Assembly (NCBI GenBank): GCA_020723305.1
Contig: DYJC01000011.1
Span: 62,001 to 126,000, forward strand
Source: Desulfosudis oleivorans
GTDB taxonomy: Bacteria > Desulfobacterota > Desulfobacteria > Desulfobacterales > SURF-7
Direction: 5' to 3'
DNA: 64,000 bases
Shown: positions 1-64,000 of the stretch, piece after piece
Layout of the letters: each line of letters begins with the position of its first letter
Position numbering within the stretch: position 1 is the stretch's first letter
Position numbers and translations under genes: made by a program
The notes under the pieces: generated by a model
Databases searched by the model: none
What the model saw: only the letters and a program-made list of their open reading frames with translations
Told to the model about the DNA's origin: nothing

Positions 1-707
1 CGAACCCGTTCTATTGTACTTCTGTTATCTATCACTTTAAGAAGCTTATACAGAGAATTTTTTCCGGTTGGAAAATCTTTTCCATAGCACCCTAAGTGAA
101 TTCCGGTCAGGACAACCTCCTTGTACCCAGCGGCTGAAAAAAGTTCAATCTTCTGAAGCACATCATCCGCAGGCATGCTCCTGCTCCGTCCCCGTGTATA
201 GGGGACAATACAGTAGGTGCAAAATGCATCGCATCCATCCTGTATTTTTAAAAACGGTCTTGTCCGGCTGCCGGAGATACCCACCATGGTCTGCTTGAAA
301 ATCTGTTCCCGGTTGATATCCGGGATAATCACAAGGGGAGAATCCGGTTTTTGTTTTCCGGCGGTTGAAAGGAGCGCCTGGGGAATGCGGTGCTTGAGAG
401 CTGATCCGATAATATCATGGATTCCGTTAATCTGTTTCAGCTCTTCTGCGCTGTTTTGCGCATAGCAGCCTGTTACCACAATCCTTGCATCCGGATTGGA
501 TCGTATTGCATGACGTATGGACTGACGGGATTGCATGGAGGCTTTTTGGGTTACAGTGCAGGTATTGATGATGACAACATCCGCTTCTTCATCTGCCTGA
601 ATGGACAGCCAGTCCGATTCTTTGAGAAACTGGCCGATTGCATCGGATTCAAACTGATTCACTTTGCAGCCCAGGGTGATGATTTTATACTTGCACTTTT
701 GATTCAT
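1..707 (-). CDS. mtaB: tRNA t6A37 methylthiotransferase MtaB, N-terminal part
   Basis: Radical SAM methylthiotransferase that converts t6A to ms2t6A at position 37 of ANN-decoding tRNAs. The gene runs off the left edge, so only about 235 N-terminal residues are present. The protein opens MNQKCKYKIITLGCKVNQ; the TLGCKVNQ-x-ES signature separates MtaB from MiaB (QMN) and RimO (PKN). NTCTVT follows, and the radical SAM CDAFCTYC (C-x3-C-x2-C) cluster motif is encoded near positions 217-240. The ATG at 705-707 overlaps the mnmA stop codon (ATGA), which points to translational coupling and one transcript with mnmA and the ferredoxin gene. Family assignment is strong; completeness cannot be judged. 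Confidence 0.93.
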   Translation of the reverse strand, partial: MNQKCKYKIITLGCKVNQFESDAIGQFLKESDWLSIQADEEADVVIINTCTVTQKASMQSRQSIRHAIRSNPDARIVVTGCYAQNSAEELKQINGIHDIIGSALKHRIPQALLSTAGKQKPDSPLVIIPDINREQIFKQTMVGISGSRTRPFLKIQDGCDAFCTYCIVPYTRGRSRSMPADDVLQKIELFSAAGYKEVVLTGIHLGCYGKDFPTGKNSLYKLLKVIDNRSTIERV

Positions 708-1786
708 AGGGCCTGGGTTATCCATCCTCCGCCAATAACTTCGTTCTTGTTGTAGAAAACAGCTCCTTGTCCCGGTGTTACCGAGAGCTGGGATGTCTGG
801 AAACGAATTGTGAATTGTTTTGTATCATCGGTATCGATTGTCGCCGGAGCCGGCTTGTGCTGATATCTGATTTTTACGCTGCAAGTGATCGGAAACGGTG
901 ACGGTTCGATAGTCCAGTTGACATCTTTCACTATGCAAGCGGATGAATAGAGATCCTGTTTTCCGCCTACGATGATTCTGTTGTTTTCTGTGTCCAGTCG
1001 CAATACATAATATGGTTCTGAAGATGGACAGTTTATTCCCTTTCTCTGCCCAATCGTAAAATAGTGAAGCCCCTTATGCTCACCCAGAATGTTGTCGTTC
1101 TTGTCAACGATGATGCCGGGTTTGAAAAGAATGTTCTGGTTATGCAGAAAATCGATATACGATTTTCCATGGATAAAGCAGATGTCCTGGCTCTCTTTAT
1201 CCGTGACAGGCTTCAATCTGTTTTCCATTGCGATTTTTTTTACCATGGATTTATGCATCGATCCCAATGGGAAACACGCATCAGCCAGTTGCGCCTGAGA
1301 AAGAAAGGCAAGAAAATAGGATTGATCCTTTTGTGGGTCGTCCCCTTTAAACAAGTGGGGTGCATCATTCCGGTCCAGTTGTTTTTTTACATAATGACCG
1401 GTTGCAAGCTGACTGGCACCGATAGATTTTGCATATTTAAGGAGTATACCGAATTTGATCTGAGGATTGCAGACCAGGCATGGATTGGGTGTCTGTCCCT
1501 GTAAATATGAGGAAGTGAAGTATTGGACAACCTTTTCCTGAAATTCTTTTCTGCAGTCCAGAATGGTGATGGGAATGCCGAGCTGATCCTCAACTGTTTT
1601 TATTTTTTTTTGTATAGGATGATTGTTCAAATATCGGGATGCCCGGTCTGGTTGATCGATCAACTCCGTTTCAAACCCGGTGATAAAATGGATTCCGATT
1701 ACATCATAGCCTTCCTGTTTCAACAGAAAGGCCGTGGTCAGGGAATCAACACCCCCGCTGATCGCTACCGCAACCCTTGGTTTCAT
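704..1786 (-). CDS. mnmA: tRNA-specific 2-thiouridylase MnmA
   Basis: ATP-dependent thiolase that puts the 2-thio group on U34 of tRNAs for Lys, Glu and Gln in the cytoplasm. The 360-residue length is normal for the family. The PP-loop SGGVDS lies at residues 10-15. The two catalytic cysteines are C103 in NPCLVCN and C203 in SQDICFI. The ATG starts directly after the stop of the upstream ferredoxin gene (no gap), and its own stop overlaps the mtaB start, so three genes form a tight minus-strand operon. The ribosome binding site is weak, consistent with coupling. Placing a ferredoxin first suggests a sulfur or electron supply for the two thiolation enzymes, which is inference. Confidence 0.97.
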   Translation of the reverse strand: MKPRVAVAISGGVDSLTTAFLLKQEGYDVIGIHFITGFETELIDQPDRASRYLNNHPIQKKIKTVEDQLGIPITILDCRKEFQEKVVQYFTSSYLQGQTPNPCLVCNPQIKFGILLKYAKSIGASQLATGHYVKKQLDRNDAPHLFKGDDPQKDQSYFLAFLSQAQLADACFPLGSMHKSMVKKIAMENRLKPVTDKESQDICFIHGKSYIDFLHNQNILFKPGIIVDKNDNILGEHKGLHYFTIGQRKGINCPSSEPYYVLRLDTENNRIIVGGKQDLYSSACIVKDVNWTIEPSPFPITCSVKIRYQHKPAPATIDTDDTKQFTIRFQTSQLSVTPGQGAVFYNKNEVIGGGWITQAL

Positions 1787-2212
1787 TTAAAAAAAAGCTT
1801 CAGAGGTGGGTTGAACCTTCATTGCCCGGGTGGGGCAGGCAGGGACACACAACTCACATACGCTGCATTTCTGGATATTGAAATCAATACTCAGATCCGA
1901 TCGTTTCACAGACAGTGCCCCGGTAGGGCACACGGCAGTACAGGCCCCGCAATGGACGCACTTCTCCTTATCACGGTTCACTTCCTGGGATGCGTTTTGA
2001 ACCTGAATCCCCTGATCCCTCAGAAAGGCCATTCCTCTTTTAAAATCCTTCTTGGCACCGGTAACTTCGATTACCAGAATCCCTTCTTTTCTGGGCAAGA
2101 TGGTTGCCTTCAGGATGGTGAATGTAAGATCATAATCTTTAGACAGATAACATACGGTCGGTTTTGAAACACCGGTATTGGGAAATCGAAGTATAAGAAT
2201 TTTTGAATACAA
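1787..2212 (-). CDS. NIL-domain 4Fe-4S ferredoxin
   Basis: Small cytoplasmic iron-sulfur protein of 141 residues. Residues 1-75 match the NIL domain, an ACT-like fold also found at the C-terminus of MetN. Two CxxCxxCxxxCP clusters follow, at C85/88/91/95 and C116/119/122/126, so it should carry two [4Fe-4S] centres. The start is TTG at 2212, supported by a strong GGAGG six bases upstream; the protein then reads YSKILILRFP. Proteins of this type occur in anaerobes and have been linked to sulfur incorporation into methionine or homocysteine. Here it leads an operon with mnmA and mtaB, so a role in tRNA thiolation is plausible but unproven. Confidence 0.88.
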   Translation of the reverse strand: MYSKILILRFPNTGVSKPTVCYLSKDYDLTFTILKATILPRKEGILVIEVTGAKKDFKRGMAFLRDQGIQVQNASQEVNRDKEKCVHCGACTAVCPTGALSVKRSDLSIDFNIQKCSVCELCVPACPTRAMKVQPTSEAFF

Positions 2213-2265
2213 TCCAAACCTCCAGGATTTTTATTATGCTTCATCAGCTTTTGAAAAACAGTGAG

Positions 2266-2294
2266 AATTTAAAAGTAATCTCAGAAGAAGTCAA
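2266..2294 (-). promoter_or_regulatory. sigma70-type promoter of the ferredoxin-mnmA-mtaB operon
   Basis: Read on the minus strand: -35 TTGACT (2294-2289), a 17-bp spacer, then -10 TAAATT (2271-2266). It lies about 55 bases upstream of the TTG start of the ferredoxin gene and is back to back with a promoter for the plus-strand gene. Confidence 0.6.
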
Positions 2295-2394
2295 TATCAA
2301 TCATGGTTTATTCCAGGGCCGGTGAGCCGGAGAATGTTTTTGTTCTTTACTGTTTTTCCAAGCGGTTTGAAACTTTTTCAAGTCATATTCGGAT

Positions 2395-2423
2395 TTGACT
2401 TAAACTGTTTTTTCTATTACAAT
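2395..2423 (+). promoter_or_regulatory. sigma70-type promoter of the acyltransferase-hydrolase gene
   Basis: -35 TTGACT (2395-2400), a 17-bp spacer and -10 TACAAT (2418-2423), followed by a leader of about 70 bases to the ATG at 2498. The 285-bp gap between the two divergent genes is accounted for by this promoter and its minus-strand partner. Confidence 0.65.
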
Positions 2424-2497
2424 TTCCAAACATAATAGAGAAATTTCTTTATCTGATTCCGGAAACAATCGAATCCTTTTGATATGGAGGGACGGTG

Positions 2498-4696
2498 ATG
2501 GACAATTTCGCATATCGCACCAGCAAATATGCAATCCGGGCTTTATCCGGCCTTTCAAAAGCGCAGATTCGAATTCACGGTGAAAAGAATATCCCCAAAA
2601 AAGGGGCGATCATTTATGCAATCAATCATTTCACGCGTATAGAAACCCTTTTTATTCCTTATCATATCAACAGAATTACAGAAAAACCAATTTGGTCGCT
2701 GGCTGATTACAGTTTGTTTCAAGGAGGTCTGGGAGAATACCTTGAGAAGGTTGGAGCCGTGTCCACCAAGGACCCCAACCGGGATCTGCTGATTGTGAAA
2801 AGCCTGTTAACCGGAGAAGCTTCCTGGATAATTTTTCCGGAAGGAAGGATGGTAAAAAACAAAAAAATATATGAGAGAAAGGGGAGAAAGAGGGGAGAGT
2901 TCATCATCTCCTCGCCGGACGGAAAGCGTCCGCCTCACACCGGGACGGCAGCACTTGCTTTGCGGACTGCTTTTTACAGGGAACGGCTTCGAAGAATGAT
3001 AAAAAATTCACCACAGGAAGCAGAACGACTAATCAGGCTTTTTCAAATTCCCGATATCGAAACGGTTCTGGATATTGAAACCTATATTGTACCGGTAAAC
3101 CTGACCTATTACCCCATACGGGCAAAAGAAAACCTGTTGAGCCGGCTTGCGGAAAAGTTTGTGGATAACCTTTCCGAACGGATGCTGGAAGAGATCATGA
3201 TTGAAGGCACCATGCTTCTGACCGGTGTGGATGTGGATATGCGGTTTGGAGAGCCCATCCGAATCCAGCAGTATATTAAAAGCCCAAAGATTCAAACCGA
3301 TATCAATGACATTTCACCCATCAATTTTGATGATTCGCTTTCTTCCAAACGATTTATGAAGCTCGCAGTTCAGAAAATCATGGAACGTTACATGTCCAGT
3401 ATTTACAGCATGACAACCGTGAATCATGACCATATTTTTGCAACGCTTCTGAAATATCTGACCAGCAATGAGATGGATGAACATGATTTCAGGCGGCGGG
3501 GGTATCTTGCCGTGATTTTAAAACCCGGAAAAGAGGAAATTTACCGGCATCATGGTCTGATGGGGAATCAGATCAATTTACTGACCGATGATCGCTACCA
3601 GAAATACCGGAATTTTTATACTCTTGCGGTTGAAAAGAAAGTGATCGTGGCCAATGAAAGGATGATGCTCAAAGATCCGGATTTTTCCGATCGTTCGGAA
3701 TTTCATCAGATCCGGATCAGTAATCCGGTTTCGGTTATGGCCAATGAGCTGGAGCCGATCTCTTTTTATCAGGATGCATTAATGACAATCGCACGGCAGC
3801 CTGCTATCAGAATCAAACACCTGGTTGTTAAACATCTTATGGAAAAGGCTGTTTTTGATTTTGAAAAGGATTATGCCCATTTTGCCGTGGAAGGGGAGTC
3901 CAAAGATAAAAGTGTGGGAATGCCGATTTTTCTAAAAGGGAAATCCATGGATACCGGGGTTCTGCTGATTCACGGGTATATGGCGGCACCATTGGAGGTA
4001 CGTGGGCTTGCCGAGTATCTGAGCAATATCGGATACCGTGTATATGCACCACGGTTGAAAGGGCATGGTACTTCACCGGATGATCTTGCCACTAGAAACT
4101 ATATGGAGTGGGTCGAATCAGTTGAAGAAGGGTATGCTATCCTGCGGAACAATTGCAAGAATGTTGTGGTCGGCGGTTTTTCTACTGGAGCGGGTCTGGC
4201 TTTAGACCTGTGTTCCCGTGTGGAGGATGTGAATGGGGTTTTTTCAATCTCACCGCCATTAAAGCTTCAGGACTTTTCAGCCAGATTTGTTCCGGCTGTA
4301 AACCTCTGGAACTGGCTGATGGACAGGGTCAGTTTTGAATCTGCAAAAAAAGAATTCGTGGTCAACAATCCTGAAAATCCGCATATCAATTATACCCGTA
4401 ATCCGGTTGCAGGTATTCTGGAACTGGAAAGGTTGATGGATTCTGTTGAGGGGAAACTGGAGAATATCAAGATCCCGGCACTTGTTATCCAGTCAAACCG
4501 TGATCCAGTGGTGAATCCGGATGGGTCCAGAAGAATTTTTCAACTCCTGGGCTCTGAGCAGAAGGAATACCTGGTCGTAAATTTAAAACGGCATGGCATC
4601 ATTCTGGGAGAAGGGTGCGAAAGGGTGTATCAGGCAGTTGGTGATTTTCTGGAACGGATAAAGCCGCGTGAGGAGGGAAGCCCCACCGGCGGGTAA
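2498..4696 (+). CDS. PlsC-like acyltransferase fused to an alpha/beta hydrolase
   Basis: A two-part protein of about 732 residues. The N-terminal part (about residues 20-300) is an LPLAT/PlsC glycerolipid acyltransferase: NHFTRIE at about 44-50 and the acceptor-binding FPEGR at about 114-118. The catalytic box reads H-x4-E instead of the usual H-x4-D. The C-terminal part (about 480-730) is a serine hydrolase of the monoacylglycerol lipase type: IHGYMAAP oxyanion region, nucleophile elbow GFSTG (about 560), acid in SNRDP (about 668) and histidine in KRHGI (about 700). No signal peptide is visible. ATG at 2498 is preferred over GTG at 2495 because GGAGG lies 7 bases upstream. It may remodel phospholipid acyl chains; the exact reaction is unknown. 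Confidence 0.85.
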   Translation: MDNFAYRTSKYAIRALSGLSKAQIRIHGEKNIPKKGAIIYAINHFTRIETLFIPYHINRITEKPIWSLADYSLFQGGLGEYLEKVGAVSTKDPNRDLLIVKSLLTGEASWIIFPEGRMVKNKKIYERKGRKRGEFIISSPDGKRPPHTGTAALALRTAFYRERLRRMIKNSPQEAERLIRLFQIPDIETVLDIETYIVPVNLTYYPIRAKENLLSRLAEKFVDNLSERMLEEIMIEGTMLLTGVDVDMRFGEPIRIQQYIKSPKIQTDINDISPINFDDSLSSKRFMKLAVQKIMERYMSSIYSMTTVNHDHIFATLLKYLTSNEMDEHDFRRRGYLAVILKPGKEEIYRHHGLMGNQINLLTDDRYQKYRNFYTLAVEKKVIVANERMMLKDPDFSDRSEFHQIRISNPVSVMANELEPISFYQDALMTIARQPAIRIKHLVVKHLMEKAVFDFEKDYAHFAVEGESKDKSVGMPIFLKGKSMDTGVLLIHGYMAAPLEVRGLAEYLSNIGYRVYAPRLKGHGTSPDDLATRNYMEWVESVEEGYAILRNNCKNVVVGGFSTGAGLALDLCSRVEDVNGVFSISPPLKLQDFSARFVPAVNLWNWLMDRVSFESAKKEFVVNNPENPHINYTRNPVAGILELERLMDSVEGKLENIKIPALVIQSNRDPVVNPDGSRRIFQLLGSEQKEYLVVNLKRHGIILGEGCERVYQAVGDFLERIKPREEGSPTGG

Positions 4697-4783
4697 GCAT
4701 AGTCCGCCTCGTCAGCAGGAAAGTAGGAAGGAATCCTTCCCACCATTCTCATTGTTTGTCCATTATTCAAAATTCAAAACAAA

Positions 4784-4863
4784 TTTACATTTATCAAAAA
4801 TTTACATACTTTTATGAAAAAAGTGTAAAATTTACTTTACATTTTTAGATAGGGCGATATAAT
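4784..4863 (+). promoter_or_regulatory. promoter with repeated TTTACA operator-like boxes before the toxin-antitoxin-like pair
   Basis: TTTACA occurs at 4784-4789, 4801-4806 and 4836-4841, and its complement TGTAAA at 4824-4829. The last two form an inverted repeat with a 6-bp spacer. TTTACA at 4836 also serves as a good -35 with a 16-bp spacer to TATAAT at 4858-4863. Boxes overlapping the -35 fit negative autoregulation by the XRE protein encoded just downstream, which is inference. Confidence 0.6.
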
Positions 4864-4905
4864 ATTATAAACAAACAAAGGCCACATAAAGGCATAGGGG
4901 GAGCC

Positions 4906-6009
4906 ATGGAATGGTTGGGCGAAAAAATAAAAGAATTAATAAAGGAAAATAATATCTCCGTCGTTAAACTGGCTGAAAAAGCGGGTGTATCCAGACAGAC
5001 AGTGAATGACTGGATCAATGGGCAGGTCCCCAAAGGAAGCCACCTAATCATTCTTTGCAAACTTTTTAATATCAATCCGGATTATTTTTTTAAAAATGAA
5101 TTTAACGACTCCATCACTGTTCCGGTTCATCGCACACGGAGGGCAGCCAAGGTGACGGCCGGCATGCAGAAAGATGCCGTCAATCTTGCAAAAGAATACG
5201 ATCTGCTCTTCCGAAATGATGCGGATGTCGGAATTTTACCAGTCATGAGAGGCTATGGCAGGATTGAAAAGACCATACAAAAAGTGGCGAAAGAATTAAG
5301 AAGCAGAGCCGGTATCCCCAATGATCTGCCTCCTAGTTATGAGCACACGTTCACACTGATGGAAAATCTTGGGATCAAGATTATTTTCAGAGATTTCCCT
5401 CAAAAGATAAAAGCCTATGCATTTTATACAAAAATTCATAACCACAGGGTTGTTTTTGTAAATATCACCACCAATATTCTTGATTTGATTTTTCCATTGC
5501 TGCATGAGTCCGTTCATGCAGTTCGCGATGAATACCGTGTAAATGATGGATTTGATGAAGAAGAAGAACTCTTTTGCGATAATGTGTCAAACCATGTTCA
5601 ATTTCCGGATGAATATGTTCGAATGGTTTATGCCGTTATCAAAGATTTAAAACCGGCGATGCAGATCAATAAACTCAAATCATTTGGAGAACAATACAGC
5701 CACGCCTTGTTCGGGCTGATGAAGCGGATTCAAGATATCGATCCGGTGTTTGCTCTTGGTATAGGAGGCGCTGATACAAACCTGAAAAAAAGATTTCCAA
5801 CAATCGGTGAAATCCTGTTTGGTGAAAAAGAACCAAGAGATTATATCAAAATACTTGCTGAGTTAAGTCCGCTTTTTGTTCGCACCATAATTGGTCAGCT
5901 TGATGGACTGACGGACAGGAAACTGGGGGAATTGCTCGGCATTGATACAGTTATGGATGGGAAACTAATCAAAGAGGAACTTCTGCGGTTGAAAAAGGCT
6001 GATTTCTGA
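4906..6009 (+). CDS. XRE-family HTH and ImmA/IrrE metallopeptidase protein (antitoxin-like)
   Basis: A 367-residue protein with an N-terminal Cro/CI helix-turn-helix (about 8-60: VVKLAEKAGVSRQTVNDWING) and a COG2856-type ImmA/IrrE zinc peptidase domain. The zinc motif HESVH lies at about 200-204, with a downstream acidic helix EEEELFCDN that should give the third ligand. GGGGGAG lies just before the ATG. The gene is 1 bp from the PIN-like gene downstream. XRE-COG2856 genes beside PIN-like genes are a known predicted type II toxin-antitoxin arrangement, with this protein as the DNA-binding antitoxin. An alternative is a phage-type derepression switch, but no phage genes are near. Confidence 0.85.
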   Translation: MEWLGEKIKELIKENNISVVKLAEKAGVSRQTVNDWINGQVPKGSHLIILCKLFNINPDYFFKNEFNDSITVPVHRTRRAAKVTAGMQKDAVNLAKEYDLLFRNDADVGILPVMRGYGRIEKTIQKVAKELRSRAGIPNDLPPSYEHTFTLMENLGIKIIFRDFPQKIKAYAFYTKIHNHRVVFVNITTNILDLIFPLLHESVHAVRDEYRVNDGFDEEEELFCDNVSNHVQFPDEYVRMVYAVIKDLKPAMQINKLKSFGEQYSHALFGLMKRIQDIDPVFALGIGGADTNLKKRFPTIGEILFGEKEPRDYIKILAELSPLFVRTIIGQLDGLTDRKLGELLGIDTVMDGKLIKEELLRLKKADF

Positions 6010-6010
6010 A

Positions 6011-6586
6011 ATGGTTATCCTCTGCGATACATGCAGTATTCTTATGCTGATTCGAATAGCACCGGACATGTTTACAGATCCTCGCTATGAATGCGCTACC
6101 ATACAGGAAGTATACAGGGAGTTGTTCCGTACACAGAAATTCAAAACCAAATATCCCTGGAGAGAACGATATAAAAATAAAATAACTGCACTCGGAGAAA
6201 CAATAGTCAAAGGATCTGACTTTAATCTTAGTTTTAGCCTCATCCATAACCTTTTAAATACCGGTGTAAAAAATAAAAAAACCGGTCATTTTTTTAATCT
6301 CAGCAAAATTGACCAGGTGATTGCCGCCTGTACGATTGCCCATAACTATAAGTTGACTACGGTGGATGATGATCTTGCAAATTTTCTAGTTCAGGAATTT
6401 TCATGCGATATCATTTCACCCCTGGGCATGATTAATGACTGGATGGAAAAAGGAGTGGTTCAATGGAATGATTATCTCCAGATTATCATTGAAGACTGGG
6501 ATAAATGCAATGAACATCCTCAACCGGGAAAAGAGGTTAAACGTTTTGAAAAATTGTCCGGGTATCATTATGTCGGTCCGAAGTGA
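6011..6586 (+). CDS. PIN-like domain protein, probable RNase toxin (DUF4411-like)
   Basis: 191 residues. The protein opens MVILCDTCSIL, the beta-1 Asp (D6) of PIN nucleases. Further acidic positions fit the metal-binding set: E in the TIQEV helix, D in KIDQVIAAC, and TVDDDLANF. It lies one base after the stop of the XRE/ImmA-IrrE gene, so the two are co-transcribed and probably coupled. If the pair is a toxin-antitoxin module, this is the toxin, a metal-dependent ribonuclease held in check by its neighbour. The family resembles DUF4411; the RNA target is unknown. The start is fixed by the spacing and the conserved N-terminal strand. Confidence 0.75.
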   Translation: MVILCDTCSILMLIRIAPDMFTDPRYECATIQEVYRELFRTQKFKTKYPWRERYKNKITALGETIVKGSDFNLSFSLIHNLLNTGVKNKKTGHFFNLSKIDQVIAACTIAHNYKLTTVDDDLANFLVQEFSCDIISPLGMINDWMEKGVVQWNDYLQIIIEDWDKCNEHPQPGKEVKRFEKLSGYHYVGPK

Positions 6587-6609
6587 CGAGAGTGTGTTTA
6601 AAAATATAA

Positions 6610-6777
6610 AACAACATCAAGGGCATTGACACACAGACAGCTATCACCTATAGTCATCTCCAAAAAAAACAAGCTCTTATTCTCAATACTTCATTCAAGA
6701 AAACGAAAAAAACCAATGACCTCATCGATTTGGAAAAACAAATTGATTTCATAAAAAAAGGAGGCGGTCCGAGATGA
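6610..6777 (+). pseudogene. possible gene remnant, 55 open codons without a start
   Basis: The frame from 6610 to the TGA at 6775-6777 is open for 55 codons with protein-like composition (it begins NNIKGIDTQTAITYSHLQ and ends with a Lys-rich helix). A TAA at 6607 precedes it and no good start codon is present. Its stop overlaps the ATG of the next gene (ATGA), as in coupled gene pairs. It may be the 3' end of a deleted gene that once preceded the lipoprotein gene. No family is recognised, and chance openness is possible. Confidence 0.25.
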
Positions 6778-7877
6778 GCAATCGATTTTATTTTTGGGTT
6801 ATTTTTGGGTTCTTGTTGATTCTGATTGACTTGATCGGCTGCAGCAGTGTGGTAAAGCCGGTTTCATGGGAAGCGCCATCCAATCCTGGCTATACGGGCG
6901 TCTATGCGGAAAATGAAATTCTGAAAGCCGTCGAACATTTTTCACTGGGTGGAGAGGAAGGGCCCGAGTGCGTTACCGTGGATGCCGAAGGACGGATCTA
7001 TGTATCCGCCCTCAATGGAAAAATCGTCCGCATGGAACCGGACGGTTCCCGGCCTGTTGTATGGGCGGAAACCGGCGGAAGACCGCTGGGGATTGTTTTC
7101 GATAAATCCGGCAACCTGATTGTAGCGGATGCATATCGCGGTCTGCTGTCCGTCAGTCCGGATGCCGTTGTGAAGGAGCTGGTCACCGAAGCCGGCGGTA
7201 TTCCCATCCGGTATGCGAATGATGCGGATGTGGCGGCTGACGGACGCATCTATTTTTCCGATGCAAGCACCAAATTCGGAGCCAGGGAATTCGGCGGCAC
7301 CCTGGAAGCCTGCGTTATGGATACGATGGAGCACGGCGGGCACGGACGGCTGCTCTGCTATCATCCGGATACCGGGCAGGTGGAAACGCTGCTGACGGGT
7401 ATCAATTTTGCCAACGGTGTCGCCGTCAGCCATGACCAGCAGTTTGTGCTGCTGAGCGAAACAACAAACTATCGTATTATTCGCTACTGGATCAGCGGGG
7501 AAAAAAAAGGTCGGCACGATTACATTCTGGAAACACTGCCGGGTTTTCCGGATAACATCACTACCGGCATGAACGGTCTGTTCTGGATCGCGCTGGTATC
7601 CCCCCGCGTCGGAATGGTCGACAGCCTGTCGGAATCCCCGACCATACGATCCATCGGAGCAGGGCTGCCCGGATTTATGCTTCCGGGGCCGAAAGACTAC
7701 AGTCATGTCATTGCCATCAACCGAAAAGGGCAGGTGATCTACAACCTGCAGGATCCGGACGGCCGCTATCCCATGATCAGCAGCGCCCGTGAAGCTGAAG
7801 ATTATCTGTATCTGGGGAGCCTGACGGAAAAAAGTATCGGCCGTTTGAGTAAAAAACATTTTCCGCCCGTGCCATAG
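6774..7877 (+). CDS. lipoprotein beta-propeller, SMP-30/strictosidine synthase-like
   Basis: 367 residues. A hydrophobic leader ends in the lipobox LIGC with Cys23, so the protein should be a lipoprotein facing the periplasm. The remainder is a six-bladed propeller of the SMP-30/gluconolactonase/strictosidine synthase superfamily: GPECVTVDAEGRIYVSALNG, GIVFDKSGNLIVADAYRGL, YANDADVAADGRIYFSDAS and FANGVAVSHDQQFVLLSE. Proteins of this kind hydrolyse lactones or phosphotriesters with a bound Ca2+, but the substrate cannot be told. A perfect AAGGAGG precedes the ATG. The gene is slightly G+C-richer by eye than its upstream neighbours. It converges on the RecA-like gene across a strong hairpin. 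Confidence 0.8.
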   Translation: MSNRFYFWVIFGFLLILIDLIGCSSVVKPVSWEAPSNPGYTGVYAENEILKAVEHFSLGGEEGPECVTVDAEGRIYVSALNGKIVRMEPDGSRPVVWAETGGRPLGIVFDKSGNLIVADAYRGLLSVSPDAVVKELVTEAGGIPIRYANDADVAADGRIYFSDASTKFGAREFGGTLEACVMDTMEHGGHGRLLCYHPDTGQVETLLTGINFANGVAVSHDQQFVLLSETTNYRIIRYWISGEKKGRHDYILETLPGFPDNITTGMNGLFWIALVSPRVGMVDSLSESPTIRSIGAGLPGFMLPGPKDYSHVIAINRKGQVIYNLQDPDGRYPMISSAREAEDYLYLGSLTEKSIGRLSKKHFPPVP

Positions 7878-7897
7878 CCCCAAAACTCTGCAATTCA

Positions 7898-7934
7898 GAC
7901 TGTCTGCCTCTCTCCTTGCAGGAGGCAGACAGTC
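7898..7934. terminator. long hairpin between convergent genes
   Basis: Perfect 13-bp inverted repeat (7898-7910 GACTGTCTGCCTC and 7922-7934) with an 11-base loop, between the 3' ends of the convergent lipoprotein and RecA-like genes. There is no long T-run on either side, so it may act as a bidirectional transcript-end structure and not as a classic intrinsic terminator. Confidence 0.6.
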
Positions 7935-7961
7935 AGGAGTTTATAAATGATTTGTTAGGAT

Positions 7962-8660
7962 CTACATTTTTTTAATCAACATCGTAGAAGGATCAACCAC
8001 AAGTTTTGCGGTATTCGCTTCCCCTGACCCGCCTTTCAAATTATGGATACAGATCTGTTCACCTTCCGGATGAAGTTGAATGATGGTATCAAAAAGATCT
8101 TTTACATCGGTTATCTGGATTGGAAATCCATCCGGGCCGGGTTGTTCGTGCCGGTGTGTTCTTACTGTAAACCAGACATGGGCATTCAGATTCTTGATAA
8201 AAGGCTTGAGTTCAAGAAGGGTGTCTTTGACCGGTTCGTCAAACGGAAGCCCGTCAATGATGATCATGCGGGGCGAAAAGATCTCCTGACCGATCAGATC
8301 TTTTACCCTTTCTTCCAGTCTCGGGACACTGAATTTATCCACTTTTAAAGTAAGGATGAACCGGTAGGGCAGGATCGTTTCCCAAAGCTCCCGTTCCTGA
8401 TCAACCTTGAACTCCTGAACCAATAATTGAAACATCTCTTTATACCAGAGGTTGATTTTTTTTACCGGGGAATCCAGACTGATATGAAGCACAGGCTGTT
8501 TCCGGATCATGGAATTTAATGCAATCTGAACCAGCAGGGATGTTTTTCCAACACCGGCACGAGCCGAAACAGCACCAAAACCACCATCCGGAAGGATGTT
8601 ATCTGTCGAGTATCCAAGCCATTTCAGTTGATTGACTTCAATATGGTTTGCCTGTTGCAT
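7962..8660 (-). CDS. RecA-like P-loop ATPase of unknown role
   Basis: 232 residues. Walker A ARAGVGKTS lies at about 33-41 and Walker B RMIIIDG at 131-137, within a RecA/RadA/KaiC-type ATPase core; an Arg/His-rich switch (TVRTHRHE) follows. There is no zinc finger or Lon-like domain, so it is not RadA, and no DNA-binding extension, so it is not RecA. AGGAG lies 7 bases before the ATG. It sits 29 bp downstream of the EF-G gene on the same strand and may be co-transcribed with it. I recognise the fold, not a named family; small cytoplasmic ATPases like this recur in sulfate reducers. Confidence 0.6.
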   Translation of the reverse strand: MQQANHIEVNQLKWLGYSTDNILPDGGFGAVSARAGVGKTSLLVQIALNSMIRKQPVLHISLDSPVKKINLWYKEMFQLLVQEFKVDQERELWETILPYRFILTLKVDKFSVPRLEERVKDLIGQEIFSPRMIIIDGLPFDEPVKDTLLELKPFIKNLNAHVWFTVRTHRHEQPGPDGFPIQITDVKDLFDTIIQLHPEGEQICIHNLKGGSGEANTAKLVVDPSTMLIKKM

Positions 8661-8689
8661 TTTATTGCTCCTGTATTGTTTTCGATTGA

Positions 8690-10786
8690 TTATTTTGCTT
8701 GTTTAATTTTATCTTTTGCTTGGTTTTTCTGTTTGATCAGTTCCTCTGCGATAGGTTTGGGCACTTGCTTGTACATTGCAAATTCCATGGTAAACTGTGC
8801 TTTTCCCTGTGTCAGGGAGCGGATGACAGTCGAATACCCGAACATTTCCGATAAAGGCACCTGGGCTTCGATCACACTCATGGGCCCATCTTCCTGTGAT
8901 CCTTCGATAATGCCACGTCTCTGATTCAAAGATCCCATTACAGGCCCCTGGAATTCCGTCGGGGTTTCCACCGCAACCTTCATGATCGGTTCATGAATCA
9001 CCGGATTTGCCTTGTTGTACCCTTCGAGAAATGCTCCCCTGGCTGCTGCCTGGAAAGCCATATCCGATGAATCAACCGAATGAGATGCACCGTCTGTAAT
9101 TGCGACTTTAACACCGGTAACGGGAAATTCCAGCTTCGGTCCTTTCTTCAAACACAGCCGGAACCCTTTCTCACACGCAGGTATATACTGAGTGGGTATG
9201 GAGCCGCCGGTAATTTTATTTTCAAAAATGAATTCTTCATCAAAACACGGCTCCATATATCCTGCGATACGACCGTACTGACCGGAGCCGCCGGTCTGTT
9301 TTTTGTGAGTATAATTGAATTCCGCTCTTTTGGTGATGGTTTCCCGGTATGCAACCCTGGGCTGACCGGTTGTCACCTTTGCATTGTATTCCCGGTGCAT
9401 TCTTTCAACATATACCTCAAGATGCAGTTCCCCCATGCCTTCGATAATGGTATCACCGGTTTCATCGTTAACAAAACTCCGGAAGGTCGGATCTTCTTTG
9501 GTAAAACGGTTCAGGGCTTTGGACATATTGATCTGGGATTTGTTGTCTTCCGGAATAATGGCAAGTGAAATCACCGGTTCAGGAACATACATGGATGTCA
9601 TTGAATAATTGATTTCCGGACTCACAAATGTATCGCCCGAAGCACAATCCACACCAAAAATTGCACCGATATAACCCGCAGAGATGGTCTCGATATCCTC
9701 CATCTGGTTCGCATGCATCCGGACAAGCCTTCCGATTTTGATTTTTTTACCGGTCCGGACATTGACAACCGTGGAACCTTTTGCGAGTTTCCCCTGATAT
9801 ACGCGGATATAGGTAAGCTGACCATACTGACCATCTTCCAGCTTGAAAGCCAGTGCAACATCCGGTTTATCCGGATCTGTTGACAGAACAACAGGCGCTT
9901 CGTCTTTATCCATATCAAGGGCTTCATTCTGAATGTCGGCCGGGCAGGGAAGCAGGTTGTTGACCGCATCCAGAAGGGGCTGGACGCCTTTGTTCTTGTA
10001 TGCGGAACCCATGAAGACCGGCGTGATTTCACGCGACAGGGTTCCTTTGCGGAGTGCGCCAAGCAGCATCTTCGGGGAAATTTCCTTTTCTTCCAGAATC
10101 GCCTCTGTCAATTCATCTGAAAAGAGAGAAGCTTTGTCAATCATCTCCTCTCTCTTTTCCGCTGCCTGGGCTTTCAGGTTTTCAGGAATCTCTTCAATGC
10201 GGAGAATTTCACCATTATCTCCATCAAAATAAATGGCTTCCATGTTGACCAGATCGATGACGCCTTCCAGATCTCCTTCCAGGCCGATTGGTATCTGCAT
10301 GGCAACTGGATTGTGACCGAGTTTATCACGAAGCTGATCGATCACGCGGAATGGATTGGCGCCATTCCGGTCACATTTATTCACAAATGCGATGCACGGA
10401 ACTTTATACCGTTTCATCTGCTGGTCAACGGTGATCGACTGGGATTGCACCCCTCCAACAGCGCAGAGAACCAGCACGGCTCCGTCCAGCACACGGAGAG
10501 AACGTTCCACTTCAATCGTGAAATCAACATGTCCCGGTGTATCGATAATATTGATGTCATGGTTTTTCCATTCACAGAAAGTCGCTGCCGAAGCAATGGT
10601 GATCCCCCGTTCTTTTTCAAGCTCCATCGAATCCATGGTCGCGCCGACACCATCCTTGCCTTTCACATCGTGAATGGCATGAATTCGTTTGGTATAGAAA
10701 AGAATTCTCTCTGTTAATGTGGTTTTCCCGGAATCGATATGAGCACTGATTCCGATATTCCGAAGTGTGGATATTTCATTTTTCAT
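8690..10786 (-). CDS. fusA: translation elongation factor G, spdEFG1/mitochondrial EF-G1-like
   Basis: A full-length 698-residue EF-G: G1 AHIDSGKTT (15-23), G2 RGITI, G3 DTPGH, G4 NKCD, then domains II-V. The N-terminal region ([40 protein letters not shown]) is closer to mitochondrial EF-G1 and bacterial spdEFG1 than to the standard fusA product, which has AHIDAGKTT and lacks the VKGKDGVGA stretch. In that subfamily the protein does translocation only, and a second EF-G does ribosome recycling. The gene stands outside a str operon (no rpsL, rpsG or tuf nearby). AAGGA precedes the ATG. The EF-G assignment is certain; the subfamily is inferred from these motifs. Confidence 0.92.
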
Positions 10787-11308
10787 AACATTTCATCCTT
10801 TGACCTGTTCACGAAATATGTTGAAATGATAATCAGGGAACATGGCTCAGAAAAAAGAAACAAAAAATTACAAGTAAGCAGTATTCTGTTAGAATTGATT
10901 TTTCTGTATATGCAGAAAACAAATTTGATCAGAAAAGATGTTACCGAAGAGAAGTTTCTTACATAATTTACAGGCAGTGATCCAAATTCTGTGATCCGCA
11001 TGGATGATTAGCGGTTTTTTCGATGGTATCGGCACCTGTTGACTCTTTTCTTTATGTTCAACCTGGCTAAAATTTAATCATTCATTCCTGATTCAATGGT
11101 TATATGTTCATTTTTCTCATCCAAATCCAGACAAAGAGTGATGCTAATAGTTGACATTGGATTGAAAGTCAAGCCTTTATTGATAAGCTAACCAAAATAA
11201 AATATCTCGTACAGGCTTTGGTCTCACGATTTGTTATCAAGGAATGTTAGTAAACCCACTATACATATATTGCGCTTTACATGCAAAACAAATTTTGATT
11301 TTTTGAAA
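10787..11308. other. 522-bp gap upstream of the EF-G gene
   Basis: No convincing gene on either strand. It holds one inverted repeat, TTTTCTG (10900-10906) and CAGAAAA (10913-10919) around TATATG, about 115 bp upstream of the EF-G start, which could be an operator. A TTGACA at about 11154 (plus strand) has no good -10 and no gene to serve. Confidence 0.35.
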
Positions 11309-12640
11309 TCAATGATTTCGTTCCGCTGGGAGCGACGGTTTGACATGATCCGACAAAATGGCCCGCCAGTCGGCGGCGGCGTTCAAGCGGCACAAGTTCC
11401 CGAAATGCCCTCCGAAGGTGCGGTCTATGAATATGATGTCTTTGGGAAACACCAGAGACATGGACTCGCTGATATGCTTATACCCCAGGGCTTGGATTCT
11501 CTCGTAAATCCGATGGTCGTCGCCGAATGAGTAAACAACGCCGGGTTCAATGAATTCATAAAACACTTCGGCAAAATCCGATACCATTGCCGAGGAAATC
11601 GGCGTCCCATCTGCCCGGTGCACGCCCATGGACTGAAGAATCCTCGGAATCAGATGAATGTCCTGATTCAAAGCCGCCTGGATCAGGCAGACATATCCCT
11701 TGCAAATGGCTTCCGGCACCTCTTTCATGCACCCGAAATCATATACGATGATACCGCCGCTTTCCATAAATGAAAAATTGGCGATATTGGGATCGGCATG
11801 GAGAAACTTAAAGTCGAACAGGCCTTTTAAAACCAGCCGCATCATGGATTCGCCCCACGCGTTTTTGATTTCCTGGGAAAAAGAACCCTCGGACAACGCG
11901 TCCGGTGAAATCCCGCTCACCAGCTCCATCCCCAGCACATGGCGGCTTGACACTTTATCGATAACTTTAGGGATGATGATATGCCGGTCATGTTTAAAAA
12001 ACCGGGCCATGCGCTTCATGTTGGCCGCTTCTTTCTCATAATCGAGTTCTTCGAGAAGGCGGTCATTGAGCTCCTGCCATACCGGTTCCATGTCCATGCG
12101 GGTGAACATGGAGAACAGAAGTTTTAGAATCCCTTTTAAATTTTTCATGTCCGCCCGGATCACTTCGTCAATCCCCGGGTACTGGATTTTAAGGGCAATG
12201 TCTCGTCCGTCTTTGAGCCTGGCCCGGTGTACCTGGCCGATGGATGCAGCGGCCAGAGCGGTTTCATCAATGTCCGTGATATGCGTAAACCGCCTGCCCA
12301 GCTCCGAGCGAATCATGGTTAGAATGTCTTTAAACGGCACAGTCGGCGCTTTTTGTTGGAGAGAACGCAGCACCTGGGCCACTTCCTCGGGAAACAGCTT
12401 CTCATGAAGACTGAGAATCTGGCCGATTTTCATGGGCACGCCTTTGAGCCGGCCCAAAGCCTCTTTCACCCGGACGGCGTTTTTAATCAGTGCAGTCGCC
12501 TTGTGCTCGACTTTGCTGTCTGCATCCCGAAACAGGTTGGCCATGGCGTTTCCGGCTATGGACACCCCGACGCGGCCGGCCAACTCGCCCAGACGAAACA
12601 GCCGCCCTGCAGCAGATGTGATGAGTTTGTGGTTTGACAC
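11309..12640 (-). CDS. ABC1/UbiB/ADCK-family atypical kinase
   Basis: 443 residues of the UbiB/Coq8 protein kinase-like family. The family's KxGQ motif appears as [15 protein letters not shown], the A-rich loop as [13 protein letters not shown], the lysine as ALKIQYPG, and the catalytic/metal loops as HADPNIANF and VYDFGCMKE. Members act as ATPases that help isoprenoid-quinone biosynthesis or lipid handling at the membrane. No C-terminal transmembrane pair is obvious, unlike E. coli UbiB, and there is no ubiquinone gene nearby. In a menaquinone organism a general lipid role is more likely. The start is GTG at 12640. The flanking gaps are rich in repeats. Confidence 0.88.
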
Positions 12641-12763
12641 GAAATCCGATCCCCGGAAAAAGTTATTTGAACAACATTGATTTGAGATTATCCTGTTTAT
12701 GTGGATATTTCAATTGACGTCTTGCCGGTGGCGTGTAATCAAAACTGTTGGGTAATCGAATTA

Positions 12764-12848
12764 TGTGGGAGCGGCTTCCAGCCGCGATATGGCTTTGTTC
12801 AAGATATCAATCAAGACAGTATTGTCGCGGCAAGATGCCGCTCCCACA
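12764..12848. repeat. REP/BIME-like pair of palindromes
   Basis: Two 24-base arms (12764-12787 and 12825-12848) face each other; both start TGTGGGAGCGGC on their own strand and end in GCCGCGA. Each arm also folds alone through GCGGC and GCCGC. This is the build of an extragenic REP pair. Around it, GTAATCAAAAC occurs twice as a direct repeat (12735-12745 and 12855-12865), and CTTGCCGGTG occurs at 12721-12730 and 12886-12895, so the pair may have inserted into an older repeat. It lies in the 361-bp gap between the UbiB-like and histidine kinase genes. Confidence 0.65.
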
Positions 12849-12888
12849 ATGAAAGTAATCAAAACCCAACACTTTTAATTGCACCCTT

Positions 12889-12926
12889 GCCGGTGCGACG
12901 CTTTTCAATCGTTTTGGAATTGGCTC
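12889..12926 (+). repeat. half copy of the GGCTC-ended dispersed element
   Basis: GCCGGTGCGACG, then a variable stretch, then GTTTTGGAATTGGCTC. This matches the right half of the 121-bp element seen in full at 39495 and 60867. The left half is missing. It ends exactly where the azlC-derived fragment begins. Confidence 0.6.
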
Positions 12927-12999
12927 CATGGTGAATCTGCGTCATTTTTTAATGAGTTCCTCTTTTTCCCGGTTTTCCGATGGTAAAAAAGCAGGATTT
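12927..12999 (+). pseudogene. 73-bp displaced fragment of azlC
   Basis: Matches 14809-14881 inside azlC at 71 of 73 bases with no gaps, in the same orientation and reading frame (MVNLRHFLMSSS). The flanks do not match. It sits between the half repeat element (ends 12926) and the stop codon of the histidine kinase gene (13002-13004). It has no start signal or domain of its own and cannot encode a transporter. Confidence 0.85.
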
Positions 13000-13001
13000 T
13001 T

Positions 13002-14183
13002 TTATATATCTTCTGTATTATCCTCGGAAGCGGCCGGAAGAAGAATGGTCACCTGCGTCCCGCGGCCGGGTTCCGACCGGATTTCGATCTTGCCGGAGTG
13101 CTTGTCCAGCATCTCCCTGACACTGCTCAACCCGAGACCGGTTCCCTTACCAACGGGCTTGGTGGTAAAATCAGGCAAGAAGAGCTTCGCGAGATTCTCC
13201 GGTGCGATCCCCGAACCCGTGTCACTTATCTGAATCTCCACATTCTGGGCTGCACAGACGGTGCGGATGATCAGCGTCTTCTCCTCCGTTTCTTCCATTG
13301 CATCAATGGCATTTTTCACCAGATTACCGACCACCTGCTTCATCTGAACGGCATCTGCCATAATCATGGGTAGGTTTTCCGCCAGATCGATATTTTTATT
13401 TACCTTGTATTTATACAGGGTATTGAGTTCAAAAAAGCGGAGCTGGCTGAGGATGATCCGGTTGATATCCACCTTCCGGAAAAACGTCTCACTCTCGTTT
13501 CGGGCCTGGAGCAGGATGCTGGCGATGATTTCGCCCAGATAATCCGCACCTTGTTTGGCATTGTTGCAATAATCATGGATTTCCTGACGGTTGGGCTCCA
13601 CCGCTTCCAGTGCATCGTGGATCAGTTCCAGGTTGCCGGCCACAACATTCAAGGCGTTGTTCAGGTTATGAACCAGCTGCGAGGCATATTTCCCAATCTC
13701 CGCATTGTTGGCTTCGGCCAGGAGCTGCCTTGTCCTTTCCACAACTTTCTGTTCCAGCTCGGCATTCGACCTCTCCAGACGGATCAGCAACTCCCGTTTC
13801 TGCCCTTGAAGTGCCGCCAAATCAACGGCATGCCGGATTGTTATTTTTAGCTCATCATCGTTCCATGGTTTTAAAATGTACCGATATATGCTCCCCTGGT
13901 TAATGGCGGATATGATGCGTTCACTATTCGAACTGCCTGATAACACGATTCGGATGATATCCGGATACTTTTTTTCCACCTGTTTCAGCAGTTCCAGTCC
14001 GTTGATACCCGGCATGTTTAGATCAGACACAATCACACTGATATCGTTATTCAGAAGCGCCACAAATGCTTCATGGACGTCACATGTAAAATATGAGATG
14101 TAAGGTTCTTTTTTTACTGCCCGTTTTAAAGCTTGAATGATTTGTTCATCATCATCGACAAAAAGGACGGAACCGGTATTCAT
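13002..14183 (-). CDS. receiver-histidine kinase signalling protein
   Basis: 393 residues, no transmembrane segment. Order: receiver domain (1-120; FVDDDEQ acidic pair, phospho-acceptor D54 in VSDLNMPG, ILKPW lysine), a coiled linker (about 130-160), a HisKA-like helix with H172 in LVHNLNNALN, and a HATPase domain with N box NLVKNAIDAM, G1 DTGSGI and G2 GKGTGLGLS. The receiver comes first, so a phosphoryl group or signal from another kinase may set the activity of this cytoplasmic kinase. No partner regulator is adjacent. A weak AGGA lies before the ATG at 14183. The 3' end touches the displaced azlC fragment. Confidence 0.9.
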   Translation of the reverse strand: MNTGSVLFVDDDEQIIQALKRAVKKEPYISYFTCDVHEAFVALLNNDISVIVSDLNMPGINGLELLKQVEKKYPDIIRIVLSGSSNSERIISAINQGSIYRYILKPWNDDELKITIRHAVDLAALQGQKRELLIRLERSNAELEQKVVERTRQLLAEANNAEIGKYASQLVHNLNNALNVVAGNLELIHDALEAVEPNRQEIHDYCNNAKQGADYLGEIIASILLQARNESETFFRKVDINRIILSQLRFFELNTLYKYKVNKNIDLAENLPMIMADAVQMKQVVGNLVKNAIDAMEETEEKTLIIRTVCAAQNVEIQISDTGSGIAPENLAKLFLPDFTTKPVGKGTGLGLSSVREMLDKHSGKIEIRSEPGRGTQVTILLPAASEDNTEDI

Positions 14184-14575
14184 TTTATTTTGATCCTGTT
14201 TTTGTAGGATAAGACGTTTATTTTTTTAGGAGATGAACATATAGGAAAGGTACTTGAGTGTCAACGGCAATAACGATGCAACATGTAGAGAGGTGTTTGA
14301 AAAGTTGAAAACAGTTGAATGAAAACCGGAGCGGCCCCTCAGATGGCTTGGAGTAATGTCCCGCCTTAATGGTTCTATTGCCTGTAAAACAGCTATTGGT
14401 TGCGATAAAGTGGAGGTGAGAATTGAAATTGGTTATTGAGTTTAATTTTTATAATGACCAATTGTTTTTGATGGCAAAACGAATATTGATTTTTTACATC
14501 CGTGATTATATTTGGGTTCGATGTTCCGGATGATAGAAAAGCACAGGGAATAAACTTACAGATTGGAAACTGCTC
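14184..14575. other. 392-bp gap between divergent kinase and azlC genes
   Basis: It should hold the promoters of both flanking genes, but I see no box pair close to consensus. No gene, no strong hairpin and no copy of the dispersed elements is visible. Confidence 0.35.
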
Positions 14576-15268
14576 ATGAACAACGATAAAAGGCAGATAC
14601 TTTTCGACGGTGTCCGGGCAGGATTGCCTATCTGTCTGGGGTATATCCCGATCGGTCTTGCATTTGGCGTCATTGCCCAGAAGGCCGGCCTTTCTCCACT
14701 GGAGATCGCCCTGATGTCCATATTGGTATTTGCCGGGAGTTCCCAGTTTATTGCTGTTTCCATGATTTTTTCCAATGCGGGAATTCTGTCCATCATCATG
14801 ACCACATTCATGGTGAATCTGCGTCATTTTTTAATGAGTTCCTCTCTTTCCCGGTTTTCCGGTGGTAAAAAAGCAGGATTTCTTTCCATTTTTTCCTATG
14901 GGATCACGGATGAGAGCTTTGCCGTCAATCTGGTGAAGTTTCATCAGGGCACTTGGGACATGAATCGGGCTCTTGTGGTGAATCAATCCGCAAATCTGGT
15001 ATGGATTATCAGTACGGTTGCAGGCGGCTACGGCAGCCGGTTTATCCCGGAAAATGCGTTTGGGCTGGATTATGCCTTGTCCGCCATGTTTATCTGTCTG
15101 CTGGTGTTCCAGTTGCGTGGATTCAAGTATATCATCACGGCAGTTTGTGCTGCCATAACAGCCATAATCTTATCCTTATGGATTCCAGGCAACAGCTATA
15201 TCGTGATCGCATCCATAATTGCAGCAACACTGGGTGTTTTTTTCAAACCCGATAAACCGGGAAAGTGA
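14576..15268 (+). CDS. azlC: branched-chain amino acid exporter large subunit AzlC
   Basis: 230-residue inner-membrane protein of the AzlC/LIV-E family. It has the family opening PICLGYIPIGLAFGVIAQKAGLS, FAGSSQFIAV in an early helix and the NLRHFLMSSSLS stretch, and reads as several hydrophobic helices. With AzlD it exports branched-chain amino acids, which fits a genome carrying a regulated ilv-leu operon 15 kb away. The start codon has a poor ribosome binding site. Bases 14809-14881 were copied to 12927-12999. Confidence 0.93.
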   Translation: MNNDKRQILFDGVRAGLPICLGYIPIGLAFGVIAQKAGLSPLEIALMSILVFAGSSQFIAVSMIFSNAGILSIIMTTFMVNLRHFLMSSSLSRFSGGKKAGFLSIFSYGITDESFAVNLVKFHQGTWDMNRALVVNQSANLVWIISTVAGGYGSRFIPENAFGLDYALSAMFICLLVFQLRGFKYIITAVCAAITAIILSLWIPGNSYIVIASIIAATLGVFFKPDKPGK

Positions 15269-15274
15269 TTATAC

Positions 15275-15601
15275 ATGGAAATGAATGCGTATCTTATTTT
15301 GCTTCTGGGTATGGGGGCGGTGACATATATACCGCGATGGTTACCCATGTTTTTTCTTTCCGGGAAAAAAATGCCACAGTGGTTTTTAGACTGGCTCGAT
15401 TTGATACCGGTCGCCATTCTCAGCGCTCTTCTACTTCCGGCTCTGATAACCTCGGGTGAACCCAGGCATCTGGCAATTTTTCAACCCAAAATGGTTGTGG
15501 CAATTCCAACCTTCCTGTTTGCATTGAAAACCAGATCCCTGGCCGGAACCGTTGTTGTCGGAATGAGCTTGTTCTGGCTTGCGGAACAGATTATCCAGTA
15601 G
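15275..15601 (+). CDS. azlD: branched-chain amino acid exporter small subunit AzlD
   Basis: 108-residue membrane protein with about four helices and the family features MGAVTYIPRWLPMFFLSGKKMP, DLIPVAILSALLLPAL and a C-terminal AGTVVVGMSLFWL. It begins six bases after azlC and is its obligate partner. Its last 11 bases overlap the end of elbB on the other strand. Confidence 0.92.
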   Translation: MEMNAYLILLLGMGAVTYIPRWLPMFFLSGKKMPQWFLDWLDLIPVAILSALLLPALITSGEPRHLAIFQPKMVVAIPTFLFALKTRSLAGTVVVGMSLFWLAEQIIQ

Positions 15602-16250
15602 TGAGTGATAACACCTTATCCACCAGTTTTTCGATCCCAACTGCAATCTCTTTGATGCCTGGTCCGATCATATAGGCTGGAGTGGTTACCAGTTTATTGA
15701 ATTCATCCACATGAATTTCATCTACAGCACAATTCCGGTGTTTGCCTCCCATCTCTTCTATTGTTTTTGATACGGTTATATCATTGCCGACTGTAATGGA
15801 CGGACTTATTTCAGGAATGGCTCCGACCAGGGTTGCCGGAGCGATACACAAGGCTCCGACCGGTTTTTTCAGAGACACCATTTTATGGACCAGTTGTTTT
15901 ACATCCGGGTTGACCTTCATATTTTTGCCTCTGGATGCAAAATCAGACAAATTGCATACAGCACCAAAACCGCCCGGCAGGATCAGACCGTCAATGTCTG
16001 AAGCTGCAACATCTCTGACGTTTTGTATGTTTCCCCTTGCGATTCTGGCGGATTCAACCAGTACATTCCGTTTTTCCATTGTTTTTTCACCGGTTAGATG
16101 ATTGATCACCTGATTTTGTTCCACATCCGGCGCCATGAATACAGCCTTGGCTCCTTTTTGTTCGATAAATAAAAGGGTTAATATTGCTTCATGAATTTCC
16201 GATCCATCTTTTACGCCACAACCTGAAAGTAAAATACCGATTTTTTTCAT
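15591..16250 (-). CDS. elbB: ElbB-like DJ-1/PfpI family glyoxalase
   Basis: 219 residues of the class I glutamine amidotransferase-like superfamily, close to E. coli ElbB. Features: GILLSGCGVKDGSEIHEA at the N-terminus, LPGGFGAVCNLSDFA, and the nucleophile elbow GALCIAPA with the catalytic Cys. ElbB has been reported as a glyoxalase III-type enzyme, and it was first tied to isoprenoid (lycopene) yield. The reading frame is open upstream to 16304, but ATG 16250 is chosen: AGGAG lies 6 bases before it and MKKIGILLSG is the conserved start. It lies 54 bp behind the Nudix gene in a small operon. Confidence 0.9.
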   Translation of the reverse strand: MKKIGILLSGCGVKDGSEIHEAILTLLFIEQKGAKAVFMAPDVEQNQVINHLTGEKTMEKRNVLVESARIARGNIQNVRDVAASDIDGLILPGGFGAVCNLSDFASRGKNMKVNPDVKQLVHKMVSLKKPVGALCIAPATLVGAIPEISPSITVGNDITVSKTIEEMGGKHRNCAVDEIHVDEFNKLVTTPAYMIGPGIKEIAVGIEKLVDKVLSLTTG

Positions 16251-16304
16251 ATGGTTCTCCTGATCATGTTTTGTTTCAACAACCGTTTTGTGAGCGGTTG
16301 GCAT

Positions 16305-16733
16305 CTATGTAAAGATATGGATACGCTTCATTCCATTCTGGTATTTGAAAAAATCATCAATGATTTTTTCATGATCAAAAACAATCGGGTTCGGCAGATT
16401 TTTCTGAAAAAAGATACCAAGGTTTTTGGCATCATCCGCTGCTTTAGGAATATCATGGGAGTGCGCAATAAAAACGGTTGAAATCGTATGGTGTCTTGTG
16501 TCCCTTTTCGGATCCGAATAGGTATGAAACTGTTCTTCCAACGTTACACAGAGAGAAGTTTCTTCTTTTGCTTCCCGAATGGCGGCCTGTTCAATGGTTT
16601 CTCCATAGTCCACAAAGCCTCCCGGCAGAGCCCAGCCATAAGGAGGATTGCGTCTTTCAATCAATACGATACCACCCTGGGTTTTAATGATGATATCTAC
16701 CGTTACCAAAGGATTTTTATGGATAGTAGCCAT
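16305..16733 (-). CDS. Nudix hydrolase
   Basis: 142 residues with a complete Nudix box, [14 protein letters not shown] then REAKEETSL (about 38-60), so it should be an Mg2+-dependent pyrophosphohydrolase. The opening ([30 protein letters not shown]) is of the ADP-ribose pyrophosphatase/NUDT type that cleans up or recycles nucleotide derivatives. The substrate is not determinable. It is the first gene of a pair with elbB. The ATG has only a weak ribosome binding site. Confidence 0.88.
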
Positions 16734-16945
16734 ACGTTATTAAAAACCTATTTTTCAGATATCAATGTCATTGTTTTGACTTTTATTAAAAACACAAATA
16801 TATAAAAGGTTCAAATAAAAAAACAGGCGGCAGTGAACCGGTCAAACCCTATTCCAGGTTATATTTGACTCAAATCAAAAGAAATTGTTATAACCGTTGA
16901 ATCCGAAACCAGTTAATCATAAAGTGACCAGCAGAGAGAAGAAGC

Positions 16946-17740
16946 ATGACGAATATTAATTTTGATGTAATTAAAATCGGTTTTGTTTTTGGTGGATTGG
17001 TTTTTTTTCTGATTCTGGAGCTTATTGTTCCGTATCGTGAGAATTCCATATCCAAAATCAGGCGGTGGATGAATAACCTGACCTTGGGAATCATCAACAT
17101 CATTTTTTATCAAGTGGTTGTTGCATCCTTACTGGTTACGACAGCCTTTTTTGTGACAAAAGAGAATATCGGCCTCCTGAATCTGGTGGAAATGCCAACC
17201 TGGTTAAAGATTATCGATACCATTGTTTTTATGGATCTGATGTTTTATTTTCTGCATATCCTGATTCACCGTATCCCGCTTTTATGGCGCTTTCACCGGG
17301 TTCACCATACAGACCTGGATGTAGATGTTTCCACTGCCATGCGATTTCACTTGGTCGAGATTGTTTTTCGTTCCTTAGCAGGGATCAGCATGATCTATTT
17401 CATTGGAGCAGACCCTTTGGGGGTGTTTATTTTTGAGTGTGTATTTTTATTATCCTTTTTATTCCAGCACAGCGGAATCAGGCTGCCAAGGCAGATCGAG
17501 AACCTTTATTGGATTCTTTTTGTTCCGCCTGCCATGCATCGGATTCATCACTCGGTGGATCTGGAAGAGCGCAATACAAATTTTGGCGCAATTTTTTCCA
17601 TCTGGGACCGTATTTTTGGTACGCTTCTCACAGGTGTGAATCAGGACCAGATCTGGATGGGTGTGGATGGTCATATTCAGGAGAAAAAGCTGGAAATCTA
17701 TCATCTGTTGTGGATGCCGTTTACACCAGCGGTGAAATGA
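16946..17740 (+). CDS. fatty acid hydroxylase/sterol desaturase family membrane protein
   Basis: 264-residue integral membrane protein of the di-iron hydroxylase superfamily. The histidine clusters are present in order: HILIH, HRVHH in WRFHRVHHTD, and HRIHH in MHRIHHSVD. There are four or more hydrophobic helices, the first at about 8-30. Members hydroxylate or desaturate lipids with O2, which is notable in a presumed anaerobe; a role in oxygen tolerance or microaerobic lipid change is possible but speculative. The gene stands alone and converges on the ROK kinase. Confidence 0.87.
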   Translation: MTNINFDVIKIGFVFGGLVFFLILELIVPYRENSISKIRRWMNNLTLGIINIIFYQVVVASLLVTTAFFVTKENIGLLNLVEMPTWLKIIDTIVFMDLMFYFLHILIHRIPLLWRFHRVHHTDLDVDVSTAMRFHLVEIVFRSLAGISMIYFIGADPLGVFIFECVFLLSFLFQHSGIRLPRQIENLYWILFVPPAMHRIHHSVDLEERNTNFGAIFSIWDRIFGTLLTGVNQDQIWMGVDGHIQEKKLEIYHLLWMPFTPAVK

Positions 17741-17790
17741 AGTTTTTCAGGAATACCCTTCAGGTAACTATTCGAAGAACCTTTTCTCGG

Positions 17791-18696
17791 CTATACAGGA
17801 ACCTGTGTAGCTAACCAGGCTGCTCCAAATACACCTGCTGAATCGCCGAGCTGGTTTTTCAGTATAGGAGTTCGGATATCCTGGTGAAATGCATAATATT
17901 TTATCTTTTCTACCCCATCCGTATATAATTCACGGATGTTGGAGAGACCCCCGCCGATCACAATTGCATCCGGATCTATGGTGGATATCAGTCCTCCGAC
18001 ACTCCGGCCAAAATCATCGATGAATTGTAAAAATATCTCTTTGCAATCCGGTATGCTATTGCGGTATCCATCAACGATCTCTTTCATGGTGAGATGTTTC
18101 CCAAATCTGGCAATGTAGGATGCTTCCACACCAGATCCACTGATTTTCGTTTCAATACATCCCTTTTTGCCGCAATAGCAGGTGGTTCCTTTTGGATCAA
18201 TTCCAAAGTGACCCCATTCTCCGGATATATCGTGAGGGCCGTTTCTTACAGAACCGTTTATGCAAAGTCCGCCGCCGCATCCTGTGCCCATAATGATTCC
18301 AAAAACCAGACCATACTGTTTTGCAGCTCCAGCTCGACATTCCGCAAGTGTAAAACAGTTTGCATCGTTTTCCATGCAAATCGATTGTCCAATCCGTTCT
18401 TCAAGCTCTGCCCGAAACGGTTTTCCGATCAGGCAGGTTGTATTGGCATTCTGAACCAGTCCGGTCAGGGGATTGATTGTACCGGGAATACCGATCCCGA
18501 TTGAATAGGTATTTCCTTTTGGGATAATTGCAGTACAGCGGTTGATCAGCTCCATCAGGGATTCTACGATTGCAATGTACCCCAAATGCTGTGGTGTACG
18601 GATTCGTTCCCGGTATTCGGTATCGTTTTCAGCATTCAGAAGAATTGCTTCTGTTTTTGTACCTCCTAAATCGATCCCGATTTTATAGTTCACCAT
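17791..18696 (-). CDS. ROK-family sugar kinase
   Basis: 301 residues. The ATP motif IDLGGTKTEAILL lies at 7-19, MGTGCGGGL lies in the middle, and the ROK zinc signature follows as GEWGHFGIDP then CYCGKKGCIET. The Cys/His set is complete, so a zinc-stabilised active kinase is expected, with glucose, fructose or N-acetylglucosamine as candidate substrates. The arrangement of the C-x-C-G-x2-G-C-x-E loop is closest to glucokinase/NagK/fructokinase types. A strong AGGAGG is present 10 bases before the ATG. No sugar transporter is adjacent. A short hairpin without T-run (17790-17811) overlaps the stop. Confidence 0.88.
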   Translation of the reverse strand: MVNYKIGIDLGGTKTEAILLNAENDTEYRERIRTPQHLGYIAIVESLMELINRCTAIIPKGNTYSIGIGIPGTINPLTGLVQNANTTCLIGKPFRAELEERIGQSICMENDANCFTLAECRAGAAKQYGLVFGIIMGTGCGGGLCINGSVRNGPHDISGEWGHFGIDPKGTTCYCGKKGCIETKISGSGVEASYIARFGKHLTMKEIVDGYRNSIPDCKEIFLQFIDDFGRSVGGLISTIDPDAIVIGGGLSNIRELYTDGVEKIKYYAFHQDIRTPILKNQLGDSAGVFGAAWLATQVPV

Positions 18697-19036
18697 GGGT
18701 TATGCTGCCTCCTAACTTATTGTAGTTACGGATCTGTATATTGCTATGAATGTAATAAACCAGCTATGCAAATGATAAAGGATGCATTACTTTCTCTTTG
18801 ACATCAGGTATTTTATTTTTTATACTGAAAAACAAATTTCTGCAAACAAGAAGCATTTCTTACTCAAATCAGAAGAACAAAAAAAAATCGACTCAGCATA
18901 AAGAATAGACCTTAAAAATTTAAATTATATGGATTTATTAGCCTCCTCTATCAGGGATTGGTTTTCAGATCTTTTGCCGATGGGATGATGACATCATCAA
19001 AGGGGAGGAATTTTTAAGTCAAACAGGAGGAAATCG
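18697..19036. other. 340-bp gap between divergent ROK and receiver-fusion genes
   Basis: Contains one perfect short palindrome, GATGATG-A-CATCATC (18984-18998), about 40 bp upstream of the receiver-fusion start, which might be a regulator site. AGGAGG for the plus gene lies at its right end. No gene is seen. Confidence 0.35.
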
Positions 19037-20413
19037 ATGAAACTTGATATGACCATGAAGGTAATGATTGTTGATGATTCCGGTACCATGCGAAACATGA
19101 TGAAAGATATGGTTGCCAAACTGGGATTTCAGAATGTTATTGCCGCATCCGATGGAGCAGATGCGATCAATATGCTGAAAGAACAAAAAATCGATTTGAT
19201 CATCAGCGATTGGAATATGCCGAAAATAGATGGAATGGGTTTGCTCAAATGGGTCAGAAACAATCCGGTTACTAAAAATATCCTGTTTATCATGGCCACC
19301 GCCCAGGGAGATAAAACACAGGAAAAAGCAGTGAAAGATGCCGGGGGAAACAACCATATCGCAAAACCCTATACAGAGGAGATGTTAAAGGAAAAAATCG
19401 ATGAAATTTTTGGATTGATCGATAAATCAAAGCCGGAAAAGCGGGTTCCCCGGATGATAAATGGAAAAGTCCAGATGAAAATCGGGCATATTCAGATCAC
19501 CGATCATCTGACTCTCGGAATTTTGAAACATCAAATCAATACCGGTGAGGTTTCACCCAGGTTTTTTGATCTTGAAACTCTCTGTATGCCTGGTTGGAAT
19601 CCTGTACAGGAGGCTCTTGAAAAAAATACAGTTGACGGCGCATTTGTCCTGGCACCGATTGCCATGGATCTTTTTGGTTTTGATGTACCCATTCAAATGG
19701 TACTGCTGGCTCATAAGAATGGAAGCGTTTTTGTCCGGAACAGTTTATATAATGTGGATGATTACGGGGAGGTTAAAAATTTTTTCAAATACAAGGTAAT
19801 TGATATTCCGCATAAAATGTCGATTCACAATATGCTTGCCCATAAATACCTGACCGGTCTCGGATTGAAACCGGGTGTTCCGGGTCAACAGAATGCAATC
19901 AATGTCCGTTTTGAGGTCGTACCACCGATCCAGATGCCGAAAATCATGAAAGAAAATAACAATGTCGGCGGGTTCATTGTGGCGGAGCCGATCGGATCCA
20001 ATGCCATTGCCAAGAGAATTGCCGATCTGCAGTTTCTTTCCTCCGAAATATGGGATAATCATCCCTGTTGTGTTACCGCAATGCAGAAGGATTTTATCGA
20101 TGCCTATCCGGAAGCTGTTTTTGAGTTCACATCGCTTTTGGTGAAGGCAGGGAAATTCATAGAAAACCATCTGGATATGGCTGCAGAAATTGCCGTATCT
20201 TTTCTGGATCCCCAAAAAACACTTGGATTAACCACGGAAGTGTTAAAAAAAGTGCTTTCAACCCCAAAAGGAATCAAGATGAATGATCTGTATCCTGTAT
20301 TGGAGGATCTGGATTCCATTCAACGGTATATGCATGACTGTATGGATATTGGCGTATTGATTGATATTGTAAAATTTGTGGATTTGCGGTTTGCAGATGC
20401 TGCATGCCGGTGA
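19037..20413 (+). CDS. CheY-type receiver fused to a NitT/TauT-like substrate-binding domain
   Basis: 458 residues. Residues 1-130 are a complete receiver: IVDDSG acidic pair, phospho-acceptor D58 in IISDWNMP, switch Thr in MATAQGD and lysine in HIAKPYT. From about 145 the chain reads as a periplasmic-binding-protein fold of the NMT1/NrtA/SsuA class: IGHIQITDHLTLGILKHQ, GWNPVQEALEKNTVDGAFVLAPIAMDLFG, FIVAEPIGSNAIAK. There is no signal peptide, so a domain normally exported works in the cytoplasm here. I infer a ligand-sensing response regulator. AGGAGG lies 6 bases before the ATG. No transporter or kinase is adjacent. Confidence 0.8.
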   Translation: MKLDMTMKVMIVDDSGTMRNMMKDMVAKLGFQNVIAASDGADAINMLKEQKIDLIISDWNMPKIDGMGLLKWVRNNPVTKNILFIMATAQGDKTQEKAVKDAGGNNHIAKPYTEEMLKEKIDEIFGLIDKSKPEKRVPRMINGKVQMKIGHIQITDHLTLGILKHQINTGEVSPRFFDLETLCMPGWNPVQEALEKNTVDGAFVLAPIAMDLFGFDVPIQMVLLAHKNGSVFVRNSLYNVDDYGEVKNFFKYKVIDIPHKMSIHNMLAHKYLTGLGLKPGVPGQQNAINVRFEVVPPIQMPKIMKENNNVGGFIVAEPIGSNAIAKRIADLQFLSSEIWDNHPCCVTAMQKDFIDAYPEAVFEFTSLLVKAGKFIENHLDMAAEIAVSFLDPQKTLGLTTEVLKKVLSTPKGIKMNDLYPVLEDLDSIQRYMHDCMDIGVLIDIVKFVDLRFADAACR

Positions 20414-20586
20414 CGGAATCTTGGTTTATTCATTCTTGTCCTTGATTAATCTTATATCCGGTTATATTAGATTGAGGAAAATTGTTTGGGTGTTTTTAAA
20501 AAATGGACATCGGCTTTAATCTTTGCTAACCACACAGATTGATGACCTGAAATGATTAAACTTCCTCAATAGGCAGATTGTTTCAA

Positions 20587-21150
20587 ATGCACCACAGAAG
20601 AACGATTGACCGATACAGACCATTTGGAAGCGCGTTTGTAATTTTTGAATCTCCTAGATTGTATAATTTTGGAAAACCAAGAATCATCAGGATGGGGCCT
20701 ATATCCGATATCAGCAGGAAGGGTCTTTCCGTTGAGTATTATCCTCACAAAGATCATGAAAGGGATTTTCAGGAATTATCCATTCTGGTTCCCGGACAAG
20801 GCATGGTTGTCTATCGAATTCCGTTTCTGAACGTTTCCGATACCGTTGTTTCAGGCTCGAAAAAGCAACCCCCGATCATGAGAAGAGGGATGCAGTTCGG
20901 CAAGGTGGATGCGCAGCATTCCGATCAACTTACAGCGTTTCTTGAAGTCTATACCAGAGGGGTTGTTCCGGATCGTCGAAGTGGTTATGAAAGAAGGTGC
21001 GACCAGAAGACAGATGCTCCTTTTCATGTTATTCAGAAAGAAGATAAAAATACAGGACGTCGTGTTGGAAAGGATAGAAGGATCGGAGACAAAACCGCTT
21101 TTTTAGCTTTATATCACACTACCTCTCATAAGATTCAAGAAAAGCCATAA
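20587..21150 (+). CDS. PilZ-like domain protein
   Basis: About 187 residues. The N-terminal half reads as a PilZ-type c-di-GMP-binding beta-barrel: an R-x3-R-like TIDRYRPFG, then the D-x-S-x2-G motif in ISDISRKGLSVEY. The C-terminal half is basic and carries two related DRR motifs, PDRRSGYERR and KDRRIGD, also seen in other PilZ-type proteins of this phylum. ATG 20587 is used; a TTG nine bases upstream is possible, and neither has a good ribosome binding site. The end overlaps the end of mqnB on the other strand by 32 bases. c-di-GMP binding is inferred. Confidence 0.6.
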   Translation: MHHRRTIDRYRPFGSAFVIFESPRLYNFGKPRIIRMGPISDISRKGLSVEYYPHKDHERDFQELSILVPGQGMVVYRIPFLNVSDTVVSGSKKQPPIMRRGMQFGKVDAQHSDQLTAFLEVYTRGVVPDRRSGYERRCDQKTDAPFHVIQKEDKNTGRRVGKDRRIGDKTAFLALYHTTSHKIQEKP

Positions 21151-21859
21151 CAGCCTCATTGCTTCTCCTGCATGCCAAAGGCAGATCCCATATAGATCGA
21201 TTTCTTTCCCCAACCATATTACTTGCAGCACGAATTTCCAGAAATGGAATATCATAATGAATGCAAAGGTGAGCTGCTCCGGAACCCTCCATGTTTTCCA
21301 TAATTGCCGAGTAGTGATGAAAAAGGCTTGCGGCTTTTTGATCTGTTGAAGTGATGGTTGAGACTGTGACAAAAGGGCCTTTTTTTACCTGGATTTCTTG
21401 ATCCTTAAATTTTCCGACAAGAGATTGAACAGCACAATCCGTGAGCAATTGATCGCATTGGTATCGATTTTTGAGTTCAATACCATTTTGTATTGCTACA
21501 GGAAAAGGAAGCTCAACCACAGCATCGTATGGCGATGCAGGTTCGATTCCCAAATGAATGTCCACTTCCTCGCCGGCTACACCGATATCTCCGAGCCTTA
21601 ATCCGGTTTCAGGGAAAGCACCTGCGCATCCGGTTTGAATGATCATGGAGGGTTTTGAATTTTCAACAACAGCCGTTATGGCCTGGATGGTATTTACCAT
21701 TCCCGGCCCGGATTCCAGTAATCGGATATGGTGATTCCCCAGAATTCCCTCAATGATTTTCCGGTTGCCGATACAACGCCTGCTAACCTGCTTCATGCTA
21801 TTCGAAATATATTCCAGTTCCGGATTGATTGCAGAAGTGATGAGGATATGATGGGGCAT
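21119..21859 (-). CDS. mqnB: futalosine hydrolase MqnB
   Basis: About 246 residues of the nucleoside phosphorylase superfamily. It removes the base from futalosine in the menaquinone route via futalosine. The C-terminal block is diagnostic: VTVSTITSTDQKAAS, ENMEGSGAAHLC with the purine/ribose-binding ENMEG, and EIRAASNMVGERNRSIWD. QTGCAGAFPETGLRLGDIGVAGEE lies in the middle. The frame is open to 21922, but ATG 21859 gives the conserved start and avoids overlap with the tetR-like gene, which ends at 21876. The rest of the mqn pathway is outside the window. Confidence 0.87.
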   Translation of the reverse strand: MPHHILITSAINPELEYISNSMKQVSRRCIGNRKIIEGILGNHHIRLLESGPGMVNTIQAITAVVENSKPSMIIQTGCAGAFPETGLRLGDIGVAGEEVDIHLGIEPASPYDAVVELPFPVAIQNGIELKNRYQCDQLLTDCAVQSLVGKFKDQEIQVKKGPFVTVSTITSTDQKAASLFHHYSAIMENMEGSGAAHLCIHYDIPFLEIRAASNMVGERNRSIWDLPLACRRSNEAVMAFLESYER

Positions 21860-21875
21860 TTTTTCTACCGGAAAA

Positions 21876-22556
21876 TCAGTTTGTGTTTCTATTGTTGGAT
21901 TGGCAGCTTGATTGAGAACCAATACCGATATTGATCATTTCAACAATATCATGAATCCAGGAAGCAATTACCGATTCATCGGCTTTGTATACACCCAGCT
22001 CAGCATCCAGGTGGCGAATGGTCTGGGTCTGGAGGAACCGGTCCAGCACCGCATCCAGAACAAAACATGCTTTATCCAGATCAAGATCCTCTCTGAGTTC
22101 GCCTTTTTCTTTTGCCGTATCTAAGAGGGAGCGAAGATACTCAAAGCTGTAACTGCGGAGCGACAGCAGAATTTCATCCCGGAAAGGGATTCTTGAATCA
22201 TAGAGAACCTTTAAATACAGTTTATGGATCAGCGGATGGTCCTGAATAAAATATACACCCGCATTGAGGCTTTGTTCCAGACGGGAAAGGAGTGTGTCAT
22301 TCTTGGTCTGATCCCGGATCACCCGAAGCCTTTCTTTGACAAGCTCGGTAGATTTGTTGAAAATAAACAAAAAAAGACCTTTTTTATCTCCAAAATATTG
22401 GAAAATCGAACCCTTTGCAATTCCAAGGCTCTCTACAAGTGCATTGATGCTTGCACCGGCATAACCTTTTTCACTGAACTCATTGATAGCAGCTTCCGTA
22501 ATCCGATCCTGTTTTGCCTTGGAAAGGTTTTGAAATGTGGTTAGCGGTTTTTCCAT
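21876..22556 (-). CDS. TetR/AcrR-family transcriptional regulator
   Basis: About 226 residues. The N-terminal TetR helix-turn-helix is clear: KQDRITEAAINEFSEKGYAG, ASINALVESLGIAKGSIFQYFGDKKGLFLFIF. The C-terminal ligand domain (about 80-226) is all-helical. The frame is open further upstream, to 22646, but that extension would encode the two palindromes found there; ATG 22556 keeps them as operator sites. The gene is divergent from the UDP-glucose dehydrogenase gene and 16 bp upstream of mqnB, so either could be a target. The effector is unknown. Confidence 0.87.
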   Translation of the reverse strand: MEKPLTTFQNLSKAKQDRITEAAINEFSEKGYAGASINALVESLGIAKGSIFQYFGDKKGLFLFIFNKSTELVKERLRVIRDQTKNDTLLSRLEQSLNAGVYFIQDHPLIHKLYLKVLYDSRIPFRDEILLSLRSYSFEYLRSLLDTAKEKGELREDLDLDKACFVLDAVLDRFLQTQTIRHLDAELGVYKADESVIASWIHDIVEMINIGIGSQSSCQSNNRNTN

Positions 22557-22610
22557 TGATTCATTTATCCGATTGTTCTTCTGTCCGAATATGGTTTTTA
22601 GTAAAACAAT

Positions 22611-22642
22611 CAACAGCCTGTCTGTTGAATTATCATGATAAT
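22611..22642. promoter_or_regulatory. two adjacent palindromes, candidate TetR operators
   Basis: CAACAG-N5-CTGTTG at 22611-22627 and the perfect 14-mer ATTATCATGATAAT at 22629-22642. Both lie upstream of the TetR start and 115 bp before the divergent ugd gene, a usual place for TetR autoregulation. Confidence 0.4.
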
Positions 22643-22756
22643 ACAAAAAGTTCTATAAAAAAATAGAGCTTGATGAAACCGGATTGCATTGATATATAAC
22701 CAAGCTGTTTCATAAGAGATCGGTTTTGACAATAACTTTACTATAGCGGATAAAAA

Positions 22757-24139
22757 ATGAACGAATCATTTAAAAGGAAAATTCTTTGTATTGGCGCTGG
22801 ATACGTAGGCGGTCCGACCATGGCAATGATTGCCCATAAATGCCCCCAGTATAAAGTTACGGTGGTTGATATCAATCCGGATCGAATCAATGAATGGAAT
22901 TCCGAAAACCTTCCGATATATGAACCCGGCCTGTATGAAATTGTGAAGTCATCCAGGGGTAAAAATCTATTCTTTCATACGGATGTAAAAAAAGGAATCC
23001 AGGAATCGGATATCATTTTTGTCAGCGTGAACACGCCTACAAAAACATTTGGTGTGGGTGCCGGCATGGCTGCGGACTTGCAGTATTGGGAAAAGACCGC
23101 CAGACAGATATTGGAATGTTCTCAATCTCCGAAGATTATTGTTGAAAAAAGCACATTGCCGGTAAAGACAGCGCTGGCCATGGAACGGATTCTCTCCTCC
23201 GCCAACAGCGGAATTCATTTTGAGGTTTTATCCAATCCGGAATTTCTTGCAGAAGGAACCGCCATCAAGGATCTTGAAAACCCGGATAGGGTGCTGATCG
23301 GATCCTCGCAAACAGAAAGCGGCCTGAAGGCAAGAGATGAGCTGGTTGAAATATATCAAAACTGGGTTCCCCGAAAACAGATCATCACATCCAACATCTG
23401 GAGCAGTGAACTCTCCAAGCTGGTAGCCAATGCCTTTCTTGCGCAGCGGATATCCTCAATCAATTCGATTTCAGACTTGTGTGAGAAAACAGATGCGGAT
23501 ATCAGCGAGGTGGCTCATGCGATTGGCATGGATAGCAGGATCGGAGACCGTTTTTTAAAAGCCAGTGTGGGTTTTGGCGGCTCCTGTTTTAAAAAAGATA
23601 TTTTAAATCTGGTCTATCTTTGCAGGAACTATGGACTTACGGAAGTTGCGGATTACTGGGAGAGCGTTGTCCGGATCAATGAATATCAAAAAGAGCGTTT
23701 TATTTTAAACATGCTGAAAGCGATGTTTAATACCCTCGCTGACAAGAAAATCTGTCTTCTGGGATTTGCATTCAAAGCAGATACCGGAGATACCCGGGAA
23801 ACACCGGCGTTGTATATCGCAAATAAACTGCTTGAAGAGAATGCAAAGCTGATCATATCGGATCCCAAAGCCTTGAAAAATGCAAAGAAGGATCTCAAGG
23901 GAGCCCAAGGTGATATTTCCTATGTTGAAGATCCCTATGTGGCTGCCAAGGGGTGTCATGCGCTTGCGATTTTAACGGAATGGGCCTTATATGCTGAGCT
24001 GGATTATCAGAAGATTTACAATTCAATGGAAAAGCCGGCGTTTCTTTTTGATGGCAGAAATATTGTTTCCCATCAAGAACTTCATAAAATCGGGTTTAAT
24101 GTCTATCCTATCGGAAAACCGGCACTGAAACATTTTTAA
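22757..24139 (+). CDS. ugd: UDP-glucose 6-dehydrogenase, eukaryote-like type
   Basis: Oxidises UDP-glucose to UDP-glucuronate with two NAD+. 460 residues. The Rossmann loop is GAGYVGGPTMAMIAHKCP at about 12-29, the substrate loop includes NPEFLAEGTAI, and the catalytic Cys lies in FGGSCFKKDIL at about 276. The GGPT loop, the KCP insertion and the VSVNTPTK-x-GxGxGxAAD stretch are typical of animal-type enzymes (about 460-490 residues) and less like the shorter E. coli Ugd. It heads a four-gene plus-strand run with uxs, gmd and fcl and feeds UDP-glucuronate to the next enzyme. Confidence 0.95.
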   Translation: MNESFKRKILCIGAGYVGGPTMAMIAHKCPQYKVTVVDINPDRINEWNSENLPIYEPGLYEIVKSSRGKNLFFHTDVKKGIQESDIIFVSVNTPTKTFGVGAGMAADLQYWEKTARQILECSQSPKIIVEKSTLPVKTALAMERILSSANSGIHFEVLSNPEFLAEGTAIKDLENPDRVLIGSSQTESGLKARDELVEIYQNWVPRKQIITSNIWSSELSKLVANAFLAQRISSINSISDLCEKTDADISEVAHAIGMDSRIGDRFLKASVGFGGSCFKKDILNLVYLCRNYGLTEVADYWESVVRINEYQKERFILNMLKAMFNTLADKKICLLGFAFKADTGDTRETPALYIANKLLEENAKLIISDPKALKNAKKDLKGAQGDISYVEDPYVAAKGCHALAILTEWALYAELDYQKIYNSMEKPAFLFDGRNIVSHQELHKIGFNVYPIGKPALKHF

Positions 24140-24159
24140 TCAGGAGAGTTTAACAATCC

Positions 24160-25119
24160 GTGAAATATCATTCAAATAAACGAGTTTTGATAACCGGTGG
24201 TGCAGGTTTTTTAGGGTCCCATCTTTGTGATCGGATGGTGGACAAAGGGCATGAGGTACTTTGCCTTGACAATTTTTTTACCGGAAACAAAAAGAATATC
24301 CAACACCTTTTGTTAAAACCGAATTTTGAGTTGATCCGGCATGACCTGGCACAGCCAATTTTTTTGGAAGTGGACGAGATTTATAACCTTGCTTGCCCGG
24401 CATCTCCGATTCATTATCAGCACAATCCGGTCAAGACCATAAAAACAAGTGTGCTGGGTGCGATTCATATGCTGGGATTGGCCAAAAGGGTGAATGCCAA
24501 AATACTTCAGGCGTCAACCAGTGAAATATATGGAAACCCCGAAATACACCCTCAGAAGGAAAGCTACTGGGGGAATGTAAACACGATCGGTCCTCGTTCC
24601 TGCTATGATGAGGGAAAGAGATGCGCGGAAACACTTTTTTTTGACTACCATCGTCAGAACCGGGTCAATATCCGGGTTATCCGGATTTTTAATACATACG
24701 GCCCCCGCATGCATCCCAATGACGGCAGGGTAGTGAGTAACTTTATTGTGCAGGCTCTGTTAAACAGGGATATCACAATATATGGCGATGGCACGCAGAC
24801 CCGGTCATTCTGTTATGTGGATGATCTGGTAGACGGAATGGTACGGATGATGGACGGGCCGGATGAATTCATCGGACCGGTGAACCTGGGGAATCCAAAT
24901 GAATTTACAATTCTTCAGTTGGCGGAGAAGGTCATTGAATTAACAGGCGCTGAATCTCAAGTGGTGTTCAGAGAACTCCCGGTCGATGATCCATTACAGC
25001 GGCAACCCGATATCCATTTGGCAAAGGAAAAACTGGGCTGGCAGCCTCGAGTCCAACTAGAGAAAGGGTTGCAGAAAACCATTGATTATTTTAAAGGCAT
25101 TCTTTCCGAATTCCGTTAA
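24160..25119 (+). CDS. uxs: UDP-glucuronate decarboxylase (UDP-xylose synthase)
   Basis: 319-residue SDR that turns UDP-glucuronate into UDP-xylose with bound NAD+. The nucleotide loop is [12 protein letters not shown]. Family marks are [41 protein letters not shown] and the catalytic Y-x3-K in [11 protein letters not shown]. The start is GTG at 24160, with AGGAG about 13 bases upstream, which is a long spacing. It lies 20 bp after ugd, so the two form a UDP-glucose to UDP-xylose pathway. Its last bases overlap only the unused upstream extension of the gmd frame. Confidence 0.95.
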
Positions 25120-25147
25120 AGGCAAACCCAAAGCAAGGAGAAGATTT

Positions 25148-26305
25148 TTGAAAAAAAGAGCTCTGATAACGGGTATTACCGGTCAAGATGGTGCATATCT
25201 AGCTGACTTCCTCTTGAAAAAAGGATATGAGGTGCATGGAATCAAACGAAGATCCTCTTTATTCAACACCCAACGGATCGATCATCTCTACCAGGACCCT
25301 CATGAGGAAAAGCGTAAGTTTTCATTATATTATGGCGATTTGACCGATGCTACCAATATTATCCGGATCATTCAGGAAGTAAAACCCAATGAGATTTACA
25401 ATCTTGCCGCACAAAGCCATGTCAAGGTTTCTTTTGAAGCTCCTGAATATACGGCAAACACAGATGCACTGGGGACACTGAGAATCCTGGAGGCTGTCCG
25501 GATGCTGGGGCTGACCCAAAAGACCCGGTTTTATCAGGCCTCAACTTCCGAATTGTATGGAATGGTGCAGGAGGTCCCTCAAACGGAAAAAACACCATTT
25601 TATCCCAGATCTCCCTATGCCTGCGCAAAACTTTATGCATACTGGATCACGGTAAACTATCGGGAAGCCTATGATATGTTTGCCTGTAACGGGATACTGT
25701 TCAATCATGAATCCCCGTTACGGGGAGAGACATTTGTCACGCGTAAAATCACGCGTGCCGTAGCCAGGATTGCATTGGGTCTGGAAGAAAAAATTTATCT
25801 TGGCAATCTCAGTTCTCTTCGGGACTGGGGACATGCAAAGGATTTTGTCCGTGCACAATGGATGATTCTTCAACAGGACAAACCCGATGATTTTGTAATT
25901 GCAACCGGAGAGCAGCACTCTGTCAGAGAATTTTGTGAAAAGGCGTTTGCTCAGGTTGGTATTCTGTTGAGATGGGAAGGAGAGGGAGCAGAAGAAAAGG
26001 GAGTTATTGATCGGAAACAGCCTTCTCCTCTGCTGGATCAATACGGTTCATCCAAAATATTGAGCCAACTGAAAGAGGGAAGGGAGTTGATTTCAGTAGA
26101 TCCACGTTATTTCAGGCCAACAGAGGTGGAAACCTTGCTGGGGGATCCGGCAAAAGCAAAATCGGATCTTGGGTGGGAACCGGAAATCTCCTTCGAAGAT
26201 ATGATCCGGGAGATGGTTGAAAATGATCTTCTTGAGGCTTCAAGGGATGATGTTTGTATTCGAAAAGGCTTTTCCGTGCCCAGCAGCCTTGAGGCAAATA
26301 TGTAA
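25148..26305 (+). CDS. gmd: GDP-mannose 4,6-dehydratase
   Basis: 385-residue SDR making GDP-4-keto-6-deoxymannose, first step to GDP-fucose and related sugars. Marks: [40 protein letters not shown], catalytic Y-x3-K in [12 protein letters not shown], and [21 protein letters not shown]. The start is taken as TTG 25148 with AAGGAG 7 bases before it; an in-frame ATG at 25082 would overlap uxs and add 22 residues absent from the family. Immediately followed by fcl. Confidence 0.95.
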
Positions 26306-26326
26306 AACAGGGAAACGGTTTATTCA

Positions 26327-27304
26327 ATGAAAAAAGATGCAAAGATTTATGTGGCTGGACATATGGGCCTTGTCGGATCGACCATTTGTCGAAAACTGCA
26401 GAAAGAAGGATACCAAAATCTGCTCATGAGATCGATTGATGAACTTGATTTGATGCGTCAAGCCGATGTGGAACAGTTTTTTCAAAAAGAAAAACCGGAA
26501 TATGTTTTCCTGGCTGCGGCCAAGGTCGGAGGAATCCTGGCAAACAATACCTATCCTGCCGAATTTATATACAACAATATGACCATTCAAAACAATATTA
26601 TTGATTCATCATGGAAAACAGGCGTAAAAAGACTTTTATTTTTAGGTTCATCCTGTATTTATCCCAGAGACTGCCCTCAGCCCATGAAAGAAGAATATCT
26701 TCTGACCGGTCCTCTGGAGCCAACCAATGAACCCTATGCCATTGCAAAAATTGCCGGCATAAAAACATGCCAATCCTTTAACCGGCAATACAACACCCGA
26801 TATGTAGCGGTGATGCCGACCAACCTTTTCGGCCCAAACGACAACTTTGATTTGAAAGCCAGTCATGTATTACCCGCACTCATTCGTAAATACCATGAAG
26901 CAAAAGCAAGGAGTCATCAGACCGGAAAAAGGCAGACTGTTGAAATATGGGGAACCGGTACACCCCGAAGGGAGTTTCTGTATGTGGATGACCTGGCGGA
27001 TGCCTGCTGTTTCATCATGAATCTGGATAATGACCGGTTTGAACCGATTTTTCAGGACGGACAGACTCCGTTGATCAACATCGGATTTGGAAAGGATATC
27101 TCAATTCAGGAGTTAGCTGTGATGATCCAGGAAATCGTCGGGTTTGACGGTGATATTCATTTTGATTGGACAAAACCGGATGGCACTCCACAGAAATTAT
27201 TGGATATATCGAAAATACAAAATCTTGGATGGAAGCCAACGACCTCTCTGAAAGAAGGGATTCGAAAGACGTACACATGGTGTGTTGAGAATTCAATTTT
27301 TTAA
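26327..27304 (+). CDS. fcl: GDP-L-fucose synthase
   Basis: 325-residue epimerase-reductase that converts GDP-4-keto-6-deoxymannose to GDP-L-fucose with NADPH. Marks: VAGHMGLVGSTICRKL, FLAAAKVGGILANNTYPAEFI, SSCIYPRDCPQP, catalytic Y-x3-K in PYAIAKIAG and the MPTNLFGPNDNFD block. It closes the nucleotide-sugar run. No glycosyltransferase for fucose or xylose is adjacent; the polysaccharide genes 12 kb downstream are likely consumers. Confidence 0.96.
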   Translation: MKKDAKIYVAGHMGLVGSTICRKLQKEGYQNLLMRSIDELDLMRQADVEQFFQKEKPEYVFLAAAKVGGILANNTYPAEFIYNNMTIQNNIIDSSWKTGVKRLLFLGSSCIYPRDCPQPMKEEYLLTGPLEPTNEPYAIAKIAGIKTCQSFNRQYNTRYVAVMPTNLFGPNDNFDLKASHVLPALIRKYHEAKARSHQTGKRQTVEIWGTGTPRREFLYVDDLADACCFIMNLDNDRFEPIFQDGQTPLINIGFGKDISIQELAVMIQEIVGFDGDIHFDWTKPDGTPQKLLDISKIQNLGWKPTTSLKEGIRKTYTWCVENSIF

Positions 27305-27320
27305 TACAAAAGGGCCTGTT

Positions 27321-27357
27321 AAAAAAAATGAGCGTCAAATCAAAAAGAATGACGCTC
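27321..27357 (-). terminator. intrinsic terminator of the exported helical-repeat gene
   Basis: Stem TGACGCTC/GAGCGTCA (27357-27350 with 27337-27330), 12-base loop, then a run of T on the minus strand (27328-27321). It lies 26 bp past the stop of the minus-strand gene at 27383. On the plus strand no T-run follows. Confidence 0.75.
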
Positions 27358-27382
27358 ACTTATCGATCATCTGTTAGAGGAG

Positions 27383-28132
27383 TTATTTAAGTTTTTTTAG
27401 CAGTGCAAGTGCCTTGTCTTTAAAATAAGTTGATTCGCTTTTTGCAGCATTCTCCAAAAGTATTTTTGCCTCTGCCTCATTTTTATCACCGCCCAGATCG
27501 ATCAGAAGTTCAGCAACGTAAATCGGTCCGTCTTCGGTGGCAACCCCAAAATGCTCGGTCTTCTGGTATTCTCTGTAGTATTTTTCGGAAAGTTCTTTAT
27601 CATTGAGCGGCCAGGGGAGAACATACCAGAAACGTCCCAACCCGAGAATCGAACCGGCTTGTTCATGCATTTTATCCAGTTGGTATGTTTTTTCAAAACT
27701 GCTCTGGGTTTTATCTTTCAGCCCTTCCTTGAGAGCCGTCAGGATACTTACACCGTCAGAGTAAATCCCAACATTCAAGGCATACCAGTAATATCCGTTT
27801 GGTTTTTCCGGCTCAAGTGTCATGGCTTTTTCAGCGTATCCCATTCCCTTCTTTCCATATTCAGCACAAACATCTTTCCAACCATCTTTGCCTTCTCTTT
27901 TGGACAGTTCACCAAACCATCGAAATGATCTTGCACATCGCCAGTTCATCTCAAAATCATTTGGATTTTCTTTGAGTGCCTGTAGGCAAATTTCAATGGA
28001 TTGTTTGTAATTATCAATCGTTTTTTCATCATCTAAAGCATCCAGTTTGGCCAGGTTCGGGTTTGCAAAAACAAGGGATGAAAGCACGAACATGGTTACA
28101 ATTGTAAGAATGACAAACGTGATTTTTTTCAT
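27383..28132 (-). CDS. exported helical-repeat (TPR-like) protein
   Basis: 249 residues. A Sec signal peptide (MKKITFVILTIVTMFVLSSLVFA) directs it to the periplasm. The mature part is a helical repeat with TPR-like spacing: IEICLQALKENPNDFEMNWRCARSF, GYAEKAMTLEPEKPNGYYWYALN and AGSILGLGRFWYVLPWPLNDKEL. The last pattern, with its GYYWYALN and PWPLND stretches, resembles the family around TRAP-transporter TatT and eukaryotic RMDN proteins. No TRAP transporter is nearby. AGGAGG lies 7 bases before the ATG and a terminator follows. The function is unknown, probably protein or ligand binding. Confidence 0.7.
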   Translation of the reverse strand: MKKITFVILTIVTMFVLSSLVFANPNLAKLDALDDEKTIDNYKQSIEICLQALKENPNDFEMNWRCARSFRWFGELSKREGKDGWKDVCAEYGKKGMGYAEKAMTLEPEKPNGYYWYALNVGIYSDGVSILTALKEGLKDKTQSSFEKTYQLDKMHEQAGSILGLGRFWYVLPWPLNDKELSEKYYREYQKTEHFGVATEDGPIYVAELLIDLGGDKNEAEAKILLENAAKSESTYFKDKALALLKKLK

Positions 28133-28538
28133 TGAACAACCTCCTGATAAATAGAATTGATATGGCTTTCGATATTGGATAGTGTTCGGTTATGAACTCT
28201 GTTTTCCGGGAAGTAAAGAACAATACAAATCCAATGTCAAGAAAAAATATTTTCCCTTTGGATAATGGATTGAATCCAACCTGTTTAATTGACATCATAA
28301 TCCGGTTTGTATGCGATATCTTGCGGACAGCATAAATATTTTTATAAGTTCTACTGGAAAAATAAAAAAAAACATGATAATGCCTTGAACACTGTTCGGT
28401 AGTGATAGTGTTGTTTTGTAGGTGTGTTTCTGTTTGTTCCATTTGTAGGTAGGTTCAAAGAGCCCTGTGTTTTGAAAATGATTACCATTTTCAGAATGCG
28501 GGGAATCCAATTCTAACTCGTAAAATGAAAAGAGGTGT
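28133..28538. other. 406-bp gap between divergent exported-protein genes
   Basis: No gene, strong hairpin or copy of the dispersed elements is seen. It should hold promoters of both flanking genes, but no clear box pair stands out. Confidence 0.3.
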
Positions 28539-28541
28539 GTG

Positions 28542-29105
28542 ATGATGAAAAAATCAGTTTTGCTTGTTTTGGCAGTACTTCTAATAGCCCCCTCAGTTTT
28601 TGCTATAGAAGTTGGTGGAAAAAATTTACCGGATACAATCACAGTCGGGAATGAAACCCTTCAGTTGAATGGCGCAGGAATTCGTGAAAAATTTTTTATG
28701 GATATTTATGTAGGCGGTCTTTACCTGAAAAATAAAAGTTCTGATGCAAATCAGATCATGAATGCTGATGAACCCTATGCCATGCGACTTGTTGTAATTT
28801 CAGGTCTGATGACTCAGGAGAAAATGGTCGCTGCCCTGAATGAAGGTTTTGAGAAATCAACCGGTGGAAATATCGATGCATACCGGGACAAGATCGATAA
28901 ATGCATCGCCGGCCATGCAGGCGAAATCCTAGCCGATAACGTAATCGAATACCAGTATGTTCCAGGCGAAGGAGTCAGCATTTTCCGGAATGGTGAAAAA
29001 AGAACAACCATAGCGGGTCTTGATTTTAAAAAGATTTTTTTGGGAATCTGGATTGGTGAAGAACCTGCGCAGGAAAGTTTGAAAGAAAAAATGCTGGGCA
29101 AATAA
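28542..29105 (+). CDS. periplasmic chalcone isomerase-like protein
   Basis: About 187 residues with a signal peptide (cleavage near SVFA-IEVGG). The mature part matches the bacterial CHI-like domain: LQLNGAGIREKFFMDIYVGGLYLKN, and near the end GKRTTIAGLDFKKIFLGIWIGEEPAQESLKEKMLG in slightly altered form. Bacterial members are not known to act on flavonoids and probably bind a fatty acid or similar ligand. AGAGG lies 6 bases before the ATG at 28542; a GTG directly upstream and a second ATG follow closely. Confidence 0.85.
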   Translation: MMKKSVLLVLAVLLIAPSVFAIEVGGKNLPDTITVGNETLQLNGAGIREKFFMDIYVGGLYLKNKSSDANQIMNADEPYAMRLVVISGLMTQEKMVAALNEGFEKSTGGNIDAYRDKIDKCIAGHAGEILADNVIEYQYVPGEGVSIFRNGEKRTTIAGLDFKKIFLGIWIGEEPAQESLKEKMLGK

Positions 29106-29171
29106 ATTATAGTAGAATCGGGAATCAGAACCAAATTCAATTCCGTGGTTCAACATCCCATATTGCATTTT

Positions 29172-29207
29172 AAAAAAGCTGAAAGGGGAAACCCTTTCAG
29201 CTTTTTT
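29172..29207. terminator. bidirectional intrinsic terminator
   Basis: Perfect 16-bp stem (29172-29187 and 29192-29207) with loop GAAA. It is flanked by A-run and T-run, so it works in both directions for the convergent CHI-like gene and the ilv-leu operon ending at leuA. Confidence 0.9.
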
Positions 29208-29215
29208 TCTCCGGT

Positions 29216-30754
29216 CTACAATACCTCTGATGCCAGGTAAGGCTTTTCTTTCAGGTATTCAAGCCGATTCAGTCCATTGATATACGCTTTTGCACTTGCG
29301 GTTATAATATCCGCATCCACCCCCCGGCCCAGTGCAACCAGACCGTTTTCACGAAGACGCACGGTTACCTCACCCTGCGCGTCTGTGCCGCCGGTCAGGG
29401 CACTGACAGAGAATCGCAGCATATCGGATTTGGTACGGGTCAGTTCTGCGATTGCATTGAAAGCCGCATCAATGGGTCCGTTACCGTAAGCAGTCCCATC
29501 GACTGGCCTGCCATTGATCTTCATGGTGACACCTGCGATGGGTCTGACCGTAGTCCCGCTGCTGACATGAAGATATTCCAGGCGGAAGATATCGGTTGTC
29601 CGCAATATGCCCTCATTCACCAGGGCCTCCAGATCTTCATCAAGGACATGTTTTTTCTTGTCCGCGAGCTCCTTGAATTTTGAAAAAATAAGATTGAGTT
29701 CCTCATCAGAGAGGTCATAGCCCATTTCTTTCAGGTGCGATTTTAACGCATGCCGGCCTGAATGTTTTCCAAGTATGAGTTTATTACTAGAAAGACCAAT
29801 GGTTTCCGGTTGCATAATTTCATAAGTCATTGGATTTTTTAACACACCATCCTGATGAATTCCGGCTTCATGTGCAAATGCATTCGCTCCTACGATTGCC
29901 TTGTTGGGTTGAACAATGATTCCGGTAATCATGCTGACCAGACGGCTGATGGGAAAAATTTTTGTACTATCAATATTCGTGGTCATTGGAAAAAAATTGG
30001 GTCTTGTCTTCAACGCCATAACCACTTCTTCCATAGAGGTGTTGCCGGCTCTTTCTCCAATTCCATTTATGGTTACCTCCGCCTGCCTGGCTCCGGCAGC
30101 AATTGCTGCCAAAGTATTGGCGGTGGCAAGTCCAAGATCATTGTGACAATGCACGCTCAGCAAAGCTTTATTGATATTGGATGTATTTTTTATTACATAT
30201 TTGACAAGTTCTGCAAATTCATGGGGAATCGCATATCCGACTGTGTCCGGAAGGTTGATCGTCGTCGCACCTGCGGATATGGCCGCTTCAAACACCTGAC
30301 ATAAAAAATCCCGGTCGCTTCTTGAACCGTCTTCAGCAGAAAACTCCACACTGTCGGTAAAGTTTTTTGAATAGGTTACGGCTTCTATCGTTGCCCTGAT
30401 GACCTCTTCACGACCCATATTCAATTTATACTTCATATGAATATCGGATGTGGCAATAAAGGTGTGTATTCTGGGTTTTGCCGCATGGGAGATTGCAGCC
30501 CATGCTCGATCAATATCATTTTTTGAAGTACGGCAAAGCCCTGCAATTTCACAGTTTGTAATTTTTTTTGCAATCTGTGAAACAGCTTCAAAATCACCTT
30601 CCGATGCAGCCGGGAAACCTGCTTCAATAACATCAACCCCCAGTTTTTCAAGTTGAGTGGCAATCCGGAGTTTTTCTGCTGTATTCATGCTTGCCCCAGG
30701 AGACTGCTCTCCATCCCGTAATGTTGTGTCGAAGATTTTTACAATATCACTCAT
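29216..30754 (-). CDS. leuA: 2-isopropylmalate synthase LeuA
   Basis: 512 residues. Condenses 2-oxoisovalerate with acetyl-CoA, the first committed leucine step. Catalytic TIM barrel marks: FDTTLRDGEQSPGASM at the N-terminus, SVHCHNDLGLATANT with the metal-binding HxH, and GIGERAGNTSMEEVVMAL. The C-terminal regulatory LeuA domain ends with SVSALTGGTDAQGEVTVRL, where leucine feedback acts. GGAG precedes the ATG. It is the last gene of the ilvDBNC-cimA-leuA operon, 20 bp after cimA, and is followed by the bidirectional terminator. Confidence 0.97.
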   Translation of the reverse strand: MSDIVKIFDTTLRDGEQSPGASMNTAEKLRIATQLEKLGVDVIEAGFPAASEGDFEAVSQIAKKITNCEIAGLCRTSKNDIDRAWAAISHAAKPRIHTFIATSDIHMKYKLNMGREEVIRATIEAVTYSKNFTDSVEFSAEDGSRSDRDFLCQVFEAAISAGATTINLPDTVGYAIPHEFAELVKYVIKNTSNINKALLSVHCHNDLGLATANTLAAIAAGARQAEVTINGIGERAGNTSMEEVVMALKTRPNFFPMTTNIDSTKIFPISRLVSMITGIIVQPNKAIVGANAFAHEAGIHQDGVLKNPMTYEIMQPETIGLSSNKLILGKHSGRHALKSHLKEMGYDLSDEELNLIFSKFKELADKKKHVLDEDLEALVNEGILRTTDIFRLEYLHVSSGTTVRPIAGVTMKINGRPVDGTAYGNGPIDAAFNAIAELTRTKSDMLRFSVSALTGGTDAQGEVTVRLRENGLVALGRGVDADIITASAKAYINGLNRLEYLKEKPYLASEVL

Positions 30755-30774
30755 ATATTTAACTCCAGAATTTG

Positions 30775-32370
30775 TTATCGATTTACGTTGTGTGAAAGTT
30801 TATAATGAAAACTATCCGCAAGGGCCTGCCAACTGGCCTCAATGATATCCTCTGAAACACCCATAGTGCTCCATAAGCTTTCTTCATCCCTTGACTCAAT
30901 TAATACCCTTACTTTGGCAGAGGTGCCATCTCTTCCATCCATGACTCGAACTTTAAAATCAACCAGGTGCATGAGGTTAAGATCTGTAAAGAATTTACCC
31001 AATGCTTTTCGCATTGCATTATCCAATGCACTTACAGGCCCGTTTCCCTCTGCAGCGGTGATCTCCTCCTGACCCTGTACGGATATTTTAATCATGGCAT
31101 GGGATGAGCAAGGACGGTCTTTATTTTTTTCAACAGTTACCCTGAAGGATATCAGCTCAAATTGTGGAGCAAACTGGTCCGTGAATTTTTGCATTAAAAT
31201 TTGAAGTGATCCGTCCGCAGCTTCAAATTGATATCCTTCCATCTCCATATTTTTTATTTCATTTACAATTTTTCGATAATCAATTTTTTCGTCCGAGAGA
31301 TCGATTCCCAGTTCCTTGGCTTTGTATTCAATATTACTTTTTCCGGATAGTTCGGATACAAGAACACGTCGTTTGTTGCCGACAATTTCAGGATCCATAT
31401 GTTCATAAGCCCTCGGAACCTTCATGATTGCACTTACATGAATTCCTCCTTTATGAGCAAAAGAGCTCTTTCCGACAAAGGGTCTGGTGCTGAGGGGAAT
31501 CATGTTGGCGATCTCACTGACATATCTGGATAATTTTCGTAATTTTTTCAGATTCTCTTCTGAGATACATGGATAGCCCATTTTGATGGCAAGAATCGGA
31601 ATGATTGTAATCAGGTCTGCATTCCCACAACGCTCACCATATCCATTGATGGTTCCATGAACCATGGTTACTCCTTCTTGTACAGCGGCAATTGAATTGG
31701 CTACTGCCAGGCCGCAGTCATTATGTGCATGAATACCGATTTTTAAAGAAGTGGTGGATGGGGATGATTCGATCTTTAAAAATTTCCGGACGTCCTTTAT
31801 GATCGCTGTTATTTCAAAGGGTAGAGTACCGCCATTTGTATCACAGAGTGTAATGCAATCAGCGCCATTTTCAAATGCCGTCTTCAGGGTTTCTAATGCA
31901 TAATTTCTGTTTTCCTTATATCCATCAAAAAAATGCTCGGCATCATATATTACCTCGCGTCTGCTTTCTTTTAGGAAGAGAATGCTTTCTCTAATCATTG
32001 CAAGATTTTCTTCCAGAGAAGTCTCCATAATCTGTTCGATATGAAGGTCCCATGTTTTTCCAAATATGGTAACAGTCGATGCATTACTTTCCAATAAAGA
32101 AAGAAGGTTTTTGTCCTTGGAAGGCGAAATCCCTGGTTTCCGGGTGGAGCCAAATGCGGTTATACGGGATGTCTGAAACGAATCCTTTTCCGCAAGTTTA
32201 AAAAATTGCATGTCTCTTGGGTTGGAGCCGGGCCAACCACCCTCAATATAATGAATGCCCAAATCATCAAGCTTGTGTGCAATTCTGATTTTTTCTTCAA
32301 CCGTAAAGCTGATGTTTTCTCCCTGGGTTCCGTCCCGGAGAGTTGTATCGTATATCTGGATTGGGTCCAT
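30775..32370 (-). CDS. cimA: (R)-citramalate synthase CimA
   Basis: 531 residues. Condenses pyruvate with acetyl-CoA to citramalate, giving 2-oxobutyrate for isoleucine without threonine deaminase. It is related to LeuA but has the citramalate-type opening YDTTLRDGTQGENISFT and the IEGGWPGSNPRD stretch in place of EAGFPAAS; GIHAHNDCGLAVANS carries the HxH motif. A C-terminal LeuA dimer domain is present for isoleucine feedback. No ilvA is seen in the window, consistent with the citramalate route. It shares the operon with ilvDBNC and leuA. Confidence 0.95.
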   Translation of the reverse strand: MDPIQIYDTTLRDGTQGENISFTVEEKIRIAHKLDDLGIHYIEGGWPGSNPRDMQFFKLAEKDSFQTSRITAFGSTRKPGISPSKDKNLLSLLESNASTVTIFGKTWDLHIEQIMETSLEENLAMIRESILFLKESRREVIYDAEHFFDGYKENRNYALETLKTAFENGADCITLCDTNGGTLPFEITAIIKDVRKFLKIESSPSTTSLKIGIHAHNDCGLAVANSIAAVQEGVTMVHGTINGYGERCGNADLITIIPILAIKMGYPCISEENLKKLRKLSRYVSEIANMIPLSTRPFVGKSSFAHKGGIHVSAIMKVPRAYEHMDPEIVGNKRRVLVSELSGKSNIEYKAKELGIDLSDEKIDYRKIVNEIKNMEMEGYQFEAADGSLQILMQKFTDQFAPQFELISFRVTVEKNKDRPCSSHAMIKISVQGQEEITAAEGNGPVSALDNAMRKALGKFFTDLNLMHLVDFKVRVMDGRDGTSAKVRVLIESRDEESLWSTMGVSEDIIEASWQALADSFHYKLSHNVNR

Positions 32371-32407
32371 ATGCAGCTCTTTTATTTTAAGAATAGTTTG
32401 CCTGTTC

Positions 32408-32454
32408 GCCCGTTATCCGGTTCGCCAGTTACCAGGTTAGCCCGTTATCCGGTT
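32408..32454. repeat. two direct 15-bp repeats between cimA and ilvC
   Basis: GCCCGTTATCCGGTT occurs perfectly at 32408-32422 and 32440-32454, in a 32-bp period, with similar bases around it. It lies in the 151-bp gap inside the operon. Only two units are present. Confidence 0.6.
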
Positions 32455-32521
32455 AGCCGGTTTTATGGCAACAGATTCCCATAGTCACTGAGTAACAGGA
32501 AAACGGGCGAATCTGTAAAAG

Positions 32522-33574
32522 TTATTTTTTCCTGTTTTCAGGCCGTAATGCCCTGACCGCAGCACCGGCTTTCCACATTTCAGAATTTTTTATCGCTTCC
32601 AATTCTTTGCCAAGCTTTTGTGCATAATCCGGTGCACTGCTCACCGAAAGAACTCTTTCCGTTTCCTTTCCGGATTTAACACGTGCATAAAGTTCGTCAA
32701 ATACCGGTGCAACCGCATCACGGAATTTGGGTGACCAGTCCAGTGCGCCTCTTTGTGCAGTCTGGCTGCAGTTTGAAAACATCCAATCCATACCGTTTTC
32801 CGCTACAAGGCGGATCAGGCTCTGAGTGAGTTCTTCAACGGTTTCGTTAAATGCTTCACTGGGGGAGTGTCCATTCTTTCTCAGAACATTATATTGTGCT
32901 TCCATTGTTCCGGCAAGGCATCCCATGAGAACACCTCTTTCTCCGGTAAGGTCGCTGTATACTTCAGACTCAAATGTGGTGGGGAATAGATATCCTGATC
33001 CAATTGCTATCCCAAGAGCAAGCGTTCTTTCCGTGGCTCGTCCGGTAAAATCCTGATGTACAGCATAACTCGAATTGATTCCACTGCCATCCAGGAAATT
33101 CCTTCTGACATTTGTACCGGAGCCTTTAGGAGCGACCAGAATTACATCAATGTTTTCCGGTGGAATAACTTGCGTCTGATCTTTGTAGACAATTGAAAAA
33201 CCATGGGAGAAGTAAAGAGCATCCCCTTCATTCAGGCATTTTTTCACTTTGGGCCAGATTGCTTTTTGACCTGCATCCGATAACAGCATTTTGATGATGG
33301 TGCCTTTTTTTGCTGCTTCTTCGATCGGGAACAGGGTTTTTCCTGGAATAAAGCCGTCGGATATGGCTTTTTTCCAATATGCATCACCTTCAATCTGACC
33401 GATGATTACATCAAAACCATTGTCTTTCAGATTCAATGCCTGTGCAGGGCCTTGAACGCCATAACCCAAAACAGTAATAATTTCATTTTTTAAGATCTCT
33501 CTGGCTTTTTCAAGAGAGAACTCTTCTGATGTTACAATATCTTCCTTTACTCCTCCGAAATTGATTGTCGGCAT
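32522..33574 (-). CDS. ilvC: ketol-acid reductoisomerase IlvC
   Basis: 350 residues. Isomerises and reduces acetolactate and acetohydroxybutyrate, with NAD(P)H and Mg2+. N-terminal Rossmann loop VLGYGVQGPAQALNLKDNGFD; VAPKGSGTNVRRNF and SEVYSDLTGERGVLMGC lead into the knotted C-terminal domain with its acidic metal ligands. Length fits class I. GAGGAG precedes the ATG. In the operon it follows ilvN, but a copy of the dispersed palindromic element sits in the 167-bp gap between them. Confidence 0.95.
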   Translation of the reverse strand: MPTINFGGVKEDIVTSEEFSLEKAREILKNEIITVLGYGVQGPAQALNLKDNGFDVIIGQIEGDAYWKKAISDGFIPGKTLFPIEEAAKKGTIIKMLLSDAGQKAIWPKVKKCLNEGDALYFSHGFSIVYKDQTQVIPPENIDVILVAPKGSGTNVRRNFLDGSGINSSYAVHQDFTGRATERTLALGIAIGSGYLFPTTFESEVYSDLTGERGVLMGCLAGTMEAQYNVLRKNGHSPSEAFNETVEELTQSLIRLVAENGMDWMFSNCSQTAQRGALDWSPKFRDAVAPVFDELYARVKSGKETERVLSVSSAPDYAQKLGKELEAIKNSEMWKAGAAVRALRPENRKK

Positions 33575-33643
33575 GATTTATCTCCTCTGATTTTTTTAAG
33601 TAAAAAAAATAACTGTTAACCTGGCAAATAAATACTATAATTT

Positions 33644-33742
33644 CGTCATGCCGGACTTGATCCGGCATCCAGTATTTTCAATCCTATTCTGGACACCGGC
33701 TTTCGCCGGTGTGACGGTATTTAATCGTTTTGAAATTGGCTC
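33644..33742. repeat. variant copy of the GGCTC-ended dispersed element
   Basis: The left part is a palindrome ATGCCGGACTTGATCCGGCAT, of a kind dispersed in many genomes. The right part (CACCGGCTTTCGCCGGTGTGACG, then CGTTTTGAAATTGGCTC) matches the end of the elements at 39495 and 60867. It lacks their left terminal repeat. The last C of GGCTC is also the first base of the ilvN stop codon on the plus-strand view, so it abuts the ilvN end exactly. It could fold and lower expression of ilvC-cimA-leuA relative to ilvDBN. Confidence 0.7.
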
Positions 33743-34233
33743 TACTGCTTTGGTTCCCGTAACAAAGCAATTCTACCGGATCTAGTAATATTTTTAATTC
33801 CCATTGGTTTTAAAAGCGTGATGATCGCATCTATTTTGTCCTCAGTTCCTGTAACTTCAATTGTATAATGGTCAGATCCGACATCAACAACCTTGGCTCT
33901 GAAAATATCCACAATTCTGAGGATTTCAGCACGGTGATTTGCTTTGGCTGAAACCTTTATCAATATCAGTTCGCGTTGGATACTTCTCTCATCGGTGAGG
34001 TCATAAACCTTGATCACATTGATCAATTTAAACAGTTGTTTTTTAATCTGTTCAATGATCTGAGTATCCCCCATTGTGACCATGGTGATGCGGGATATCG
34101 CCGGATCGATGGTTTCTGCGACACAAAGGCTTTCAATGTTATAGCCCCTTCCGCTGAATAGTCCTGCAATTCTGGATAAAACTCCCGGCTGGTTATCCAC
34201 CAGGATGGAAAAAATATGCTTTTTTTCAGTCAT
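33742..34233 (-). CDS. ilvN: acetolactate synthase small subunit IlvN
   Basis: 163 residues. Regulatory subunit that binds valine and activates IlvB. N-terminal ACT domain HIFSILVDNQPGVLSRIAGLFSGRGYNIESL; C-terminal IlvH-type domain with TGTEDKIDAIITLLKPMGIKNITRSGRIAL in near-consensus form. It lies 24 bp after ilvB. AGGAT precedes the ATG. The stop codon coincides with the edge of a repeat element. Confidence 0.96.
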   Translation of the reverse strand: MTEKKHIFSILVDNQPGVLSRIAGLFSGRGYNIESLCVAETIDPAISRITMVTMGDTQIIEQIKKQLFKLINVIKVYDLTDERSIQRELILIKVSAKANHRAEILRIVDIFRAKVVDVGSDHYTIEVTGTEDKIDAIITLLKPMGIKNITRSGRIALLREPKQ

Positions 34234-34257
34234 TATTCATATCCTTATTCTTGGTCA

Positions 34258-35943
34258 TTACACAAGAATCATATTGGTGATGGCCGCTCCGGAAGGAACC
34301 ATCGGATAGACGTTTTCTTCCTGCTCAACACGGAAATCCATGATTACGGGTCGAGGAATCGACAGCGCTTCCCGAATCACCGGTTCCACTTCGCTCGATT
34401 GAGTCGCCCGTAAACCAACTGCTCCGTATGCTTCTGCTAGTTTAACAAAATCCGGTGCAAAATTCATATTGGTCCAGGAATAATTTTTTTTATAAAAAAG
34501 TTCCTGCCATTGCCTAACCATACCGAGAAAACCATTATTTAAAATTGCGATTTTTACCGGCAGGTTGAACTGAACCGCGGTTGCAAATTCCTGGCTGTTC
34601 ATCTGGATGCTTCCATCTCCTGCAATATCAATGACTGTTTTGGTCGGGCAGGCAACCTGTGCTCCAATTGCTGCGGGCAGTCCAAATCCCATGCATCCCA
34701 ATCCTCCGGATGAGATAAAATGATTGGGTTTATCAAAATGGTAATATTGTGCCGCCCACATCTGATTTTGTCCGACTTCCGTGGTGATAATGGCTTCTCC
34801 TTTTGTCAGTTCATATATTTTTTCCACAACAAATTGTGGTTTAATCAACCCATTCTGAATATATTTCAGCGGGGTTGTTTCTTTCCATTTTCTGATTTTT
34901 TCCAGCCATGGTTTTCGTATCTCATCCAGATCTCCCAGTTTGACCTTATGTATCAGATTGTTTAAATGCGTAAGAGTTATTTTGCAGTCCCCGACAACCG
35001 GAACGGCAACCGGGATGTTTTTATGGATGGATGTGGGATCAATATCAATATGAACAATCTCTGCATGCTTGGCAAATTCCTGCACTTTGCCGGTAACACG
35101 GTCATCAAACCGAACCCCGGCCGCTATCATCAGGTCAGCCTCTCCAATGGACATGTTTGCACGAAAAGTTCCGTGCATCCCAGGCATTCCGAGCCATAAG
35201 GGATCGGTTCCCGGAAATGCTCCCAAACCCATCAAAGATGCAGTAACCGGAATTTTGGTTCGATGCGAAAATTCAATCAATGCATCAGAAGCCCTGGAAA
35301 GGATAATGCCACCGCCTGCGAAGATAATCGGTTTTCTTGAATTTTTTATCAGTTCGATCACTTTTTGAAGCTGTCTCAGGTTTGGCTCATATGTCGGATT
35401 ATAGGATCTTAAGCTTATCGTATCCGGCGCATCATAAATCGCTTTTGAATTGGCAACATCTTTTGGGATATCGATCAGTACAGGGCCGGGACGACCGGAT
35501 CTGGCGATATAAAAAGCTTCTTTTACGATTCTTGCCAGATCCTTTATATTTTTCACCAGATAATTGTGTTTGGTGCATGGCCTAGTGATACCGACAATAT
35601 CCACTTCCTGAAACGCATCGTTTCCGATAAGCGCGGAAGGGACCTGGCCGGTTACCACCACCAGCGGTATGGAATCCATGTTGGCGGATGCGATGCCTGT
35701 AACCGTATTGGTTGCTCCAGGTCCGGATGTTACCAGACAGACACCGACCTTTCCGCTGGCCCTTGCATATCCATCAGCAGCATGAACGGCTCCCTGTTCA
35801 TGGCGAACCAGGATGTGTTTGAAGTCTGTGCGTGACAATTCATCATAAAAATCGAGAACAGCACCACCCGGGTAACCGAATATTGTATCCACTCCTTCTT
35901 CTTTGAATGCCCTCATCAGGATTTGTGCGCCTGTCAGTTCCAT
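34258..35943 (-). CDS. ilvB: acetolactate synthase large subunit IlvB
   Basis: 561 residues, ThDP- and FAD-dependent. Makes 2-acetolactate and 2-aceto-2-hydroxybutyrate. Marks: FGYPGGAVLDFYDEL with the catalytic Glu in the next helix (RHEQGAVHAADGYAR), the FAD region GVRFDDRVTGK, and the ThDP/Mg motif GDGSIQMNSQE. Anabolic type because it pairs with IlvN. AAGGAAA precedes the ATG. It lies 44 bp after ilvD. Confidence 0.97.
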   Translation of the reverse strand: MELTGAQILMRAFKEEGVDTIFGYPGGAVLDFYDELSRTDFKHILVRHEQGAVHAADGYARASGKVGVCLVTSGPGATNTVTGIASANMDSIPLVVVTGQVPSALIGNDAFQEVDIVGITRPCTKHNYLVKNIKDLARIVKEAFYIARSGRPGPVLIDIPKDVANSKAIYDAPDTISLRSYNPTYEPNLRQLQKVIELIKNSRKPIIFAGGGIILSRASDALIEFSHRTKIPVTASLMGLGAFPGTDPLWLGMPGMHGTFRANMSIGEADLMIAAGVRFDDRVTGKVQEFAKHAEIVHIDIDPTSIHKNIPVAVPVVGDCKITLTHLNNLIHKVKLGDLDEIRKPWLEKIRKWKETTPLKYIQNGLIKPQFVVEKIYELTKGEAIITTEVGQNQMWAAQYYHFDKPNHFISSGGLGCMGFGLPAAIGAQVACPTKTVIDIAGDGSIQMNSQEFATAVQFNLPVKIAILNNGFLGMVRQWQELFYKKNYSWTNMNFAPDFVKLAEAYGAVGLRATQSSEVEPVIREALSIPRPVIMDFRVEQEENVYPMVPSGAAITNMILV

Positions 35944-35987
35944 GTATATTTTTCCTTATTCATACAAATTATGTAGACAACTACCTG

Positions 35988-37655
35988 TTATTTGAATACT
36001 GCACCTTCGCTGGCTGAAGAAACCATTTTCGCATATCTTGCCATGTAACCGGTCGTCACTTTGGGTTGAGGAGGCTTCCAGTTTGAAAACCGCTCCTCGA
36101 TCTCCTTATCGGTCAGTTGCAACATGAGTTTTTTATTTGGGATGTCTACTGAGATCAAATCTCCTTCCCTTACAATGGCAATCGGGCCCTTCTGCATACC
36201 TTCCGGTGAGATATGACCGATTGCTGCACCCCGTGTTCCGCCGGAAAAACGGCCATCGGTTATCAACGCAACATGGGCATCCAGTTTCATTCCCGCAATC
36301 GCTGAGGTCGGTGTTAACATCTCCCTCATTCCCGGACCGCCCATAGGGCCTTCGTACCGTATGACGATTACATCGCCTTTTTTAATTTTACCGCCCATAA
36401 TAGCGCTGGTGGCCTCTTCCTCTGAATCAAATACCCTTGCCGGCCCTTCATGTTTCATCATCTCTTCACAAACTGCGGATTGTTTGACGACACATCCATC
36501 CGGTGCAAGATTCCCAAAAAGTACAGCCAGTCCTCCCTGTTTGTGGTATGGGTTATTCAGTGTCCGGATCACTTCCGGCTCCAGGATTCTTGTGTGTTGA
36601 ATATTTTCCTCCACGCAGTTACCTGTCACGGTGATACAGTCCCTATGGATTAGTCCATTATCGGATAAAACCCTAAGAACAGCACTGATTCCGCCCGCTC
36701 TGTTCAGATCTTCTATATGGTGTCTGCCACCTGGGCTCAGTGAACAGAGATGAGGCGTTTTTCCGCTGATTTCGTTGATCATGTTCAGGTTGATTGGAAT
36801 GCCCGCTTCCCGGGCGATGGCCGGAAGATGAAGAACCGTATTGGTCGAACAACCCAATGCCATGTCAACAGTCAGTGCATTTTGAAAAGCTTTTTCAGTC
36901 ATTATTTTTCTGGGAGTGATCTGTTTATCAAGAAGTTCCATAATCTTCATCCCGGCCATTTTGGCCAGACGCAGGCGGGCTGCCATAACGGCAGGTATCG
37001 TACCATTACCCGGAAGGCCCATTCCAATGGCCTCGGTCAGACAGTTCATGGAATTTGCGGTGAACATTCCGGCACATGAACCGCAGGTCGGACAGGCCTC
37101 GTCTTCAATCATATTCAGCTCATCCGGGGTCATGTTGCCGGAAAGCACAGACCCAACCGATTCAAAAACCGTAACCAGATCCAGTTTTTTAGAAGGGTTT
37201 TCCGGATGTCTTCCGGCAAGCATCGGGCCACCGCTCACAATAATGGTCGGGATGTTCAGCCGCGCTGCTGCCATTAACATGCCTGGTGTTATTTTGTCAC
37301 AGTTTGTTACCATGACCATGGCATCGAAGGAATGGGCGGTTGCCATGATTTCGATGGAATCAGCAATCAGCTCCCGGCTTCCCAGGGAATATTTCATTCC
37401 CGTGTGATTCATTGCAATACCATCGCAAACCCCAATTGTTCCAAACTCCATAGGAGTGCCACCGGCCATGAGAATACCGGTTTTTACGGCTTCGACGATA
37501 TTGTTCAGGTGCATATGGCCGGGGATGATCGTATTGGCTGAATTGGCGATACCAATCATGGGTCTATCGATTTCGGTGTTGGTATATCCCATGGATTTGA
37601 ATAAAGACCGGTGAGGGGCTCTTTCAATTCCTTTTTTGACGGAATCGCTTTTCAT
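35988..37655 (-). CDS. ilvD: dihydroxy-acid dehydratase IlvD
   Basis: 555 residues. Dehydrates 2,3-dihydroxy-isovalerate and -methylvalerate with an Fe-S cluster. Cluster-linked cysteines appear in [11 protein letters not shown] and [32 protein letters not shown] and the C-terminal [17 protein letters not shown] are diagnostic. First structural gene of the operon. AAAGGAG lies 8 bases before the ATG, directly downstream of the attenuator terminator's T-run. Confidence 0.97.
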
Positions 37656-37675
37656 TATTTTGACTCCTTTAAAAT

Positions 37676-37717
37676 AAAAAAACCGTTATCAGTTGATTCG
37701 GACTGATAACGGTTTTT
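37676..37717 (-). terminator. attenuator terminator of the ilv operon
   Basis: On the minus strand ACCGTTATCAGT (37713-37702) pairs perfectly with ACTGATAACGGT (37693-37682) over an 8-base loop; flanking A-U pairs can lengthen the stem. A T-run follows (37680-37676), 20 bp before the ilvD start. It is a strong intrinsic terminator placed between a leader peptide and the first gene. Confidence 0.9.
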
Positions 37718-37750
37718 AATGTTGATTTATTTGACTTATGCCATTATCAG
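37702..37750 (-). promoter_or_regulatory. antiterminator pairing in the ilv leader
   Basis: On the minus strand CTGATAATGG (37750-37741), which spans the leader stop codon, can pair with CCGTTATCAG (37712-37703) in the first arm of the terminator: nine Watson-Crick pairs and one G-U. The two structures exclude each other. A ribosome at the leader stop covers CTGATAATGG and allows termination; one stalled at Ile, Leu or Val codons leaves it free and prevents the terminator. This mechanism is inferred from the pairing. Confidence 0.75.
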
Positions 37751-37836
37751 CCCTTTTCCTCGCAGTAAGGTACGACCCTCACGACGAGGATGATAATAAG
37801 GATGAGGACTAAATTGATAATGACTGAATTTTTCAT
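37747..37836 (-). CDS. ilv operon leader peptide
   Basis: A 29-residue peptide from ATG 37836 to TGA 37747. Of residues 5-22, 16 of 18 are Ile, Leu or Val (totals: 6 Ile, 4 Leu, 6 Val), only Asn8 and Arg20 breaking the run; it ends VPYCEEKG. AAGGGA lies just upstream of the ATG. Its composition and place match the ilvL leader of enterobacterial ilv operons, although the sequences are not clearly alike. It serves as a translation sensor for charged branched-chain tRNAs, not as a functional protein. Confidence 0.88.
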   Translation of the reverse strand: MKNSVIINLVLILIIILVVRVVPYCEEKG

Positions 37837-37868
37837 AAATTCCCTTAATCTTTAAAAGAGATATAGCC

Positions 37869-37896
37869 TCTATCATGAATTGCTAAAAAAAGTCAA
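37869..37896 (-). promoter_or_regulatory. possible promoter of the ilv operon
   Basis: On the minus strand -35 TTGACT (37896-37891), 16-bp spacer and a weak -10 GATAGA (37874-37869), about 30 bases before the leader peptide start. The -35 is good, the -10 poor, but the position fits an attenuator leader. Confidence 0.35.
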
Positions 37897-38031
37897 GAAT
37901 TATTATGGTTTTTTTTGTGGATTATGATAATCACTCCACTGATCGGATGAAACGATAGTTGTTTTCAATGGGAATCAATTTTGATATGCATAAATTTCTT
38001 TATGGTATCGGATCAAACCGGAGGCACAAGA

Positions 38032-39393
38032 ATGGACAGGTTAAAAGCGTTATCCGTACTGGATGGAAGATATGAACCCATAACAAATCCACTCAGCGAA
38101 ATTTTTTCCGAATACGGGCTGATCAAGCATCGAATTATTGTTGAAATTCAATGGCTGAAATTTCTGACAAACGAGTTAAACCTTGCGAAAATCCAGACCC
38201 AGGATCTTCAGAAACTGGATACCATTATTGCAGACTTTCATTCCGGTTCTGCAGAACAGGTGAAAGGGATTGAAAAAACAACCAATCATGATGTAAAAGC
38301 GGTCGAGTATTTTATCAAGGAAAAACTCTCAACTGCCGGGCTTTCATCCATAAAGGAATGGGTTCATTTTTCCTGCACTTCGGAAGACATTAACAATACC
38401 GCATATGCATTGATGTTGAAAAAAGGAAGGGATTTTGCTGCTGAAACAGTGAATGAGCTTCTGAAGCGGATGGAGGATCTGGGGCGGCAATACAAATCAA
38501 TTCCGATGATGTCCAGAACCCATGGTCAGCCTGCCTCTCCAACCACTGTGGGCAAGGAATTTATCAATTTTGCATGGCGGATTCGCGAAGAGATAAACAA
38601 ATTCAAAGAAACGGACATTCAGGGTAAATTCAACGGCGCCACTGGAAATTTTAACGCCCATGCGTTTGTATTCCCTCAAATTGACTGGATCGAGGCGAGC
38701 CGGAAATTTCTTGGAGAATATCTTAATATTACACCTCTTTTATACACAACCCAGATTAATCCCTATAACTATATCTCCATCTTGCTTCATAATTTGATTC
38801 GTATCGCAGCAATTACCATCGATCTTGACCGGGATATGTGGGGGTATATCTCACTGGGTTATTTCAAACAGAAGGTAAAGAAAGGTGAGGTGGGTTCCTC
38901 GACCATGCCACATAAGGTCAATCCTATTGATTTTGAAAACAGTGAAGGGAACATGGGAATAGCGATTTCCATGGCGGAACACCTTGCTGTTAAGCTCCTG
39001 CAATCCAGATTTCAGAGGGATTTATCAGACAGCACAGTTCTGAGAAACCTGGGTGCCATATTCGGCTATTTCCAGATTGGCCTGAAGAGTACACTAAAGG
39101 GGCTTGGCCGAATTGATCTTAACCAGGATATCATTGAAAACGATCTGGAAAATAATCAGGAGCTGCTCGCAGAGCCGATTCAGACCGCTATGCGTGTTTT
39201 TGGGGAAGAAAACCCCTATGAAAAATTGAAAGAGCTGACACAGGGGAAAAAAATCACCAGAAAATCGCTGGATGCTTTTATTGATAAACTTGAAAAAGTT
39301 CCACCGGATTTTAAAACCAGAATGAAACAGCTTTATGTGAATAATTATGTTGGAATAGCAGAAAAGCTTGTGGATGAATATTTTTTAGAATAG
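38032..39393 (+). CDS. purB: adenylosuccinate lyase PurB
   Basis: 453 residues. Acts twice in purine synthesis: SAICAR to AICAR, and adenylosuccinate to AMP. Marks: ALSVLDGRYEP opening as in the E. coli-type long PurB, SRTHGQPASPTTVGKE with the catalytic His, and the signature GSSTMPHKVNPIDFENSEGN. The frame is open from 37981, but ATG 38032 has GGAGG upstream and matches the family start. The gene is divergent from the ilv operon and is the last housekeeping gene before the polysaccharide locus. Confidence 0.96.
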   Translation: MDRLKALSVLDGRYEPITNPLSEIFSEYGLIKHRIIVEIQWLKFLTNELNLAKIQTQDLQKLDTIIADFHSGSAEQVKGIEKTTNHDVKAVEYFIKEKLSTAGLSSIKEWVHFSCTSEDINNTAYALMLKKGRDFAAETVNELLKRMEDLGRQYKSIPMMSRTHGQPASPTTVGKEFINFAWRIREEINKFKETDIQGKFNGATGNFNAHAFVFPQIDWIEASRKFLGEYLNITPLLYTTQINPYNYISILLHNLIRIAAITIDLDRDMWGYISLGYFKQKVKKGEVGSSTMPHKVNPIDFENSEGNMGIAISMAEHLAVKLLQSRFQRDLSDSTVLRNLGAIFGYFQIGLKSTLKGLGRIDLNQDIIENDLENNQELLAEPIQTAMRVFGEENPYEKLKELTQGKKITRKSLDAFIDKLEKVPPDFKTRMKQLYVNNYVGIAEKLVDEYFLE

Positions 39394-39494
39394 CAAAAAA
39401 ATAAGACTTCAACATTATCTTTGTCACCCGAATAATCTTGACATCAATTTTTAAATATGTTCAATTGCTGAACGCAAATAATGATTTATAAATA

Positions 39495-39615
39495 GAGCCA
39501 ATTTCAAAACTATTATAAAGCGTCACACCGGCGAAAGTCAGTGCTCAGAAAAGAGCTGAAAATACTGGATTTTAGTTTTCGCCGGAACTACACAACAGGC
39601 TTTTGAAATTGGCTC
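39495..39615 (+). mobile_element. MITE-like palindromic element, left flank of the glycan locus
   Basis: 121 bp with perfect 15-bp terminal inverted repeats (GAGCCAATTTCAAAA and TTTTGAAATTGGCTC) and an inner inverted repeat CCGGCGAAA/TTTCGCCGG, so the whole unit can fold as one long hairpin. It has no coding capacity. The first 62 bases are identical to the reverse complement of the element at 60867-60988. It occupies most of the 427-bp gap between purB and the regulator gene; the rest of that gap shows a TTGACA at 39438 without a fair -10 and nothing else. Confidence 0.8.
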
Positions 39616-39820
39616 AATATTTAAAATAGTAATCCTTAGAAATATTTCCTTACTCTGCTGTAAGCCACCAGGCGGAGCTGTCTTGAGACCTTTGAAAAAC
39701 TATCCGGATTAAATTTCTCCTTCACTTTATATGGTAGAGGTTTTTAAACTACCAAATACTAATTTTCGAAACCCGCAGTCAGAATTATTCTTACAACGAT
39801 CATACTAAGGTCTCACGAAA

Positions 39821-40402
39821 ATGGACCAACAAGAGCTAAGAACGCTAAAAATTCTTGAAGAAATTGAAAGGGATCAAAGTGCCGGTCAGCGCGAGCTCGC
39901 CAAGAAACTTAATATTTCGTTAGGGCTGGTGAACTCATTTATTAAAAGATTGGTTCACAAAGGCTATTTCAAAGTCACGATGATACCAAAAAACCGAATC
40001 AAGTATATACTCACTCCTAATGGATTCGCCGAAAAATCTCGTCTTACATATGAATATTTTAAATTTTCATATCGATTTTACAAGGATGCTCGTTTCAAGT
40101 TGAATGAACTATTTTTAAGGTTATCGAATAAAGGTATAAACAGAATTGTTTTTTATGGATTAAGTGATTTGTCTGAGATAGCCTATTTATCCCTGCAGGA
40201 AACCAATATTCTTATGGTCGCAATTGTGGATGAGCGGAAAGTCGGCGAAAGATTTTTTCAAACAACAGTAAAAGATCCTATCATATTAAAATCGATATCT
40301 TTTGATAAAATTTTAATAACAGCCGATGAACAATTGGACGACAATGTCTTAAAAATTATTAACTACAACATAAATCAGGACAAGATTGAATCTTTACTAT
40401 AA
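39821..40402 (+). CDS. winged-helix regulator with Rossmann-like C-terminal domain
   Basis: 193 residues. Residues 1-75 form a MarR/Lrp-like winged helix: LRTLKILEEIERDQSAGQRE, LAKKLNISLGLVNSFIKRL, then the wing (KVTMIPKNRIKYILTPNGF). Residues about 105-193 look like a nucleotide-binding Rossmann half-domain (RIVFYGLSDLSEIAYLSLQ, VAIVDERKVGERFF, KILITADEQ), similar in kind to the first soluble domain of FlaA1/CapD. Winged-helix genes of this type often open exopolysaccharide loci and are named EPS-associated MarR regulators. It probably senses a nucleotide sugar or cofactor and controls the genes downstream; this is inference. Confidence 0.72.
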   Translation: MDQQELRTLKILEEIERDQSAGQRELAKKLNISLGLVNSFIKRLVHKGYFKVTMIPKNRIKYILTPNGFAEKSRLTYEYFKFSYRFYKDARFKLNELFLRLSNKGINRIVFYGLSDLSEIAYLSLQETNILMVAIVDERKVGERFFQTTVKDPIILKSISFDKILITADEQLDDNVLKIINYNINQDKIESLL

Positions 40403-40415
40403 CATATCATATATT

Positions 40416-40436
40416 CAAACATATAATAAATGTTTG
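40416..40436. promoter_or_regulatory. perfect palindrome, candidate operator of the locus regulator
   Basis: CAAACAT-N7-ATGTTTG with an A+T spacer, in the 104-bp gap between the regulator gene and the dehydratase gene. The size and symmetry suit a winged-helix dimer. No T-run follows, which speaks against a terminator. Confidence 0.4.
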
Positions 40437-40506
40437 TCTGCCTACGATGCTTAGTTATTTCTACTATGCAAATTCAACATTTAACTGTTTGTAATGGGAA
40501 TAATAA

Positions 40507-42408
40507 TTGAAAAAAATATTATTAAAAAATAAAAGTATCTTAGTGTTTACGGATATTATGCTTCTGGCAATAGTATATATTTTTTCATACGTACTAAGAT
40601 TTGAAGGCAAACTTGATGACCAAACAATTTTTAATGTGAAATATACTATTCTTCCGATCATTTCTTGTAAAATAGCTATTTTTTCGTATTTCAACCTCTA
40701 TAAAGGAATGTGGCGATATACGGGGATCGTTGATTTAATTAATATCATTAAAGCTATTGTGACAAGCAATCTGATTATTGTTGCATTTATTCTAATGTCT
40801 ACAGGATTTATTGGTTTTTCTCGATCCGTTTTTCTAATTGATGCTGTTTTTTCATTGCTGTTTATTGCCGGAATAAGGTTGGTAATCAGGCTAATTCTTT
40901 CCCCTTCAATTCAAAGTAATAGTTTTTTACATAGCAAACAGGAAAATGGATTGAAAAAATTGATAATTATTGGAGCCGGTGATGCCGGCGAAAAGGTTGT
41001 CAGAGAAATCAATGATAATCCAAGAATGAAATATAAGGTTGTTGGCTTTATAGATGATAATAAAAAAAAATTTGGAATGCATATCCACGGTATTCAGGTT
41101 TATGGCAGTGTTGACAATTTAAGCAGCGTTGTTCAGGAAAAAAAGGTTGATGAAATTCTAATCGCAATTCCTTCTGCCGTAGGCGAGAATATGAGACGCA
41201 TTGTGGATGCATGTAATTCGATTAAGATTCCGTTTAAGACGTTGCCGGGCATGGGAGAACTGATTGATGGGCACATAAGCATCAAAACAATTCGAGATAT
41301 TTCCTATAAGGACCTGTTAAAAAGACATCCTGTTCGATTAGAGAATAATAAAATTTCAGAATTTTTAAATAACAAGTGTATATTTGTTACGGGAGCCGGT
41401 GGCTCTATAGGATCAGAATTATGTCGGCAAATTATAAAGTATGAACCCGCCCTAGTCGTATTATTTGATGCGAGTGAAAGCAACCTATACTCTATCCAGA
41501 TGGAATTAAAACATGATAAAACATACCTTAAATACAGAACGGTACTGGGACGAATACAGGATCATTTACTAGTGGATGACCTGTTTAAAAAATATAAGCC
41601 CAATATTGTTTTCCATGCAGCTGCTTATAAGCATGTCCCTCTGGTTGAAAGGAATCCTTGGGAAGCGATCTACTCAAATATTATAGGTACTCAAGTTTTG
41701 ATAAATGCTTCTGTAAAGCATCGAGTTGAACGATTTGTTTTAGTATCTTCCGATAAAGCAGTTCGTCCTACGAACGTTATGGGAACGAGTAAAAGAGTGG
41801 TTGAAAAGTTACTCCAGCTTCAAAATAATAATACCACAAAATTTATGGCTGTACGATTCGGTAATGTGATTGGCTCTTCAGGGTCGGTAGTACCTCTTTT
41901 TTTAAATCAGATAAAAAAAGGTGGTCCCATTACAGTCACACATCCTGAAATAACACGTTTTTTTATGACCATTGAAGAAGCGGCACAACTTATCCTTCAG
42001 GCGTTTACAATGGGTGAGGGTGGTGAAATTTTCATTTTGAAAATGGGGACTCCGATAAAAATAGTCGATATCGCAAATGATTTAATCAAATTATCGGGAA
42101 ATGAAATGAAAGATATTAAAATTGTTTTCACCGGCCTGAGACCAGGAGAGAAGCTTTATGAAGAGTTAATCACGGAAGGGGAGGGGATCGTCGAGACGGA
42201 TCATGAAAAAATATTAGTATTGAAGAAAAATGCGTGTTCGAGTGAGGATATGTCAATTGAAACTCAGCAGGAGTGCATCTCAGACATTGATTCTAAAATT
42301 TCAAAATTGATACAATTGGCGGAAAAGCATGATTCCAGGGCAATCAAGGCGACATTAAAAACAATCGTTCCGGAATATGTAATTCATGATGATGAAGCGG
42401 TTATCTGA
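40507..42408 (+). CDS. membrane nucleotide-sugar 4,6-dehydratase (FlaA1/CapD/PglF family)
   Basis: 633 residues. Four transmembrane helices (about 10-130), a first Rossmann domain (KKLIIIGAGDAGEKVVREI at about 155), then an extended SDR catalytic domain from about 290 (FVTGAGGSIGSELCRQI). The active-site region is SSDKAVRPTNVMGTSKRVVEK, in which Met takes the place of the usual Tyr, as is normal for this long-form family. It likely converts UDP-GlcNAc to UDP-2-acetamido-4-keto-2,6-dideoxyhexose at the inner membrane, a precursor of QuiNAc, FucNAc or bacillosamine-type sugars. TTG start with GGGA upstream. First biosynthetic gene of the locus. Confidence 0.9.
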   Translation: MKKILLKNKSILVFTDIMLLAIVYIFSYVLRFEGKLDDQTIFNVKYTILPIISCKIAIFSYFNLYKGMWRYTGIVDLINIIKAIVTSNLIIVAFILMSTGFIGFSRSVFLIDAVFSLLFIAGIRLVIRLILSPSIQSNSFLHSKQENGLKKLIIIGAGDAGEKVVREINDNPRMKYKVVGFIDDNKKKFGMHIHGIQVYGSVDNLSSVVQEKKVDEILIAIPSAVGENMRRIVDACNSIKIPFKTLPGMGELIDGHISIKTIRDISYKDLLKRHPVRLENNKISEFLNNKCIFVTGAGGSIGSELCRQIIKYEPALVVLFDASESNLYSIQMELKHDKTYLKYRTVLGRIQDHLLVDDLFKKYKPNIVFHAAAYKHVPLVERNPWEAIYSNIIGTQVLINASVKHRVERFVLVSSDKAVRPTNVMGTSKRVVEKLLQLQNNNTTKFMAVRFGNVIGSSGSVVPLFLNQIKKGGPITVTHPEITRFFMTIEEAAQLILQAFTMGEGGEIFILKMGTPIKIVDIANDLIKLSGNEMKDIKIVFTGLRPGEKLYEELITEGEGIVETDHEKILVLKKNACSSEDMSIETQQECISDIDSKISKLIQLAEKHDSRAIKATLKTIVPEYVIHDDEAVI

Positions 42409-42471
42409 TACTTTTTATATTTTCACTGTATCTATATGGACAGATTGCATTGTTACGGGAGACAAAGAAAT

Positions 42472-43533
42472 ATGAACCTGACGAATAATCAATACGAAAA
42501 AGAGATCACGCTGATTGACTGTTTTCGATTTATCTGGAAATGGAAATTGTTAATCATTTGCTTTTTAGCCATTTGGACGATCGGGGTTTCTTTTTTCATC
42601 GCAAATACAGATGGGAATAACCGAAAATACCGGGTTGAGATGGTACTGGAACCAGGATTAAAAGGAATCGACGAGAACGGGAAATATATTTATATTGATT
42701 CGCCATCACAAATCAAAGCCCTTATTGAGGGAGAGATAATATATGATTTAATAGATCAGATTCCCAAAAAAGACCTTGTGAAACCAACAGAAAAAATTAA
42801 AATTTTTCCATCACTATCCAAGTATTCAAATAGGTTGGATGTATACACGGAAACAAGTCATGCAGAAGATGGCTTGACTATTTTAGAATTATTATCAAGA
42901 CTTATAACAAGTCGATATGCTCAAATCGCAACGAATCTAAAAGAAGCTTTACAGAAAAAGATTGAAGTTGAAAAGTTAAAAATTACATCCCTTAAGAAGA
43001 AGACTGAATTCACTAATCAAAATTTAAAAAGATTAAAAAAATTATTGCCTTTAATAATGAAAAGAAAAGAAGTGATAAATGATCTGGATGCCTTGCAATT
43101 GTCTAAAAAAGATAAGAAAAAGGAACTCAACTATACCAAGGGATCTGAATTCATCCTCATGTATGAAGCTGATATAGCAATGAGAAAACTCATGTATGAA
43201 ACTGATATGGTATTGAAAAAACATGAATTAGAAAATTACTACATGACACAGATGGATGTTGCTTTATCAGCAATAAGATCAGAGGAAGCCTTATTGACTG
43301 AAATTGATAATGAAATTGAAAGCATATCAAAAATGATTCTGAATTACGAAAAAGAAAAGAGCTTAATCAAAAATATACAAATAATCGTACCCCCTACAGC
43401 GAAAGTAGAGTCGCCTTATAAAATGGTAATAAGCAATTTGCCGCTCATTGTATTATTCGGTTTGTTTTTATCTATTACTATTTCGTTACTTATTGAATAT
43501 ATTGGTAAGTATAGAAGTGCGCCGATTAAGTAA
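42472..43533 (+). CDS. Wzz-like chain-length determinant
   Basis: 353 residues. Topology of polysaccharide co-polymerases: an N-terminal transmembrane helix (about 24-46), a long charged and partly coiled-coil periplasmic part rich in Lys and Glu (about 150-310), and a C-terminal transmembrane helix (NLPLIVLFGLFLSITISLLIEY). VPPTAKVESPYK before the last helix is the Pro-rich family motif. It lacks a tyrosine-kinase domain. It should set the length of the polymer made by a Wzy enzyme. ATG 42472 with GGGAG upstream is preferred over ATG 42436. Confidence 0.8.
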   Translation: MNLTNNQYEKEITLIDCFRFIWKWKLLIICFLAIWTIGVSFFIANTDGNNRKYRVEMVLEPGLKGIDENGKYIYIDSPSQIKALIEGEIIYDLIDQIPKKDLVKPTEKIKIFPSLSKYSNRLDVYTETSHAEDGLTILELLSRLITSRYAQIATNLKEALQKKIEVEKLKITSLKKKTEFTNQNLKRLKKLLPLIMKRKEVINDLDALQLSKKDKKKELNYTKGSEFILMYEADIAMRKLMYETDMVLKKHELENYYMTQMDVALSAIRSEEALLTEIDNEIESISKMILNYEKEKSLIKNIQIIVPPTAKVESPYKMVISNLPLIVLFGLFLSITISLLIEYIGKYRSAPIK

Positions 43534-43575
43534 TCTTTTATCCAAACAGACACCTTAAAGTGGTTATAAATCATC

Positions 43576-44952
43576 ATGGAAACAAAAAATAAATTTAAAA
43601 AAGATTTTATCGCTGTCTTTTTTGCAAAAATCGGTTTTGTTATACTAAAAATAGCGATGGGGATTTTAATCGCCAGAGTCCTTGGACCTTTTGGGAAAGG
43701 GATATACGTTGCTGTCGGGCGTTTATCGGGGATTTTATCAACAATCAGCTCATTCAGTATTGGTGAGTCTTTAATCTTCTTCTTGGGACGAAAAAAGATC
43801 AAGTCTCTTGAAATTGTAGGAACATCCTTTTTTATATCCATTGTTTGCTCTCTTCTTGCACTTGTTGTCCTTTTTGTGTTTCAAGATACCATCGAACATC
43901 ACTTTTTTAAGGAATTCAAGGCTAATATCTATTGGATAATTTACCTGCTGATACCCTTTACGATGTTTAACAGCTTTGTCGCTTACGCCTTAAAGGGGCT
44001 TGAAAAATTTAAAGATTATAACACGCTAAGTATAATTATTACGATTGTAAAAATATTGTTAACGGCTTTTTGTTTCTATTTCATTGCCGGGGATTACACG
44101 ACTGCACTGATTGCGCTTATAGCGGTCTCAGCGATACAAAGCATATGGGGGCTTATTCTACTTTTCAGATACTCAATGGGTCGCTTTCGTGTTTCCTGGA
44201 AAAATTTATATCCACTCACACGATATGGTCTGTTGACTCATTTTGGAAGTATTTTTGATGAGCTGGAAAATCAGGTAGATATTTTCCTGCTGCTTTACTT
44301 TTTATCTCCTGCAAGTGTTGGGATCTATTCTGCTGCCTGGGCGATTGCCTCATTACTCCAATATATCGCCAATTCACTCAATGTGATTTTATTTCCAAAG
44401 ATTTCTTCGATTCCTGAAAAAGAAGTCGCACTTGATTTTACCCATAAGTCGATTCGGTGTTTGTTGTTCATTTGTTTTGCGGCTTCCGTTTTTATCGTGA
44501 TAACGGCATATCCCCTTATACGCATTTGTTATGGAGCTGAGTTCATTGATGCATTTTGGGTTACCATCATACTCCTTCCCGCCATGATTGCGGATGTGGT
44601 TTTCAGGACGCTTTTTTCATGGTTTAAAGGTACTGGGAAGCCTTTAGTGACAAGCGTTTTTACCGGGTTAAGTGTGCTTATCAATACTTTCTTTAATATT
44701 TTGCTGATTCCTCCTTACGGGATTACAGGTGCTGCGATATCCGCCGTTATTTCATATAATCTCAGAACTATACTTTTGGTTAATTATTTCATTAAAATTA
44801 CGGATTCGACTTTCCGGGATACGATAGTCATTAAAAGAAATGAAATTGAGATTATTACTAAATGGATAATCAGTTACATTCACGGAATCGTCAAGATCAA
44901 AAAAACGGTGCCAGAGCAACCGCTTGTGAAGCCTTTTGAAGGTATTAAATAA
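43576..44952 (+). CDS. wzx: Wzx-like polysaccharide flippase
   Basis: 458 residues of the MOP/PST exporter superfamily with about 12-14 hydrophobic helices: FIAVFFAKIGFVILKIAMGILIARVLGPFGKGIY at the N-terminus is characteristic (here with the usual GRVLGP-like motif). It flips undecaprenyl-linked repeat units across the inner membrane. Together with Wzz and a Wzy-like protein it marks the locus as Wzx/Wzy-dependent, not ABC-transporter dependent. 43 bp after the Wzz-like gene. Confidence 0.87.
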   Translation: METKNKFKKDFIAVFFAKIGFVILKIAMGILIARVLGPFGKGIYVAVGRLSGILSTISSFSIGESLIFFLGRKKIKSLEIVGTSFFISIVCSLLALVVLFVFQDTIEHHFFKEFKANIYWIIYLLIPFTMFNSFVAYALKGLEKFKDYNTLSIIITIVKILLTAFCFYFIAGDYTTALIALIAVSAIQSIWGLILLFRYSMGRFRVSWKNLYPLTRYGLLTHFGSIFDELENQVDIFLLLYFLSPASVGIYSAAWAIASLLQYIANSLNVILFPKISSIPEKEVALDFTHKSIRCLLFICFAASVFIVITAYPLIRICYGAEFIDAFWVTIILLPAMIADVVFRTLFSWFKGTGKPLVTSVFTGLSVLINTFFNILLIPPYGITGAAISAVISYNLRTILLVNYFIKITDSTFRDTIVIKRNEIEIITKWIISYIHGIVKIKKTVPEQPLVKPFEGIK

Positions 44953-44978
44953 AAGATTATCTACTCCGGATCAATAAT

Positions 44979-46100
44979 TTGAAAAAAATAAATGAAAAAA
45001 AAATTCTTTTTTTAGTACCATCAATGTCAGGTGGCGGTGCCGAAAGATTTCTAACTACCTTACTGAAAAATATCGATCGGTCAAAATATACGCCTGTTTT
45101 ATGTTTGCTTCAGAAAAAAGGACCATTTCTTACTGAACTTCCTGCTGATTTGGAAGTCATTGATCTCAACGTAAAAAGAGTGCGCTATGCATTGTTAAGA
45201 ATCATAAGGGTAATTCAACAATGCAAGCCTGATATTGTTTTTTCTACTTTAGGTCATCTCAATCTTGCAATAATGATGATCAGGCCTTTACTACCCAAAA
45301 AAATTTTCTTTATTGCAAGAGAGACCAACATTCCAAGCATCAATACAAATCAGAGTCCTTTCCCCAATTTGTTGCCGATATTATATCGAAAATTCTATCC
45401 TTTTTTTGATAAAGTCGTATGCCAGTCAAATGACATGCAAATGGATCTGGTTACCAATTTCAGGTTTCCTTTACAAAAAACCATCGTAATCAACAATCCT
45501 GTCGATGTTGCATATATTCTCAGCCGTACTGTTGATGATAACGCGATCCTGCCAAAAGGAAAAATAAATATTCTTGCTGCCGGAAAATTGAAATACCAGA
45601 AAGGATTTGATCTTTTAATACAAGCATTCTCAAAACTAAAAGATGAAAGATTTCATTTGACTATTTTGGGTGATGGCCCGGAATTGAACTTTTTGAAACA
45701 TTCTATCTCAAAATTAAAATTGGATGATCATATTACGTTAGCCGGGTTTCAGAACAATCCGTTTCCGTATATGGCGCAGGCGGATTTATTTGTTTTAAGC
45801 TCTCGGTTTGAGGGGTTCCCAAATATTGTTTTAGAAGCCTTGGCTTGCGGAACTCCTGTTATCGCCTTTGATTGCAAGGGGGGAATTTCAGAAATTATTG
45901 AAGATAGATTCAATGGACTGAAAGTTGATCCTGAGAATATTAATGAGCTTTCCGAAGCAATTTGTAAAACCATGGGAATTCATTTTGATGCGGATGATAT
46001 TCAATCCTCTGTTGGGAAAAAATTTGGTTTGAAAAAAATTATATCTGAATATGAAAAGCTGTTCGATGAATATAGTTACGATTTGCAAAGAAGTATATGA
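44979..46100 (+). CDS. GT4 glycosyltransferase
   Basis: 373 residues with GT-B fold. N-terminal acceptor domain begins ILFLVPSMSGGGAERFLTTLL; donor domain has ILAAGKLKYQKGFDLLIQAF and the E-x7-E motif region RFEGFPNIVLEALACGTPVIAFD. Retaining transferase acting on a nucleotide sugar at the cytoplasmic face; sugar and acceptor unknown. TTG start at 44979 with a poor ribosome binding site; no nearby ATG alternative keeps the GGGAE loop. Confidence 0.9.
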   Translation: MKKINEKKILFLVPSMSGGGAERFLTTLLKNIDRSKYTPVLCLLQKKGPFLTELPADLEVIDLNVKRVRYALLRIIRVIQQCKPDIVFSTLGHLNLAIMMIRPLLPKKIFFIARETNIPSINTNQSPFPNLLPILYRKFYPFFDKVVCQSNDMQMDLVTNFRFPLQKTIVINNPVDVAYILSRTVDDNAILPKGKINILAAGKLKYQKGFDLLIQAFSKLKDERFHLTILGDGPELNFLKHSISKLKLDDHITLAGFQNNPFPYMAQADLFVLSSRFEGFPNIVLEALACGTPVIAFDCKGGISEIIEDRFNGLKVDPENINELSEAICKTMGIHFDADDIQSSVGKKFGLKKIISEYEKLFDEYSYDLQRSI

Positions 46101-46146
46101 TATTTTTTAGAAAACTTATTTAATTCAATAAAATAGTGAGAATTTA

Positions 46147-47055
46147 ATGAATAGTACTTCATTTCATCAATTGGAATCAGATAGGGGGCTTAGCAAGAAC
46201 AAAAAAATATTTTGGCTGTTGCTCAATTTCTTAAATAATAACTGGTTTCCGAATAAAAATATTGATCATCTGAATATAAAACGCTTCTGCCCCAAATTGC
46301 ATGAGAAGGATTGGGAAGTACTTCATCCCAAAGGATCACCAGCGCGAGCCTTTTGTGATTTTTTTTGGTTACATCTTGACTGGGAAGCCATAAGAACTGA
46401 ATTGGGTGATATATGCGTTTTTGATACCGGTTGTGGTGCAGGAGGATATTCATTAAAACTTAACGAATTTTCAAAGGGAATCAACAGTTATTTTGGGGTA
46501 GATATAAAACCGAATCAAAACTGGGAACAGATAACGAAGATGTATAAAACGTTCCGGTTTCAGTGTCAGACATCAAACGAAATTTATGGTTCAATACCAA
46601 AAGACACAAATTTTTTTATAACGCAATCCGCCATTGAACATTTTAAAAATGATTTATTATATTTTAAACAACTTAAAACTTTCATAGATGACTCCCAGAA
46701 AAATACAATACAAATCCATTTGTTTCCTTCAAGTGCGTGTTTGAAATTATATCTGTGGCATGGTGTCAGACAATATACCCATAGAACAATATACAAAATT
46801 ACCAGTATATTCGACTCACATAACGATTATTCCATTCTATATAAGCTTGGAGGTGCTTATTCCAGCAGATTACACTTTCAATATATTACAAAACCGGCAA
46901 GAATTATGAAACAGAAAGATTGGCGGTTTGTAAAAAATGATGAATACCGAAGACTGTTGAAGGAAGCTGTTGAAAAGGATATTCAATCCGCTGATTCTAA
47001 GCCTCTTTTTTATGCATTAATTATTCATTCAAACTATAAAAATAAAATATTTTAA
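46147..47055 (+). CDS. class I SAM-dependent methyltransferase
   Basis: 302 residues. SAM-binding motif I reads VFDTGCGAGGYSLKL (about 97-111), then an acidic strand end FGVDIKPN and a motif IV-like FITQSAIEHFKND. The C-terminal third has little similarity I can place. Within the locus it probably methylates a sugar hydroxyl or a terminal residue of the glycan. Lies between the two GT4 genes. A+T-rich codons. Confidence 0.7.
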   Translation: MNSTSFHQLESDRGLSKNKKIFWLLLNFLNNNWFPNKNIDHLNIKRFCPKLHEKDWEVLHPKGSPARAFCDFFWLHLDWEAIRTELGDICVFDTGCGAGGYSLKLNEFSKGINSYFGVDIKPNQNWEQITKMYKTFRFQCQTSNEIYGSIPKDTNFFITQSAIEHFKNDLLYFKQLKTFIDDSQKNTIQIHLFPSSACLKLYLWHGVRQYTHRTIYKITSIFDSHNDYSILYKLGGAYSSRLHFQYITKPARIMKQKDWRFVKNDEYRRLLKEAVEKDIQSADSKPLFYALIIHSNYKNKIF

Positions 47056-47120
47056 ACAATGACCCTTTAACAATACAATTCGGATAGAATATAATTTTTG
47101 AGCTGTAAGAAACTATAGTT

Positions 47121-48251
47121 ATGATTAAAGTATTGCATGTTATTAACTGGCTACGCAGAGGAGGTGTTGAAACCCAGCTTCTCGAAATTCTGAAGATATA
47201 TGATTCCGAGAAATTCCATATAGATGTGTGTTGTTTTGGAAATGAAAACGGTTATCTGGCTCCGGAAGCAATCAAGCATGGCGCAAAGATTTTTAACTGC
47301 CCAAAATCTCCTAATCTTTATCAATTTTCAAAAAGATTCAGCAATCTGTTAAGAGAAAATCAGTATGATATCGTCCATTGCCATTCCGAGGCATGGAGCG
47401 GAGCAATATTGCGAGGAGCGAAACAGGCAGGTGTCCCGGTTAGAATCGCCCATATCAGAAGCAGTATGCCTCAGGGCTTTAAAATTCAGAACCGCTTAAA
47501 AAAAATTGCAAGAAACATAGTCGTATATTGGGGACGAATTTGGCTTCTTCAAAACGCTACCCATATTTTTGGGGTCTCTGCATCAGCCTTGAATGCAAGG
47601 TTTCCGGGGTGGGAAGAACAAATTACTTTTTCACTGTGGACTCTCGGAATTGATACAGAGAAGTTTTCAAAAAAAAGTTTTACAGAAAAATCTTTGAAAA
47701 GCAATCCGGTAATAATCAGTGTAGGATCATTTATTCCTCAGCGAAGACAAGATTTGTTAATCCGGATTCAGTCGATTATTTCCAATCAATTTCCTGAATC
47801 CAAACTATTGCTTGTCGGTGAAGGCGAATGCTTTAATCAATGTAAGGATTTAGCCAATCGTCTTAAAATGGATAATCATATTGAATTTGCCGGTTTGAAA
47901 AACAACATACCGGAGTTACTTCATAGCGCAGATTTATTTATAACAGCCTCTGAGGTCGAAGGAATGCCGAATGCCTTGCTTGAGGCACAATCTGTGGGCC
48001 TTCCGGTTGTAGCCAGTGACATTCCTCCCCATAGAGAAGCTGTTGCTGAAATCGCCAAGCCTTTTCTATTCAAATCCGGGGATACGAAACTGGCTGCTCA
48101 ACATATTTCGCAAATTTTAAGCGATAAGATTCTCTATCAAAACCTCAGTGAAGCGGGCCGTAAAAATATCCTCTCCAATTACAATGCATCTACCTCCATC
48201 CAACTGCTGCAAGAGCAATATGAAAAATGGATAACATATGACATTAATTGA
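47121..48251 (+). CDS. GT4 glycosyltransferase
   Basis: 376 residues, GT-B fold. Opens VLHVINWLRRGGVETQLLEIL with the G-G-V/A-E loop; donor site VISVGSFIPQRRQDLLIRI, LLVGEGECFNQCKDLA and the catalytic region SEVEGMPNALLEAQSVGLPVVASD. Retaining transferase. Its end overlaps the Wzy-like gene by 14 bases, so the two are coupled. Confidence 0.9.
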   Translation: MIKVLHVINWLRRGGVETQLLEILKIYDSEKFHIDVCCFGNENGYLAPEAIKHGAKIFNCPKSPNLYQFSKRFSNLLRENQYDIVHCHSEAWSGAILRGAKQAGVPVRIAHIRSSMPQGFKIQNRLKKIARNIVVYWGRIWLLQNATHIFGVSASALNARFPGWEEQITFSLWTLGIDTEKFSKKSFTEKSLKSNPVIISVGSFIPQRRQDLLIRIQSIISNQFPESKLLLVGEGECFNQCKDLANRLKMDNHIEFAGLKNNIPELLHSADLFITASEVEGMPNALLEAQSVGLPVVASDIPPHREAVAEIAKPFLFKSGDTKLAAQHISQILSDKILYQNLSEAGRKNILSNYNASTSIQLLQEQYEKWITYDIN

Positions 48252-49461
48252 TTTTCTGATTTTTGTGGGCATTATATTATATATCCCAAGATTGGTAGAA
48301 AAACATCTGGCCCCAATCGGTTTTTCTCTGGAAATACGGATTATCGTTTTTTTGGGAGGGATATTGTGGCTTTTTATTTCATGCGGTCATAATTTAAGTT
48401 ATTCAATTCTTGGTATCGTAGATTCAGATGCTAGAAATTTTGAAAGAATGGCTTATGAAATTACAGGCGAACAGTTACGAAGCGGCAATTATAAACAACT
48501 GATTGAATATTTTTTTTCACCCGGCCGATGGTTTTATGTAACATACCAAGGTCTTTTTTACTACTATACCGGCGGTACCGTTTTTTCCATACTTGCCATA
48601 AATGCATTTATGGCCTTCTGGGGCGGGTTGTCATTATTACGACTTATATATTCTTTTTATGGATTACCGAGCCACAATGGAATAATCCTCCCAGTTTTTA
48701 TTATATTTACTCCATCGGTAGTTTTCTGGAGTAGCTCCAATCTTAAAGAAGCGTTAATGTTCTGGTCCATTTGTCAGGTTTTTGCATTTCTGAGGCCGGC
48801 AGCTACGAATAAAATATTATTTCAAAATTTTATCATGACATCGTTGGGTGTTATATTGGGGATGTTAGTTCGACCACATATGATGGCAATTTGGATATTT
48901 GGCGTTTTCACCATCAAACTGTTGCAACCACGATTCTGGATCTACACCCTTTTCTTATTACCTTTGGCACCCATCATTTTTGATCAAGTCTCAAAAAAGG
49001 TGGATATCTCATCAATTGATGTAACTGTTGAGATTGCTGAAAAACAGATGCAAGGTCTCATCGCAAGGGGTAAACAATCAACATTCAGCTATGGTGAGAC
49101 TGGGCCGATTCCGATTATTTCCGGTTTGCATTCGGTTTTTTTTCGACCCTATTTTTGGAAGGTAAAAAATAGCAGATCGATGTTTACCGCAATTGAAATT
49201 TGGACTATCAGCATCGGTATCTTTCTTTTATGGATAAAGGGCAGATACCATACGGTCAAAAAGATATTACGGAACCCTGCTATCAGAACATCTCTCCTGG
49301 TATTAATACCGTTTGGTTTATTTTTTTCCTATTTTCCAAACGAGGGGCTTATTGCTCGACATCGCATTCAGGTCTTTCCCGCACTACTCGTCCTGCTTAG
49401 TACACCGCTACTACAGTTGCGGTACAATTTATACTTGACGTTTGGGCAAAAGAGAGGTTGA
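48238..49461 (+). CDS. polytopic membrane protein, candidate Wzy polymerase
   Basis: 407 residues with about ten hydrophobic segments and a larger non-membrane loop at about 255-300 (KVDISSIDVTVEIAEKQMQGLIARG). Conserved-looking features: DARNFERMAYEI after the second helix, SSNLKEALMFW and VRPHMMAIW. No other ordinary Wzy is found in the window, and the gene lies amid transferase genes, so it is the best candidate for the repeat-unit polymerase. Wzy proteins are poorly conserved, so a GT-C-type transferase is an alternative. Confidence 0.55.
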   Translation: MTLIDFLIFVGIILYIPRLVEKHLAPIGFSLEIRIIVFLGGILWLFISCGHNLSYSILGIVDSDARNFERMAYEITGEQLRSGNYKQLIEYFFSPGRWFYVTYQGLFYYYTGGTVFSILAINAFMAFWGGLSLLRLIYSFYGLPSHNGIILPVFIIFTPSVVFWSSSNLKEALMFWSICQVFAFLRPAATNKILFQNFIMTSLGVILGMLVRPHMMAIWIFGVFTIKLLQPRFWIYTLFLLPLAPIIFDQVSKKVDISSIDVTVEIAEKQMQGLIARGKQSTFSYGETGPIPIISGLHSVFFRPYFWKVKNSRSMFTAIEIWTISIGIFLLWIKGRYHTVKKILRNPAIRTSLLVLIPFGLFFSYFPNEGLIARHRIQVFPALLVLLSTPLLQLRYNLYLTFGQKRG

Positions 49462-49523
49462 AAATAGATAAATTCATCAAAATCTATTGGTTAAATACTT
49501 TAAAGATTATCAAAGGATAAACA

Positions 49524-50573
49524 ATGATTAAGGTCGGAGTCATCGGATGCGGTTATTGGGGCCCAAATTTGATCAGGAATTTTGTTTCTTGTCCTCAGAC
49601 AGAACTTGTTTGGGCTTGTGATTTAAATGAAAATAGTCTAAAAGGCGTTTTGCGGCCATATCAGGGAGTTAAGGAAACGACTGATTTTAATCAGATTTTG
49701 CAGGATAAGGATGTGGATGCCGTTGCCATAGCGACGCCTGTTTATACACATTATGATATCGCCAAAACAAGCTTGGAACATGGAAAACATGTTCTGGTAG
49801 AAAAACCACTTGCAATGAATGTCGCCGAAGGTAAAGCACTGGTTGAACTTGCGAAAAAAAATGAATTGCAATTGATGTGTGACCACACATACTGTTATAC
49901 AGGCGCAGTTCGAAAAATAAAAGATATCATAACATCCGGAGATCTTGGGAAAGTCCTGTATTTTGATTCCGTGCGTGTCAATCTGGGGCTGTTTCAGCAG
50001 GATGTTAATGTAGTTTGGGATTTGGCCCCTCATGATCTTTCGATAATTGACCATATCATTGATGAAAAACCTGAATATGTCAGTGTGCATGGAATGAGTC
50101 ATGCCGGCAATGGCCTGGAAAATATTGCCTACATTTCACTTCGCTTTAAAAGCCGCTTTATTGCACATATTCATGTGAATTGGCTATCTCCTGTAAAGGT
50201 CAGAAAGACAATGATCGCCGGCAGTGATAAAATGCTGGTCTGGGATGATCTTGATCAGGCAGAAATCATTAAGATATATGATAAGGGGATTAATGCAAAG
50301 ATCAGTGAGCGTGAAAAGAAAAGACAATTTTTGATATCCTACAGATCTGGTGACATGTGTGCGCCGCGAATTGAACAAACAGAAGCATTATCCCTGATGG
50401 TAAAAGAATTCGCCGATTGTATTGTGGAAAAAAGGCCGGCCCTGACTGATGGGGAAGCCGGTTTACAGGTTCTGAGAATCCTGGAGGCTTCTGAAAGGTC
50501 GATCAATGCAGATGGTGCTAACGTACGTATTGAATATTCGGATGGTGGAACAAATGGAATATTGTCGCATTAG
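49524..50573 (+). CDS. Gfo/Idh/MocA oxidoreductase (WlbA/WbpB-like)
   Basis: 349 residues. N-terminal NAD(P) domain VGVIGCGYWGPNLIRNF; the family catalytic motif EKPLAMN at about 95-101; C-terminal GFO/IDH substrate domain with the VWDLAPHDLSIIDHI stretch. With the acetyltransferase and aminotransferase genes that follow, it matches the WlbA-WlbB-WlbC set that makes a 3-acetamido sugar: this enzyme oxidises C3 of a UDP-sugar acid. No UDP-GlcNAc 6-dehydrogenase (WbpA) is seen in the window, so the true substrate may differ. Overlaps the next gene. Confidence 0.85.
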   Translation: MIKVGVIGCGYWGPNLIRNFVSCPQTELVWACDLNENSLKGVLRPYQGVKETTDFNQILQDKDVDAVAIATPVYTHYDIAKTSLEHGKHVLVEKPLAMNVAEGKALVELAKKNELQLMCDHTYCYTGAVRKIKDIITSGDLGKVLYFDSVRVNLGLFQQDVNVVWDLAPHDLSIIDHIIDEKPEYVSVHGMSHAGNGLENIAYISLRFKSRFIAHIHVNWLSPVKVRKTMIAGSDKMLVWDDLDQAEIIKIYDKGINAKISEREKKRQFLISYRSGDMCAPRIEQTEALSLMVKEFADCIVEKRPALTDGEAGLQVLRILEASERSINADGANVRIEYSDGGTNGILSH

Positions 50574-51030
50574 TGATGATGTAAGACTTGGGAAAAATAC
50601 TCAGATTTTCGCGTTTGTTAACCTCTATGGGTGTATTATCGATGATAATACAAAAATTGGAACTTTTGTTGAGATCCAGAAAGGATCAAAAGTAGGAAAA
50701 AATTGCAAAATTTCCAGTCATACATTTATTTGTGAAGGAGTAACGATAGAAGACAACGTTTTTATCGGCCATAATGTTACGTTCATAAATGATAAATACC
50801 CAAAAGCGATCAGTATCGGTGGAGAACTGCAAACGGAAAAAGATTGGGAAGTTATCCCGACTGTTATAGAAAATGGTGCTTCCATCGGCTCCGGTGTTAC
50901 CATTTTATGCGGTGTAACAGTCGGCAGACACTCAATCGTTGGTGCTGGAAGCCTGGTGACAAAGGATGTTCCGGTTGGAGAAATATGGGCAGGCAATCCT
51001 GCAAGATTTATTAGAAAGGTAGATATGTGA
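50554..51030 (+). CDS. left-handed beta-helix N-acetyltransferase (WlbB/WbpD-like)
   Basis: 158 residues made of hexapeptide repeats (VRLGKN, IDDNTKIGTF, KVGKN, IEDNVFIGHNVTF, IGSGVTILCGVTVG, IVGAGSLVTKDVP) and ending in the usual AGNPARFIRK. Acetyl-CoA-dependent transfer to the 3-amino group of the sugar is inferred from its place between the WlbA-like and WlbC-like genes. ATG 50554 (after GGTGG) matches the family start; it overlaps the previous gene by 20 bases. The frame is open upstream to 50506. Confidence 0.88.
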   Translation: MEYCRISDDVRLGKNTQIFAFVNLYGCIIDDNTKIGTFVEIQKGSKVGKNCKISSHTFICEGVTIEDNVFIGHNVTFINDKYPKAISIGGELQTEKDWEVIPTVIENGASIGSGVTILCGVTVGRHSIVGAGSLVTKDVPVGEIWAGNPARFIRKVDM

Positions 51031-52139
51031 TGGAAGTTCCGTTTCTTGATCTTAGAACACAAAATAATGGTTTATACGACGAAGTATTTACATTATGGCA
51101 GGAGATATTTAAATCAGCAGGATTTATTGGTGGACACCACGTATCTTCATTTGAAGAAGAATTTGCCGAAGCTTGCTCGGTAAAACAGTGTGTTGCCGTG
51201 AATAGCGGGACGGATGCGTTACGATTCATTCTGATCGCTCTTGGGGTAGAAGCAGGAGATGAAATCATTACGGTTTCCAACACCTTTATTGCTACAACGG
51301 AAGCAATTTCTCAGGCGAATGGAAAAGCCGTATTTGTTGATATCGATCCCGAAACATACAATATGGATCCCGGGAAAATAGCTGCCGCCATTACACCCCG
51401 TACTAAAGGGATAATACCGGTTCATCTTTATGGTCAAATGGCTGATATGGATCCGATTCTGGAAATCGCAAAAAAAAATAACCTATGGGTTGTCGAGGAC
51501 GCATGCCAGGCCCATCTCGCCGAATATAAAGGGAACAAGGCCGGGTCTATGGGGGTAGCTTCCGCATTCTCATTTTATCCTGGTAAAAATCTGGGGGCGT
51601 GCGGTGATGCCGGTGCCGTTACAACCAATAACGCTGAACTCGCGCTGAAAATTCGTTCCTTACGAGATCATGGCCAGAAAATAAAATACTATCACGATAT
51701 AGAGGGATATAATGGTAGATGCGATGCGATTCAGGCCGCCGCCTTACGTGTAAAATTGAAACATCTTCCCGATTGGAATAATAAACGACGAAAAAATGCC
51801 AAACTGTATGAAGAAGGGCTTTCTTTTCAGGAAGGTTTACTACTTCCAAAGGTGTTAAACGAATGCCTTCCGATATATCATCTATTTGTTATTCAAGTTG
51901 ACAACCGTGACTCAGTACAGTCAAAATTACTAAAAATGGGCATTCATACAGGTTTGCATTATCCTGTTCCACTTCATTTACAAAATGCCTATTTAAAAAT
52001 GGGACTCCAAGAGGGGGCATTCCCTGTTACAGAGAAATCCAGCAAAAAAATACTTTCGCTGCCAATGTATCCTGAACTAACAAGTGAGCAAATAGGTTAT
52101 GTGTGCAATTGTATGAAGGAGATTGTGAATGGAGCTTAA
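51030..52139 (+). CDS. DegT/DnrJ/EryC1 aminotransferase (WlbC/WbpE-like)
   Basis: 369 residues, PLP-dependent. Opens VPFLDLRTQN; cofactor site VNSGTDALRFIL; VEDACQAHLAEYKG; the PLP lysine lies in FSFYPGKNLGACGDAGAV. Adds an amino group to the 3-keto sugar made by the WlbA-like enzyme. ATG 51030 overlaps the preceding stop by one base (TGATG), so WlbA/B/C-like genes are coupled. The order oxidase-acetyltransferase-aminotransferase is the same as in known wlb/wbp sets. Confidence 0.92.
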   Translation: MEVPFLDLRTQNNGLYDEVFTLWQEIFKSAGFIGGHHVSSFEEEFAEACSVKQCVAVNSGTDALRFILIALGVEAGDEIITVSNTFIATTEAISQANGKAVFVDIDPETYNMDPGKIAAAITPRTKGIIPVHLYGQMADMDPILEIAKKNNLWVVEDACQAHLAEYKGNKAGSMGVASAFSFYPGKNLGACGDAGAVTTNNAELALKIRSLRDHGQKIKYYHDIEGYNGRCDAIQAAALRVKLKHLPDWNNKRRKNAKLYEEGLSFQEGLLLPKVLNECLPIYHLFVIQVDNRDSVQSKLLKMGIHTGLHYPVPLHLQNAYLKMGLQEGAFPVTEKSSKKILSLPMYPELTSEQIGYVCNCMKEIVNGA

Positions 52140-53142
52140 TGGTAAAAAATGTTTGGTAACAGGTGGTGCAGGTTTTATAGGCTCCCATCTTGTTGATCTG
52201 TTGATGAAGAAAAAATGCAGTGTAAAAGTCATAGACAACCTCTCAAATGGGAAAAAAGACAATATCGCACAACACCTTGGTAGCCATAATTTTGAATTCA
52301 TCGAAGGTGATATCACCGATTCAGATATTCTTGAAAACGTATTGAAGGGTATTGAAGTCGTATTCCACTTAGCATGCCTTGGGGTTCGTCATTCCATTGC
52401 AAATCCTTATCAGAATCATCTCGTAAATGCTGAAGGGTCTTTATTACTCTTAAAAGCCTCATACCAGGCAAAAATTCATAAATTTTTTTACTGTTCATCA
52501 TCAGAAGTATACGGGACAGCTCAGTATGCTCCCATGCCGGAAATTCATCCTACAAATCCATGCACTGTTTACGGAGCCAGTAAGCTGGCTGGGGAGTCTT
52601 ATGCCAGGGCCTTTTACAAAACGTATGGAATGAATGTTGTAATATTGAGACCGTTCAATGCATATGGACCCAGATCTCATCATGAAGGGGACTCTGGAGA
52701 AATGCTGCCTAAATCTATTGTCAGAGCCTTGAATGGCAAACCTATTATGATATTTGGAGATGGCTTACAAACACGTGATTTCACGTATGTTGAAGATACG
52801 GCAAGGGCCATTGCTAAAAGTGTTGAAATAGATGAAATGGTGGGGCAAACATTCAATGTCGGAAGTAATTTTGAGATTTCAATAAAAGAAGTTGCAGAAA
52901 AAGTTATACAGGAAGTGAATAATCCGGATTGCGAAATTATTTTTACAGACCAGAGACCGGGAGACGTACTCAGACTTTTTGCTGATTCAAGCAAATTTAT
53001 GGAAGTAAGCGGCTGGCAACCAAGGATTGATTTTAATACTGGACTTGAAAAGACTGTAGCTTATTTCAAAAATCATCCGCATGGGTTTTTGAAATTACTG
53101 AGCAATGAATCCGGCAGGAACTGGAATAATTTATCTGAATAA
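52129..53142 (+). CDS. NAD-dependent sugar epimerase/dehydratase (extended SDR)
   Basis: 337 residues. NAD loop VTGGAGFIGSHLVDLL, the SSSEVYG catalytic Ser strand and Y-x3-K in CTVYGASKLAGESYA; GRPDVLRLFADSSK-type end appears as RPGDVLRLFADSSK. Most like UDP-glucose/UDP-GlcNAc(A) 4-epimerases and related dehydratases. AAGGAG lies 7 bases before the ATG, which overlaps the end of the aminotransferase gene by 11 bases. The sugar is unknown. Confidence 0.85.
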   Translation: MELNGKKCLVTGGAGFIGSHLVDLLMKKKCSVKVIDNLSNGKKDNIAQHLGSHNFEFIEGDITDSDILENVLKGIEVVFHLACLGVRHSIANPYQNHLVNAEGSLLLLKASYQAKIHKFFYCSSSEVYGTAQYAPMPEIHPTNPCTVYGASKLAGESYARAFYKTYGMNVVILRPFNAYGPRSHHEGDSGEMLPKSIVRALNGKPIMIFGDGLQTRDFTYVEDTARAIAKSVEIDEMVGQTFNVGSNFEISIKEVAEKVIQEVNNPDCEIIFTDQRPGDVLRLFADSSKFMEVSGWQPRIDFNTGLEKTVAYFKNHPHGFLKLLSNESGRNWNNLSE

Positions 53143-53154
53143 AATTGTAATAAA

Positions 53155-54165
53155 ATGAATATCCTTATTACCGGAATAAACGGCGCCCTTGGTGTAACGA
53201 CGGCACGAGCAGCTATTCGGATGGGACACAATGTTAAAGGGTTCGGCCATCCATCTCTTGTTCGAAAAAAAAAAATAGAAGAAGTTGAGTATATAGAAGG
53301 AGACCTGCAAGATAAGCATAAATTAAAAAAATGCTTGCGTAATACAGATGTCTTGATGCATTTCGCTTCCTTGACCGGATTTCATAAAGGATTGAGTGGT
53401 TATGTTCAATCGAATATTTTGGGTACGACAACCCTTTTGGACGTCATTGACGAAGAAAATTTTCCCGTTCAGAAAATAATTTTTGCCTCTAGTGCTTCTC
53501 TTTACGGTGAGGGAGCATACCGCTGCCGCATACATGGTAACATATTTCCTTCAATCCGTAGTACTGAACAATTAAAGCAGAAGAAATGGGACCATTTCTG
53601 TCCTGAATGTGGAGAAGTGATTGAACCTGTCCCTACGCGTGAGGATAAGAAAAAGGTAAATGGCCATATATATGCAGTCACAAAACAGGTTTGTGAAAAA
53701 ATTATTCATGATTTTGCGGTAAGGCATAATGCTATCGGCGTCTCATTAAGGTTTTCCATTCTGTTTGGTCCCAATCAATTCAAAGGCATTATTCCATTAT
53801 TTTCTTCAAAAATTACTTCATCTGATTGTGTAACATTAAGTGAAGATGGAAAGCAGATCAGAGATTTTATATATTTGGAGGATGCTGCAAAATCAGCTAT
53901 TTTAGCCATGAATGCCATACCGGAAAGTGACTCTTTCAATGTGGGATCAGAAAGGCCGGTTTCACTTATTACACTGCAAAGGCTTTTAGAACAAAATTTT
54001 GGAATAGCCTCACGATTGGAAATTTCGAACGACTATCGGGAAGATGATATCAGGCATTTATTCCTTGATTGTTCTAAAATAAAGGGATTTGGATTTTTGC
54101 CGGAAATATCTCTTGAGGAAGGAATTCGCAAATATATTAATTGGTATAAAGATCATTATAAATAA
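53155..54165 (+). CDS. extended SDR epimerase with Cys-rich insertion (WbiB-like)
   Basis: 336 residues. NAD loop TGINGALGVTTARAA; SSASLYGEG; catalytic Y-x3-K in GHIYAVTKQVCEK. Between the Ser strand and the Tyr there is an insertion of about 45 residues with AYRCRIHG and HFCPECGEV, a likely Cys3His zinc ribbon. The same kind of insertion, ending in a PTxED stretch (here VPTREDK), is known to me from dTDP-L-rhamnose 4-epimerase (WbiB)-type proteins, so a 4-epimerase of a deoxysugar nucleotide is the best guess. No rml genes are in the window. Confidence 0.75.
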   Translation: MNILITGINGALGVTTARAAIRMGHNVKGFGHPSLVRKKKIEEVEYIEGDLQDKHKLKKCLRNTDVLMHFASLTGFHKGLSGYVQSNILGTTTLLDVIDEENFPVQKIIFASSASLYGEGAYRCRIHGNIFPSIRSTEQLKQKKWDHFCPECGEVIEPVPTREDKKKVNGHIYAVTKQVCEKIIHDFAVRHNAIGVSLRFSILFGPNQFKGIIPLFSSKITSSDCVTLSEDGKQIRDFIYLEDAAKSAILAMNAIPESDSFNVGSERPVSLITLQRLLEQNFGIASRLEISNDYREDDIRHLFLDCSKIKGFGFLPEISLEEGIRKYINWYKDHYK

Positions 54166-54189
54166 TTTTAATATCATATGGGGTTAACA

Positions 54190-56013
54190 ATGAACAAAAA
54201 AAATATAATCTGGATTGTGACCGATAGTGTTCGAACTTACCGCTCGGGGTATGATGACAGAGACAGACTCGATGTTATGGATAAAATCGCTACAGAGGGT
54301 GTTGAATTTTCAAATGCATTTACCTCGGCACCCAGTTCAATTTTGGCAGCATCCACAATGTTCACCGGTTTACCCGCATGCTATATCAGCCGACATTATA
54401 ATGATTTCAGTTTTGATGACAATGAAATCGATTCACTTCGAAATTTACTAAAAGGTTTTGGTTATCATGCTTATTCCATTTTTGATGCAAAAGCCTGCAG
54501 GTGTGCATTACATTCAATGGCTGGAGCATTACCGTCGAAATATTTTCCTCCGAAAGTTACCCACGATGAGTGGTGGCCAAATAAAGAAATTACAAATATC
54601 TTAAAGCATCTTTTTGATAATCAATATGTAAAAAGTCCCTCTATATTTCTGCTATGGTATAACTGCCGGCATGATCCGAACACTTCTTATGAAATTGAGC
54701 GTGCGATCAATATATTTAAAGAGAATGGTGTCTATGATGATTCCATTTTGGTGATGTGTTCGGATCATGGCTATCCCGATCCGAAATCCGGTCTTACCGC
54801 TGAAACAATGAAAAAATACAGCCATGATATGATCATTACGGATGATAATATCAGAGTACCGCTTTTGATTAAATATCCCGGTTGTCCCAAGGGTAAAAAA
54901 GTGGAAAATGTGGTACGAACTTCAGATATTTACTTTACTCTGCTTGATATACTGGATGTCAGTGTCCCAAATCGAAACAAGATGAATTACAACTGTGAAT
55001 ACAGAGGTAAATCTTTGCTTGAGTATTTAAATGGCAATAAGGTAGAGCCTAGAATTGCAAGGACCGACACTCGATTGAGGCTTGCATTCGGCAGGGTAAC
55101 TTCATTGAGGTCGGACACCTTCAAATATGTTTATTACTGTGATGAGCATAAGGAAGGCCTCTATGATATGGTAAATGATCCCTCTGAAATGATAAATTTA
55201 ATTGATTCAGACAAATTAATCCACAAAGAAGAAATTGAAAAATTCAGAAAAATGCTGAACGATATGGATCAATCCATCAATCATTATCATTTGGATCAAT
55301 TAAAATTAAATCTTCAGAAAGAAATTCGGAAACGATATACGAGTGATGCTGTCGGACAGGTAAAAAGGATTTTAATCCATACGTCAATTTTAACACCGGC
55401 ATCTGTTTTACTTTATCTTATTGAGAGTCTGCAAAATCACTTCAAGAACGCCTCTATTGATTTTATAGGTGATCCTGAAAATAAAGTTAAATATCAGGAT
55501 GGAATATTCGACAATATTTACACGATAGAGCAATCGGACGATCTGAAGACAATGGATAAGGGGGTACTCGAAAATAAATATGACATCACTATTTATTTCA
55601 CTGAAAATAGCCGCTACCTGTTTATTGATCCGAATGTTGTCAGTATGCTGAAAAAAGTGAATTCATCAAGAATATATATGATGGATTACAACTTCTCAAT
55701 CTACTCCAACCTGTTCTCAAAATGGATTACCCCATTCATACGGCTATATAAAAGAAATCGTCAGTTTTACAAAGGTGAACCTTTATTGTTTTTTAAAGAA
55801 TTATATTCAACGATTAAGGCGGGTATTAAACTACATTTTTTAAAACATAAGGAGCAAACCTTTGATACGGAACAGATAAAAATAATGCGAGATAAAAATG
55901 TTGCGGTTTTTGATGGTAAAAATCCGTGGATTTCCGACAGAAGTGAAGACAAGGAAAAGCGCGATGCCTTTAACCTTGATTATATAAATAAATTAGGAAA
56001 AGCCAAGGAATGA
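54190..56013 (+). CDS. sulfatase/alkaline phosphatase-superfamily protein with extra C-terminal domain
   Basis: 607 residues. The N-terminal part (about 1-370) has the superfamily metal motifs: NIIWIVTDSVR near the start, TSAPSSILAASTMFTG at the nucleophile position and MCSDHGYPD later, followed by NIRVPLLIKYPG. The nucleophile stretch lacks the C/S-x-P-x-R pattern of formylglycine sulfatases (the Arg is Ser), so it may be a phosphotransferase or phosphodiesterase. The C-terminal part (about 370-607) opens VKRILIHTSILTPASVLLYLIESLQNH-type strand-helix, like the first half of a GT9 heptosyltransferase, but is short. No signal peptide or membrane helix is visible, unlike LPS phosphoethanolamine transferases. 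Confidence 0.65.
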   Translation: MNKKNIIWIVTDSVRTYRSGYDDRDRLDVMDKIATEGVEFSNAFTSAPSSILAASTMFTGLPACYISRHYNDFSFDDNEIDSLRNLLKGFGYHAYSIFDAKACRCALHSMAGALPSKYFPPKVTHDEWWPNKEITNILKHLFDNQYVKSPSIFLLWYNCRHDPNTSYEIERAINIFKENGVYDDSILVMCSDHGYPDPKSGLTAETMKKYSHDMIITDDNIRVPLLIKYPGCPKGKKVENVVRTSDIYFTLLDILDVSVPNRNKMNYNCEYRGKSLLEYLNGNKVEPRIARTDTRLRLAFGRVTSLRSDTFKYVYYCDEHKEGLYDMVNDPSEMINLIDSDKLIHKEEIEKFRKMLNDMDQSINHYHLDQLKLNLQKEIRKRYTSDAVGQVKRILIHTSILTPASVLLYLIESLQNHFKNASIDFIGDPENKVKYQDGIFDNIYTIEQSDDLKTMDKGVLENKYDITIYFTENSRYLFIDPNVVSMLKKVNSSRIYMMDYNFSIYSNLFSKWITPFIRLYKRNRQFYKGEPLLFFKELYSTIKAGIKLHFLKHKEQTFDTEQIKIMRDKNVAVFDGKNPWISDRSEDKEKRDAFNLDYINKLGKAKE

Positions 56014-56123
56014 TTCTTAAATCCAACGACATCGTTTTTCATTGTCGAATGGAATACTAAAATAACATTTCGCTACATGAAATCCCTTTTCAAAGAGCGA
56101 TTACACCGTTGAAAGGAACTGTT

Positions 56124-57395
56124 TTGAAAATTACACTAATCAACCCCCCGCAATTGAATGTCCTTGATGATAGGCAATACGCTCCTATCGGTCTTTTGTA
56201 CCTTGCCTCTGCACTTCGGCAAGATAATTTCGAAGTGAATATAATCGATTTGGCATCCAAGAAGGTCCATGAATGGAGTGATCTGATCAATGATGATGCT
56301 GATATCTATGGTATGATTTGTTTTACACCTGCTGTTGGCCATGTAAAAAAACTCGTATCCATTTGTAGAGAAAAAAATCCGGAATGTTTAACGGTGGTCG
56401 GCGGCCCTCATGCCAGTGCCGTACCGGAAGACACTCTCGCATTTACCAAATGTGATACAGTTGCAGTGGGAGAAGGAGAAGTTTCTTTTCCGAAATTTGT
56501 CAAAAGATATCAGCAGGAAGGAAAATATGAACGAATCTTGTATGGATCCAAAATTCAGGATTTAGATTCTCTAAAATATCCTTCAAGAGATTTGGTTGAT
56601 AACACTACATATACCGCAAGACTTTTTAATAAAAAAACGACCGGTATTATTTCGGCCAGAGGATGTCCATATAAATGTTCCTTTTGTGATAAAGGCGTAT
56701 TTGGCCCAAACATGAGATTCCGGAGCGCGGATAATTTTTTAGGAGAATTAAAAGAAGTAAAAGAAAAGTATGGATATGAATCATTCTTTTTTTACGATGA
56801 TATTTTTACAATCAATCACAAACGATTAAGAAAACTTTTAAAAGGAATTGAAGAGCTGGATATTCAATTCATAAGCGCGAATAGGGTCAATCTTATGACC
56901 AAAGAAATATTACGAGATCTTCACAAAGCAGGATGTGTAAAAGTTGCTTATGGAATTGAATCCGGTAGTCAAAAGGTTCTCGACATGGTGAATAAGAAAA
57001 CAACTGTCCAGCAACAAATTGATAGTATTAAAGCCGCGAAGGATGAGGGGCTTTATGTGAAATGCTACTTCATATTCGGATTGCCTGGTGAAGATGAACA
57101 AACTGTAGAAGAAACTAAAAAACTAATCGAAATCGCACAACCGGATCAGGCAAACCTATATACGTTTCAACCATATCCGGGAAGTGACATATGGAATCGG
57201 CCTGATCATTATGGCGTTGAAATTGTGAATAAAGATTTTGAAAATTATTATATGGTGAGTACCGATGGTACCGGCGGGATTAATTATCGTTTGAAGAATA
57301 TGTCCGATGAAAAATTCATAGAACTGAGAGATGATCTGGCGCGATTTATTCGGAGTAAAGATATTAACCGTCCTGAACCAACAAGCAATGTTTAG
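56124..57395 (+). CDS. B12-binding domain radical SAM protein
   Basis: 423 residues. N-terminal cobalamin-binding-type Rossmann domain (about 1-140: ITLINPPQ, YAPIGLLYLASALRQ, VVGGPHASAVPE), then a radical SAM barrel with the cluster motif CPYKCSFC (about 195-202) and AYGIESGSQKVLDMVNK. Class B members methylate unreactive carbons or phosphorus, or rearrange carbon skeletons. The motif DxHxxG of true B12 ligands is not evident, so cobalamin binding is uncertain. TTG 56124 has AGGA 6 bases before it. In a glycan locus it may C-methylate or otherwise modify a sugar. Confidence 0.85.
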   Translation: MKITLINPPQLNVLDDRQYAPIGLLYLASALRQDNFEVNIIDLASKKVHEWSDLINDDADIYGMICFTPAVGHVKKLVSICREKNPECLTVVGGPHASAVPEDTLAFTKCDTVAVGEGEVSFPKFVKRYQQEGKYERILYGSKIQDLDSLKYPSRDLVDNTTYTARLFNKKTTGIISARGCPYKCSFCDKGVFGPNMRFRSADNFLGELKEVKEKYGYESFFFYDDIFTINHKRLRKLLKGIEELDIQFISANRVNLMTKEILRDLHKAGCVKVAYGIESGSQKVLDMVNKKTTVQQQIDSIKAAKDEGLYVKCYFIFGLPGEDEQTVEETKKLIEIAQPDQANLYTFQPYPGSDIWNRPDHYGVEIVNKDFENYYMVSTDGTGGINYRLKNMSDEKFIELRDDLARFIRSKDINRPEPTSNV

Positions 57396-57409
57396 TCTGA
57401 GAGTGCGGC

Positions 57410-58282
57410 ATGAAATTACTTCTTATCGGTGGTTCTTCATTTATCGGAAAAAATTTAATCGAAAATGTTCCAGCTGCTTGGGAAATTGAAGCGAGTTATT
57501 GTCATTCAAAAGACTTTTTAAAATTTGTTTCAAAATTTCCAAATGTAAAACCGTTTTATCTGGATTTAACAGAAGTGAACCAGATACCCGAATTCGGAGA
57601 AATTGATGTCGTTGTTTACCTCGCTGGAATTGGTCCCGGTCAAATCACAGGCAATACGGAAAATGATAACAATCTGATGTATCGTCTGCATTCCGAAGGT
57701 CCATCCCTTGTCGCAAAAAAGGTTCAATCATGCAGGCAGTTTATATATATGTCGAGCGGGGTTTTTTATCTGGAAAATGACAATTCCGTCTATCGCAAAT
57801 CAAGGCTTTTGGGTGAGGCGAATATCCAGGCTAGTGCAATGGTAAACCATTTTTCCTATTTGATAATAAGAAATATGGAAATTTTTGGTCCTTATATGGC
57901 TAAACACAAAATTTACCGACGTCTTTGCGAAGCATGCTGTTTAAAACTGGAGAAATTTGCGATAAACGGTGATGGGAATAATCTGGTCGATACAATGTAT
58001 ATTGATGACTATATTAAGATCTTATTGAAAATAATAAATTCAGATATTACAGACGAGATCATTCCGGTTTGCAAATCTCAACCGGTAACTATTAAAGTAT
58101 TGGCAAAGGTTGTCACTGAAGTTTTTTCAAATCCTGAATTTACTCTATTTTTTAATGGGAACCCAACTGAAAATACACGGTTTGTATTAGATAATACTAA
58201 AATGATTGATCTATTTGGAATACAACCGGAAACATCTCTGAAAGAGGGACTTCAAAAATGGAAAGACAGGGGGTTACCCTAA
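57410..58282 (+). CDS. SDR-family sugar nucleotide enzyme with altered active site
   Basis: 290 residues. NAD(P) loop LLIGGSSFIGKNLIE; YMSSGVFYLEND gives the Ser strand. At the catalytic place the chain reads YRKSRLLGE, so the Lys of Y-x3-K is Arg. The C-terminal part follows the extended SDR plan (DTMYIDDYIKILLKII, ETSLKEGLQKW). It might be a reductase or epimerase with changed chemistry, or act with a partner. 14 bp after the radical SAM gene, so co-transcribed. Confidence 0.7.
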   Translation: MKLLLIGGSSFIGKNLIENVPAAWEIEASYCHSKDFLKFVSKFPNVKPFYLDLTEVNQIPEFGEIDVVVYLAGIGPGQITGNTENDNNLMYRLHSEGPSLVAKKVQSCRQFIYMSSGVFYLENDNSVYRKSRLLGEANIQASAMVNHFSYLIIRNMEIFGPYMAKHKIYRRLCEACCLKLEKFAINGDGNNLVDTMYIDDYIKILLKIINSDITDEIIPVCKSQPVTIKVLAKVVTEVFSNPEFTLFFNGNPTENTRFVLDNTKMIDLFGIQPETSLKEGLQKWKDRGLP

Positions 58283-58309
58283 TTTGAAGCTGCTATTAGG
58301 AATTAAATT

Positions 58310-59611
58310 ATGGATATAATGGAAGAATTGAGAAAAAATCGAAAAAATATCTTGAATTTATTTGAAAATAGATTGATTGGAGCAAATGGATTACCTGTTC
58401 TTTCAGTAGATGCTTTAACAGGGAGATTCGTCGATGAGACGTCTCTAATCTCTGAGTTGGGAGATTATTTACCTTTTCTATCATATTTTGGTAAAAATAA
58501 ATTTGCTGACTCTCAATTACAATTAGTAGAAGACCATTTTAACACAGAAAAATTTATTTGGACAAAACATCCAAAGCTTCCTGTTCATTCCTGGGCTTTT
58601 GAATATACGGATTTATTACTTGGTTTAATTATCTGTTATGAAATATACAAAAATGATCGTTATTTAGTTACAGCGGAAAAAATAACCGATTTTGTTCTTG
58701 AAACTTTTTATAATCAAGGCTTTATAACTACTCATCATTTTGAAATTTTTAAATATTCTCCACCAATCACATCATCTTTGTGCCTTATGTTTGTAGAGTT
58801 GTTTGTTGATATCTATATGTATACGAAAAAGGGAAAATACTTATCCTTAGCAGAAAAAATAATGAATAATATGATCAATACGGAAGGCTTCTCAAAGTAC
58901 GGTTTATTTCCCAGTTATTATCTATTACATAAACCCATGAGAATGGTAACAGGAATGTTTAATATACTAAAAAGATATGATGCAACGAAGTATAATGTGA
59001 CAGCAAGCCAAAGCCTATTGGCTCTTTACGTAGCGACAAAAAAAGATGAATACCGCAATGCATATATGAAGTGGTTTAATGGTGTTAATCAATACCTGAA
59101 ATATGAGGAAGGTGGTTATGCTAAAAGAGTAGTAATGAACAACCATAAAACAAAATTCGGTTTAGATCTGAAAAATTTTCATTTTATTGAAACATTTGCA
59201 GATATGTATTATTTTTCGAAGGAAGAATCCTTATTGCATGCTGCCGAAGAATTAGCAAATTTCTGGCTAAAAAAACAAGGTGCTACAGGCTTAATACCAT
59301 TTAACCCCCTAAATAATAAATCAAGATTGGACCCAAATGTCGATTTCAGCATTGGGCTATGTAAGCTGTATGAACTGACAAAAAAGGAATTTTATAGAGA
59401 AAAAACCGACCAGATAATTAAAGGTATTTTAACATATCATATCGCCCCATATGGAATGGTTGAATCCGTTGACATAAAAACCGGTGAGTTACTTGATCCA
59501 ATAATTTCAATAAAATTTTTGAGCTTGTTTTTAAAAATAGATATTCTTTATGAAAACAATTTTCAAAGTTATAATAACCGATTATTGTATTCTATTTTAA
59601 GAGATAGATAA
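58310..59611 (+). CDS. all-helical (alpha/alpha-barrel-like) protein of unknown function
   Basis: 433 residues, strongly A+T-biased codons (many TTA, AAA, ATA). Repeating helix pairs with aromatic ends (HSWAFEYTDLLLGLIICYEIYKNDRYLVTAEKI-type units, several times) suggest an (alpha/alpha)6 toroid like those of GH88, AGE or uronate epimerase/lyase families. No catalytic signature can be fixed by eye. No signal peptide, so if it is an enzyme it works on cytoplasmic glycan precursors. It lies between the altered SDR and the nitroreductase fusion within one transcript. Confidence 0.5.
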   Translation: MDIMEELRKNRKNILNLFENRLIGANGLPVLSVDALTGRFVDETSLISELGDYLPFLSYFGKNKFADSQLQLVEDHFNTEKFIWTKHPKLPVHSWAFEYTDLLLGLIICYEIYKNDRYLVTAEKITDFVLETFYNQGFITTHHFEIFKYSPPITSSLCLMFVELFVDIYMYTKKGKYLSLAEKIMNNMINTEGFSKYGLFPSYYLLHKPMRMVTGMFNILKRYDATKYNVTASQSLLALYVATKKDEYRNAYMKWFNGVNQYLKYEEGGYAKRVVMNNHKTKFGLDLKNFHFIETFADMYYFSKEESLLHAAEELANFWLKKQGATGLIPFNPLNNKSRLDPNVDFSIGLCKLYELTKKEFYREKTDQIIKGILTYHIAPYGMVESVDIKTGELLDPIISIKFLSLFLKIDILYENNFQSYNNRLLYSILRDR

Positions 59612-59638
59612 CATATAGATTTTTTACGGGATTTGTTT

Positions 59639-60868
59639 ATGGATGTTTTGGATGCAATTAAAAATAGAAGAAGTATTAGAAATTTTTCAGATAGAGAAAT
59701 TGAAAAGGATTGCATTGAACAAATAATTGAATCCGCTCAATGGGCGCCTAGTGCCTGTAACAAGCAAGCATGGAAATTTATTGCTATTACAGATAATAAA
59801 ATAAAAGAGTCTTTGGTACAAAATGCAGGATCTCTCAATCTTGTAAAATCAGCTCCCTTAACCGTTGCGGTGGTTTATCATAAAAAAATAAATGAATATC
59901 ACGATGCAAACATCCAAAGTGCATCTGCAGCTATACAAAATATGTTGCTGTACGCGCACAGCATAGGCTTGGGTTCTCTTTGGGTCTGTTCATATGGTGA
60001 TGAAAAGAAGATTTCTGAAATATTAAAAATTCACAAGGATTACCGCATGATTGCATTTGTATGTATCGGCTATCCTAATGTTAAAAGAAAAATAACACCA
60101 AAACGGAAGAAAATTGATCATATTGTTTCATATAATCAATTTAATTTTGGAGATGTTTATCCATCGTCATACAATTTAAATAACTGGAGTTTTAAACAGG
60201 CTGTAACCTATTGGTCTGATACGATTTATGCTTCCAGCCCAACACCTGATGTTTACATGAAAGGTATTGTCGGTAAAGAAGTTTTGCAGCAGGTGGATAC
60301 AGTAGTTCCCATACTTTCTGAGAATGATAAGGTTTTAGAAGTTTTTCCCTATGCGGGAAGTTTTGGTTTAAATATTTTAAAAAAAAAGAAACTGGATTAT
60401 TCGATTTTAGAAACCGATGATAAGATATTAAAATTTTTTAATGAAAGGAAAGAAGCGCTAAATATCAAGCAGGATATCAAAATAAAATTAGTAACAGATG
60501 ATTTAAAAATTCCGATGGAAGACAGTTTTTATGATAAAGTTCTGCTATTTGAAAGATTAAATTTTTTTCCGGAGCATGAAAAAATTATTAATGAGATTTT
60601 CAGGGTGATGAAACCAAATGGGACCCTTATTTTATCTTTTAAAAATAAATTTAGTTTCACTTATATTAGTCACCTTTTGTCGGGTAAGGGGGAATTATCC
60701 CCATACGAACTGCTTTCGATACGCTATATAAAAAAATTACTGAAAAGATTTAAAATAACAAAAATGGATGGGTATAGCTTAACACCAATAACTATTGCCA
60801 AAAAGACTTTCTTTAAAACATTTGGCAGAGTCATTATGATTTATTGCGTTAAAAAGCAAAACGAATGA
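59639..60868 (+). CDS. nitroreductase-methyltransferase fusion protein
   Basis: 409 residues. The N-terminal part (about 1-165) is an FMN nitroreductase: IKNRRSIRNFSDREI, ESAQWAPSACNKQAWKFI with FMN-contact residues, and HSIGLGSLWVCSYGDE. The C-terminal part (about 205-409) is a class I SAM methyltransferase-like domain: KVLEVFPYAGSFGLNIL for motif I (degenerate), YDKVLLFERLNFFPEHEKIINEIFRVMKPNGTLILSF for motifs II-III. I know of no standard family with this joining. ATG 59639 follows ACGGGA. The stop codon TGA uses the first two bases of the repeat element that begins at 60867. A+T-rich. Confidence 0.75.
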   Translation: MDVLDAIKNRRSIRNFSDREIEKDCIEQIIESAQWAPSACNKQAWKFIAITDNKIKESLVQNAGSLNLVKSAPLTVAVVYHKKINEYHDANIQSASAAIQNMLLYAHSIGLGSLWVCSYGDEKKISEILKIHKDYRMIAFVCIGYPNVKRKITPKRKKIDHIVSYNQFNFGDVYPSSYNLNNWSFKQAVTYWSDTIYASSPTPDVYMKGIVGKEVLQQVDTVVPILSENDKVLEVFPYAGSFGLNILKKKKLDYSILETDDKILKFFNERKEALNIKQDIKIKLVTDDLKIPMEDSFYDKVLLFERLNFFPEHEKIINEIFRVMKPNGTLILSFKNKFSFTYISHLLSGKGELSPYELLSIRYIKKLLKRFKITKMDGYSLTPITIAKKTFFKTFGRVIMIYCVKKQNE

Positions 60869-60988
60869 GCCATTTTCAAAAGTCTCTTGTTGTAGTTCCG
60901 GCGAAAACAAAAATCCAGTATTTTCGGCTCTTTTCTGAGCACTGACTTTCGCCGGTGTGACGCTTTATAATAGTTTTGAAATTGGCTC
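60867..60988 (-). mobile_element. MITE-like palindromic element, inverted copy
   Basis: 122 bp, reverse complement of the element at 39495-39615 with few differences (62 bases identical at the right end, then scattered changes and a small length change). Ends are GAGCCATTTTCAAAA and TTTTGAAATTGGCTC; one base breaks the symmetry. It starts inside the stop codon of the nitroreductase fusion gene. The remaining 125 bp to the next gene hold only a weak palindrome near 61039-61056. Confidence 0.8.
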
Positions 60989-61113
60989 AAATAATATTTC
61001 TATCGACATCGAATCTTCAAGAGATCCAGCGCTCAAGCCTCATATGAACATGTGAGGATAGTGTGTTGAGATAGATCTTTATTCCCCTACTCACATGAAA
61101 GTGAAGTTATAAA

Positions 61114-62505
61114 TTGAATCAATCTACTCAATTTTTTAATAAAGGACATTCAAAAGCATTGATTCCCTTTGTTATCGCATTAATTATGGGAATTCTTTTT
61201 ATCATTTATAAAACTCCCCCGATTCGTAGAGATTCTTTATCCTACCATCAAATGGGAGAACAGATCGCTGCAGAAGGTTTAATAAACGTATATGATAAAT
61301 CAATAGGTGGTGTTGCACCTGTATATCCTGTGTTCCTTGGAATTTGTTTTAAAGCATTTAATGGTAGTAACAATGCAGTTCGTCTCATACAAGTTTTGCT
61401 ATCTGCCGCGGTTTCTTTATTAGTGTATGTTCTCGCAAGAAGATATTATGGCGAAAAAATCGGATTAATTGCCGGACTTCTATATAGTTTTTGTCCGACT
61501 TTTGCTCACTATCCAGGTTTTTTTCTAAGAGAGACGTTGATTGTTTTTCTTTTTTTCATAAGCTATTGGATGGTATTAAATGCACTTACAAATAACAGTG
61601 TCAGTCTTTCTATTGTGGCTGTTTTTTCCCTTATAATGATTTTGTTATCGAAGCCTGTTTTCTTATTTTACGGTGCTTTTATTTCTTTAGCGCTCTATAT
61701 TTATTTAAAAAAAAATATCGGTTTGTGGAATCGAAGATCGATAATTATTTTGCTGATTGTAACACTGCTGCCCATCATATTTTCTTTCGGATGGATTCAG
61801 AGAAGTAAAAAAATGAATCCTACCGTTATTTCCAGCGGCCAAACCGGAATGGTCCTTTTATTCAATGGGTCTGAATTAGCATTGACTGGAAAGGAAAGAG
61901 TTGCACGGCTGGTTGGTTTGGTATCACGTAATCTTGCTGAGAGATTATTCCCTGAGATAGACTATAAGACACTATGGCCTTATCCTGCCGTGGCAAAAAA
62001 ATTGCTCGAAGACACAGAAAAAAATTATGCGTATTTACCGGATAAGCAAGGTCGTTTGTTACAAATGGTATATAAATTATATAAAGAGAATCCTTTTGGA
62101 TATATAGTTAACAGGTTATCCACTTTGATGAGATTGAATGCTTTTCAGTATCCATCAAGACTAAATGAAACAGATCGGTGGAAGGATTTCTATAACCGTA
62201 CAGACAATAAGTCTTTGGTAGTTGTACTTATGGATATAATATTAAAAACAATCAGCAACCCTTTTATTTGGGCTGTGGGTGGCTATATAATAATGATTAA
62301 AGAAAGGATGCCCATAGTACCCGTATTATTACCACCACTTTATATTAATCTCATTTATTGTTTTCTGGACGGAATTCCCAGATATGGTTTGCCAGCCCTT
62401 CCTTTTTATTTAATATCCGGAGCGGTTTTTTTCCATTACGGCTTTGTAAAACTTTTCCCAAAATTTTATCCGTTCAAAAAAGCCATATCGAATACTTCAT
62501 TATAA
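61114..62505 (+). CDS. GT-C (GT39/ArnT-like) membrane glycosyltransferase
   Basis: 463 residues with about 10 transmembrane helices. After the first helix comes RRDSLSYHQMGEQIAAEG, the acidic loop (D-x3-Y) typical of PMT/ArnT-type transferases that use polyprenyl-phosphate sugars at the periplasmic face. PVYPVFLGICFKAF, RYYGEKIGLIAGLLYSFCP and GFFLRETLIVFLFF are also typical. It may decorate the polymer or a lipid carrier-linked unit. The start is TTG 61114. It begins a new block after the repeat element. Confidence 0.78.
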   Translation: MNQSTQFFNKGHSKALIPFVIALIMGILFIIYKTPPIRRDSLSYHQMGEQIAAEGLINVYDKSIGGVAPVYPVFLGICFKAFNGSNNAVRLIQVLLSAAVSLLVYVLARRYYGEKIGLIAGLLYSFCPTFAHYPGFFLRETLIVFLFFISYWMVLNALTNNSVSLSIVAVFSLIMILLSKPVFLFYGAFISLALYIYLKKNIGLWNRRSIIILLIVTLLPIIFSFGWIQRSKKMNPTVISSGQTGMVLLFNGSELALTGKERVARLVGLVSRNLAERLFPEIDYKTLWPYPAVAKKLLEDTEKNYAYLPDKQGRLLQMVYKLYKENPFGYIVNRLSTLMRLNAFQYPSRLNETDRWKDFYNRTDNKSLVVVLMDIILKTISNPFIWAVGGYIIMIKERMPIVPVLLPPLYINLIYCFLDGIPRYGLPALPFYLISGAVFFHYGFVKLFPKFYPFKKAISNTSL

Positions 62506-62527
62506 AATACTTGAATAACGGAAGAAA

Positions 62528-64000
62528 ATGAGAATATTATCAGTTCATGATGGACATAATGCGTCTTTATGTTACCTATGTGATGGACAAATCAAATATT
62601 TATTGCTTGAGGAGCGATTTACTAAAAAGAAAAATCAAGGTGGATTTCCCGAAAAAGCTTATGAATGGATTTTAAAACAAAATGATTTCCAGCTTTCCAA
62701 GATTGATTATATTGTTTTAGGCTGTTTTGACCTCCCTGTTTTTGATGATCAAACCAAGAATGATTTCATTCATAAATTATTTTTTTTCTGCGCAGAACTA
62801 CTGCCCAACCAAATCATCTCATCAAACAAAATAATCGGTCCATATCTAAAACTTGTTGGGATAAAGCGTAGAAGACAAATAAGAGAATACGCTGAAAAAC
62901 ATTTTTTCGCTTCTACAAAAATCAAGCAAGTTGAGCATCATGAAGCTCACGGCTATGCCGCCCTATATGGTTCAGGGTTTTTGGAAAAGGGAGATCCGAT
63001 TGTAATTTTTACTATTGATAATTCCGGAGATGGTCTGTCGTCCACTGTTTCGGTTTGGGATCGTAATTCCGGCTACCAAAGAGTACATGAAAATCAGAGC
63101 TACAATTCTGTCGGTGAGCTCTATGCAAGAGTGACGGAATATCTTGGCATGAAACCCGGAGAGCACGAATACAAAGTTATGGGTATGTCACCCTATGTGT
63201 CTGACTCTAGTTCAGATGAAATATTCAATATCCTAAGGGAGAACTATTTAGATTTAGATTCAAGTGGTTTAAAATTTATCAACAAAGCTTCTTATGACCG
63301 ATATCTTATTAATAAGATGAAAAATGATTTTTTTAAAAAACGCTTTGATCATATTTGCGGCGGAACACAAAAACATTTTGAATATCTTACGATTAATTGG
63401 GTTCGCAATTGGGCGGAAAGATTGAAAATTAAAAGAGCGGTTTTTGGTGGCGGATGCTTCATGAATGTCAAAGCGAACATGATATTATCCCAACTGGATA
63501 TCTTTGATGATGTGTTTTTTATGCCCAGTTCCGGAGATGAAAGCGCATCTATTGGAAGTGCATACAAAGTTCACCAGGATAATTCTTCTACTCCGATATC
63601 ATCATTAGATCATTTGTATAAAGGTCCTCGTTATACAAACGAGGAAGTTGAACCAATTTTAAAAAAGTATACCGATAAAATTATATATCAGAAAAAAGAT
63701 AACATTGAAAAAGTAACAGCCGACCTGTTGGTTGAAAATAAGATAGTCGGGCGATTTAAAGGAAATGCTGAGTGGGGAGCCAGATCGCTGGGTAACCGCT
63801 CGATACTTTGCAGGGCTGATGATTTAGGAATCATCCATAAATTGAACAAGGCAATTAAAAAGAGAGATTTTTGGATGCCTTTCGCACCTTCCATTTTAGA
63901 AGAGGATGCAGATAAATATATCTTAAATCCAAAAAAAATTGAGGCCTCATTTATGACCCTTAACTTCCCGACGACATTAATCGCCCGTAATCATCTTGCT
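62528..64000 (+). CDS. NodU/CmcH-family carbamoyltransferase, N-terminal part
   Basis: Open for 491 codons from ATG 62528 (GAAGAAA before it) to the window end, so the C-terminus is missing; the family is usually 550-620 residues. Marks: LSVHDGHNASLCYLCDG opening, VEHHEAHGYAALYGSG with the metal-binding histidines, FTIDNSGDGLSST, HEYKVMGMSPY, and FKGNAEWGARSLGNRSIL. Members move carbamoyl from carbamoyl phosphate to a sugar or antibiotic hydroxyl with ATP and Fe2+. Here the likely target is a sugar of the surface polysaccharide. 22 bp after the GT-C gene, so probably one operon. Confidence 0.93.
   Translation, partial: MRILSVHDGHNASLCYLCDGQIKYLLLEERFTKKKNQGGFPEKAYEWILKQNDFQLSKIDYIVLGCFDLPVFDDQTKNDFIHKLFFFCAELLPNQIISSNKIIGPYLKLVGIKRRRQIREYAEKHFFASTKIKQVEHHEAHGYAALYGSGFLEKGDPIVIFTIDNSGDGLSSTVSVWDRNSGYQRVHENQSYNSVGELYARVTEYLGMKPGEHEYKVMGMSPYVSDSSSDEIFNILRENYLDLDSSGLKFINKASYDRYLINKMKNDFFKKRFDHICGGTQKHFEYLTINWVRNWAERLKIKRAVFGGGCFMNVKANMILSQLDIFDDVFFMPSSGDESASIGSAYKVHQDNSSTPISSLDHLYKGPRYTNEEVEPILKKYTDKIIYQKKDNIEKVTADLLVENKIVGRFKGNAEWGARSLGNRSILCRADDLGIIHKLNKAIKKRDFWMPFAPSILEEDADKYILNPKKIEASFMTLNFPTTLIARNHLA

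Follow-up and report, generated by a model that had tools for sequence, protein, structure and literature searches.

On the minus strand of the window, the 64-kb stretch of DNA that was analysed, genes of branched-chain amino acid (BCAA) synthesis were arranged in the order ilvD-ilvB-ilvN-ilvC-cimA-leuA. They encoded dihydroxy-acid dehydratase (ilvD; 35988..37655; TIGR00110), the large (ilvB; 34258..35943; TIGR00118) and small (ilvN/ilvH; 33742..34233; TIGR00119) subunits of acetolactate synthase, ketol-acid reductoisomerase (ilvC; 32522..33574; TIGR00465), citramalate synthase (cimA; 30775..32370; TIGR00977), and 2-isopropylmalate synthase (leuA; 29216..30754; TIGR00973), and all scored above the cut-offs of these NCBIfam models. 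The models confirmed the reading of an earlier note on this DNA that cimA and leuA belong to the operon as well. The same note had described a Desulfobacterota-like background, and the nearest relatives were indeed Desulfobacterales; the closest IlvD, with 96% identity, was that of Desulfobacterium sp. SW.3.97. The first gene 3′ of the predicted attenuator was ilvD.

A predicted leader peptide ORF (37836..37747, minus strand) was composed of 29 codons and a TGA stop, with TAA as the next in-frame codon, and its product was MKNSVIINLVLILIIILVVRVVPYCEEKG. The regulatory codons, 5–22 (37771..37824, minus strand), specified Ile, Leu, or Val at 16 of 18 positions, exactly as the earlier note had read from the sequence. 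A weak Shine-Dalgarno-like sequence, AAGGGA, was located 5′ of the leader ATG (37841..37846, minus strand). Within the 64-kb window, the leader ORF was the only ORF of 15–60 codons with at least 12 Ile, Leu, or Val codons per 18. When 60 sequences of 64 kb were simulated with the same dinucleotide content, the window serving as the background of this chance estimate, the maximum count was 13 and none reached 14 or more. The predicted leader ORF thus provided the run of end-product codons ahead of BCAA genes that characterizes the attenuator class.

The predicted intrinsic terminator (37676..37717, minus strand), recognized by sequence, fold, and covariation, was located between the leader and the first gene. 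Its hairpin (37717..37678, minus strand) contained 16 pairs formed by AAAAACCGTTATCAGT and ACTGATAACGGTTTTT around an 8-nt loop, and the T-run ended about 20 nt 5′ of the ilvD ATG (37655). The hairpin, T-run, and spacing of the earlier note were therefore retained, whereas its stem of 12 bp was too short. Four segments of the leader RNA, all read from the minus strand, shared mutually exclusive partners. Segment 1, the putative protector GTCATTATCA, occupied codons 5–8 (37815..37824) and, in the minimum-energy fold of the window RNA, was base-paired to segment 2. Segment 2, GGGCTGATAATGG (37741..37753), overlapped the leader stop codon and was identified by complementarity and covariation. Segment 3, CCGTTATCAGTCC (37700..37712), could pair either with segment 2, as the antiterminator, or with segment 4, the terminator 3′ arm CTGATAACGG (37683..37692; sequence and covariation), so that the antiterminator shared the 5′ arm of the terminator. 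The pairing of the stop-codon segment with the first terminator arm that the earlier note had proposed, CTGATAATGG:CCGTTATCAG, was present with nine Watson–Crick pairs and one G–U, and it extended to a longer helix of 13 pairs, GGGCTGATAATGG:CCGTTATCAGTCC. The minimum-energy fold also contained a hairpin within the leader ORF (TCCTCG..CGAGGA; 37757..37790, minus strand), a possible pause hairpin. The fold of the leader RNA had a z value of −6.5 against shuffles. The earlier statement that all parts of the switch are present was correct, and the protector in codons 5–8, the 13-pair antiterminator, and the promoter described below can be added to its list.

Conservation was assessed from a search of bacterial genomes with IlvD, which gave 80 Desulfobacterales loci, of which 79 upstream regions were examined. 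An Ile/Leu/Val-rich leader preceded ilvD in 58 of the 79, and 56 of those 58 also had the terminator; including the window locus, the numbers were 59 with a leader and 57 with both. These relatives kept both the leader codons and the pairing that competes with the terminator, with compensatory changes, which answered the conservation check proposed in the earlier note. Across relatives, the peptide core of 1062 residues contained 300 Ile, 263 Leu, and 213 Val; Phe (12), Ala (24), and Met (5) were rare, and Trp was absent. CTC was favoured among the Leu codons of the leader, accounting for two of four in the window leader versus 7% of Leu codons in the window genes. In the 59 leaders pooled, CTC and CTA made up 28% and 17% of Leu codons, respectively, and Val codons favoured GTC. 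Rare leader codons may sharpen ribosome stalling; alternatively, pairing constraints may be the cause of this usage. A recognized leader was absent from 21 of the 79 related Desulfobacterales ilvD loci. Loci without a leader included L074–L079, L083–L085, L087–L090, and L093–L094, and several leaderless ilvD loci carried a short conserved upstream ORF (MHLVDYKVRVIEGRDGTSARVKVFIES...), possibly a different neighbouring gene.

A promoter was predicted upstream of the leader ORF from a −35 element, TTGACT (37891..37896, minus strand), and an extended −10 element, TGA-TAGAGG (37867..37875, minus strand), located 18 nt from it. Both were conserved in relatives, as CTTGAC(A/T) and TGnTA, respectively. 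Of 57 loci, 53 had CTTGAC(A/T) at 54–72 nt 5′ of the leader ATG, versus 1.2 expected from shuffles, and in 40 of these 53 it was followed by TGnTA at a spacing of 17–18 nt, giving the consensus CTTGACA, 17–18 nt, TGnTAnnn. The predicted transcription start was near 37860, about 24 nt 5′ of the leader ATG. Since the promoter was conserved upstream of the leader, transcription should start 5′ of the leader and not downstream of 37750, the start site that the earlier note had considered adverse to attenuation. The computed position of the promoter, 5′ of the leader ORF, is that of the attenuator class.

The position of segment 2 was conserved independently of the reading frame. The stop codon was inside segment 2 in 48 loci and beyond it in 8, where a different frame ran through segment 2 (Leu-Ile-Met-Ala in one example). 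Segment 2 kept its place whatever the frame, which indicates that pairing in the RNA, and not the peptide sequence, fixes its position. Complementarity between segments 2 and 3 was significant at p ≤ 0.01 in 46 of 57 loci. In an alignment of 56 leader sequences, 91.2% of cells of the 2:3 helix were paired, changes on both sides occurred at seven pairs, and the covariation was 0.183 versus 0.112 ± 0.007 in shuffles. Pairing dropped to 58% or less when the partner was slid. The terminator helix, 3:4, was paired in 95.0% of cells with a covariation of 0.172 versus 0.088 in shuffles, and one of its pairs had undergone at least seven independent double changes on the IlvD tree. Kinship of the loci inflates these shuffle-based statistics, and the slid controls and tree counts served as a guard against it.

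The decisive evidence for the antiterminator came from the pair 126:191, which was paired in 55 of 56 sequences (GC 41, GU 6, UA 6, AU 1, and UG 1). Base 191 is located in the terminator loop; its match with base 126 can therefore serve only the antiterminator and is not explained by the 3:4 helix. A loop-side test of the 2:3 helix in the 13 module copies ahead of cimA or leuA gave 0.865 paired versus 0.712 in shuffles, and 0 of 2000 shuffles reached the former value. For the ilvB copies alone, loop-side covariation was not above shuffles, with too little variation among these copies to tell. The 1:2 helix was weaker than 2:3, with 73.5% of cells paired and a score of 0.222 versus 0.185 in shuffles. 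In 38 of the 57 loci, segments 1 and 2 were complementary at p ≤ 0.05, and the number of double-changed 1:2 pairs in the aligned leaders was not above shuffles. A Desulfobacula-like branch (L102, L107–L110, and L165) had a different leader-internal hairpin, GGAGGTGA..TCACCTCC. In this branch segment 2 was changed (CTCTTAGTGGC) while the terminator arm kept CCGTTATCAG, and the 2:3 pairing was weaker as a result.

The effect of the ribosome was modelled by masked folding, in which the ribosome was placed codon by codon and only the RNA downstream of it, through segment 3, was folded. In the window, the probability of the 2:3 helix was 1.00 as long as the A site held codon 23 or an earlier one, and 0.00 once it held codon 27 or a later one. 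Across 56 loci (the window and 55 relatives), its mean was 0.82 with the ribosome stalled in the middle of the run versus 0 at the stop. In these computations the position of the stalled ribosome decided which helix formed, and the folding proposed in the earlier note, with and without a ribosome at the stop codon, gave the pattern expected of an attenuator, the antiterminator being free during a stall in the run and blocked at the stop. All sixteen Ile, Leu, and Val codons of the run were located in the permissive part, and the positions from which a ribosome masks segment 2 fell in the tail of the peptide, which has none of these residues. In 47 of 56 loci, 15 nt or more (median 17) separated the last regulatory codon from segment 2, a gap that places segment 2 just outside the leading edge of the ribosome as assumed in the masking. 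At equilibrium, the full-length RNA always favoured the terminator; antitermination must therefore be kinetic, as it is in attenuators generally. Likewise, the 2:3 helix was thermodynamically superior to 1:2 once segment 3 had been made, so that, with the leader untranslated, termination depends on the kinetics of folding.

In established attenuation logic, a starved ribosome leads to the antiterminator and transcription, and a fed ribosome at the stop codon leads to the terminator. The arrangement of the parts, their conservation, the covariation in the 2:3 and 3:4 helices, the place of the promoter, and the masked folding together indicate, with a probability of about 0.93, that transcription at this locus is controlled by a ribosome-mediated attenuator of the ilvL type. 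RNA polymerase would set out from the conserved promoter, some 24 nt 5′ of the leader ATG, with a ribosome following on the leader. With low charging of Ile, Leu, or Val tRNA, the ribosome would stall in codons 5–22, covering or passing segment 1 and leaving segment 2 free. The free segment 2 would pair with segment 3 once the latter was made, presumably before segment 4 was made, and with no terminator formed ilvDBNC-cimA-leuA would be transcribed. With Ile, Leu, and Val all plentiful, the ribosome would mask segment 2 at the stop, the 3:4 terminator would form, and transcription would end before ilvD. In an untranslated leader, the 1:2 pairing should also favour termination. The leader and its RNA switch thus very probably allow transcription of the BCAA genes only when Ile, Leu, or Val runs short; actual termination, stalling, the amino acid response, and operon-wide transcription are what we infer from this arrangement.

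The leader peptide is hydrophobic and long enough for a membrane span, and it might be read as a small membrane protein followed by a hairpin that serves as a plain constitutive terminator or as a processing site. This reading is very unlikely given the core composition, which was Ile, Leu, and Val across relatives with almost no Phe, Met, or Trp and little Ala. Segment 2 stayed in place both in the 48 loci where it supplies the stop and in the 8 where it is read in a different frame and the stop comes later, so that conservation acts on the RNA and not on the protein; in addition, the 2:3 covariation took in bases of the terminator loop. The conserved structure and the unusually invariant terminator arms could also suit a metabolite riboswitch or a protein-binding RNA switch that uses the terminator, the leader ORF being incidental. 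No Rfam family was found at threshold, however, and the only additional conserved structure was the hairpin inside the coding run, 71% of whose cells were paired with covariation not above shuffles. As a separate regulatory element this hairpin was rejected on the same ground, and it was left as a possible pause hairpin. With Ile/Leu/Val codons that were conserved and ended about 17 nt before segment 2, such a switch has next to no chance of being the correct description. A T-box or a known leader was rejected for lack of an Rfam match.

The terminator arms, CCGTTATCAG...CTGATAACGG, form a perfect inverted repeat that is nearly invariant across an order, and they could be read as an operator in the DNA at which a repressor of the BCAA genes binds. 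The exact palindrome was present in 24 of 58 genomes, at one site each, and nearly all of these sites were terminators of the leader module. In addition, the arms changed along with segment 2 in some loci, L158 having CCATTATCAG with a segment 4 of CTGATAATGG and L096 having CCGTTGCCAG/CTGGCAACGG, and the palindrome was located downstream of both promoter and leader; an operator is hardly credible on these grounds. A broader proposal starts from the attenuator and adds to it: one cassette of shared sequence would have moved, by copying or transfer, between ilvD, ilvB, cimA, and leuA throughout Desulfobacterota and would form a cis RNA regulon, and the near-invariant CCGTTATCAG stem would be kept by an extra function, such as an effect in trans of the terminated leader RNA on other mRNAs. 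Activity in trans is described for the Sinorhizobium trp leader peptide (PMC7298713). This combined proposal has a small chance of being right.

The distribution of the attenuator was followed with a covariance model, R1, built on segment 2 through the T-run. The model matched 172 of 194 genomes sampled from the order; the genome sets contained many draft metagenome assemblies, and the absence in 22 genomes may partly reflect missing sequence. Cultured carriers of the module included Desulfonema magnum and Desulfosarcina cetonica. In the rest of the phylum, about 238 genomes were sampled and 13 were matched, with copies mostly 5′ of cimA. The genes downstream of 146 copies (three fetched twice) were ilvD (81), ilvB (42), cimA (11), and leuA (2), with one decayed and nine unclassified. 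All copies with an identifiable downstream gene preceded BCAA genes, save the decayed one. That copy, L152 (G017:C1165, 430-720), had the leader and terminator in full; a piece similar to the beginning of ilvD came next, and then an M55-type D-aminopeptidase-like protein, and by its sequence the copy looks like a decayed duplicate of an ilvD leader region. Several genomes had two copies of the module, for example ahead of ilvD and ilvB, ilvB and cimA, or ilvD and cimA, and the genome of the window had a single strong copy (83.9 bits). A shift of the leaders toward Leu before leuA or cimA was only slight, the Leu share being 0.39 in 11 cimA leaders versus 0.34 before ilvD, with leuA represented by two cases.

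The earlier note had singled out the joint sensing of Ile, Leu, and Val; it fits the composition of the leader but is not unusual, as the ilvL leader of Escherichia coli already senses the three together. The window locus resembled E. coli ilvL (ilvXGMEDA; NC_000913.3, 3950322..3950420) in its Ile/Leu/Val-rich leader, a terminator before the first gene, a downstream BCAA operon with ilvD, and the expectation that shortage of a single amino acid relieves termination. The terminator and alternative-pairing sequences were unrelated, however (CCCCCGCACC..GGTCCGGGGG in E. coli versus CCGTTATCAG..CTGATAACGG in the window), and the window operon also has cimA and leuA. Homology with E. coli ilvL was rejected, since R1 gave 14.6 bits there versus 83.9 in the window and the terminator arms were unrelated. 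Regulatory codons combined with mutually exclusive hairpins are shared with the Leu leader (RF00512) and the Thr, His, and Trp leaders. An Rfam scan of the window found no family at its gathering score, these leaders included, and gave only weak unrelated matches below threshold. The leaders of Corynebacterium ilvBNC and Listeria ilvD, in which a BCAA leader peptide controls ilv genes by ribosome-mediated attenuation, are similar (PMC11857589, PMC10272879, PMC5864092), and they belong to other phyla than the window.

The locus is very probably a conserved attenuator of known mechanism whose sequence family appears new and has no Rfam match. A 2013 survey considered such attenuators probably gamma-proteobacterial in origin, with few transfers, and remarked that Rfam had no Ile/Val attenuators (PMC3766115). 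In the present data, an attenuator with a shared sequence core was present in 172 of 194 genomes sampled from a Desulfobacterota order. The result supplies a ready covariance family and predicts control of BCAA synthesis, citramalate route included, in relatives of sulfate reducers. Its many natural variants offer a test of the evolution of four mutually pairing RNA segments. No description of such an attenuator for Desulfobacterales was found in the literature searched; Vitreschak et al. 2004 (cited in PMC1183508), reportedly a study of proteobacterial attenuators, may mention it.

A tryptophan leader, MRRNRNITVTCFHWWWRTCFRKLACGTIPV, was found 5′ of trpE in the genome of the window (L162; C45, about 172090-172330, minus strand), with TTGACA upstream and a hairpin and T-run downstream. 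Leaders with WWW or WW preceded trpE in most of the near relatives checked (L274–L291), and, judged from these sequences, trp attenuation is probably general in the order.
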